Source of the DNA: Clostridia bacterium
Lineage (GTDB): Bacteria > Bacillota > Peptococcia > DRI-13 > SM3-B62
Direction of reading: 5' to 3'
DNA: 37,148 nt
Assembly (NCBI GenBank): GCA_018432615.1
Contig: JAHDSQ010000052.1
Location: 1-37,148 of the forward strand
A program made the position numbers and the translations under genes. Below the pieces are notes generated by a model. The model ran no database searches, was not told the DNA's origin, and saw nothing but the letters and a program-made list of their open reading frames with translations. This document shows, in pieces, positions 1-37,148 of the stretch. Every line of letters starts with the position of its first letter. Position 1 is the first letter of the stretch.

Positions 1-98
1 ATAATAGTTTTTGCTGAGGCAGAGCCTTTCTTAACAATATCCAGCAGTGTCTTGCGCTCCTTAGCAGTAAGATTGACATGGTACCGTTTCTTGGGCAA
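1..98 (-). CDS. IS630-type transposase, N-terminal fragment cut by the window edge
   Basis: About 32 residues are visible, beginning PKKRYHVNLTAKERKTLL and followed by a Lys/Gly/Ser/Ala stretch. This resembles the first helix-turn-helix segment of IS630-family transposases, which cut and paste at TA dinucleotides. I chose the TTG at 96-98 as the start because GAGGTGA lies five bases upstream; a GTG at 105-107 is in frame but would overlap that ribosome site. The catalytic DDE domain lies outside the window. The insertion sequence probably interrupts the end of the TspO-like relic next to it. Family assignment rests on a short stretch. Confidence 0.55.
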   Translation of the reverse strand, partial: MPKKRYHVNLTAKERKTLLDIVKKGSASAKTI

Positions 99-106
99 TT
101 TGGTCA

Positions 107-142
107 CCTCTCTTTCTACAATAAGTATATCATAGAAAGAGG
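107..142 (-). promoter_or_regulatory. inverted repeat around the transposase -10 region
   Basis: On the minus strand CCTCTTTCTA and TAGAAAGAGAGG flank a short AT-rich spacer that contains TATACT, a good -10 hexamer. The right arm overlaps the ribosome site of the transposase. The arrangement could be an operator or an RNA hairpin that masks the ribosome site. No convincing -35 hexamer is visible. Confidence 0.4.
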
Positions 143-176
143 TTATATTATAGTTTTAGACTTAACAAAATACTAG

Positions 177-841
177 TTACGGCTCTGCTAATAAGAAGAG
201 GCGGAAGGCGGCGTTGCGCAGCCGCGAAAGCACTCCGATAACCAGCAGAACTGCTATGATTAGGATTATAATCGCCTAAATATTATCGGCAATGCCAAAA
301 CCATTCCAACCTATTTTCACGAGAGCTGCCGCTGTATTTACAACTGTAGCGATAAACAACCAGCCGGTATAGATGCCAAAACTCAAGGGCAGGAGCCAGC
401 ACTTTTTTCGTGAATCGTTAAGAGCTGCCGGCAGATTAAAGACAAGGTAATAACAAAAGCAAAAATAAAGAGCACGGAGAGTTCAACCAGGACGAAGGAG
501 AAAGTAATGATCCAGGCCATATTCATGATACAGGATATTCTGAAAAGACTGGTAAGCTGTTCAACAGCGCGCTGGTAGTAGGGATCATCCTTTTTAACAA
601 TCATTACAATCAGAGCAATAATCAACAGTGAGTAGATTACGCTCCAAATACTGAAGGTTGCGGGTTTTGGTGTTATAAGAGTTACGTACATATCCGAGAT
701 TTGTTTCTGGGAGAGCCCGTTGATTATTCCCAAAGCTCCCAAGGTATTAATCACCAAAGTTACTGCCCAAAAAAGTGCGTTGATTAAAGATTTTCTTCTG
801 ATGTCCATAATAACATTCTCCAATTTTGTCATGTTTGCCAT
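177..841 (-). pseudogene. broken TspO/MBR-like membrane protein gene
   Basis: The first part reads as a hydrophobic protein with the features of clostridial and bacillar TspO/MBR relatives: NALFWAVTLVINTLGALGIING, then TPKPATFSIWSVIY. After about residue 135 the frame shifts (near 420-445), and the continuing reading frame gives FGIYTGWLFIATVVNTAA, the expected later membrane segment. A TAG stop at 276-278 interrupts that frame, and a further 30 hydrophobic codons run on to 177-179. The natural start is probably the ATG at 806-808 behind GGAG; an ATG at 839-841 is also open. The 3' end is lost close to the IS630-type transposase. TspO relatives bind porphyrins and lipids in membranes, but this copy cannot make a full protein. 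Confidence 0.75.
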
Positions 842-1127
842 TCTTGAACAAGGTTCTGTGTAATTATTTCGTTAATTCTCCGGTGCTGTTCCAGCTCATC
901 CTTACTAATATTCTGGAAACAAACTGTTTCCCAGTGCACAAGAGTCTCATGAAGACGAGGGATTAAATCTTTCCCTTGTTTTGTCAGATTACATATCTTG
1001 TTGCGCTGGTTTTTTTATCTACTTCACGGATAATTAAGCCTCTTTTTCCGTGGCCTGCAATAGTTTTGTTACATTGGACTTGCGTGATCCCCTTATAACC
1101 ATGTAAAACGAAAATGTATTGCGCCGG
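829..1127 (-). pseudogene. broken MarR-family regulator gene
   Basis: Three minus-strand frames join into one MarR-like protein if three single-base indels are repaired. The pieces are PAQYIFVLHGYKGITQ, SNVTKLLQATEKE, GLIIREVDKK and NQRNKICNLTKQGKDL, then a long C-terminal helix ending at the TGA at 829-831. These match the recognition helix and wing of MarR proteins. About 45 N-terminal residues are missing. The stop overlaps the beginning of the TspO-like gene, so the two were once an operon. The relic's 5' end has been overwritten by the promoter of the perR-like gene, which points the other way. Confidence 0.72.
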
Positions 1128-1129
1128 AA

Positions 1130-1158
1130 TTGTTTATAGTGTACAATCAAACTGTAAT
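1130..1158 (+). promoter_or_regulatory. sigma-A-type promoter of the perR-like gene
   Basis: TTGTTT at 1130-1135 and TGTAAT at 1153-1158 are separated by 17 bases. The hexamers differ little from consensus, and transcription would start near 1165, about 75 bases before the coding start. Confidence 0.6.
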
Positions 1159-1200
1159 CAATACAAGAATAAAATCAATACAAGAATAAAAACAATACAA
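1159..1200 (+). repeat. three CAATACAA direct repeats with a 17-bp period
   Basis: CAATACAA occurs at 1159-1166, 1176-1183 and 1193-1200. The first two full 17-base units differ by one base. The array starts immediately after the -10 hexamer and covers the expected transcription start of the perR-like gene. It could be an operator read on one face every one and a half helical turns, or a recent slippage duplication. It does not resemble the known PerR box. Confidence 0.6.
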
Positions 1201-1240
1201 ACATGTTTTCATATACCGTTAAAATAGGTGGTGAGGTTTA

Positions 1241-1666
1241 ATGGGCTTATCATTTGACAAATTAAAGAAAGAGTTGTCAAAGAGAAACATTGCTCTTTCA
1301 CATCAGCGCTTGAAAGTATTAGAATACTTAGCTGATAATCGTTGTCATCCGACAGCCGACCAAATATACGTTGCCCTCAAAAGGCAAATACCCACACTGT
1401 CTAAAACCACTGTCTATAACACCCTGAAAATATTAGGAGAGGCAGGTATGGTAAAAGCAATTACAATTGAAGACAATGAAACCAGATACGACATAGATTG
1501 TAAAGATCATGGGCATTTCAAGTGCGAGTCCTGCGGAACAATATATGATTTTAGTATTGATCTTGATTCAATGAAGAGTGGGGATTTGAATGGCTTCAAA
1601 ATCAGGGATAAGGATGTGTATTTTAAAGGGATTTGTCCGAGTTGTCTATCTCTGACAGGATCTTGA
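1241..1666 (+). CDS. perR: Fur-family peroxide-sensing repressor, PerR type
   Basis: This 141-residue protein is a metal-dependent repressor of peroxide-defence genes. Residues 1-80 form the winged helix (HPTADQIYVAL, then LSKTTVYNTLKIL). A C-terminal dimerisation domain follows with two zinc pairs, C95/C98 and C132/C135. By alignment with Bacillus PerR, the regulatory metal ligands H36, D84, H90, H92 and D103 are all present. Aspartate at the D84 and D103 positions is the PerR pattern rather than the Fur or Zur pattern. The ATG follows GGTGGTGAGG. The rubrerythrin gene 95 bases downstream is a likely target. Fur or Zur function is less likely but not excluded. Confidence 0.85.
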   Translation: MGLSFDKLKKELSKRNIALSHQRLKVLEYLADNRCHPTADQIYVALKRQIPTLSKTTVYNTLKILGEAGMVKAITIEDNETRYDIDCKDHGHFKCESCGTIYDFSIDLDSMKSGDLNGFKIRDKDVYFKGICPSCLSLTGS

Positions 1667-1761
1667 AAGATATCCAGCTGCAAATAGTATGCTTTTCCAA
1701 AGCTGTGGTAGAAAAGCTGTTGGCTATATAAAATAAGCATAAAAAACAGGAGGGTAAGAAC

Positions 1762-2424
1762 ATGGAAAAATATCGTTGTACAGTATGTGGTTATATCCAT
1801 GAGGGGCCGCTACCCGAAGGTTTTAAATGTCCCCGTTGCGGCAAGCCGGTATCAGTTTTTGAGAAGGTGGAAGAAAAAGTTGCTTCCGTTAATAAATACG
1901 CCGGAACTAAAACGGAAAAAAACCTGATGGAAGCTTTCGCGGGAGAAAGCCAGGCCAGAAATAAATATACGTATTTTGCCAACATTGCTCAAAGAGAAGG
2001 CTTCGATCAAATATCCGGTATTTTTCTGCAAACAGCAAGAAACGAGCAGGAACACGCCAGAATATGGTACGAAGAACTCGGAAACCTCGGAAGCACAGCT
2101 GAAAATCTTCTCCATGCTGCCGAAGGAGAGAACTATGAATGGACCGATATGTATGACAGGTTTGCGAAAGATGCGGAAGAAGAAGGTTTCCCGGAACTCG
2201 CCGCAAGGTTCAGGAGAGTGGGTGAGATCGAAAAGGCTCATGAAGCACGCTACCGTTATCTGTTGAGTAATGTTGAAATGCAGAAGGTATTTGAAAAGGG
2301 CGAAGAGATCATGTGGGAATGCCGTGTTTGCGGACATCTTGTAATAGGTAAAAAAGCACCGGAAGTTTGTCCGGTCTGTAAATTCCCACAAGTATATTTC
2401 GAGGTAAGAAAAGAAAACTATTAA
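1762..2424 (+). CDS. rbr: rubrerythrin with rubredoxin-like domains at both ends
   Basis: This 220-residue cytoplasmic protein is predicted to reduce hydrogen peroxide at a di-iron centre. Residues 4-28 form a rubredoxin-like zinc or iron knuckle (C6/C9 and C23/C26). Residues 45-170 are the ferritin-like four-helix bundle with [16 protein letters not shown] and [11 protein letters not shown] carrying the glutamate and histidine ligands. Residues 187-210 are a second rubredoxin domain (C187/C190, C203/C206). Classical rubrerythrin, about 190 residues, has only the C-terminal one, and reverse rubrerythrin only the N-terminal one. The start follows AGGAGGG. It lies between the perR-like gene and a small ferritin-like gene, a typical anaerobe peroxide module. 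Confidence 0.92.
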
Positions 2425-2460
2425 TACCATTACAATCTTAATACAAGGAGGAGATTTGTC

Positions 2461-2766
2461 ATGCCGGAATTTGGACATCCGTTCTCAGGACTTGCAAAAG
2501 AAAGGAAACTTACCGAGGCTGAGTTAATTAGGGAGATTAGATTCATGATAGCGGCTGAATATGAGGCAATTCAGCTCTACATGCAGCTTGCCGAATCAAC
2601 TGATAACAAACTTGCGATTAAGGTCCTTAAGGATATTGCAGATGAAGAAAGGGTTCATGCTGGTGAGTTTCTTCGTTTACTGAAAGAACTGGCTCCCGAT
2701 GAAGAAAAATTCTACCGGGAAGGCGCAGAGGAAGTTGAAGAAGAGATCGAAGAACTAAAAGGGTAA
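2461..2766 (+). CDS. small ferritin-like diiron protein
   Basis: This 101-residue, mostly helical protein has one ferritin-like half-bundle: MIAAEYEAIQLY at about residues 29-40 and DEERVHAGEF at 61-70. E33, E63 and H66 are candidate iron ligands. A two-helix unit like this must dimerise to build a full four-helix site, as the compact encapsulin-associated ferritins do. The tail is very acidic (EEVEEEIEEL). It sits 36 bases after the rubrerythrin gene behind AAGGAGG, so the two are probably co-transcribed. I see no encapsulin shell gene in the window. The role is probably iron storage or peroxide handling; the exact subfamily is uncertain. Confidence 0.82.
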   Translation: MPEFGHPFSGLAKERKLTEAELIREIRFMIAAEYEAIQLYMQLAESTDNKLAIKVLKDIADEERVHAGEFLRLLKELAPDEEKFYREGAEEVEEEIEELKG

Positions 2767-2795
2767 TCGCAATTGCGATTACCCTTAATTTGTGT
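2761..2795 (+). terminator. palindromic terminator after the peroxide module
   Basis: A perfect 24-base palindrome (2761-2784, beginning GGGTAATCGC) includes the stop codon of the ferritin-like gene and is followed by TTAATTTG. The T tract is weak, so this could also be a protein-binding palindrome. Confidence 0.6.
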
Positions 2796-2938
2796 CTCTG
2801 ATATACTGCGCACTACTAACATGCACTAACAGGTGCAGGTTTTATTGTTTAGAAGCAAGCTATAGTGCAAGGCTTAATTGCACCTTGCGTGGTTACGACG
2901 GACGGGAACCTTAACTATGAGAAAATCCGTCGAATGCA

Positions 2939-2967
2939 TTGCTAATGTAAATACAAGAGGATATAAT
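2939..2967 (+). promoter_or_regulatory. promoter of the DinJ-like antitoxin gene
   Basis: TTGCTA at 2939-2944 and TATAAT at 2962-2967 are 17 bases apart, and a CAGGAGGGG ribosome site follows before the ATG at 2995. Confidence 0.65.
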
Positions 2968-2994
2968 AAATTATACGAGACAGGAGGGGTAAAC

Positions 2995-3297
2995 ATGGCA
3001 AAGACGACAAATATTTATATAAGACTTGAACCGGGACTTAAGGAACAGTCTGAGGCTATTTTGCAGCAATTAGGTATTCCGGTTTCTAATGCTGTAAATA
3101 TTTTTTTGAAGCAGGTTGTTATGCATCAAGGCCTCCCTTTCGATGTAAAAATTCCTACTAAGCCTATGGGTTTTGCTAACTTAACTGAATCTTAGATTCG
3201 CGAAGAATTAGAAAAAGGATACGCAGATTATTTAGAAGGAAAGACAAGACCTGCCAAACAAGTATTTTCAGATATCCGTAAGGATTATAACTTATGA
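2995..3297 (+). pseudogene. RelB/DinJ-type antitoxin with an in-frame TAG
   Basis: The first 66 codons (MAKTTNIYIRLEPGLKEQ onward) encode the ribbon-helix-helix DNA-binding half of a DinJ/RelB antitoxin, with GIPVSNAVNIFLKQVV as the helix pair. A TAG at 3193-3195 ends the frame. The same frame then continues for 33 codons (IREELEKGYADYLEGK onward) to a TGA at 3295-3297, and this is the usual antitoxin tail that blocks the toxin. The likely original codon is CAG. The final TGA overlaps an ATG in the usual toxin-start arrangement, but no toxin follows. The first half could still bind DNA as a short protein. Confidence 0.8.
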
Positions 3298-3338
3298 GAT
3301 ATAGTTCGGAGAGAATTAAAAAAGGAGACATAAAGATA

Positions 3339-4154
3339 ATGCGTACCAAGTTCTATCTTATTTTAGCAGCTGTTTTGATTTTTACAGTTGCAGTCATTGG
3401 GTTATTATCAAATCCAAAAAGTGAAGAGCCTGATTTGTCATTATTGAATATTGACAATTTCTTGTCTGCCATGGCAACCGGTGGCGATATTGCTGTAGAA
3501 ACTGAAGATGGCCTCGTTTTAACTGTTTCTCCTAATTCAAATCTTCTTAAGGTTTTCAAACAGGATAAGTGGAAAGAGAAAAAGGCGAATTCTCCTGTAG
3601 AAAGTTCGGCAACCCTTAAAATTGTTTTGCATGATGGATATTACATCAATTTTTATTCATATGAAGATTATGCAATGATCTATAACAAGGACACCAAGGA
3701 AAAATATAGGTATTATACAATTCCGGCAGGGGTGTATTTTGACTTGCAGAGCTATATTCTAGAAAATGGGAAGACAGCTAAGGCAGGGTATTCAGACATT
3801 TGGATCCAAAAACCCTCAAGGGGGCCGATTGAAGTTGTGCAAAGCGCGATCGAAAATCAGGCCGATAAAGACTACACTATTGCAGTAAGCTTTGGGGAAG
3901 CAGAAGTTGATGATACGGAAACTCAACGTCAAGTTGACAGATATAAAGGCAGTGAGCTTGCCGAGAAAAGAGGGTGGACGGAAACGTATCTAAAGGAGCA
4001 TTTTCTTATCGTCAAGGCATATTATTATGTCGAATATGATCATACAAAAACCTTTATGAATGATGGTGATCTTGAGCAATACTTTTATTTGACGAGGGAT
4101 ATCGACACTGGTCTATGGTCAATTATTGACAACAGCAGTTCATCACCACGTTGA
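3339..4154 (+). CDS. membrane-anchored protein of unknown function
   Basis: This 271-residue protein has one N-terminal membrane segment or signal anchor (residues about 5-22) and an extracytoplasmic remainder. I do not firmly recognise it. The last 70 residues (VKAYYYVEYDHTKTF, then FYLTRDIDTGLWSIID) resemble the beta-rich DUF4829 domain found in exported clostridial proteins. The ATG at 3339 is chosen because AAAAGGAGA lies just upstream. An upstream in-frame ATG at 3294 belongs to the lost toxin of the neighbouring antitoxin. Its stop lies 24 bases before the next gene, a lipoprotein, so the two probably share a transcript. Confidence 0.7.
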   Translation: MRTKFYLILAAVLIFTVAVIGLLSNPKSEEPDLSLLNIDNFLSAMATGGDIAVETEDGLVLTVSPNSNLLKVFKQDKWKEKKANSPVESSATLKIVLHDGYYINFYSYEDYAMIYNKDTKEKYRYYTIPAGVYFDLQSYILENGKTAKAGYSDIWIQKPSRGPIEVVQSAIENQADKDYTIAVSFGEAEVDDTETQRQVDRYKGSELAEKRGWTETYLKEHFLIVKAYYYVEYDHTKTFMNDGDLEQYFYLTRDIDTGLWSIIDNSSSSPR

Positions 4155-4177
4155 TAGAAGGATGGGAGGTAATTTTA

Positions 4178-5998
4178 ATGGGAAGAAAAACCTTAATAGT
4201 CCTGTTGCTTTTGGCCTTGTTCATCACTGTGGCCGGTTGTGAAAAGGAACCGGGAGAATTATCCGGGCAACCGGAGCAGTCGGAACAGACAGAGCAGTCG
4301 GAACAGACAGAGCAGACAGAACAGACAGAACAGCAGGAAAAGACTCCTGTTCGTCCGGTGGGGGAGATTAGCGACCCCGCTGAACTACAGAAGCTTTGGG
4401 AGGAGTATTTTTATCTTACCATCACTAACGTGGGCAATAACCGGGAATTCAATTCCGCAGATGAAATAGATCCCCTCGACATCGCTCAATTTGCCTGGCA
4501 TAAGTATGATACGGAGTACGGTCGGGCAAGCCTGGAGCAGGAGGAAGGTACATTCTCGAGAATATTTCCTCTCGATATTGTGCTGGATTATGCCAAGGAA
4601 TATTTTAATTTAAGTAGCTTGGATGTTTCCCGAATTGACGAACGCAGCGGCCAGTATGATCCCAAGAGACAGGCGTTTTTATTTAATCTTGGCGGAGAAA
4701 ACGAGACAATTCCGCCCTATGATTCAGGTCGGAATTGGTCGTTAAAGCTAACCAAAGTGACCAGAAACCAAGACGGTACCCTTACGGCTGTACTGACTAA
4801 ATTCGACTACCAGCATAAAGACAGAGCGGAATATATCAGAACCTTTAATTTAAAGGAACGGGAAGACGGCAGCCTGTATTTCCTCAGCGGAAGGTGGGAC
4901 TATATCAATAATCAACTGGTCAGCTTAACCGGGGACTATCAGCGTTTTGATAAGATTATCGGCCTGGACATAGACTCGCAGAATATTTGGGCACTCCAGG
5001 GGTTGAGGATGCTGGGAGAATTCGAGGGGAAGATTCTCTTCACCCAGACTTCCTATAATGATGGGGTGAATGGGGTGCTACTATCAGTTGATCCTGACAA
5101 AATGGAAGTGGAGAAGAAACTGACTCTTCCGGAAAGAATATCAGATTCTGATGTACGGCTATCAAATAATGAGGTATACGTTTATCTGAAAGACCGTTTT
5201 CTTGTCATAGAACCGGATTTATCCAACGTCCGTGAGGTTTCTCTTCCTTCGGCTTTAGCCGACATAATAGCCCGGGAGGAGAAATATGATGCAAATGGAT
5301 TCCCGGACATATTTTTCGGGGGATATGACGTTTCTGCCGATCAACAGCAAATTGTTTACTCCGATGAAACGGCTTTGAAGCTGCTGAACTTGGCTGCTGA
5401 CAGCGAGAAGGTGCTGGCGCAATCGGTTCCGGTAAAAAGTGAACTAATGAAGGCTTCTTATCACCGTTCCCCCAGATTTGTAGCGGATGAGCAAAAAGTC
5501 ATTACCACCATGACAGGATATGAAGGGACAATGGGCTATACCCTTTGTGATTTACACACAAAGGAGGTCAAAAAGTACGACATTAGCTCGGAATCGTCCA
5601 ATACCGGCGCTATCTCTTATGACAACGGCATCCTGGAAGTAAATTCTTATCAGCGGGATGGAGCAGTCAAAACACTGTATCTGGACTTTAGGACGGGGGA
5701 AGTGACCGAATTAGCCATTGCCGACCCCGGAGATACAGGGTATATCAGATCTATGAAATCCGTCTATATGGGACAAAACTATGCCGCCTTTATTACCACC
5801 CGGCATGACAATGCAGACAATGACAATAATATGGCTTATCTGAACCGGGTCAATCTGGAAACCTTCCGGGTGGAAGAACAATTAGTCTCGGTTAAAGCTG
5901 CCCAGACTGAACTTTTGGGAGTTTTGGCCGATGGACGGATCATCTTTTGGTACAGCTTGAATCCTAGCGAAAACGGAATCTGCATTACGAAAGAATAG
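4178..5998 (+). CDS. large lipoprotein with a Glu/Gln repeat linker, function unknown
   Basis: This 606-residue protein begins with a lipoprotein signal (LLLLALFITVAGC, lipidated C21). A flexible linker of repeated EQS and EQT units follows (about residues 34-54, DNA 4276-4335). The rest shows short repeated beta-strand patterns such as GDYQRFDKIIGLDIDSQ and VYSDETALKLLNLA, which suggest a beta-propeller facing the cell wall. GGGAGGT precedes the ATG at 4178. It is the middle one of three consecutive exported genes, all unassigned. A sensor, binding or cell-envelope role is possible, but nothing in the sequence decides it. Confidence 0.75.
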   Translation: MGRKTLIVLLLLALFITVAGCEKEPGELSGQPEQSEQTEQSEQTEQTEQTEQQEKTPVRPVGEISDPAELQKLWEEYFYLTITNVGNNREFNSADEIDPLDIAQFAWHKYDTEYGRASLEQEEGTFSRIFPLDIVLDYAKEYFNLSSLDVSRIDERSGQYDPKRQAFLFNLGGENETIPPYDSGRNWSLKLTKVTRNQDGTLTAVLTKFDYQHKDRAEYIRTFNLKEREDGSLYFLSGRWDYINNQLVSLTGDYQRFDKIIGLDIDSQNIWALQGLRMLGEFEGKILFTQTSYNDGVNGVLLSVDPDKMEVEKKLTLPERISDSDVRLSNNEVYVYLKDRFLVIEPDLSNVREVSLPSALADIIAREEKYDANGFPDIFFGGYDVSADQQQIVYSDETALKLLNLAADSEKVLAQSVPVKSELMKASYHRSPRFVADEQKVITTMTGYEGTMGYTLCDLHTKEVKKYDISSESSNTGAISYDNGILEVNSYQRDGAVKTLYLDFRTGEVTELAIADPGDTGYIRSMKSVYMGQNYAAFITTRHDNADNDNNMAYLNRVNLETFRVEEQLVSVKAAQTELLGVLADGRIIFWYSLNPSENGICITKE

Positions 5999-6013
5999 AA
6001 TAAAAGAAAAACA

Positions 6014-6040
6014 AAAAGGGCCTGTGGCGGTCCCTTTTAG
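6014..6040 (+). terminator. hairpin after the lipoprotein gene
   Basis: AAAAGGG at 6014-6020 pairs with CCCTTTT at 6032-6038 across an 11-base loop. It lies between two genes on the same strand and may end or weaken transcription. Confidence 0.55.
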
Positions 6041-6096
6041 TTAATTGGAGTTAACCTCCGGGCTGATTTTAATGATATCAACGGAAGGAGATCTTT

Positions 6097-7692
6097 ATGA
6101 CAAAAAAATTAAAACACTTCTGCATGTTAGGGTTAATATTTCTCGGCCTGATCTTGCCGGGGCAAGCGGCACCGGCTGCTGATCAAATTGTAAATGTTGC
6201 CTTGCCGGAATTTACAGTAAAGCTGAATGGACAAACAGTAGATAATCAATATCGACGCTATCCCATGCTTGTTTACAAAGACATAACCTATTTTCCTATG
6301 ACCTGGTACGACTGCAGGTTATTAGGCTTGGAAACAGAGTGGACACAAGCAGGAGGCTTAAGAATATTCCGGAATAGGGTAACATCAGCATATGATTCCT
6401 ATCAAACAGATAAAAAGAATAACGTACGATATCAAGCCGGTATACCTTCTTACCCGATTACCGTAAACGGCACAAACTTGGATAATACCGGGGAGGAATA
6501 TCCGTTTTTAAGCTTTAATAATATTACATATTTTCCCCTCACATGGAGGTTTGCCCACGACGAGTTCGGCTGGGATTATAAGTGGAACGGCGAGACGGGA
6601 CTTAGCGTCAGCTCCCGCAATCCGCAGGTGGAGACAGTTGAATTACCTTCATATGCTTGGGAAAACGACGTGGCGTACCATGAAGGGTATTACTATTTTG
6701 TCGAAACTGTTGGCAATATCAACAAGGTATATCGAAAGCAGGAAAATAAAACGACCCAAGAGTTGGTATATACCTACGAAGTGAGCACGTTTTATGGTTT
6801 TAACAATAGACTGACCTTTGAACTCAGAGATGGTCAACTATGGTTTTTCTATCACATGGGCGGTGCGGTTATGGGTTCTGATGTGTATTGCAGAGTTAAC
6901 ACCGATGGGCAGGCCACTATTGAGCAGAGTGGATATCTGGACTTTATATATACACCTCTGGGAACATTGCGCATAAATCAATTTGAAGCACCTTATGGCA
7001 ACAATCTGTTGCTAATTCCTGTAGGCCAAGAGTATGAAGCAGGGAAAAGCGTCGGCGATCCGGGACTTCTTTACGGGTGGCGCAGGGTGGTTACTGGAAC
7101 ATCGCACGGATATACGCCCAGTAGGACCACTACAGTAGTGGACAATTATATCTATGTATTGGCTTCATCCCCTCAGGAAGAAAACAACGTCAACAGGGTC
7201 TGCCGCATAGATATGAATACCAATGAAACTATTAACCTTACAGAAAGCTCTGTACGGGATTTTAAAATTATAAATCATAAGCTTTATTATGTAAAAGAAA
7301 GCGACGGCTTATTATATTCAGCAAAGCCGGACGGAACTGAAAAGCAAAGAATATCAGATCAAGCCGTGGCTAAAGAGCAGGGTTGGTATGATGAAATAGA
7401 CGGGCTTGTTTTCTACACTAGGGAGTCTGAGGGAGGTAATAGGCTGTTTTTGGCTTTGCCGGAGAAGGAAGATGAACAAATTCTACCCGAAGCTGTGCTG
7501 AAAGTCGCAAGGATGAAGGAGAAAATCGTTTGCCAGTTGGCTTCGGGAGAGGATTACGGGCTTAAGGTTTTGGACAAAGAAGGGGATCTCTTTTTGGCCG
7601 TCGCAAAAGAGGTGTCTGATATAAAAGTCTATAGGGACAGGATATTGATGAAAGCTGCGGATAAATCCATAAAAGAAATAAAGATAAGGTAA
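6097..7692 (+). CDS. exported protein with two copper-amine-oxidase-N-like repeats and a propeller-like region
   Basis: This 531-residue protein has a Sec signal peptide (residues 1-28, GQAAPAAD around the cut). Two similar segments follow at about residues 40-85 and 120-165: VKLNGQTVDN with YKDITYFPMTW, and ITVNGTNLDN with FNNITYFPLTW. These are copper-amine-oxidase N-terminal-like (stalk) domains, common wall-binding or protein-interaction modules in Clostridia. Residues about 190-530 show repeated strands with Y/F-rich blades (VCRIDMNTNETINLTE, LLYSAKPDGTEKQRIS), like DUF5050 propellers. No enzyme motif is visible. GGAAGGAG precedes the start. It follows another exported propeller-like protein. 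Confidence 0.75.
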   Translation: MTKKLKHFCMLGLIFLGLILPGQAAPAADQIVNVALPEFTVKLNGQTVDNQYRRYPMLVYKDITYFPMTWYDCRLLGLETEWTQAGGLRIFRNRVTSAYDSYQTDKKNNVRYQAGIPSYPITVNGTNLDNTGEEYPFLSFNNITYFPLTWRFAHDEFGWDYKWNGETGLSVSSRNPQVETVELPSYAWENDVAYHEGYYYFVETVGNINKVYRKQENKTTQELVYTYEVSTFYGFNNRLTFELRDGQLWFFYHMGGAVMGSDVYCRVNTDGQATIEQSGYLDFIYTPLGTLRINQFEAPYGNNLLLIPVGQEYEAGKSVGDPGLLYGWRRVVTGTSHGYTPSRTTTVVDNYIYVLASSPQEENNVNRVCRIDMNTNETINLTESSVRDFKIINHKLYYVKESDGLLYSAKPDGTEKQRISDQAVAKEQGWYDEIDGLVFYTRESEGGNRLFLALPEKEDEQILPEAVLKVARMKEKIVCQLASGEDYGLKVLDKEGDLFLAVAKEVSDIKVYRDRILMKAADKSIKEIKIR

Positions 7693-7736
7693 CTATCCTG
7701 ACTCCATGTCTTTTATGGAATAATGGGCAAATGATA

Positions 7737-7745
7737 TGTTATAAT
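7737..7745 (+). promoter_or_regulatory. extended -10 element of the amino acid ABC operon
   Basis: TGTTATAAT is a TGn-extended -10 hexamer 51 bases before the coding start. No good -35 hexamer is present, as is usual for extended -10 promoters. Confidence 0.45.
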
Positions 7746-7795
7746 GGCTTAGTGCTTTTTAATAAAGTAAATAACTAAAGAGGGGACAGGTATAA

Positions 7796-8629
7796 ATGAA
7801 AAAATTTGTCAGTATAGTATTACTTATTTTATTCACCTTAACACTTGGCGCTTGCACTTCGAACAATGAGGCGACAACAGGCCAGGATGGTTCCGGCAGC
7901 AATGCCCCGGTCGACGATTTAACTTATATCAAGGAAAAGGGTGAGCTTATCATTGGTATCACTCCATATGAACCGATGAACTACGAAGATAAAGAAGGGA
8001 AACTGGTCGGGTTTGATACAGAATATGCTGAGGCACTCTGTGCCAAACTCGGTGTTACGCCCGAGTTTATCTTCATCAACTGGGATACAAAAGAAATTGA
8101 GCTTAAGTCCAAAAACATCGACTGTATTTGGAACGGACTGACGGTCACGGAAGAACGTAAGGATAATATGGCCTTTACCAAACCCTATCTTATAAACGAG
8201 CAGGTTGTCGTTGTCCGTTCCTCCGATGCTGACAAGTATACGGACAAGGCGAGCCTTAAAGGTGTAAGTGTCGTCGCTGAGGCAGGTTCTGCAGGTCAAA
8301 CCGCGGTTGAGACCGATTTACCCGAGGCCGAATTTACCCCTGTCGATGCACAGACCAAGGCGTTGTTGGAAGTCAAGGCCGGTACTGCACAGGCGGCTGT
8401 CCTAGATGCTACGCTAGCTAATTCTATGACAGGGGCGGGTACGGATTACGATAACCTCACAGTCATAACAGGGTTAAACCTGACTTCTGAGGAATATGCA
8501 ATAGGTTTGCGTCTCGAAAGCACAGCTGTTGCCGAGTTCAACAAGATTACGAGTGAATTACTACAGGACGGAACGCTGGCTGAAATTGCCGAGAAATACG
8601 GACTGACGGAACGTCTAATCAACAAATAA
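7796..8629 (+). CDS. amino acid ABC transporter substrate-binding lipoprotein
   Basis: This 277-residue protein is the periplasmic-type binding protein of a polar amino acid importer, tethered to the membrane through C20 (TLTLGAC). The mature domain has family-3 solute-binding features: GELIIGITPYEPMNY, GFDTEYAEALCAKLG, WNGLTVTEERKDNMAFTKPY with the ligand arginine, and AIGLRLESTAV near the end. It begins a three-gene operon with its permease and ATPase. Substrate cannot be read with certainty; glutamine, cystine or another polar amino acid are likely. Confidence 0.92.
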   Translation: MKKFVSIVLLILFTLTLGACTSNNEATTGQDGSGSNAPVDDLTYIKEKGELIIGITPYEPMNYEDKEGKLVGFDTEYAEALCAKLGVTPEFIFINWDTKEIELKSKNIDCIWNGLTVTEERKDNMAFTKPYLINEQVVVVRSSDADKYTDKASLKGVSVVAEAGSAGQTAVETDLPEAEFTPVDAQTKALLEVKAGTAQAAVLDATLANSMTGAGTDYDNLTVITGLNLTSEEYAIGLRLESTAVAEFNKITSELLQDGTLAEIAEKYGLTERLINK

Positions 8630-8653
8630 ATTTTAAAGGATTGTGTCGCCGCC

Positions 8654-9301
8654 ATGAGTTTTGCCGTTATCACACAGACATTGCTGGAAGGTTTTCTGAT
8701 AACAATATTGATCTTCATCATAACCCTTGTCTTTGCTATCCCCCTTGGCCTGATAGTTTCCTTCGGGTCCATGAGCCGGATAGTGCCTTTGCGATGGCTG
8801 ACAAGGACCTTCGTTTGGATTATTCGCGGTACCCCGTTAATCCTACAGGTCATTATTGTCTTTTACGGGCCTGGTCTTATTTGGGGATGGACTGCTTTCC
8901 CGCGTCTGGAGGCTGTCTTAATTGCCTTTGTGATTAATTATGCGGCTTATTTTTCGGAGATCTACCGAAGCGGCATCGAAAGCATTCCGCGCGGTCAGTA
9001 TGAAGCCGCTCAGGTCCTCGGTATGACGAAGGCACAAATCTTTTTCAAGGTTATTCTGTTGCAGGTTATCAAGCGTATTGTTCCTCCGATGGCAAACGAA
9101 ATCATCACGCTCGTCAAGGATACTTCTTTGGCGCGCGTGATTGCCGTTCGGGAGATTATTATGGAGGCGGAAGATTTTATCAAGTCGGCAGCAATTATCT
9201 GGCCCTTGTTTTATACGGGTGTCTTTTACCTGCTGTTTTGCGGTATACTCACCTTGCTGTTCAATTATCTTGAACGCAGGCTCAGCTATTTTAAAGTTTA
9301 G
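8654..9301 (+). CDS. amino acid ABC transporter permease
   Basis: This 215-residue inner-membrane protein has about five membrane helices and the HisM/GlnP-type permease signature. The EAA loop that docks with the ATPase is visible as [21 protein letters not shown] around residues 115-135. RGTPLILQ near residue 60 is typical of the polar amino acid class. Only one permease gene is present, so it probably forms a homodimer. The ribosome site (AAGGATTG) is weak and 16 bases from the ATG, which hints at coupling to the gene before it. Confidence 0.93.
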
Positions 9302-9312
9302 GAGGAGCCCAC

Positions 9313-10095
9313 GTGTCTATTCTGGAGGTCAAAAACTTAAAAAAATCTTTCGGCTTGTCCATTGTCCTTGAAAACATCAGTTTTTCCCTGGACAAGGGCG
9401 AGTCCCTTGCTATTATCGGTTCGTCCGGCAGCGGCAAAACAACGCTTCTCAGATGCCTCAATTTCCTGGAGATACCTGATGCCGGTACGATTAATGTCGG
9501 CAGTGAGACTATATTTGACGGAAACAATCCGGCAACGCTTCCCGATAAGGAGATTCGCAAAAGAAGGCTCCATTTCGGGCTGGTTTTCCAGTCCTTCAAT
9601 CTGTTCCCGCAGTATACCGCTCTCAAAAATATAACGCTGGCCTGCGAACTGCTGGCCAAAGAAAGGTCGGATTACAAGGAAAACCGCAAGTCGATAATCG
9701 CTGATATCGAAAAAAAGGCCCGCACCCTGATGGACCAGGTGGGGCTATCCGGTAAGCTGGACTTTTACCCGCATCAGCTCTCGGGCGGGCAGCAACAGCG
9801 CGTTGCTATTGCTAGGGCTCTTGCATTAAACCCGGATATTCTCTGTTTTGATGAGCCTACATCCGCCCTTGACCCGGAGCTCACCGGCGAGGTTTTAAAG
9901 GTAATCAAGAGTCTGGCCGACAAGAGGATGACAATGGTTATCGTAACCCACGAGATGCAATTTGCCCGTGAGGTGTCCGATAAGGTTTTATTCATTGATA
10001 ACGGTATCATAGTTGAATACGGGACACCGGAGGAGATCTTCGTTAACCCGAGAGAGGAGCGCACAAAGCAGTTTTTGGAGCGCTATTCGGGGTAG
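9313..10095 (+). CDS. amino acid ABC transporter ATP-binding protein
   Basis: This 260-residue cytoplasmic ATPase powers the importer encoded just upstream. It has Walker [10 protein letters not shown] (36-44), a Q-loop (VFQSFNLFP), the signature LSGGQQQR, Walker B ILCFDEP followed by TSALDPE, and the switch histidine in VTHEMQFA. The GTG start at 9313 follows GGAGGAG. It closes the operon; no clear terminator follows before the polyferredoxin relic. Confidence 0.95.
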
Positions 10096-10149
10096 ATAAC
10101 AAGTAGATGGCAACAACTATGGCAATAATTAATATTCGATAGCCCAATA

Positions 10150-10396
10150 TTCGATGTTTACAAAAGCAGAGGGATATTATGGGAGCCGAAACTGGGCTTG
10201 CTTGTGATACTGATTATGGCTAGTCTTACCGTATCCGCATTTTTCACAGGCAGGCACTGGTGCGGAAACGTCTGCCCTCATGGGAGTTTGTTTGATAAAA
10301 TTTTGTTTCCCATTGCGTGAAAAGCTGTCCTGTGGGTGTATTATCACTGGAAAACAAAAAACCTGCATAGAAATGAAGGTAATTGCCTTCATGTAA
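10150..10396 (+). pseudogene. relic of a membrane polyferredoxin (NapH/YccM-like)
   Basis: One frame gives YKSRGILWEPKLGLLVIL, then TGRHWCGNVCPHGSLFDKILFPIA, ending at a TGA near 10317. This is a transmembrane helix followed by the CxxxCP cysteine motif of NapH/YccM-type 4Fe-4S membrane proteins. After a shift of frame, CGCIITGKQKTCIEMK (about 10335-10380) resembles a decayed 4Fe-4S motif. No start codon or ribosome site remains. The gene has lost both ends. It fills the 313-base gap between the ABC operon and the convergent kinase-like gene. Confidence 0.6.
10371..10392 (-). terminator. weak hairpin after the kinase-like gene
   Basis: On the minus strand ATGAAGG and CCTTCAT form a seven-pair stem with a six-base loop, followed by TTTC and, a little later, six T residues. 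It could end the yedE operon. Confidence 0.35.
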
Positions 10397-10408
10397 GACC
10401 TAGAATAG

Positions 10409-11266
10409 CTAGTTCCCAAAGACTTCATGGAGGGCACGAGGAATTTGTTTAATAATCTCATTAATCTGTGTGGCCGGAGTCGGCTCAGCGTAAAAACCGG
10501 CTAAGCGGTTAACCAGGGCGGCATTGGCTGATGCCGTCTTTATTTCTATGCCTGAGGCAATCAAGGCAGAGACGATTCCCGTTAATGTATCACCGGTACC
10601 ACCTATTGGTTCAAGGGTTTCCACAATGGGGTCGTCTATTACAGAAATGACGCCATTTTTGTCGGCTACATAGTCTTTTGCTCCCTTAACGAGGAGATAA
10701 GAGGAAGCATTGTTGTGTTGATAGGCCCTTTTTATAAGGTCGAGAACAAGGTTCTCCTCATGCAGGATAAAGCCTCTGGTATAAAAGGGATGCGGGGCGT
10801 TTTCGTCAGCTAAATAGGCCAACTCACCGGCATCCGGTGTGAATAAATCAAAAAACGGGGCGTCGCCACCCATTTTGGCCACATACATAAAGCCCGCATC
10901 AGCTATTAAAATTGGCCTGTTAGGCATTTCTTCGATGGCTGCAGTGACCTTCTTAAAGAGACTTACGATAGGTTGAAAATAATGAAACGCCAAGGAGTGA
11001 AAAGACGTGTCGGCAATATTGTCTATTAGGTGTCTATAAAGATGCATAGATCCCTCACCGTCACCAATATCTCCTACTAAATAGCAGTAAGGCTCAGGTT
11101 TGTCCATATATTTTAGGGTTTCAATCGCTGCCGCTATCATAGCCGGTGTACCGCGGTTTACATTAATACGTTCATTTCCAATAAGAATATCGTTGCCTTC
11201 CAGGGAAACCCTACCGGAAAAAAGCGGGAAATTTGCTTCAGGGATTGTCCCCACTATGCCTAGCAT
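10409..11266 (-). CDS. YjeF-C/ribokinase-fold protein of the selenium locus
   Basis: This 285-residue protein has the nucleotide-binding fold shared by NAD(P)HX dehydratases and sugar kinases: TPDAGELAYLAD (143-154), LLVKGAKDYVAD (191-202) and GGTGDTLTGIVSAL (222-235), with D226 at the catalytic-base position. It lacks the epimerase half found in full YjeF. Its ATG overlaps the stop of the DUF3343 gene (ATGCTAG), so the two are translationally coupled. It is the last gene of the yedE operon. The substrate is unknown; a role in handling a selenium or sulfur carrier, or plain NAD(P)HX repair, are both possible. Confidence 0.65.
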   Translation of the reverse strand: MLGIVGTIPEANFPLFSGRVSLEGNDILIGNERINVNRGTPAMIAAAIETLKYMDKPEPYCYLVGDIGDGEGSMHLYRHLIDNIADTSFHSLAFHYFQPIVSLFKKVTAAIEEMPNRPILIADAGFMYVAKMGGDAPFFDLFTPDAGELAYLADENAPHPFYTRGFILHEENLVLDLIKRAYQHNNASSYLLVKGAKDYVADKNGVISVIDDPIVETLEPIGGTGDTLTGIVSALIASGIEIKTASANAALVNRLAGFYAEPTPATQINEIIKQIPRALHEVFGN

Positions 11267-11796
11267 ATTTCCACCATCCGATCGTAAGCGATTTGCAAAG
11301 CGTAAGCACAGAGGGTGTACCCCACATCTCTGGGCTGTGGAGCATTATGCAAGTGTTTGTTTACCATCTGCCCCGCCAGATAAGGAACATCAGGGCAACC
11401 GCCTCCCGATACATTAACAATCAGCTTTGTATCTCTCTCAACGGTTATCTTCATATTAGCGGCTCTCACCATCAGATATTTACCGTAATCCTTTTCATGA
11501 AGGAGACTGACGGGTTCCAGCAAAACACTGTTGACAGGGACAATCTGGATTGGTTCAATATTCACCTCAGTAAGACTTCTCCTGATAGACAACTCTTCTA
11601 TCAGGGGGAATTCTATGACCAAATCACAACCACTGCGTATATTCGGGGGCGGGCCCATTACCCTAATCTCCCATCCCCTGGCTTTTAGTGCGTTTTCCGC
11701 CCTAATGACTTCAGTGGTATTTTCAAAAACAAGTATCCCCCTGCCTTGGTTTTCAGAATTATGCTCCGGTTTCTTTTTGGTAAAAAGTTTGAACAT
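11260..11796 (-). CDS. long DUF3343 protein, putative selenium/sulfur carrier partner
   Basis: This 178-residue protein carries a DUF3343 domain at about residues 18-75 (GILVFENTTEVIRAENALKA, then GPPPNIRSGCDLVIEF). Such domains are usually about 80 residues and stand next to YedF/TusA-like proteins. Here a further 100 residues follow, with LIVNVSGGGCPDVPYLAG near residues 125-142 and a cysteine-containing helix at the end. C57 and C134 are candidate chalcogen carriers. The start follows AAAGGAAGG. It is 1 base from the TusA-like gene and overlaps the kinase-like gene. Function is inferred from neighbours only. Confidence 0.68.
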   Translation of the reverse strand: MFKLFTKKKPEHNSENQGRGILVFENTTEVIRAENALKARGWEIRVMGPPPNIRSGCDLVIEFPLIEELSIRRSLTEVNIEPIQIVPVNSVLLEPVSLLHEKDYGKYLMVRAANMKITVERDTKLIVNVSGGGCPDVPYLAGQMVNKHLHNAPQPRDVGYTLCAYALQIAYDRMVEIC

Positions 11797-11797
11797 G

Positions 11798-12019
11798 CTA
11801 GCCTTCCTTTCTTAAGATAAGCCTGTACCCATCACCTTCCGGTTGAATATCTGCTGTCTTCCAACCTTGAGCCGTGGCGGCGCGGCATACGTTTTCCCTT
11901 GAGGTTTCTGTATCCACTAAAATCACAAGCTCGCCACTTTTTTGTTTCTTTATTGCATTCAAGGTCAAAATAACCGGCTGGGGACATGAAAGCCCCTTGG
12001 CATCAATAATGTTCTCCAT
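11798..12019 (-). CDS. TusA/YedF-like sulfurtransferase
   Basis: This 73-residue protein has the SirA/TusA fold with the signature DAKGLSCPQPVILTLNAI. C12 in the CPxP motif would carry a persulfide or selenide. It matches the N-terminal domain of YedF and has no C-terminal extension; the DUF3343 gene next to it supplies the usual partner. It lies 13 bases after the yedE gene, behind GGAGGG. Delivery of sulfur or selenium taken up by YedE is the likely job. Confidence 0.85.
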   Translation of the reverse strand: MENIIDAKGLSCPQPVILTLNAIKKQKSGELVILVDTETSRENVCRAATAQGWKTADIQPEGDGYRLILRKEG

Positions 12020-12032
12020 ATCTATATCCCTC

Positions 12033-13115
12033 CTACATGCTTTCTCTCATTGTGAACCCAATTAAAAGACAGGATATTAAACCAACAAAGAGTGCAATTA
12101 TGCCCGCTGTTGTGGCTCCGGCACCGGAACTGGCCAGCCCGAAATTGTGGGCGAAGGCAGCACCGACAATCATTCCTATGACAAATAACGAGGCATCCCC
12201 ATCCCCTTCTCCCGATAAGAAAAGCTGACGACCGGGGCAGCCGCCGGCAAGGGTAAAGGCCAATCCCGCCAAGATCATACCGGCAAAGTTCCAGATATGC
12301 ATAGTGTGTGCCACAGGCTGATTGGCAAATCCGGGGTTAAACTGCTTGAGTGCCAGATTCGTGACAAAAGCGGCAACCGCTAAGCTCACTAAACCCACGA
12401 AAAGGTGGGTCTGCTTGAATAAAAGCAGGTCACGGATGGCGCCCATCGTACAGAAGCGGCTTCTTTGTGCTAAAAAGCCTATTATAAGTCCTACGACAAG
12501 AGAGATAATTAAAGGTGCGTGCAAGGCGCCCGGTCCTTCCACACTGTAGAAAATGATACCGCTTTTGCCCTCCCCCGGGAGCATTGGATTAAAGAATATT
12601 AGGATTAGAAAACCTAACATGATTATTGGGAAAATCCAACCTACTGATGTATAAGTCTTGTGACTTGACCCTAAATTATACCCGGATTTAAGGAATCTCG
12701 TGCCAATCCAGATGCCTGCGGCAAGACCGAGCAATCCTAAAACGGCATTGAAATCCCCGCCGGCAAGACGAAGTACTGCTCGCCAGGGGCAACCGAGGAA
12801 GATGAGGGCTCCGATCATCGCAAAAACGCCAAGGATAAAGCGGACAATTGGCGCAGAACCAAGCCGGGGCCTGAATTCCTTAAAAATATGTGCCGCCGCG
12901 AAAGAACCCAAAACAAAACCCATAATTTCCGGCCGCAGATACTGAACCACGGAAGCTCGGTGCAAACCAAGGGCTCCTGTGATATCACGCACAAAGCAGG
13001 CCACGCAAATACCCATATTTGCCGGGTTACCCCAAAATTGCAACAGCGAAGCCAAGACACCAATGGCAATGCCAACTCCGATGATGCCCCGTTTAGTTGC
13101 TAATACGTTGTTCAT
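12033..13115 (-). CDS. yedE: YedE/FdhT-type selenium-metabolism membrane protein
   Basis: This 360-residue inner-membrane protein has about nine to ten helices in two YeeE/YedE repeats. Conserved cysteine sites are present: NMGICVACFVRDI near residue 30, FLGCPWRAVLRLAGG, RSRFCTMGAIRDL and LAGGCPGRQL. The family is predicted to import a selenium or sulfur compound and lies beside selenium-carrier genes in many anaerobes. The ATG at 13113-13115 is chosen over an upstream ATG because AGGTGGTG precedes it. It is divergent from a LysR regulator gene 180 bases away that probably controls it. Confidence 0.9.
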   Translation of the reverse strand: MNNVLATKRGIIGVGIAIGVLASLLQFWGNPANMGICVACFVRDITGALGLHRASVVQYLRPEIMGFVLGSFAAAHIFKEFRPRLGSAPIVRFILGVFAMIGALIFLGCPWRAVLRLAGGDFNAVLGLLGLAAGIWIGTRFLKSGYNLGSSHKTYTSVGWIFPIIMLGFLILIFFNPMLPGEGKSGIIFYSVEGPGALHAPLIISLVVGLIIGFLAQRSRFCTMGAIRDLLLFKQTHLFVGLVSLAVAAFVTNLALKQFNPGFANQPVAHTMHIWNFAGMILAGLAFTLAGGCPGRQLFLSGEGDGDASLFVIGMIVGAAFAHNFGLASSGAGATTAGIIALFVGLISCLLIGFTMRESM

Positions 13116-13295
13116 TATTTCTAAACACCACCTGTTCCTAATTAAAAATGTAGTATAATATAAAAACAATAGATATAGCTAGATTATATTACTCTAAATC
13201 TTAAAACAGAAATTAATAATACTGATAACAAAGACCTCATTTATTACAATAGTTAATAACAGGGCAAATAATACGAGAACAGGTGAGGAGATTAA
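13116..13295. promoter_or_regulatory. shared intergenic control region of yedE and the LysR gene
   Basis: These 180 AT-rich bases separate two divergent genes, the standard arrangement for a LysR regulator and its target. I could not pick out a single convincing LysR box or paired promoter hexamers by eye. Confidence 0.4.
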
Positions 13296-14231
13296 ATGGA
13301 GTTCAAACAGGTGGAGAGCTTCGTTGCGGTCGCTCGAAAAAAGAGTTTTTCCAAAGCAGCGGACGCGTTATTTATGTCGCAGCCGGCTATTACCAGCAAC
13401 ATCCAGAAGCTGGAGAGAGAACTTGGAATTATATTGGTTAATAGAAAAAGCAAGAACATCACTTTAACGGAAGGCGGAAAAATCTTTTACCGCTATGCGG
13501 TGGAGATAATCAATATTTGTGCCCAAGCTGAGTACTCCCTTAGTGAATATAAAAGGAATATTAAGGGGACGATGGAGATCTATGCCAGCACAATACCGGA
13601 GCAGTATCTTCTTCCCTACATTGTTAAAGCCTTTAAGGAAGTTTATCCGCTGGTTCTTTTTTCTATTCGGCATAAAGACTCCAAGGAAGTAGTAGAGGAA
13701 ATTCTTTCAGGCAGAATTAATTTTGGATTCACTGGGGCAAAGTATTCTTCCGAAACTCTTGAATACATTGATTTTTATGATGACAGACTTGTGCTTATCA
13801 CTTCCCCCGAAAAACGATTCACTACAGATTCTGTTAGTATTAAGAGTTTAATAGGAGAAGATATTGTGCTGAGGGAAGAAGGTTCCGGCACAAGACTTCT
13901 GATTGAAAATGCTTTGAAAGAAAAGAATCTGGATATAAACATGTTTCGCTCCCAGACAATTAATGATAGTCTGGAGGCGATAAAAAAGATGGTGGCATTA
14001 AATGTTGGTATTAGTTTTGTGTCCGAGGTTGCTGTAAAAAGTGAAGTCGCCTCGGGGCAGCTGAATAAATATGAAATCAAGGATTTAGAACTTAACAGGC
14101 ATTTCAGCCTAGTTTATTGTAATAACAGATGTCTTTCCCCTCTTGAAGAAAAATTCAAGGATTTTGTTGCTGCTTGGAAATGGGATGGGGAGCTAAAAAA
14201 TATAAAGCTGGAGGAATGGCATAATGGCTAG
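13296..14231 (+). CDS. LysR-family regulator associated with selenium metabolism
   Basis: This 311-residue regulator has an N-terminal winged helix (residues 3-62, FSKAADALFMSQPAITSNIQKLE) and a two-lobe effector domain (about 90-300) with GRINFGFTGAK and LREEGSGTRLLIE typical of LysR sensors. Its position opposite yedE matches the selenium-associated LysR group known in Clostridia. The effector is unknown; a selenium or reduced sulfur compound is plausible. Its TAG stop overlaps the ATG of the thioesterase gene, so it heads a three-gene operon. GTGAGGAG precedes the start. Confidence 0.85.
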   Translation: MEFKQVESFVAVARKKSFSKAADALFMSQPAITSNIQKLERELGIILVNRKSKNITLTEGGKIFYRYAVEIINICAQAEYSLSEYKRNIKGTMEIYASTIPEQYLLPYIVKAFKEVYPLVLFSIRHKDSKEVVEEILSGRINFGFTGAKYSSETLEYIDFYDDRLVLITSPEKRFTTDSVSIKSLIGEDIVLREEGSGTRLLIENALKEKNLDINMFRSQTINDSLEAIKKMVALNVGISFVSEVAVKSEVASGQLNKYEIKDLELNRHFSLVYCNNRCLSPLEEKFKDFVAAWKWDGELKNIKLEEWHNG

Positions 14232-14712
14232 GGAAAAGGCAGTGCGGGAAACATATACCGAGTTAGCCCAGGTGATGTTGATTCACCAGGCCAATGCGGC
14301 AGGGAATATTCACGGTGGTGAGATTATGAAGCTGATGGATTCGGCTGCCGGGGTTTGTGCGATTAAACATTCTGGGAAAATTTGTGTAACTGCGCGTGTG
14401 GATGAATTGCAGTTTCACCGCCCGATTTACGTTGGTAATCTGGTTACCTGCACATCAAAGGTAGTGTATGTAGGTAAAAGCTCGATGGAAATATATGTTC
14501 TGGTCGAAGTGGAAGACGTGTCTAGCGGAAAGCCTCGGGAAAAAGCCTTATCAGGATACTTTACCATGGTAGCCATAGATAAGGACGGCAGGCCAACAGA
14601 GGTTCCCCGGCTCAAGATAGGGACCGAGGAAGAGCAAGCTTTATTTGAAGAAGGCAGAGCAAGATATCAAAGCTATAAGCTTAAAAGAGAAAAGGATAAA
14701 ATGGGAGAATGA
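14224..14712 (+). CDS. hotdog-fold acyl-CoA thioesterase
   Basis: This 162-residue protein belongs to the YciA/YkhA-type acyl-CoA thioesterases, which hydrolyse acyl-CoA to acid and CoA. GNIHGGEIMKLMDSAAGV (28-45) carries the catalytic aspartate D39. VDELQFHRPIYVGNLV and EIYVLVEVE complete the hotdog fold. It starts inside the end of the LysR gene (overlap ATGGCTAG) behind GGAGG, and its own stop overlaps the next gene. The link to selenium metabolism is by position only. Confidence 0.88.
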   Translation: MAREKAVRETYTELAQVMLIHQANAAGNIHGGEIMKLMDSAAGVCAIKHSGKICVTARVDELQFHRPIYVGNLVTCTSKVVYVGKSSMEIYVLVEVEDVSSGKPREKALSGYFTMVAIDKDGRPTEVPRLKIGTEEEQALFEEGRARYQSYKLKREKDKMGE

Positions 14713-14714
14713 TT

Positions 14715-15584
14715 ATGCGATACGTTGGAGATATTTATCGTCCGCCAAGTGAGGCAAACAGCTTAATTGTCCAGGCGACCATTGGCTGCTCCTACAATAA
14801 ATGCACCTTTTGTGATATGTACAAAGACAAAAGGTTTCGTCAGCGTCCGGTAGAGGATATTTTGGATGATCTGAGAATGGCACGAAGCTATTATCCCTAT
14901 GTGGAGAGGATTTTTCTGGCTGATGGAGACGCGTTGATTATGAAGACTGAAAGGATAATTGAAATCCTTGATACGATCAAGGATTTCTACCCTGAGTGCA
15001 AAAGGATAGCACTTTACGCTTCTCCGCAAAGTGTCCGTTTAAAGACAGATGAAGAACTCAAAACGTTGAAAGAGCATGGCCTGTATATTGCCTATCTCGG
15101 TTTGGAATCCGGCAATGAAGAAATCTTGGAGCTAGTAAATAAAGGGGAGACGGCTCAGGAAATTATCAAGGCCGGACAGCGTATTAGAAAGAGCGGAATT
15201 TTATCCTCGGTTACGGTAATCTCCGGACTGGGAGGAACGCAGCGCTGGCAACAGCATGCCATTGATACCGCTAAGGCGTTAAACGCAATGAACCCGGATT
15301 ATATAGGCCTTTTAACACTGATGGTGAGGGAAGGTACTCCCATGTATGAACAAGTAGACTCCGGAGTGATCGAACTATTATCCCCTTTCCAGATTGCGGA
15401 GGAAACACGGTTGTTGCTGGAGCACATGGATTCGCCGGGTAGTGTGTTTCGTATGAACCATGCCTCTAACTATCTTTCTTTGCGGGGTGTGCTCAACGAT
15501 GACAAGGCTGCGATGATTGCCCGTCTGGATGCGGCGATTGAGGGGAAAACTCATTTCAAGTGTGAAGAGTATCGTCTGCTGTAA
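14715..15584 (+). CDS. radical SAM protein of unknown substrate
   Basis: This 289-residue protein has a 4Fe-4S site at C25, C30 and C33 (GCSYNKCTFCDMY). The first gap is four residues, one more than the usual three. LADGDALIM, YLGLESGNEEIL and VISGLGG mark the later strands of the radical SAM barrel and the SAM-binding segments. I prefer the ATG at 14715 because GGGAG lies seven bases upstream; an ATG at 14709 overlaps the thioesterase stop but sits too close. There is no cobalamin or accessory cluster domain. It closes the LysR operon. Confidence 0.85.
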   Translation: MRYVGDIYRPPSEANSLIVQATIGCSYNKCTFCDMYKDKRFRQRPVEDILDDLRMARSYYPYVERIFLADGDALIMKTERIIEILDTIKDFYPECKRIALYASPQSVRLKTDEELKTLKEHGLYIAYLGLESGNEEILELVNKGETAQEIIKAGQRIRKSGILSSVTVISGLGGTQRWQQHAIDTAKALNAMNPDYIGLLTLMVREGTPMYEQVDSGVIELLSPFQIAEETRLLLEHMDSPGSVFRMNHASNYLSLRGVLNDDKAAMIARLDAAIEGKTHFKCEEYRLL

Positions 15585-15638
15585 TTTCTTCGCGTATTAT
15601 TGGTAGATGGAAGCTGGTGACCTGCTCTTTATTCACAG

Positions 15639-15700
15639 TCGATTTGTGCGATACTGGCAGTCATGGCATTGATAGTGTTGATGGCCCGAATGCTGACGGT
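15639..15700 (-). pseudogene. duplicated fragment of the guaA 3' region
   Basis: This 62-base block matches guaA positions 20111-20172 at about 54 of 62 bases and in the same orientation. It still reads VSIRAINTINAMTASIAQID in one frame, matching the GMP synthetase C-terminal segment. No other part of guaA is present. It lies just downstream of the ribonuclease J gene and is a relic of a second guaA or of a local duplication. Confidence 0.8.
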
Positions 15701-15717
15701 TTGAAAAAGGATTAAAG

Positions 15718-17391
15718 TCAGGATTGCACCTCTTGAATAACCGTAAGGACCATTGGTTTTCGTTTTAGCTCGTTGTAAATTAAGTTATCTAATGTTTTTG
15801 ATACCCGGTTTTTTATAGTTGCCCAGTCCTTAATTTGCTTAGATTGACAAAGGTGGAGAACATCTTTTAATTCGTGCTTCATTTTGGACAACAATTCGTC
15901 GGATTCACGGATATAGACAAATCCTCTCGAGATGATATCCGGCCCGCTCAGTACAACGCCGGACTCTTTATCTAGTACAAGAGCTACTATAACTACTCCG
16001 TTTTCAGATAGTACGTTCCTGTCGCGCATAACGATATTACCCACATCTCCTATACCTAGGCCGTCAATCATTACACTGCCGGAAGGTACTTTGCCTTGTG
16101 CTTTAAATGTGTTTTTGTGGAAAAAATATCTGTTGCCGATGGCAGGGATTATAACATTATCTTCCGGAATTCCCAACTCAACTGCAGTTGTTTTGAATTT
16201 GACCAAATGACGGTATTCACCATGAAAAGGGATAGCGAATTTTGGCTTCACCATGTTGATCACAACCTTTATTTCTTCCTGTGAAGCGTGGCCTGAGACA
16301 TGCACCGGCGCAACATCCTTGTAAACAACTTCTGTCCCGCTTTTGTAAAGATTATTGATTGTCCTATATACCTGTTTGGCATTTCCGGGGATGGGTGTGG
16401 CCGAAATGATCACAGTATCGTCAGGTTCCAGTGCTATCTGCCTGTGACTGCCGTTTGAAATCCTGGTAAGAGCGGCCAGTGGTTCCCCCTGGCTTCCGGT
16501 AGTTATAATGACTATCTGATCAGAGGGGTACCTGGCAACCTCTCCTAATTCAATCAACACAGACTGGGGGCAATGCAGATAGCCCAGCTCAACTGCCGCT
16601 TCCACCACCCTTACCATACTCCTGCCCACTACAGCCACTTTGCGGTCATGTTCAATAGCGGCATTAATAACCTGTTGGATTCGATGAACGTTGGAAGCAA
16701 AGGTGGCGACAATTATTCTTCCTTTAGCCTTGTCAAATTCTTTTGTGAAAGTTTCTCCAACTACTTTTTCCGAGGGCGTATATCCTTCTTTTTCGGCACC
16801 TGTACTGTCACAAATCAAAGCCAAGACGCCTTTTTCTCCATATTTAGTGAGTTTATGGAATTCTGTTGCTAGGCCATCAATAGGCGTTTGGTCCAGTTTG
16901 AAATCTCCGGAATGAACGATTAATCCTTCAGGAGTTTTGATGGCAAGTCCAACACCGTCGGGAATACTATGGTTGACCCTGAAAAAACCTACCTGGAATA
17001 CACCTGTGTTTATTACAGACTCGGGATTAATTTCTATCAGGTTAACTTTATTGACTAAGCCGTGTTCCTCCAGTTTCTTTTTAATAAGACCGATTGTTAA
17101 CCTGGTTCCATAAACAGGAACGTTTAATTCTTTAAGTACATATGGCAGAGCTCCGATATGATCTTCATGTCCGTGGGTAATAAAAAACCCGCGTAACTTA
17201 TCCTTATTATCTATAAGATAGGTAATATCAGGGATTATCAGATCGATTCCCATTAAATCATCACCGGGAAAAGCGACTCCCGCATCCACAACTATAATAT
17301 CTTGGCCATATTCAAAAACCATCATGTTTTTACCTATTTCGCCTACCCCTCCCAGGGGGATAATGCTTAATCCCAAATCTTTTTTACTCAT
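15718..17391 (-). CDS. rnj: ribonuclease J
   Basis: This 557-residue exo- and endoribonuclease acts in mRNA decay and RNA maturation. The metallo-beta-lactamase metal site is ITHGHEDHIGALP (H73, H75, D77, H78), with further ligands in VNHSIPDGVG and HSGDFKLD. The beta-CASP domain shows CDSTGAEKEGYTPSE, ATFASNVHRIQ and GSQGEP, with HVSGHAS later. A C-terminal domain of about 100 residues completes the family length. I chose the ATG at 17389-17391 because AAGGAG is eight bases upstream; the in-frame GTG at 17398-17400 lies within that ribosome site. It is divergent from the release factor 3 gene. Confidence 0.95.
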   Translation of the reverse strand: MSKKDLGLSIIPLGGVGEIGKNMMVFEYGQDIIVVDAGVAFPGDDLMGIDLIIPDITYLIDNKDKLRGFFITHGHEDHIGALPYVLKELNVPVYGTRLTIGLIKKKLEEHGLVNKVNLIEINPESVINTGVFQVGFFRVNHSIPDGVGLAIKTPEGLIVHSGDFKLDQTPIDGLATEFHKLTKYGEKGVLALICDSTGAEKEGYTPSEKVVGETFTKEFDKAKGRIIVATFASNVHRIQQVINAAIEHDRKVAVVGRSMVRVVEAAVELGYLHCPQSVLIELGEVARYPSDQIVIITTGSQGEPLAALTRISNGSHRQIALEPDDTVIISATPIPGNAKQVYRTINNLYKSGTEVVYKDVAPVHVSGHASQEEIKVVINMVKPKFAIPFHGEYRHLVKFKTTAVELGIPEDNVIIPAIGNRYFFHKNTFKAQGKVPSGSVMIDGLGIGDVGNIVMRDRNVLSENGVVIVALVLDKESGVVLSGPDIISRGFVYIRESDELLSKMKHELKDVLHLCQSKQIKDWATIKNRVSKTLDNLIYNELKRKPMVLTVIQEVQS

Positions 17392-17569
17392 GAGTTCCAC
17401 TCCTTAAAAGCATGTACTACATTATAAACATATTTTAACTGCTTTTGTAGCATTTAATTAAATATTGTTATCTTATTGCCCGTTATTTATCACTAGGTGT
17501 GATATATGTGATATATTAGTACTTGATTTTTTCTTTGATCTTATCATTACAACAGAGAGGAACACGTTT

Positions 17570-19165
17570 ATGGATAATTTGCAAGAACGTATATCAAGGG
17601 AAGTAAAAAACAGGCGCACCTTTGCGATAATCTCTCATCCTGATGCCGGAAAAACTACATTAACGGAAAAACTCTTGCTCTTTGGCGGAGCCATTCGTTT
17701 AGCTGGCGCTGTAAAGGGGAGAAAATCCCAAAAACATGCTACTTCGGATTGGATGCAAATCGAAAAAGAGAGGGGTATTTCCGTTACGTCCAGTGCCATG
17801 CAATTTTGTTACCGGGGCCATCAGATCAATATCCTGGATACCCCCGGTCACCATGATTTCAGTGAGGATACCTACCGAACACTTACAGCTGCAGACAGTG
17901 TGGTCATGCTCCTTGATGCCGCCAAAGGGGTGGAAGCGCAAACTATCAAGTTATTTAAAGTTTGTCGCCTGCGGGGAGTTCCGATTTTTACTTTCATTAA
18001 CAAAATGGATCGTTATTCTAAGGAGCCGCTGGAGCTTCTTCAGGAGCTGGAAGATGTTCTGGGTATCCGGTCTTGTCCAATGAATTGGCCGATAGGGATG
18101 GGAATGGAATTTAGAGGGGTTTACGATAGGCAGAATAACCGGATAGAGCTATATAAAGGGGATAACGAACGGAAATTAATCGAGACATCTGAAAATGGCT
18201 TAGAAGACGAAAAGATAAAAAAAGAAATCCCTGAGCCGGGTCTTATTGAAAAGCTCAGGGAAGAAATCCTTCTTTTGGATATTGCAGGCGATCCTTATGA
18301 TGAAGAAAAAATATTACAGGGTAAGCTTACCCCTGTCTTTTTTGGCAGTGCCATAAATAATTTTGGGGTTCAGACCTTTTTGGAACAGTACATCAATCTA
18401 GCGCCGGCACCCCAAGCCCAAAAAAGCAGCATAGGCCTGATTAATCCTGTTACTAATGGCTTCTCGGGGTTTATCTTTAAGATTCAAGCTAATATGAACC
18501 CTGCTCACCGGGACAGGATTGCTTTTCTAAGGGTCTGTTCCGGCCGGTTTGAGCGGGGCATGGCTGTGAATCATGTCAGAACAGGGAAAAGAATCAAGCT
18601 ACCCCAGCCCCAGCAGTTTTTGGCCCAGGACCGGAATATTGCCGAAGAAGCCTTTCCCGGAGATATTGTAGGCTTATTCGACCCCGGTATCTATCGCATA
18701 GGTGATACTTTATGCGAAGAAGGTGCCTTTGAATTTGAGAAGCTCCCCCAGTTTCCGCCGGAGCATTTTGCGCGTGTAACGAATCTTGATACGGCAAAAT
18801 ATAAGCAATTTCAGAAGGGTATTAATCAGCTTGCTGAAGAAGGAGCGATCCAGATTTATCGTACTTTTGTCGAGCGCACAGAGGATATTATCCTGGGAGT
18901 TGTGGGGAAACTTCAGTTTGAAGTTTTTGAGCATCGGTTTATATCGGAATATGGTGTCAAAATTCAGCTTTACCACATGTCTTACCAGTTTGCACGTTGG
19001 ATCGAGAGTGATAAACCTATCGATGTTGCCAAACTTCATAGCATGAGAAGTCTTTGTGTCAAAGACCAGAACGACTGCTTAGTAGTTCTGTTTGAGAATG
19101 ACTTCAATTTGCGCTGGTTACAGGATAAAAATCCTTCTCTGCGGTTTGAAACCAGTCCGTCATAA
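17570..19165 (+). CDS. prfC: peptide chain release factor 3
   Basis: This 531-residue translational GTPase recycles class-1 release factors from the ribosome. GTPase motifs are SHPDAGKTT (22-30), ERGISVTSS, DTPGHHDFSEDTYRT and INKMDR. VGKLQFEVFEHR near residue 450 is the typical RF3 domain III region. The start at 17570 follows GAGAGG. An earlier in-frame ATG at 17465 would add 35 residues not seen in the family. Length and order agree with bacterial RF3. Confidence 0.95.
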   Translation: MDNLQERISREVKNRRTFAIISHPDAGKTTLTEKLLLFGGAIRLAGAVKGRKSQKHATSDWMQIEKERGISVTSSAMQFCYRGHQINILDTPGHHDFSEDTYRTLTAADSVVMLLDAAKGVEAQTIKLFKVCRLRGVPIFTFINKMDRYSKEPLELLQELEDVLGIRSCPMNWPIGMGMEFRGVYDRQNNRIELYKGDNERKLIETSENGLEDEKIKKEIPEPGLIEKLREEILLLDIAGDPYDEEKILQGKLTPVFFGSAINNFGVQTFLEQYINLAPAPQAQKSSIGLINPVTNGFSGFIFKIQANMNPAHRDRIAFLRVCSGRFERGMAVNHVRTGKRIKLPQPQQFLAQDRNIAEEAFPGDIVGLFDPGIYRIGDTLCEEGAFEFEKLPQFPPEHFARVTNLDTAKYKQFQKGINQLAEEGAIQIYRTFVERTEDIILGVVGKLQFEVFEHRFISEYGVKIQLYHMSYQFARWIESDKPIDVAKLHSMRSLCVKDQNDCLVVLFENDFNLRWLQDKNPSLRFETSPS

Positions 19166-19251
19166 AACATAAGGTCATTGTGTTTATATCTTTTCAAGGG
19201 GTGTTAGTTTGTTCCAAATGCTATCAGAGAAGGTGTATAAAAAAATGGATT

Positions 19252-19512
19252 TTAGTCCTCATAATGGCCTTTCAATGACAAAATAAACACATTTCCGCTT
19301 TCATCCAAGGTATAAACCAATCTGTGTTCATGACTTATCCGTCTGCTCCATGCTTTACGATATTTTAGTGGCTCTGGCTTCCCAATTCCTTCATATCCGT
19401 TTCTTTGTATATCTTTAAGCAATTCGTTTATTTTTCGCATGATGCTTTTATCATTAAATTGCCAATACAGATAATCATCCCAGCCTTTATCAGAGAAGGT
19501 GAGATTACTCAT
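19252..19512 (-). CDS. yoeB: YoeB-type mRNA interferase toxin
   Basis: This 86-residue toxin closely resembles Escherichia coli YoeB, which cuts mRNA on the ribosome. The segment WDDYLYWQFNDK at the start, GKPEPLK and SRRISHEHRLVY are shared. By alignment the catalytic residues E47, R64 and H83 are present (KPEPL, EHRLVY and GHYED), so the toxin looks intact. Its ATG overlaps the yefM stop by eight bases, which couples translation and keeps the toxin behind its antitoxin. Confidence 0.95.
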   Translation of the reverse strand: MSNLTFSDKGWDDYLYWQFNDKSIMRKINELLKDIQRNGYEGIGKPEPLKYRKAWSRRISHEHRLVYTLDESGNVFILSLKGHYED

Positions 19513-19768
19513 TAGCCATTTCCTCTAATTCTTCCATGGTTTTCAGAACAACTTTGCCCTGCTTAATCTGTTCCATACTTCTATCAATCATATCCAGATA
19601 TTCTGCATTACGGGCAGCTTTCATTATATCATTGTATTTATCAAGGCTCATGATTACAACATTTTTTTCATCTTTGCGAGTAACAATTACCGTCTCGTTT
19701 TCATCCGTCGCTTTATCGCAATAATCTTTCAGCTTACTACGGATCGTTGAATAGTTTACAGCTAACAT
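19505..19768 (-). CDS. yefM: YefM-type antitoxin
   Basis: This 87-residue antitoxin starts MLAVNYSTIRSKLKDYCDKA and has the Phd/YefM DNA-binding core (ETVIVTRKDEKNVVIMSLDKYN). The tail (KQGKVVLKTMEELEEMANE) would wrap and block the YoeB toxin. The ATG at 19766-19768 follows GGAGT; an upstream ATG at 19810 lies in the promoter. It represses its own operon with YoeB in the known family, and a matching operator lies just upstream. Confidence 0.93.
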   Translation of the reverse strand: MLAVNYSTIRSKLKDYCDKATDENETVIVTRKDEKNVVIMSLDKYNDIMKAARNAEYLDMIDRSMEQIKQGKVVLKTMEELEEMANE

Positions 19769-19803
19769 AATATCACTCCTTCCAGTGCGGTTATACAATA
19801 TCC

Positions 19804-19820
19804 TGTACAATATATTGTAC
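19804..19820 (-). promoter_or_regulatory. YefM operator palindrome
   Basis: GTACAATATATTGTAC (19805-19820) is a perfect 16-base palindrome 36 bases upstream of yefM, and TGTACA starts at 19804. The TGTACA core is the recognition element known from the Escherichia coli yefM-yoeB operator. A related half-site (ATACAATA) lies next to it at about 19793-19800. Confidence 0.7.
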
Positions 19821-19998
19821 TACTATATTATTCCCTTGTAAAGGTTTCTGATACATTTCATGATGCAAATTCTTCTTAAAGTTACACTCCTATCTTGACC
19901 ATTCTAAGCACTAATACGAATAATACAGAGAATATATTCAACATCATACACTGTTAATCACGCAGGATAACTAAAAATAGACAATAACACGATTTTTC

Positions 19999-21306
19999 TT
20001 ATTCCCACTCGATGGTGGCGCAGGGTTTGGGACTTAAATCATAGCAGACCCGGTTCACATGGGGGACTTCTTTGAGTATTCGATCTGTAATTTTTAAAAG
20101 AAGAGGCCAATCAATTTGTTCGATACTGGCAGTCATGGCATCGATAGTATTGATGGCCCGAATGATAACAGGGTATTCGTAGCTGCGGGCATGATTTTTT
20201 ACACCGACAGATTTAAAGTCAGGGACAACGGTAAAATATTGCCATACTTTTTTATCTAAACCGGTCTTTGCAAACTCCTCCCGTAAAATAGCGTCAGATT
20301 CTCGCACTGCTTCCAGGCGTTCTTTGGTGATAGCCCCGAGGCAGCGTACGCCAAGACCGGGTCCGGGGAAAGGCTGTCTGTAAACCATTGCATTCGGCAG
20401 GCCAAGTTCAAGACCGCAGGCCCTGACTTCGTCCTTAAACAGATGATAAAGGGGCTCCACCAGGGAGAAGTTAAGGTCTTTAGGCAAACCGCCTACATTA
20501 TGATGAGCTTTCACAGCGCTGGCCGTCTTGGTACCACTTTCCACGATATCAGGATAGATGGTGCCCTGAGCCAGAAATTCAATACCGTCTAGTTTTCGTG
20601 CTTCTTCTTCAAAGACGCGAATGAACTCAGCGCCGATTATTTTTCTCTTTTGCTCGGGATCCGAGATATTTTCCAGCTTTTTCAGGAACCGCTCGCTGGC
20701 GTCAACGTAGATCAGGTTGGCATCCAGCTGATTCTTGAATACTTCAAGAACGGTTTCAGATTCGCCTTTGCGCATGAGACCGTGATTGACGTGCACGCAG
20801 ATCAACTGTTTGCCGATGGCCTTGATGAGTAAGGCGGCTACTACTGAGCTATCTACCCCGCCGGATAAGGCGAGCAAAACCCTTTTATCACCAACCTGTT
20901 TTTTGACTAGTTCAACTTGATCTTCAACAAAGTTTTTCATGTTCCAATTAGGTTTCGCTTGGCAGTTATGGAAGATGAAATCCTTTAAGAGTGTTGCGGT
21001 TTCTTCTTCTGTTTCCGGCCAGCTTTTCCTTTTGTTTTCACATTTGGCCGGTTCATGAGCGACCGCTATTAAAGGATAGCCTGCCTCATAGATGCTATGA
21101 TCGATGTCAATTGCCGCTCCGTCTACCATATTATTTTTACCACCGTTGATGATAATACCCTTGACGTTTGGCAATTGGGAGAGATTATCCCGTGAAATAT
21201 CATGGGGGTGAATCTCACTATATACACCGAGACTGCGAACTGCCCTGGCGATGGCTGTATTGTTTTGTCCCCCCAGATCCAAAATGACGATCATATCCTG
21301 TTTCAT
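19999..21306 (-). CDS. guaA: GMP synthetase with a shortened, probably inactive glutaminase domain
   Basis: This 435-residue enzyme should make GMP from XMP and ATP. The ATP pyrophosphatase P-loop LALSGGVDSSVVAALL (145-160) and the C-terminal dimerisation part (GLGVRCLGAIT, RAINTIDAMTASIEQIDWP, ending KPCATIEWE) are normal. The N-terminal amidotransferase region is only about 125 residues instead of about 190. The nucleophile motif GxCYGxQ is replaced by PLIAVAHEPAK, and the HPE motif is absent. Nitrogen therefore probably comes from free ammonia or a separate glutaminase. AGGAGGAC precedes the ATG at 21304-21306. It is followed by the yefM-yoeB pair. Confidence 0.88.
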   Translation of the reverse strand: MKQDMIVILDLGGQNNTAIARAVRSLGVYSEIHPHDISRDNLSQLPNVKGIIINGGKNNMVDGAAIDIDHSIYEAGYPLIAVAHEPAKCENKRKSWPETEEETATLLKDFIFHNCQAKPNWNMKNFVEDQVELVKKQVGDKRVLLALSGGVDSSVVAALLIKAIGKQLICVHVNHGLMRKGESETVLEVFKNQLDANLIYVDASERFLKKLENISDPEQKRKIIGAEFIRVFEEEARKLDGIEFLAQGTIYPDIVESGTKTASAVKAHHNVGGLPKDLNFSLVEPLYHLFKDEVRACGLELGLPNAMVYRQPFPGPGLGVRCLGAITKERLEAVRESDAILREEFAKTGLDKKVWQYFTVVPDFKSVGVKNHARSYEYPVIIRAINTIDAMTASIEQIDWPLLLKITDRILKEVPHVNRVCYDLSPKPCATIEWE

Positions 21307-21382
21307 TTTATTTTGTCCTCCTAAGGATTTAGTCCACTGCACAAGATTATAGCATTACAGGAGTAAATCTCATAGGAATATA

Positions 21383-21489
21383 TTGACATGCCCGAGCACA
21401 TAAAACATGATAAAGCGTAAGGATTACGATTATGGAAAACTGCGATTTAAAAATAGCCGACCGCCCTGCCGGGGCGGTTGTTTTTTATC
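21383..21489 (+). ncRNA. possible small RNA gene with its own promoter and terminator
   Basis: TTGACA at 21383-21388 and CATGAT at 21406-21411 are 17 bases apart, and a strong hairpin with a T tract ends at about 21487. A transcript of about 70 bases would begin near 21418. The only open frame is a 21-codon one starting at 21432 that runs into the terminator. It lies between the divergent guaA and lemA genes, so an untranslated leader for lemA with attenuation is an alternative. Confidence 0.4.
21460..21487 (+). terminator. strong intrinsic terminator
   Basis: ACCGCCC (21460-21466) pairs with GGGCGGT (21472-21478) around a five-base loop, followed by TGTTTTTT. No plus-strand protein gene ends nearby; the nearest upstream plus-strand gene is prfC, more than 2 kb away. 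Confidence 0.8.
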
Positions 21490-21629
21490 ATAAATAGAAT
21501 AAAAGCTGGCGACATTCGACAATATACGACAGATTTCTCAAGACAAATATGAGTATTATATTGTAAAACAATAAGAAAAAGCACAGGATTAAAAAATCCA
21601 TAAAAATGAGAGAAAAGAGGAGAATTATT

Positions 21630-22178
21630 ATGGCTATCATTATTATCGTGCTTCTGGCTGCTATCATCGGCATCTGGATTATCTCTACCCAGCGTAAGCT
21701 GGTGGTAATGGACGAGAACATCAACAATGCCATGCAGCAGATCGGAGTGCAGCTATCCAGTCGCTTTGACGCCTTGACAGCCCTGCTGGATCTGGCCAAA
21801 GGGTATGCCGCCCACGAATCTCAGACCCTTATCGAAACCATCAAGTCCCGCCGCAGTGTTATTACTGCGAAATCAACTCCCGACGAAGTGCTAAGGCAGG
21901 AGGGCATCCTTTCTGAGGCTTTAGGTCGTATCGCCGCAGTTGCGGAGGCCTATCCTGAGCTGAAAGCCAACGAGAACTATCTGTTTACGATGAATTCCGT
22001 ACAAAGCTACGAGAAGATGGTTCGTTCCAGCCGCCTCATTTATAACGACAGCGTTACCAAGATTAATCGTATCCTGCGCATGTTCCCTACTAATCTGATT
22101 GGAAATATGCTGGGTTTCAAGCAGAGGGATTACCTGGAGGTCAAAGAGGAAAAGTCAGATATGCCCAGCATGAAGTAG
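21630..22178 (+). CDS. lemA: LemA-family membrane protein
   Basis: This 182-residue protein has one N-terminal membrane helix (residues 2-20, rich in Ile) and a long helical domain outside the membrane anchor: DENINNAMQQIGVQLSSR, DALTALLDLAKGYAAHE and YNDSVTKINRILRMFPTNL. This is the LemA pattern, family length about 185. The ATG at 21630 is preceded by AGAGGAGA; an upstream ATG at 21606 lacks a site. It is followed after 13 bases by a DUF2207 protein, a common pairing. The molecular role of LemA is not settled; membrane or envelope homeostasis is suspected. Confidence 0.88.
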   Translation: MAIIIIVLLAAIIGIWIISTQRKLVVMDENINNAMQQIGVQLSSRFDALTALLDLAKGYAAHESQTLIETIKSRRSVITAKSTPDEVLRQEGILSEALGRIAAVAEAYPELKANENYLFTMNSVQSYEKMVRSSRLIYNDSVTKINRILRMFPTNLIGNMLGFKQRDYLEVKEEKSDMPSMK

Positions 22179-22191
22179 GGAGTGGTGACAC

Positions 22192-23847
22192 ATGAAAAAG
22201 GCAGTTGCACTGCTCTTGGCACTGCTGTTGACTGTAACGCTAACATCTTCCGCCCTGGCGCATTATCGGGTGCCGGAGATTCAAGTGGATGTGGCGTTAC
22301 GTTCAGACGGTTCTGCATATATTACGCAGATTTGGGATGCAGACATTAACGAAGGTACGGAGATTTATCTGCCGATTCGCAGCTCCGGCTATCTCACCAT
22401 TACGGATTTTTCCGTGGCGGATGAGAACCGCAAATACGAATATACAAAAGAGTGGGACATCGATGCCTCCTTTGCAGAAAAGGCATATCGCTGCGGTCTG
22501 GTTGAGACGGACGAGGGATATGAGTTGTGCTGGGGTATTTCAGAGTACGGAGAACAACGTTATACCATTGAGTACGTCGTTCATGACATTGTGGGCGCAT
22601 ATTCCGACAGCGACGGATTTAACTTTCGCTTTATCAACGATAAGCTGAATTTTACGCCGACCGATGTGATGTTGGGTATCTATCTGGAAGACGGCACTCC
22701 TCTGACAGACAACAACTGCAACATCTGGGCCTTTGGTTACGAGGGACAGGTCCGGTTTAGAGATGGTATGATCCTGGCATGGACGGAGCGTCCGATTAGG
22801 AAAAGTAACCATATGACCATCATGGTAGAGCTGGATAAAGGTGTTGTCAGTCCGCTGCGTGCGGAAAATACCAGCTTTGAAGCGGTCAGGGAACAGGCTT
22901 TTAAAGGCAGTGACTATGCAGCAGATCAGGGCATCATGTCCGTTATTTTCGGTATTATCACCATTGTCTCTTTGCTTGCAATCTGCGGCGTGGTTTCTGT
23001 CAGGCTCAAGAAACACAAGATAAAGAAGCTGATGAACGCAGCCGAGTATTTCCGTGACCTTCCCAACGGCGGCGACCTGAACGCGACCTATGTACTATCC
23101 AATGCTACCGAGCAATGTGAAGAAGGTGCGATTATCGGAACGCGTATCCTGAAACTCATTAATATGGGTTGTCTGGAGCCGGAAACCACGGAATCGGTGG
23201 GCAGTATGGGCAAAACAAAGGAAAAAGTGAACATGCGCCTTGTCCGGCAGCCGCATAAGGATGGCGATGAGTACGACCAACAGCTTTACACCATTTTGGA
23301 AAGCTCGGTTGGCAGCGATGGCATCTTGCAGCCGGGAGAACTGGAAAAGTTCTGCGAAGATGAATGGATGACCCTGCGCAGTTTTCTTGATAAATCCACC
23401 TCAGCCGGACACAGCTGGTTGGTTAAACATAACTGTCTGAAAGGTGCGAAGTTAAAAAGCGTCAAAAATCTGACGGGGGAGGGCTTAAGACAACTGGCAG
23501 AGGTTCTGGGCCTCAAGAAGTTCTTGTTGGATTTCTCCCTGATTGCGGAGCGCGGTGTGAAAGAAACCGTGATTTGGCAGGATTATCTGGTTTATGCCAC
23601 TCTGCTCGGAATTGCTGATAAGGTTGGGGAACAGATGCGACAGGTCTATCCGCAGCAAGTTCCGGAGATTGAACGCTATCAAGACTACGCTTATCGCGCT
23701 TATAGCTACAACACCATCATGTACAGTGCCATGAGAAGGAGGCAGCGGCAATATGAAGCCGCACGTAGTGCCGGCAGAGGCGGACATAGCTCACGGCGCG
23801 GCGGAGGAGGATTCTCCGGCGGAGGTTCCGGTGGCGGGGTACGATGA
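22192..23847 (+). CDS. DUF2207 membrane protein
   Basis: This 551-residue protein has a signal peptide (1-23, TLTSSALAH), a beta-rich extracytoplasmic domain of about 220 residues (IQVDVALRSDGSAYITQIW, GISEYGEQRYTIEYVVHDIVG), one membrane helix near 246-270 and a long cytoplasmic part. The C terminus is glycine-rich (GGGGFSGGGSGGGVR), a hallmark of many DUF2207 proteins. It forms an operon with the LemA gene 13 bases upstream. Function is unknown; envelope stress or protein sorting at the membrane is a guess. Confidence 0.85.
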   Translation: MKKAVALLLALLLTVTLTSSALAHYRVPEIQVDVALRSDGSAYITQIWDADINEGTEIYLPIRSSGYLTITDFSVADENRKYEYTKEWDIDASFAEKAYRCGLVETDEGYELCWGISEYGEQRYTIEYVVHDIVGAYSDSDGFNFRFINDKLNFTPTDVMLGIYLEDGTPLTDNNCNIWAFGYEGQVRFRDGMILAWTERPIRKSNHMTIMVELDKGVVSPLRAENTSFEAVREQAFKGSDYAADQGIMSVIFGIITIVSLLAICGVVSVRLKKHKIKKLMNAAEYFRDLPNGGDLNATYVLSNATEQCEEGAIIGTRILKLINMGCLEPETTESVGSMGKTKEKVNMRLVRQPHKDGDEYDQQLYTILESSVGSDGILQPGELEKFCEDEWMTLRSFLDKSTSAGHSWLVKHNCLKGAKLKSVKNLTGEGLRQLAEVLGLKKFLLDFSLIAERGVKETVIWQDYLVYATLLGIADKVGEQMRQVYPQQVPEIERYQDYAYRAYSYNTIMYSAMRRRQRQYEAARSAGRGGHSSRRGGGGFSGGGSGGGVR

Positions 23848-23922
23848 ACAAGTATAAACAGGATTCTTGGTTTCAGGTGGAGTTTTTACACCATCTGAAC
23901 CTTAGAAACCGTTATCCACGCT

Positions 23923-23956
23923 AGTAGTACTTGCGAACTTGTTCGTTAGTACTACT
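23923..23956. repeat. long inverted repeat between the DUF2207 and padR genes
   Basis: AGTAGTACTTGCGAAC (23923-23938) and GTTCGTTAGTACTACT (23941-23956) pair over 16 bases with two mismatches and a two-base loop. No T tract follows. A second, weaker dyad (CAGGTG to CACCATCTG, about 23874-23900) lies just before it. The gap from 23848 to 24040 otherwise holds no gene that I can see. It may be a mobile-element end, a binding site or an RNA structure. Confidence 0.6.
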
Positions 23957-24040
23957 GTGTGCAAAGCTGGCTTAGCGGCGGTTAGCTATCGGATAAAAAA
24001 AGCGGCAAGTATGCTTAGATGATTTTAAATCGGTGTATGG

Positions 24041-24068
24041 TTGACAAATAGTCAGTGCTGAGTATAAT
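24041..24068 (+). promoter_or_regulatory. padR promoter
   Basis: A consensus TTGACA (24041-24046) and a consensus TATAAT (24063-24068) are separated by 16 bases. The start of transcription would be near 24075, inside the operator. Confidence 0.85.
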
Positions 24069-24089
24069 ATAATCAGCACTGACTATTTG
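24045..24089. promoter_or_regulatory. large palindromic operator of the PadR regulator
   Basis: CAAATAGTCAGTGCTGA (24045-24061) and TCAGCACTGACTATTTG (24073-24089) are perfect 17-base inverted repeats with an 11-base spacer that contains the -10 hexamer. Binding would block RNA polymerase, so the padR gene should repress itself. TCAGTGCTGA within each arm is itself nearly symmetric, which fits two PadR dimers. Confidence 0.8.
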
Positions 24090-24120
24090 CTTTACAATAT
24101 AAGCTGAAAGGAGTTTTTGC

Positions 24121-24663
24121 ATGATACCGCTTTATATACTTGGATTATTGCAAAGATATGGGCCACAGCATGGCTATCAAATCAAGAAAATAGTAGCCGA
24201 ACAATTATCTGATTTTACACGTATCAAACTGCCGACGATTTACTACCATCTTGAGAAAATGCAAAAGGAGGGTTTTCTTGCCGTCAGTAGCGAAAAACCG
24301 GGAAATAGACCTGAAAAAACGGTGTATTCAATCACTGATAAAGGTATGAAGGCTTTTCAAAGAATGCTTACAAATATGCTTGAATACGATTATCGCCCGA
24401 CATTCCCGGCAGACAGCGTTTTTTATTTTTCCGAGCATCTTGAAACAAGTACGATTGTTAAAAGTCTAAGAGCCTATATTGAAAAGCTGAAAGGAATTAT
24501 CAGGCATATTGAAAATCATCGGGGCGAAACTATTCAACATGTGCCGAATGAAATGCAAACGATGGTCGAGATCATTTTCAGCCATCATCTCTTACATTAT
24601 CAGGCAGAGCTTGAGTGGGCCGATAAATCCTTAAAACGTTTACAAATCAAGGAGGAAGAATAA
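24121..24663 (+). CDS. PadR-family transcriptional regulator
   Basis: This 180-residue protein has the PadR winged helix (residues 2-80): PLYILGLLQRYGPQHGYQIKK, LPTIYYHLEKMQKEGFL and KTVYSITDKGMKAFQ. The C-terminal 95 residues form helical dimerisation segments, as in the longer PadR class. Such regulators sense phenolics or drugs and control export or detoxification genes. AAGGAG precedes the ATG. The stop abuts the ATG of a methyltransferase gene, so both are read from the operator-controlled promoter just upstream. Confidence 0.93.
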   Translation: MIPLYILGLLQRYGPQHGYQIKKIVAEQLSDFTRIKLPTIYYHLEKMQKEGFLAVSSEKPGNRPEKTVYSITDKGMKAFQRMLTNMLEYDYRPTFPADSVFYFSEHLETSTIVKSLRAYIEKLKGIIRHIENHRGETIQHVPNEMQTMVEIIFSHHLLHYQAELEWADKSLKRLQIKEEE

Positions 24664-25326
24664 ATGGTTAGAAAAAGAATTATTGAAACAAATGAAGGTA
24701 TCCAGAATGAAGTGACCGTAGAGATCTTTAATCAATTTGCAAAAACTATGCGTGATAAGGGCTGGAATAATGTTGACAGCTTCTTAAAAGCGGGAATAAC
24801 AAAGGGCAATGTTCTTGAAATCGGTCCAGGGCCCGGATATGTTGGCTTGGAATGGCTCAAACAATCAGAAAATGCCAAATTAACCGGACTTGAAATCAGC
24901 GAAAATATGATTAAAATGGCAAATCAAAATGCAAAGGAATATGGATTGCAGAGTAAGGTAGATTATATTCAGGGGAATTGTTTAGAGATGCCTTTTGATG
25001 AAAATTCTTTCGATGGTGTTTTTTCAAATGGTTCACTTCATGAATGGGAGGACCCGCTGAAGGTTTTTAATGAAATCAAGAGGGTTTTAAAACCGAAGGG
25101 TTTTTTCTGCATCACGGATATGAGGCGTGATGTAAGTGTCATCCTGAAATGGATGATCTATTTTTCAACAAAGCCTAAGGAAATACGTCCGGGATTTCTC
25201 TCATCCCTGAATGCATCGTATACTATTGAAGAGCTGAGAGAATTGCTAAAGCAGTCAAGGTTTAATGAATATATGGTTTATAAAGAGTTTTTTGGCCTTC
25301 GTGTGTCAGGGAAAAAACTAGCATAA
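24664..25326 (+). CDS. class I SAM-dependent methyltransferase
   Basis: This 220-residue enzyme carries motif I VLEIGPGPGYVGLEW (about 51-65), the acidic post-I residue in TGLEISENMI, and later motifs SFDGVFSNGSLHEWEDP and RVLKPKGFFCITD. It is closest in appearance to UbiE/Methyltransf_11 small-molecule enzymes. It starts directly after the PadR stop behind AAGGAGGA, so both are co-regulated. The substrate may be the compound sensed by the PadR protein. Confidence 0.9.
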   Translation: MVRKRIIETNEGIQNEVTVEIFNQFAKTMRDKGWNNVDSFLKAGITKGNVLEIGPGPGYVGLEWLKQSENAKLTGLEISENMIKMANQNAKEYGLQSKVDYIQGNCLEMPFDENSFDGVFSNGSLHEWEDPLKVFNEIKRVLKPKGFFCITDMRRDVSVILKWMIYFSTKPKEIRPGFLSSLNASYTIEELRELLKQSRFNEYMVYKEFFGLRVSGKKLA

Positions 25327-25418
25327 GCAATTCTTTATTATGCCTATAAAAATGCGAACATAGTTCAGAGAATTTTTTGATATTGTGATATAATATTTGA
25401 TGAATCTCAAAAGCATGC

Positions 25419-25450
25419 AAACTCACATAATCGCTAAGTTATGTGAGTTT
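25419..25450. promoter_or_regulatory. inverted repeat upstream of the drug exporter
   Basis: AAACTCACATAA (25419-25430) and TTATGTGAGTTT (25439-25450) are perfect 12-base arms with an eight-base spacer, 64 bases before the exporter gene. No T tract follows, so an operator or leader hairpin is more likely than a terminator. TATAAT at 25390-25395 could be the -10 hexamer. The arms do not match the PadR operator. Confidence 0.6.
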
Positions 25451-25514
25451 AAAATATGAGGGAACAATAACAGGAAATGTGAAAACCAGACCATAATAAA
25501 AAGAGGTAGTTCCA

Positions 25515-26954
25515 ATGACATCAACAACAATAAGTAACGGATACCGCAAATACCTCATATTTGGCGTAGCTTCTCTGGCTTTGTTAATGGCATCGATAGA
25601 TGCGACTATTGTGGCGACAGCTCTTCCTGCAATTCAAAAGGGTTTTGGCTCTGAGATTAACTGGACAGGCTGGGTTATTACGGTTTACCAGTTAACAATG
25701 ATGATTATGATGCCTTTAATGGGCCGCATCAGTGATGAATGGGGCAGAAAAAGGATCTTTATCGCATGCATCGCTCTTTTCACTGTTAGTTCCTACTTAT
25801 GTGCACAGGCTACCAATATTTTTGCGCTGATTTTTTTCCGCTTTCTTCAAGCTATAGGGGGCGGAAGTATAATGCCGTCAGCTATAGGAATTGTAGGCGA
25901 TAGCTTCCATGAGCACCGTGCCCGTGCTATTGGCTTATTCACAACGATTTTCCCTTTAGGGGGGATTATCGGACCTGCCCTGGGCGGAATAATGCTTAGC
26001 TTTTACAGTTGGAAGGCTATTTTCTTGGTAAATGTTCCCGTTGGCCTTGTTCTTATTTTTATAGCCTTCTTTTTATTGGATACGGATCAGGCAGTAACCC
26101 GCACCGAGATAGATTTTGCCGGGGCAGGACTTTTTGCCGGTGCTATATTGAGCATGATGTATTTTATGACTAGACTTGGAGAAAGCCCAGAGATTGCTGC
26201 AGAACCGGTAAATTATTTATTGCCCTTGCTATCTTTGCTATTTCTGTTTTTGTTTATTCGTAGAGAAAAGAGGACGAAAACACCGATTTTGGACCTGACC
26301 CTGCTTCGCAGCAGACCCTTTGCGGTAATGAACGCCATTAACATAATACACGGGGCTTGTATTCTTGGTATGTCCTCCTTCATTCCCTATTATGCTCAAA
26401 CCATATATGGGATGTCCGATTTGACCAGCGGTGCTTTGCTTTCTATCAGGGCTGTCGGTGTGATGATAACAGCTACGGTAACCAGCATGTTAATAGAACG
26501 CAGTGGTTATAGATTGCCTATGGGGATAGGTTTTGTGGTTTTGATCGTCAGTACCTTGGGAATGGTGCCTTTACTGGGAGCAATCCAAATACCGGGTATT
26601 GAGATTTCGGATTACTGGCGATTGGCAATAGTTGTCTTTTTAGCCGGGGTGGGTGTAGGAATGGTAAGCCCCTCATCTAATAATGCCGCTATTGAATTGA
26701 TGCCGGAAAAAATCAGTGCAATTTCAGGATTGCGGGGTATGTTCCGTGGTTTGGGAGGAGTATTCGGGACCTCCTTGACAGTACTTGCGCTGTCGCGCTT
26801 CCCGGATAAGGAGGTCGGCTTTACCGTCGTATTTATCGGGATGAGTGTTCTATTGGGTTTAGCCATGATTTTGTTGAAGGATGTTCCCGATGGACCTAAT
26901 GTTCGGAAAGCCGAAGACAAAAAAGCAGTGCCTATCACAACAACCAGGCCTTAG
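25515..26954 (+). CDS. MFS drug exporter, DHA2 (14-helix) type
   Basis: This 479-residue inner-membrane protein resembles EmrB/QacA-type proton antiporters that expel drugs. Diagnostic segments are LMASIDATIVATALPAIQ in helix 1, GRISDEWGRKRIF (motif A), RFLQAIGGGSIMPSAIGIV (motif B) and GPALGGIMLSFYSWKAIFLVNVP (motif C). Fourteen helices fit the length. AAAGAGGTAG precedes the start. It may belong with the PadR-methyltransferase pair upstream, although it has its own control region. Confidence 0.93.
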   Translation: MTSTTISNGYRKYLIFGVASLALLMASIDATIVATALPAIQKGFGSEINWTGWVITVYQLTMMIMMPLMGRISDEWGRKRIFIACIALFTVSSYLCAQATNIFALIFFRFLQAIGGGSIMPSAIGIVGDSFHEHRARAIGLFTTIFPLGGIIGPALGGIMLSFYSWKAIFLVNVPVGLVLIFIAFFLLDTDQAVTRTEIDFAGAGLFAGAILSMMYFMTRLGESPEIAAEPVNYLLPLLSLLFLFLFIRREKRTKTPILDLTLLRSRPFAVMNAINIIHGACILGMSSFIPYYAQTIYGMSDLTSGALLSIRAVGVMITATVTSMLIERSGYRLPMGIGFVVLIVSTLGMVPLLGAIQIPGIEISDYWRLAIVVFLAGVGVGMVSPSSNNAAIELMPEKISAISGLRGMFRGLGGVFGTSLTVLALSRFPDKEVGFTVVFIGMSVLLGLAMILLKDVPDGPNVRKAEDKKAVPITTTRP

Positions 26955-26970
26955 AGGCCTGGTTGTTTTT
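26941..26970 (+). terminator. intrinsic terminator after the exporter gene
   Basis: AACCAGGCC (26942-26950) and GGCCTGGTT (26956-26964) form a nine-pair stem with loop TTAGA, followed by GTTTTT. The stop codon of the exporter is in the loop region. Confidence 0.88.
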
Positions 26971-27021
26971 CGCCCGGCTGGGTCGATAGTTTGGGGCAAA
27001 TATTGTTTGTATTGGACGGAG

Positions 27022-28009
27022 TTAAAGCAGTCTTTCTCTAAGTTCGCTGTTGCTTCGGGGAGACAAATAGGATAGCGGCACATCAAAGACGGTTTTGGCT
27101 CCAATAAGCCCTTCCCGGTTCATTTTGTGTGCTGCCCTGGCGTAGGCCAGCAATACACTGGATGTGAATTCCGGATTGCTGTCAAGTTTTAAGGAGAATT
27201 CGATGACGTGATTATTATCTTTCGAATCGCCGGTAAAACCGCTTCTGAATACGAATCCCCCGTGGGGTATTTTTGCATGGTTTTGTTTAAGTTCCTCTTC
27301 GCTGATGAAGTTGACGGTGGTGTCGTAATCTGCAAAGTAATTCGGCATGTTCTTAATCTCGGCTTCAATGCGGGCTTTGTCCGCGCCGTCTTGGGCAACT
27401 ACATAGCATTCTCGGCGATGCTTTTCTTTGGTGGATAGCTCAGGATTGGTGCCGGCCCGTACCTGTTCAATGGCAGTTTCGAAAGGTATCGTGTATTGGA
27501 TGCCGTTCTTTACACCATTAACTCTGCGGATCGCATCCGAATGTCCTTGGCTTACGCCCTTTCCCCCAAAAAGTATAATCTACACCCTCCGGCAGGACAG
27601 CTCCGGAGATCATTCGAAGCATTGAAAACAATCCCGGATCCCAACCTACTGAGATTATGCCGGTTTTGCCACTAGCCAGTGCGCTTTCATTGACCTTGTC
27701 AAAATACTCCGGAATTCTGGCATGGGTGTCGAAACTGTCAACGGTATTGAACATACCGGCAAATTTCGGGCCTTGTTCCGGCAAATCTGTCGCGGAACCA
27801 CCGCAAAGAATCATGACATCAATACTGTCGGAATATCTTTCAGCATCCGAAATCATTACGACTTTCGCCTGGGATTTTACCTCAAGGGTTTCCGGAGGTC
27901 TTCGTGTAAAAATTGCGACCAATTCTATGTCAGGATTTTGTTTGACCGCTGCTTCCACACCTCTGCCAATATTGCCGTAGCCGATGATTCCTATTCTTGT
28001 TTTACTCAA
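27022..28009 (-). pseudogene. ddh: meso-diaminopimelate dehydrogenase gene with one frameshift
   Basis: The first 154 codons encode the NADP-binding domain (RIGIIGYGNIGRGVEAAV, TRRPPE, SVGWDPGLFSMLRMI). The frame then breaks at a run of five G on the coding strand (27563-27567). Removing one G gives YTFWGKGVSQGHSDAI and an intact remainder ending LRERLL at 27022. The complete protein would have about 328 residues, the normal length. The enzyme converts tetrahydrodipicolinate to meso-DAP for lysine and peptidoglycan. The start is TTG (28007-28009) behind AAGGAGG. Sequencing error in the homopolymer is as likely as a true mutation. Confidence 0.85.
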
Positions 28010-28100
28010 ACACTTGGCCTCCTTTTAATTGTTCTAATAACTAATATTAATTAAAATGTATACAAAATACAAGCGATGAGTATATTTTTCGAGGTGTTTT

Positions 28101-28109
28101 TGTTATAAT
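28101..28109 (+). promoter_or_regulatory. extended -10 element of the pucR-like gene
   Basis: TGTTATAAT is a TGn-extended -10 hexamer 34 bases before the coding start. It lies in the 133-base region shared with the divergent ddh gene. Confidence 0.5.
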
Positions 28110-28142
28110 GGACAAAATTAATGACAGGGAGAGGATGCCGTA

Positions 28143-29753
28143 ATGGCTGTAACTGTGGCAGACTTATTGAAGTTGCCATCCCTGCGTAATGCCAAAGTGG
28201 TGGCGGGTAAGGGCGGATTGCAGAAGATTGTCTCGTCCATTTCCGTGCTGGAAAGTGTTGATCCGGAAGCGTTGAATGATAAACTTTTTCACAACGATGA
28301 GTTTAACGGCAGTGAAATAGTTATAACCTCTTTCATCAATATCAAGGACGATGTAAAGCTCCAATGCCGCAATATCCAGCGTCTTGCGGAAGGCGGTGAG
28401 GTCGGCCTCATTTTGTATTACGTGGGCTTGTTTATGAAGGACGTAGACCCACAGTTGGTAGCCTTGGCTGACAGCTTGGATTTTACCTTGATCTGTATGC
28501 CTAAAAATCGAATAGATTTGCGGTATAGCGAAGTGATTTGTGAGGTTGTGGAGGCAATATATAAGGATCAGGCTTCCGGGGTTTCTATGGTTGTTGAACT
28601 GCTGGAACGGGTTTCTCGCTTGCCGCAGCATCAGCGCACCGTCGATACTGTGCTCAAGATGCTTTCCGACCGCATCCGTGCTACTGTTATACTTACAGAT
28701 GCAAAAGGCAATGTGCTTAACGAAGCTGCCTGGCCGCGTGCTCTTTCTGGTCTGCACGTTTATTTAAAAGAGTTGCCCTCGCCGCAGGTTCCGGGAAAGC
28801 CGGAGGCTTTTCCCTATCTTCCCGGGGGTTTGTTTTACAAAGCCCAGATCAATTCAGAGAGCGGACAGGGGATGGAACTGTTCATTATTCGTGAAGATAA
28901 GTCCCTTTTAGGTGCGATGTTTCAGCAGGCAGTCGAGAGCGTTCAACTCGCGGTCAGTCTTTGGAGCCAGCAGCATGACAGGATTGTTATCTCAGAACTC
29001 GTAAAGGCCATCATGAAGGATGAGCCTATGAAAATGCGGCGTTTGGCCGACTTGTTCCAAATCGATGTTGCTTCAATACATGCTATGTGGATAGTTACAC
29101 CGGATACCGAAAATCAGGGATTTTTTTATGAAGCTGCCGAGACGGTGCGCCAGCTGGTCAAGCAATACTGTAAGACCTCTTTTGCGGATGTATATGAGGA
29201 CTGTTTAGTCATTTTTATGGATGGTCCGCGGTTCCTGCGGGATGCTGAGGTTCTAGGAGAAACTCTTTTGGCCCAACTCCCCGGCAGCAATACCCTTGCA
29301 ATGTTCCGCAATTTAAAGGACACTACAGCCGTGCGGGAGGCCTATTTGTCCAACCGTGATTGTGCCGACGATATTAAAAGGATATTTCCCGGCCGCAACC
29401 GCTTTAGCGGAGCGGAGATATTTTTTGCCAAAGACTGCCGCAAGCGGATAGCCGAGGGCGAGGCCGCGGTGGCTGAGGTTTTGTCCCAGCTGTCCTTGCT
29501 GAAGGGTGAGAGGGAAGCCGAGGAGTTGAAACGTACGCTGGCGGTATATTTGCTCGATACCGGATGCGGTTTAGCGGAAACAGCAAAAAGACTCTACCTG
29601 CATAAGAACACCATCAAATACAGGCTGAGGTGCATGTCAGACTGTTTCGGTTACCGCGTGGGCACAATGCCTTCCTCGATGGGTTTGTATGAGGCGATGG
29701 CAATAGAACGGATTTTGGGCTCCGGTAAAAGAAAGAAAAAATCAGAGGGTTAA
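28143..29753 (+). CDS. PucR-family transcriptional regulator
   Basis: This 536-residue protein has the PucR N-terminal sensor domain (residues 1-125, TVADLLKLPSLRNAKVVAGKGG and NGSEIVITSF) and a C-terminal helix-turn-helix (about 465-530, LAVYLLDTGCGLAETAKRLYLHKNTIKYRLRCM). The middle part is a GAF- or GGDEF-like linker. PucR proteins activate purine, allantoin or hydantoin catabolism genes. The genes downstream encode an NCS1 permease, a DUF917 protein and a hydantoinase-like protein, which fits. GGGAGAGG precedes the ATG. A strong terminator separates it from those genes. Confidence 0.9.
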   Translation: MAVTVADLLKLPSLRNAKVVAGKGGLQKIVSSISVLESVDPEALNDKLFHNDEFNGSEIVITSFINIKDDVKLQCRNIQRLAEGGEVGLILYYVGLFMKDVDPQLVALADSLDFTLICMPKNRIDLRYSEVICEVVEAIYKDQASGVSMVVELLERVSRLPQHQRTVDTVLKMLSDRIRATVILTDAKGNVLNEAAWPRALSGLHVYLKELPSPQVPGKPEAFPYLPGGLFYKAQINSESGQGMELFIIREDKSLLGAMFQQAVESVQLAVSLWSQQHDRIVISELVKAIMKDEPMKMRRLADLFQIDVASIHAMWIVTPDTENQGFFYEAAETVRQLVKQYCKTSFADVYEDCLVIFMDGPRFLRDAEVLGETLLAQLPGSNTLAMFRNLKDTTAVREAYLSNRDCADDIKRIFPGRNRFSGAEIFFAKDCRKRIAEGEAAVAEVLSQLSLLKGEREAEELKRTLAVYLLDTGCGLAETAKRLYLHKNTIKYRLRCMSDCFGYRVGTMPSSMGLYEAMAIERILGSGKRKKKSEG

Positions 29754-29779
29754 TAAGTGCGGAAGGCTCAAACCTGTCA

Positions 29780-29827
29780 CAGCCTGTATATTTGTCCTGG
29801 GGGACAAATATACAGGCTGATTTTTTT
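29780..29827 (+). terminator. intrinsic terminator after the pucR-like gene
   Basis: Eighteen-base perfect arms (29780-29797 and 29802-29819, starting CAGCCTGTAT) with a four-base loop are followed by seven T. Confidence 0.92.
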
Positions 29828-29912
29828 GCCGTCGGGATAATTACAAAATTAGATACTTTATATACTATTAACATTATTCACTCATAATTGTGTTATGAAA
29901 GGGGTTGGTACT

Positions 29913-31280
29913 TTGGAAAAGAAGAATACAGGTTTTGAAGTGGGTTCAGAGCAAAGAGAGAACTGGTGGTCAATAACGATGGTTTGGGCCGGTGCGATGA
30001 TTTGCGTTTCCTGTCTCATGGTGGGAGGGGTCCTGGGCTCTTATTTGACTTTGGGGCAATGTGTTTTATCCGTCATCATAGGTTATACAATTATTGCGTT
30101 GTACATGAGTTTTATCGGTATGCAAGGCTGTGATTTAGGATTGCCGACAGCCGTTATGGCAGGATCATCATTGGGTGAGAAAGGCGCCAAGTATATAATA
30201 AGCCTGCTTTTGGCTATTGCGTGTATCGGTTGGTTCGGGGTCCAGTCAGCCGTGTGCGGTTTGTCTTTTAGCGCCATGTTTGCCAGTATTTTCGGCGTTA
30301 ACATCCCTGCCTGGTTCAGTATTATTTTCTGGGGCACCGTTATGTTGCTGACGGCTTGTTTCGGCTTTAAGGGGCTGAAGATCCTTAATACGATAGCCGT
30401 TCCCCTGCTTGGCATCGTCTGCATATACGGACTTATCCTGGCATTGGCCAAGTATGATGGGTTAAGCGTCATAGCCGGTTATGAACCGGCAGTCAACATG
30501 GGGCTCGTGTTCGGGATAAACTACACCATTGCGACATTTGCTCTGGGCGGCGTCATTTCCGGGGATTATTGCCGTTTTGCGAAAAGTCGGAGAGACGTAG
30601 TTAAAAGTTCAGTGTTAGGAGTTATCCCCGCAGGGTTTGCTATTATGATGATTGGGTCGATACTTACTATTGTTACAGGTAAGTACGATATCAGTGAATT
30701 ATTTGTTTCCTTTGGTTCTGTTACACTGGGTATACTTGGACTTTTGGCCCTGATAAGCGGAACCTGGACGACAAACGTCACTAACGGTTACACCGGTGGG
30801 ATATCACTGTCCGTTCTGCTCGGCATTGATGAATCTAAAAGTAAAATAGCTACGGCCATAGCGGGAAGCATAGGTATCGTTGTTGCTCTGATTGGTGCTT
30901 TGGCAGCCGCGGGTTTTTATGCACTGTTTCAAAGCTTCTTAAGCTTATTGTGTGCAATTATTCCGCCCCTGGCAGGTACAATGATTGCCGACTATTGGAT
31001 AGTTGGAAAGGGTCAAAAGGAGAATTTTAGGATCAGAGAGGGATTCCATGCGCCCGGCCTGACAGCTTTCATTCTTGGTGTCATTGCAGCCGGCATAACC
31101 GGGGGAACCTTCACCGGATATTTTCCCACTCTGGTGGAAAAACTGCCTTTTCTCAACATCCCGTTCTTTGTAGGACCCATTAACGGCATAATCGTATCCT
31201 TGATTACTTACACGATACTCGGTACTGTATTTGCCGGCACAAAATCCGAGGAAACAAAATTTAAAGAGGAGTCGATCTAG
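29913..31280 (+). CDS. NCS1-family nucleobase/hydantoin permease (CodB-like)
   Basis: This 455-residue transporter has about 12 membrane helices and the CodB/NCS1 features: RENWWSITMVWAGAMICVSCL near the start, GLPTAVMAGSSLGEKGA, GGVISGDYCRFAKSRRDV and LCAIIPPLAGTMIADYWIVGKGQ. Relatives carry cytosine, uracil, allantoin or hydantoins with cations. I prefer the TTG at 29913 because AAAGGGG lies just upstream, rather than the ATG at 29895, which has no ribosome site. Its stop touches the TTG of the DUF917 gene, so uptake and catabolism are coupled. Substrate is inferred only. Confidence 0.88.
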   Translation: MEKKNTGFEVGSEQRENWWSITMVWAGAMICVSCLMVGGVLGSYLTLGQCVLSVIIGYTIIALYMSFIGMQGCDLGLPTAVMAGSSLGEKGAKYIISLLLAIACIGWFGVQSAVCGLSFSAMFASIFGVNIPAWFSIIFWGTVMLLTACFGFKGLKILNTIAVPLLGIVCIYGLILALAKYDGLSVIAGYEPAVNMGLVFGINYTIATFALGGVISGDYCRFAKSRRDVVKSSVLGVIPAGFAIMMIGSILTIVTGKYDISELFVSFGSVTLGILGLLALISGTWTTNVTNGYTGGISLSVLLGIDESKSKIATAIAGSIGIVVALIGALAAAGFYALFQSFLSLLCAIIPPLAGTMIADYWIVGKGQKENFRIREGFHAPGLTAFILGVIAAGITGGTFTGYFPTLVEKLPFLNIPFFVGPINGIIVSLITYTILGTVFAGTKSEETKFKEESI

Positions 31281-32375
31281 TTGCGAAAAATTGGGATTTC
31301 TGAAATCGAAGACATAGCCCTTGGTGCTGCTCTGTTGGGAGCCGGGGGGGGAGGAGACCCCTATATCGGAAAGCTTGTGGCTATCAGTGCCGTGCGTGAA
31401 TGCGGCCCGGTTACGCTGTTGGACCCGGAAGAAGTTCCAGACGATGCTCTGGTGGTGCCCATCGCGATGATGGGAGCACCAACGGTTTTAGGAGAAAAGG
31501 CAATCGGCGGTAATGAGTATCAGACCTTGTATGATATGGTATCGCAGTTTTATGGTAAAAAGATTTATGCCTTTATGCCTATCGAGGCGGGCGGTGTTAA
31601 CAGTATGCTCCCAATAGCTGCAGCGGCGCGAATGGGTTTGCCCTTGGTAGATGCGGATGGGATGGGGCGTGCTTTCCCGGAACTCCAGATGGTTACTTTC
31701 ACAATTGGGGGCTTAAGTGCGACACCAATGGCTCTGACTGATGAGAAAGGTAACTGTGTCATCTTTGATACGATAACCAACAAGTGGACTGAAGAGCTTG
31801 CCCGTGCGGTTACGATGAGCTGTGGCGGCAGCGTTTCTGTTTGCTTGTATGTTATGGAAGGAAAGATACTCAAGCAATATGCCATTAAAAATATCATTAC
31901 CCGCAGCGAGATGTTGGGAAGAGCCATACACAACTTGAGAAAGAACTCGGCAAATACGCCGGAGGAAACGTTCTTTCAGGCTACCGAAGGCTTCAAACTT
32001 TTCAAGGGCAAGATAGAGGATGTATTGCGCGAAACCCGGGGGGCGTTTAACTTCGGTAAGGTGGTTCTGGAAGGGATTGGAGAGTACAAAGGGCGGGAGG
32101 CTTATGTCGAGTTCCAAAACGAGAATTTGGTGGCCTGTGTAGACGGAGAGATAGTAGGAACGGTGCCGGACCTTATTTGTTTGGTGGATACCGAGACGTT
32201 TACGCCCATAACTACTGATGCGCTCAAATACGGAAAGCGTGTTTTTGTGGTTGGCCTCAAATGTTTTGAAATGTGGCGTACCACGAAAGGACTTGAACTT
32301 GTCGGACCGCGCTACTTTGGCTGCGACACTGACTATATACCTATCGAGAAGCGCGTGAAAGGAGGTAGGGTCTGA
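31281..32375 (+). CDS. DUF917 (S-methyl-thiohydantoin desulfurase-like) protein
   Basis: This 364-residue protein belongs to the DUF917 family, now split into S-Me-THD N- and C-terminal domains. Visible conserved parts are LGAALLGAGGGGDPYIGK, PIAMMGAPTVLGEKAIGG, MPIEAGGVNSMLPIAAAA and GLPLVDADGMGRAFPELQM. The family lies beside hydantoinase genes, and one member group acts on S-methyl thiohydantoins. The start is TTG (31281) behind GAGGAG. It begins one base after the permease stop and its TGA shares a base with the ATG of the hydantoinase-like gene. Confidence 0.9.
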   Translation: MRKIGISEIEDIALGAALLGAGGGGDPYIGKLVAISAVRECGPVTLLDPEEVPDDALVVPIAMMGAPTVLGEKAIGGNEYQTLYDMVSQFYGKKIYAFMPIEAGGVNSMLPIAAAARMGLPLVDADGMGRAFPELQMVTFTIGGLSATPMALTDEKGNCVIFDTITNKWTEELARAVTMSCGGSVSVCLYVMEGKILKQYAIKNIITRSEMLGRAIHNLRKNSANTPEETFFQATEGFKLFKGKIEDVLRETRGAFNFGKVVLEGIGEYKGREAYVEFQNENLVACVDGEIVGTVPDLICLVDTETFTPITTDALKYGKRVFVVGLKCFEMWRTTKGLELVGPRYFGCDTDYIPIEKRVKGGRV

Positions 32376-33928
32376 TGTATAAGCTTGGTATTGACGTAGG
32401 CGGAACTAACACCGATGCCGTGCTGATAGATGAGAACCTCAAGGTGGTGGCAGAGGTCAAGCATCCTACTTCCGGGGATATTTATGATGGTATCATGGGT
32501 GCGGTGAAAAATATTCTTGAACTGTCCGGCATAGACCGCGGGGAAATAGGTAAGGCCATGTTGGGTACGACCCAGTGTACGAATGCGATTGTAGAGCGCA
32601 AGAACCTGGCCCCTATAGCCGTACTGCGAATCGGTGCGCCTGCTGCAGTAGGGATTCCGCCGATGACAGACTGGGCGGAAGATCTGAAAAAAATCGTTGT
32701 AGCAGAAAAGATGATCGGCGGCGGCTTCGAGCATGATGGTAAGGAACTGGCCCCACTGGATGAGGAGACTGCTCAGGCGTTTTTTCAAGAGGTTAAGGGT
32801 AAGGTTGAGTCTGTAGCCATTTCCTGTGTTTTTTCTACTGTCAGGAACGAGCATGAGCTTAGAGCCGCAGAGTTATGCAGGGAAATTATGGGAAAAGATA
32901 TTCATATCTCCGTTTCCGGCGAAATCGGCTCCATGGGTCTTGTTGAGCGTGAGAACGCCACAATTTTGAATTCTGCCCTTTGTAAGGTAGCTCAACGTTT
33001 TACCGAGGGTTTTGCCCGTTCCCTGGCGGGACTTGGTGTGACCAATGCCGCCATCTACTTGTCTCAGAATGACGGGACTTTGATGACGATGGAACAGGCC
33101 CTTCGCTACCCAATTCTTACAATCGCTTGTGGGCCAACAAACTCCATTCGGGGGGCCAGTCATTTATCAAGGCTGGAAAACGCGTTGGTTATTGACGTCG
33201 GCGGCACCACAACCGATCTTGGTGTCATGCGGAATGGTTTTCCGCGGGAGTCTAGTGTAGCGGCTACCATCGGTGGTGTTCGTACAAACTTTCGGATGCC
33301 CGATGTTCTGACCATTGGTCTTGGCGGTGGTTCGATAGTTAGGCAGCGCGAGGACGGTACAGTCACGGTAGGTCCGGATAGTGTAGGATACCGTATCACG
33401 GAAAAGGCACTTATATTTGGCGGGGACACCGTTACCGCTACAGACATTGCGGTGCGGCTTGGCATGTATGAGTTGGGTGATAAGTCTAAGGTTGCCGGAA
33501 TCGACGAGGGTTTTGCATTAAAGGCCATGGAAGTTATTAGCCGACTGGTTGAGGACGCTTTGGATGCGATGAAGGTATCTAATTCTGATGTGGATGTAAT
33601 CCTGGTCGGCGGCGGTTCCATAATCCTGCCGGAAAAGCTGGCGGGTGCAATGTCAGTTACCAAGCCGGAGCATTTTGGCACGGCGAATGCCATCGGTTCA
33701 GCCATATCCAAGGTCAGCGGTACTTACGAAAAGCTTGTGGATTATGAAAAAATTCCCCGGGAGGAAGCTTTAGCACAAGCCAAGAGGGAAGCAGTTGAAA
33801 TAGCCGTTGAAGCAGGAGCTGTCCGTGAAACAGTAGAGATAATTGACGTCGAGGATGTACCCTTGGCATACTATCCCGGCAAAACCAATCGAGTTAAAAT
33901 CAAAGCAGCGGGGGATTTGGGAAGCTGA
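32375..33928 (+). CDS. hydantoinase/oxoprolinase-family protein (HyuA-like)
   Basis: This 517-residue protein has the ASKHA ATPase-like fold of hydantoinase A: YKLGIDVGGTNTDAVLID at the N terminus (phosphate loop), GTTQCTNAIVERKNL, ACGPTNSIRGASHL, LVIDVGGTTTDLGVM (second phosphate site) and ILVGGGSIILPEKL. Members open five-membered rings of hydantoins or 5-oxoproline using ATP. It is shorter than full HyuA (about 690 residues) and no HyuB gene is present. It ends the permease-DUF917 operon, so a hydantoin-like compound is the likely substrate. Confidence 0.88.
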   Translation: MYKLGIDVGGTNTDAVLIDENLKVVAEVKHPTSGDIYDGIMGAVKNILELSGIDRGEIGKAMLGTTQCTNAIVERKNLAPIAVLRIGAPAAVGIPPMTDWAEDLKKIVVAEKMIGGGFEHDGKELAPLDEETAQAFFQEVKGKVESVAISCVFSTVRNEHELRAAELCREIMGKDIHISVSGEIGSMGLVERENATILNSALCKVAQRFTEGFARSLAGLGVTNAAIYLSQNDGTLMTMEQALRYPILTIACGPTNSIRGASHLSRLENALVIDVGGTTTDLGVMRNGFPRESSVAATIGGVRTNFRMPDVLTIGLGGGSIVRQREDGTVTVGPDSVGYRITEKALIFGGDTVTATDIAVRLGMYELGDKSKVAGIDEGFALKAMEVISRLVEDALDAMKVSNSDVDVILVGGGSIILPEKLAGAMSVTKPEHFGTANAIGSAISKVSGTYEKLVDYEKIPREEALAQAKREAVEIAVEAGAVRETVEIIDVEDVPLAYYPGKTNRVKIKAAGDLGS

Positions 33929-33961
33929 ACCTGCGGTAAAAGGATAAATAGAATGCATTAT

Positions 33962-34006
33962 GAAAGGGGCTGCAACGAAATTCAACTTTTCGTTACAGCC
34001 CCTTTC
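33962..34006. terminator. long hairpin after the hydantoinase-like gene
   Basis: GAAAGGGGCTGCAACGAAA (33962-33980) pairs with 33988-34006 over 19 bases with one mismatch and a seven-base loop. Little T tract follows, though AAAG and CTTT at the base give some. CCCCTTTCTG is repeated directly after it at 34015-34024. Confidence 0.65.
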
Positions 34007-34098
34007 TGCAAGAGCCCCTTTCTGAGGTGGTTTCAATAGCTTTTTTCCAGAAATTGCGTTAGAATTAGAGCAGCTTAGCCAGTTAGGGGGAAGATCGA

Positions 34099-36705
34099 TT
34101 GTTTTCACCACACAGCATGGATACAAAGGAAGTTCTTGCTCATCTGCAGGTTGATTCGGAAAGCGGTTTAACCACTGAGGAAGCTTTAAAAAGATTGTCC
34201 GAATACAAGGAAAACAGACTTGCCCAGGGCAAGAAAAAAAGCTTTTTCCAATTATTCGTGGAAAATCTCAAAGATGTGATGATTATCATACTGCTTATCG
34301 CCGCAGTGGTTTCTTTTGTTGTGGCCTGGCATGAAGGAGAAGGTTTTTTTGAGCCACTTTTGATCTTTTTGATAGTAGTGCTGAACGCAATTATTGGGGT
34401 AGTGCAAGAAGGAAAAGCAGAAAAAGCCCTGGAAGCATTACAGGATCTCTCCGCTCCTCATGCCCGGGTCATTCGTGCCGGCCAAGAGATGATTGTCGAT
34501 GCAGTGACTTTGGTACCGGGGGATATTATTAAGCTGGAGGCGGGAGACTACGTACCGGCCGATGCTCGCATCATTGAATCGAGCAGTCTGCAAGCGGAGG
34601 AATCTGCTTTGACCGGAGAATCAGTGGCCGCCGAAAAAGATGCCTCGGCGGAGGTGGCAGAAAATGCCCCTCTGGGCGATCGTTCAAACATGCTATACTC
34701 CGGGTGCAGCATCACTTATGGGACTGCCCGGGCGGTTGTTACCTTCACCGGGATGAAAACCGAGATGGGCCGTATTGCCGACCTGCTCAATACCGAAACC
34801 GAAACTCAGACGCCCTTGCAACATAAATTGGCAGATCTCGGTAAATACATCGGTTTTATTGCCCTGGGAATTTGTGCAGTGATTTTTGTTATTGGTATCC
34901 TCGCCGGTATGAGTGTTATTGATATTTTCATGATAGCAGTTGCCTTGGCTGTTTCGGCCATCCCTGAAGGATTACCGGCTATTGTGACAGTCGTCTTGGC
35001 CATCGGGGTGCAGCGTATGGTCAAGAAAAATGCCATCATCAGAAAATTACCGGCAGTAGAGACCTTAGGCAGTGCTTCGGTCATTTGTTCGGATAAAACC
35101 GGTACCTTGACTCAAAACCAAATGACACTGGTCAAGGCTTTTTACGCCGGGGATGCCCTCCTGGAAGATATCAGCGAGAATAATTCCGCTTCAATTAGGA
35201 AGCTCTTGCAATATGCCACCCTCTGTTCCGAAGGCAGTGTGGAAATCGACGAAGACGGCAAAGAACGTCATATCGGCGACCCTACGGAGACATCAATCGT
35301 GCTGGCAGCTTCTAGAAATGGCCTCTTTAAAAACGAGTTAAACAGTATTTATCCGCGTTTAGCGACCCTGCCCTTTGATTCTGACCGCAAAATGATGACC
35401 ACCGTTAATCAAATTGAAGGCAGAAAGGTCGTGATAGTAAAAGGCGCGTTCGATGTTTTGGCCAACAAGTGTATCGGTGGTGATTTAAAAGCAGGACGGC
35501 AAACGGTCGAGGACTTGAGCAGTCAGGCACTGCGTATACTGGCAGTGGCCTATAAAGAAATTGAAGAGTTGCCCGAACAGATAACGGAGCAAACCCTGGA
35601 AAATGAGTTGACCTTTATGGGTCTGTTAGGAATGATCGATCCGCCTCGTCCGGAAGCTCGGGATGCCGTTGCCCTTTGTCGTGCCGCAGGCATCAAGCCG
35701 GTGATGATAACCGGGGATCATGTGACCACTGCTGCGGCTATTGCCAGGGAATTAGGCCTCTTGCAGGTAGGGGATGACGCAATCACCGGCAGCGAATTAG
35801 CTCTGATGACCGAGGAGGAGCTTGCAGCCCGCGTTGACAAGATTTCTGTCTATGCCCGGGTCTCCCCCGAAGATAAGATTCGCATCGTACAAGCTTGGCA
35901 GAGAAAGGGTGCAGTCGTTTCCATGACCGGTGACGGTGTTAATGATGCTCCGGCCTTAAAAGCAGCCGATATTGGCTGTGCCATGGGTATCACGGGTACA
36001 GACGTGGCCAAAGGAGCTGCGGATATGGTCCTGACCGACGACAACTTTGCTACTATCGTGGATGCCGTCAAAGAAGGCCGTGGAATATACACCAATATCA
36101 AGCATACGGTAGGCTTTTTGCTGGGTACTAATATCGGGGAAGTGCTGACCGTCTTTGTGGCTATGCTGTTGTGGCGCATTTCGCCTTTCTTGGCTGTGCA
36201 GTTATTATGGATCAACCTGGTGACAGACAGTCTGCCCGCAATTGCTTTGGGAATGGAACCGGTGGATGATGATGTAATGCAGCGCAAACCCAAACCTAAA
36301 GAGGAAGGTATTTTTGCAGAGGGTTTCGGGGTGCGCATCATCTTGCAGGGAGTCATGTTTGCCGCACTGACACTGATTGGATTTGTAAGTGTCTGGGGAA
36401 TTACCGGGGATATGGTGGCGGCTCGTACTATGGCCTTTTTGATCTTAGGCGGTTCCCAAGTATTTCATGCTTTCAATATGCGCTCAGATCATTCGTTATT
36501 CAAGCTCGGTTTCTTCACTAATAAATATTTGAATGGTGCCGCGCTGGTTTCACTGGGTATGATGGCAGGGGTTGCCTTTATTCCTCCTATTGCTGCTGCT
36601 TTTGGTTTGACCCTGTTGTCCGGAAAGATGTATCTGGGTGCTCTGGGACTGGCCTTGTTGCCCATTGCGGTCCTGGAAACATACAAAAAGATTGTAAATA
36701 ACTAA
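34099..36705 (+). CDS. P-type calcium-transporting ATPase
   Basis: This 868-residue membrane pump belongs to the P2A/SERCA-like group. DKTGTLTQNQM carries the phosphorylated aspartate D332. Other landmarks are the actuator ESALTGES, the ion-site helix SAIPEGLPAIVTV, DPTET and VKGAFDVL in the nucleotide domain, and TGDGVNDAPALKAADIG. The M6-type sequence LLWINLVTDSLPAIALG carries the asparagine and aspartate calcium ligands. About ten membrane helices are present. The TTG start follows AGGGGGAAG. It stands alone; calcium export is the likely role, with manganese possible. Confidence 0.93.
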   Translation: MFSPHSMDTKEVLAHLQVDSESGLTTEEALKRLSEYKENRLAQGKKKSFFQLFVENLKDVMIIILLIAAVVSFVVAWHEGEGFFEPLLIFLIVVLNAIIGVVQEGKAEKALEALQDLSAPHARVIRAGQEMIVDAVTLVPGDIIKLEAGDYVPADARIIESSSLQAEESALTGESVAAEKDASAEVAENAPLGDRSNMLYSGCSITYGTARAVVTFTGMKTEMGRIADLLNTETETQTPLQHKLADLGKYIGFIALGICAVIFVIGILAGMSVIDIFMIAVALAVSAIPEGLPAIVTVVLAIGVQRMVKKNAIIRKLPAVETLGSASVICSDKTGTLTQNQMTLVKAFYAGDALLEDISENNSASIRKLLQYATLCSEGSVEIDEDGKERHIGDPTETSIVLAASRNGLFKNELNSIYPRLATLPFDSDRKMMTTVNQIEGRKVVIVKGAFDVLANKCIGGDLKAGRQTVEDLSSQALRILAVAYKEIEELPEQITEQTLENELTFMGLLGMIDPPRPEARDAVALCRAAGIKPVMITGDHVTTAAAIARELGLLQVGDDAITGSELALMTEEELAARVDKISVYARVSPEDKIRIVQAWQRKGAVVSMTGDGVNDAPALKAADIGCAMGITGTDVAKGAADMVLTDDNFATIVDAVKEGRGIYTNIKHTVGFLLGTNIGEVLTVFVAMLLWRISPFLAVQLLWINLVTDSLPAIALGMEPVDDDVMQRKPKPKEEGIFAEGFGVRIILQGVMFAALTLIGFVSVWGITGDMVAARTMAFLILGGSQVFHAFNMRSDHSLFKLGFFTNKYLNGAALVSLGMMAGVAFIPPIAAAFGLTLLSGKMYLGALGLALLPIAVLETYKKIVNN

Positions 36706-36754
36706 ACAAACGGCTTTTACAACATCCGGAGAATAGGTATGTTGAGAATAGTTA

Positions 36755-36782
36755 TTGACATATGCCAAAAACCTTGTATAGT
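36755..36782 (+). promoter_or_regulatory. promoter of the small glycine-rich protein gene
   Basis: TTGACA (36755-36760) and TATAGT (36777-36782) are 16 bases apart, about 45 bases before the coding start. Confidence 0.7.
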
Positions 36783-36810
36783 AGAATTATAAAGAACATA
36801 TGCCAAAAAC
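36758..36810 (+). repeat. direct repeat of ACATATGCCAAAAAC around a promoter
   Basis: The 15-base sequence occurs at 36758-36772 and 36796-36810, a 38-base period. One copy lies between the -35 and -10 hexamers and one lies downstream of the start of transcription. The arrangement suggests a regulator site pair. Confidence 0.7.
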
Positions 36811-36827
36811 TATTAGAGGTGATAAAA

Positions 36828-37025
36828 ATGCCAAGAGGAGACGGAACCGGACCTATGGGTACCGGCGGAGGCGGCGGTCAAGGCAGACAAGGTGTAACAG
36901 GAACCGGAAGGGGAAGAATGGGAGGTCCTGCAAGTGCAGGCCCTGTAGGGTATTGTGAATGCCCTAAGTGTGGAACTAGAGTGAATCATAATCGAGCAAA
37001 TCCTTGCAACCTGCACTCCCGCTGA
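36828..37025 (+). CDS. small glycine-rich protein with a zinc-ribbon-like CxxC motif
   Basis: This 65-residue protein starts MPRGDGTGPMGTGGGGGQG, the opening typical of small clostridial proteins (DUF5320-like) found beside dinitrogenase iron-molybdenum cofactor-type genes. The tail CECPKCGTRVNHNRANPC has a CxxC pair and a later C, like a zinc or iron knuckle. AGAGGTGA precedes the ATG. An upstream in-frame ATG at 36762 lies in the promoter. Function is unknown; a metal-binding accessory role is suggested by the motif. Confidence 0.7.
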   Translation: MPRGDGTGPMGTGGGGGQGRQGVTGTGRGRMGGPASAGPVGYCECPKCGTRVNHNRANPCNLHSR

Positions 37026-37093
37026 CACATAACGAGCCAGCGACAAAAAGACAGAAAAACCCTAAAATAACTTGCTTTTTGGCACACGAATAG

Positions 37094-37148
37094 TTGCTTT
37101 AATCCTCGTTATGTGATATACTACACATAACGAGGTGATGTTCTAATG
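37094..37148 (+). promoter_or_regulatory. promoter with a palindromic operator and start of the next gene
   Basis: TTGCTT (37094-37099) and TATACT (37117-37122) are 17 bases apart. CCTCGTTATGTG (37104-37115) and CACATAACGAGG (37124-37135) are perfect 12-base inverted repeats that enclose the -10 hexamer. The ribosome site GAGGTG lies partly in the right arm, and an ATG at 37146-37148 opens a gene that leaves the window. A further copy, CACATAACGAG, lies at 37026-37036. Confidence 0.8.

Follow-up and report, generated by a model that had tools for sequence, protein, structure and literature searches.

Which gene is controlled by the repeats at the right edge of this contig? The window (the whole stretch of 37,148 nucleotides that was analyzed) ends with three copies of CACATAACGAG, and a first-pass annotation, made from the sequence alone, proposed that they control a gene that starts at the window end. 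We found that they make up the left end and the promoter of an insertion sequence (IS) of the IS1634 family and are not regulatory DNA of a host gene. We then considered how their arrangement might regulate the transposase.

Three Repeats and a Promoter Dyad at the Edge of the Window

The three copies recognized in the first-pass annotation are exact (37026–37036, forward strand; 37105–37115, reverse strand; 37124–37134, forward strand), and the 37,148-base window contains no other exact copy; three exact 11-mers inside 110 bp are not a chance occurrence. Copy 1 directly follows a TGA codon (37023–37025), and its end lies 67 bases before a perfect inverted repeat formed by copies 2 and 3. Each arm of this dyad is 12 bp long, which exceeds the word common to all three copies by one base, and the arms are separated by an 8-base spacer. 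As had been proposed, the dyad lies over a −10 hexamer: TATACT occupies its center, 17 bp from TTGCTT (Table 1). A consensus promoter scanner did not list this promoter, and TTGCTT has only three of the six consensus bases. The annotation had also suggested a motif search across the genome, and when up to three mismatches were allowed, the dyad was found in the 3.16-Mb genome only in four left ends of the IS. An exact search of genome and viral contig collections with the dyad 30-mer gave no match.

An additional short stem, CGCTG/CAGCG, is predicted around the left terminal inverted repeat (TIR) motif (37020–37042, CGCTGAC...GCCAGCG) in the window and its close relatives; it was not seen in several other relatives.

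Table 1. Features of the IS left end and its insertion site in the window
Feature	Position	Strand	Remarks
Small ORF truncated by IS	36828..37025	+	last codons and stop supplied by IS
Target-site duplication TTGCAA, left copy	37004..37009	.	right copy on contig C27
IS1634-family IS, left end	37010..37148	+	139 bp, cut by contig end
Left TIR	37010..37036	+	27 bp, 22/27 identical to right TIR
Copy 1 of CACATAACGAG	37026..37036	+	inner half of left TIR
−35-like TTGCTT, transposase promoter	37094..37099	+	3/6 consensus bases
Dyad left arm (copy 2, inverted)	37104..37115	+	within 17-bp −35/−10 spacer
−10 hexamer TATACT	37117..37122	+	at center of dyad
Dyad right arm (copy 3)	37124..37135	+	start expected from −10 falls within; overlaps SD
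Shine-Dalgarno (SD) GAGGTGA, transposase gene	37132..37138	+	first four bases within right arm
Transposase start codon ATG	37146..37148	+	last window bases; by comparison with L017 and relatives

The Window Ends in an IS1634-Family Element

A whole-genome search found the last 139 bases of the window in identical form at four contig edges (C18, C20, C34, and C35), and the window very likely ends where the assembler stopped at the IS repeat. Four right ends, likewise at contig edges (C21, C22, C27, and C63), carry the last 38–40 residues of the transposase. The middle of the window's element was not found in the genome assembly, and we identified the gene beyond the window through its relatives. 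In G129, a sequence that matches all 139 bases at 79% leads straight into a gene of 536 residues (relative L017), which matches the NF033559 IS1634 profile with 322.5 bits against a cut-off of 100; relative L020 scores 305.3 bits against the same cut-off. The C-terminal 40 residues of the transposase of the window's element are 85% identical to those of L017. The annotation was thus right that a start codon lies at the window end, but the gene is the element's own transposase and not a host gene.

The passages of PMC2266710 that deal with the IS1634 family give a length of 1500–2000 bp, ends of the form C-----YT, and target duplications of 5–6 bp. The element resembles the family in its ends and its target duplications as well as in the profile of its relatives: the ends CCTGCACT and CCTGGATT fit the C-----YT form given in Table 1 of PMC2266710, and the target duplications are of the expected size (see below). 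Relative L017 is 1765 bp long; the window's own element is cut by the contig end. The left TIR is CCTGCACTCCCGCTGACACATAACGAG and the right TIR, read inward, is CCTGGATTCCCGTTAACTCATAACGAG.

The CCTG tip suggested the IS1380 family as an alternative assignment. This was rejected: the genome, in which the gene copy is incomplete, contained no match to PF13701, and both L017 and L020 fell far under the cut-off of the NCBIfam IS1380 profile. The predicted structure of the transposase was of too low a quality (mean pLDDT 56.6) to locate a DNA-binding domain, and a sequence search for a solved relative found none at E 0.1.

The same genome carries a second IS1634-type element, L025 (G000 C58:145570-147138), whose transposase is 50% identical to that of L017 and whose gene has one stop codon. 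Its TIR motif differs (TATATCTA), and this version is carried by its 17-bp dyad.

The Insertion Truncated a Small Gene

The left flank of the element ends with TTGCAA, and contig C27 starts with TTGCAA after the right end. Target duplications of 6 bp were found in three of the four end pairs (TTGCAA, TATGAA, and CTGTAC). The ends of the fourth pair (G000 C34 left and C22 right) are flanked by TTGTTC and TTGCAT, which do not match, and they may represent two different copies or a rearrangement. When the flanks of the window's element are aligned to a genome of the same genus, G001, the match of the left flank ends at base 1682 and that of the right flank begins at base 1677. G001 therefore contains the empty site, with the 6-bp overlap TTGCAA and an intact small gene, whose protein continues to its end as ...NPCNTIKCPQCGSTMTRA. 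Because the site in G001 is empty and the gene there is intact, the stop codon of the small protein in the window belongs to the IS. The first-pass annotation had placed one repeat copy immediately after this stop codon; the position is correct, but the copy is part of the TIR and the stop codon was supplied by the IS.

From its CxxC motifs, the small protein appears to be zinc-ribbon-like, although the truncated protein matched no Pfam or NCBIfam family. The −10 hexamer of the truncated gene is flanked by two direct copies of CATATGCCAAAAAC (36759–36772 and 36797–36810). The genome has no other exact copy, both are kept in G001, and the pair is a possible operator.

The Dyad Is Conserved among Related Elements

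We gathered relatives in several steps. An initial 56 loci were followed by a search in which 85 of 398 genomes had a match, not all of this group; the 85 genomes yielded 29 new loci, for which 18 stretches were taken, and one further locus was added separately. Three of eight plasmid records were fetched, two of which had a usable 5′ end. Apart from the window, the 5′ end was usable in 92 locus records (many represent one element twice), which formed 47 clusters at 85% identity. Removal of five short G077-end records and addition of the two frameshifted loci L065 and L088 and of the window gave 45 leaders; omission of L053, L087, L123, L080, and L075, the leaders of which are deleted, interrupted, fused, or degenerate, left 40. 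For L104 (left TIR) and for L025, L108, and L141 (ends), the boundaries were assigned manually after inspection, and the occurrence of these sequences in the loci was checked. The dyad of L113 was picked wrongly by the script and is counted as a miss.

An inverted repeat better than the best of 225 mononucleotide shuffles was present in 20 of the 45 leaders, although that of L127 is a different hairpin further upstream. A −10 hexamer lies within 5.5 bp of the dyad center in 33 of the 40 leaders; a TTG-type −35 at 16–18 bp combined with a fair −10 was found in only 22. Related dyads accompany the IS in other Firmicutes, in archaea, and on an Aliarcobacter plasmid. The copies from archaeal genomes (L051, L054, and L059) have kept the dyad, but they are among the seven leaders that lack a central −10. 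The annotation had held that its reading would fail if the next gene were constitutive and the copies were not conserved; the dyad is conserved in relatives, and the reading is not refuted in this way. A regulatory role for the dyad over the −10 is likely. Conservation has a limit within the family: a comparable dyad was absent from 12 more distant IS1634-type loci (22%–35% identity over the matched part), in which the best inverted repeats within 75 bases upstream of the earliest possible start (some starts are unsure) measured only 4–9. Judged from these leaders, the dyad seems to go with CCT...TCCCG-like ends.

Three of the omitted leaders appear to be rearranged. In L053 and L087, the leader between the TIR motif copy and the right arm of the dyad is missing just upstream of the transposase start, as if it had been deleted by recombination between direct copies; the L053 gene contains stop codons, and the alignment of L087 is partial. 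The dyad arms of L080 seem to be separated, upstream of position 1501, by approximately 80–100 bp of sequence with inverted ends of its own, resembling a small insertion.

The Dyad Arm Tends to Co-vary with the TIRs of the Same Element

The motif shared by the TIRs and the dyad varies from element to element (CATAACGAG, CATAACTA, CATGACGAG, TATATCTA, TTAACCTAC, ATAACTACA, TATAGTATAC, and TATAACGTGT), and in these cases the dyad arm carries its own element's version. We measured the longest word common to the right arm of the dyad and the TIR, and we permuted the TIRs among elements 20,000 times. For the right TIR (n = 34), the mean with the element's own TIR was 9.24 bases, compared with 6.41 for permuted TIRs; for the left TIR (n = 37), the means were 7.70 and 5.71. 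None of the 20,000 permutations did as well in either case, and control pieces of leader taken just upstream of the dyad showed no significant excess over permuted TIRs. The result was the same in the 22 elements that have no CATAACGA in a TIR (right TIR, 9.39 versus 5.48, n = 18; left TIR, 7.50 versus 4.88, n = 20; 0 of 20,000 for both). As the permutations ignore relatedness, we also compared nearest-neighbor pairs defined by transposase identity. The element's own right TIR was the better match in seven pairs, equal in eight, and worse in none, and its own left TIR was better in seven, equal in five, and worse in five; judged in this way, co-variation is stronger at the right end than at the left.

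There are exceptions. The word common to the arm and the right TIR is no longer than 6 bases in three of the 34 elements (L104, L106, and L088), and L088 has kept a symmetric dyad that is unlike its own TIRs. In L107 the dyad has changed and the left TIR has not (its right TIR was not found). Overall, these comparisons indicate a tendency of the dyad arm and the TIRs of one element to vary together. An 8-mer from the inner right TIR was found in the 75-base leader of 30 of 34 loci and in none of the 34 within the 220 bp inside the right end; these 34 loci include some of those left out of the 40 and one with a doubtful right TIR (L112).

Read-Through Transcripts Are Predicted to Hide the Shine-Dalgarno Sequence

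The annotation had suggested that the upstream copy might pair with the left arm in RNA. This is not the predicted fold: in the window leader, the two arms of the dyad pair with each other, and the resulting 12-bp stem is the main feature of a structure of −32.4 kcal/mol (mean of 200 shuffles, −19.5 kcal/mol). Transcription from the element's own promoter is expected to begin within the right arm, and the hairpin can therefore be relevant only to transcripts that read through from outside.

We compared the predicted accessibility of the SD in read-through RNA, in native RNA starting at the right arm, and in read-through RNA with a shuffled upstream part. The mean unpaired fraction of the SD was 0.15, 0.51, and 0.36, respectively (37 of the 39 elements computed). 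The SD was predicted to be less accessible in read-through RNA than in native RNA in 34 of 37 elements and less accessible than in the shuffled control in 33, so that three and four elements, respectively, were contrary cases. Native RNA lacks the left arm, so that its contrast with read-through RNA is partly built in, and the shuffled RNA provides the fairer comparison. The SD was picked by a script, and the picks in L112, L114, L125, and L051 were poor. In the window's element, the predicted accessibility was hardly lower in read-through than in shuffled RNA (0.29 versus 0.32), because only four SD bases lie in the arm. The full SD string lies within the right arm in eight of the 40 elements, and in six of the 40 the arms extend past the TIR word by 9–17 bases in the direction of the SD. 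Five distant members have perfect arms (26 bp in L111, 22 bp in L137 and in L064, 19 bp in L105, and 17 bp in L025) that continue through the SD region.

Discussion

The positions of the motif copies relative to the promoter and the SD fit a double lock, consisting of a DNA operator for the transposase and a hairpin in read-through mRNA. We consider it probable, with some reserve, that the window ends in the left end of an IS1634-family element carrying a transposase control site of this kind. The co-variation suggests that the transposase recognizes the inner TIR motif at the ends of the element, for transposition, and that it may also bind the same motif where it is paired over the transposase promoter. 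Transposase bound there would cover the −10 and block RNA polymerase, and the transposase would thus repress its own synthesis. The element's own mRNA would start in the right arm and leave the SD free, whereas mRNA from a host promoter would carry both arms and, according to the folding predictions, form the hairpin that hides the SD. An IS that landed in an active gene would then not be switched on by its neighbor.

It is unlikely that either half of the lock accounts for the dyad on its own. If the dyad acted only as an RNA hairpin that hides the SD of read-through mRNA, its likeness to the TIRs would be inherited and functionless. The long arms that extend through the SD region in L064, L105, L025, L111, L137, and L114, the symmetric arms of L088, and the folding contrasts described above are all consistent with this explanation. 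However, a hairpin has no need of co-variation with a site approximately 1.6 kb away, and the arm and the right TIR have at least 9 bases in common in 27 of 34 elements despite the differences in motif. If, conversely, the dyad were only a DNA operator through which the transposase represses its own promoter, the hairpin would be a by-product. The match of the arm to the element's own TIR, which holds between nearest neighbors at the right end, and the −10 at the center of most dyads point to an operator, but an operator alone does not explain why, in six of 40 elements, symmetry continues in the direction of the SD for at least 9 bases outside the TIR word or why L088 and L107 have a symmetric dyad that lacks the TIR motif. 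This explanation is about as improbable as the first.

Extra binding sites are common in many transposons, and the dyad might consist of subterminal transposase-binding sites that aid assembly of the transposition complex at the left end and have no regulatory role. The confinement of internal TIR-motif copies to the left end would agree with this proposal, as would the distance from the tip to the start codon, which is mostly 120–148 bases. As this distance is fairly constant, spacing cannot separate subterminal sites from a promoter role, and the leaderless L053 and L087 do not decide the matter because of the stop codons in the former and the partial alignment of the latter. Assembly does not require arms that bracket the −10, as they do in 33 of 40 elements, or that reach the SD, as they do in some, and we regard this proposal as quite unlikely. 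It is highly improbable that a host regulator uses the dyad as an operator to control a host gene: the dyad does sit over a −10, but the gene downstream is an IS transposase, the genome contains the dyad only in the IS left ends even at three mismatches, and related dyads move with the IS between distant hosts.

Each half of the proposed double lock has precedents. In IS10, IS50, and IS200, mRNA structure that hides the ribosome binding site protects against read-through transcription. The predicted behavior of the element described here is similar, in that inverted arms flank the expected native start and only read-through RNA would fold and hide the SD; it differs in that its arms contain the inner TIR motif and are placed over the −10. 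A transposase or an end-binding protein can also repress a promoter within its own end, as does InsA of IS1. Here, too, the sequence recognized at the ends would double as an operator, but the promoter site is a separate symmetric pair approximately 70 bp inside the TIR. In ISPpu9, according to PMC8450116, pairing of the ribosome binding site limits translation of the transposase through small RNAs and the structured 5′ UTR of its own mRNA. This limitation resembles the one proposed here, but the ISPpu9 fold forms in the element's own mRNA, whereas the window's element needs RNA from outside.

Within the IS1634 family, the window's group differs from the 12 more distant loci in having the dyad. 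The passages on the family in PMC2266710 describe its ends as poorly conserved, the word "promoter" is absent from the text of that paper, and we found no report of a TIR-motif dyad at an IS1634 promoter in the titles, abstract openings, and passages searched. Although the element itself is ordinary, its promoter dyad, which co-varies with the ends, seems to represent a previously undescribed variation on known forms of IS self-control. The immediate consequence for this contig is a corrected reading, with a truncated small protein and an IS at the contig end.

For a family that is called poorly characterized in an experimental paper (PMC4549789), these elements offer natural pairs of TIR and dyad motifs that differ together, so that recognition and self-control could be tested by motif swaps without a prior structure. 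A tentative extension, which may well be wrong, is that one motif has three readers: the transposase at the ends, a pair of transposase molecules over the promoter, and the ribosome through the mRNA hairpin. As the ends and the operator would compete for the same protein, every additional copy would both supply transposase and draw on it, and in this way an element would register how many copies of itself were present. If this is true, the end specificity of such an element would drift only if four sites changed together.
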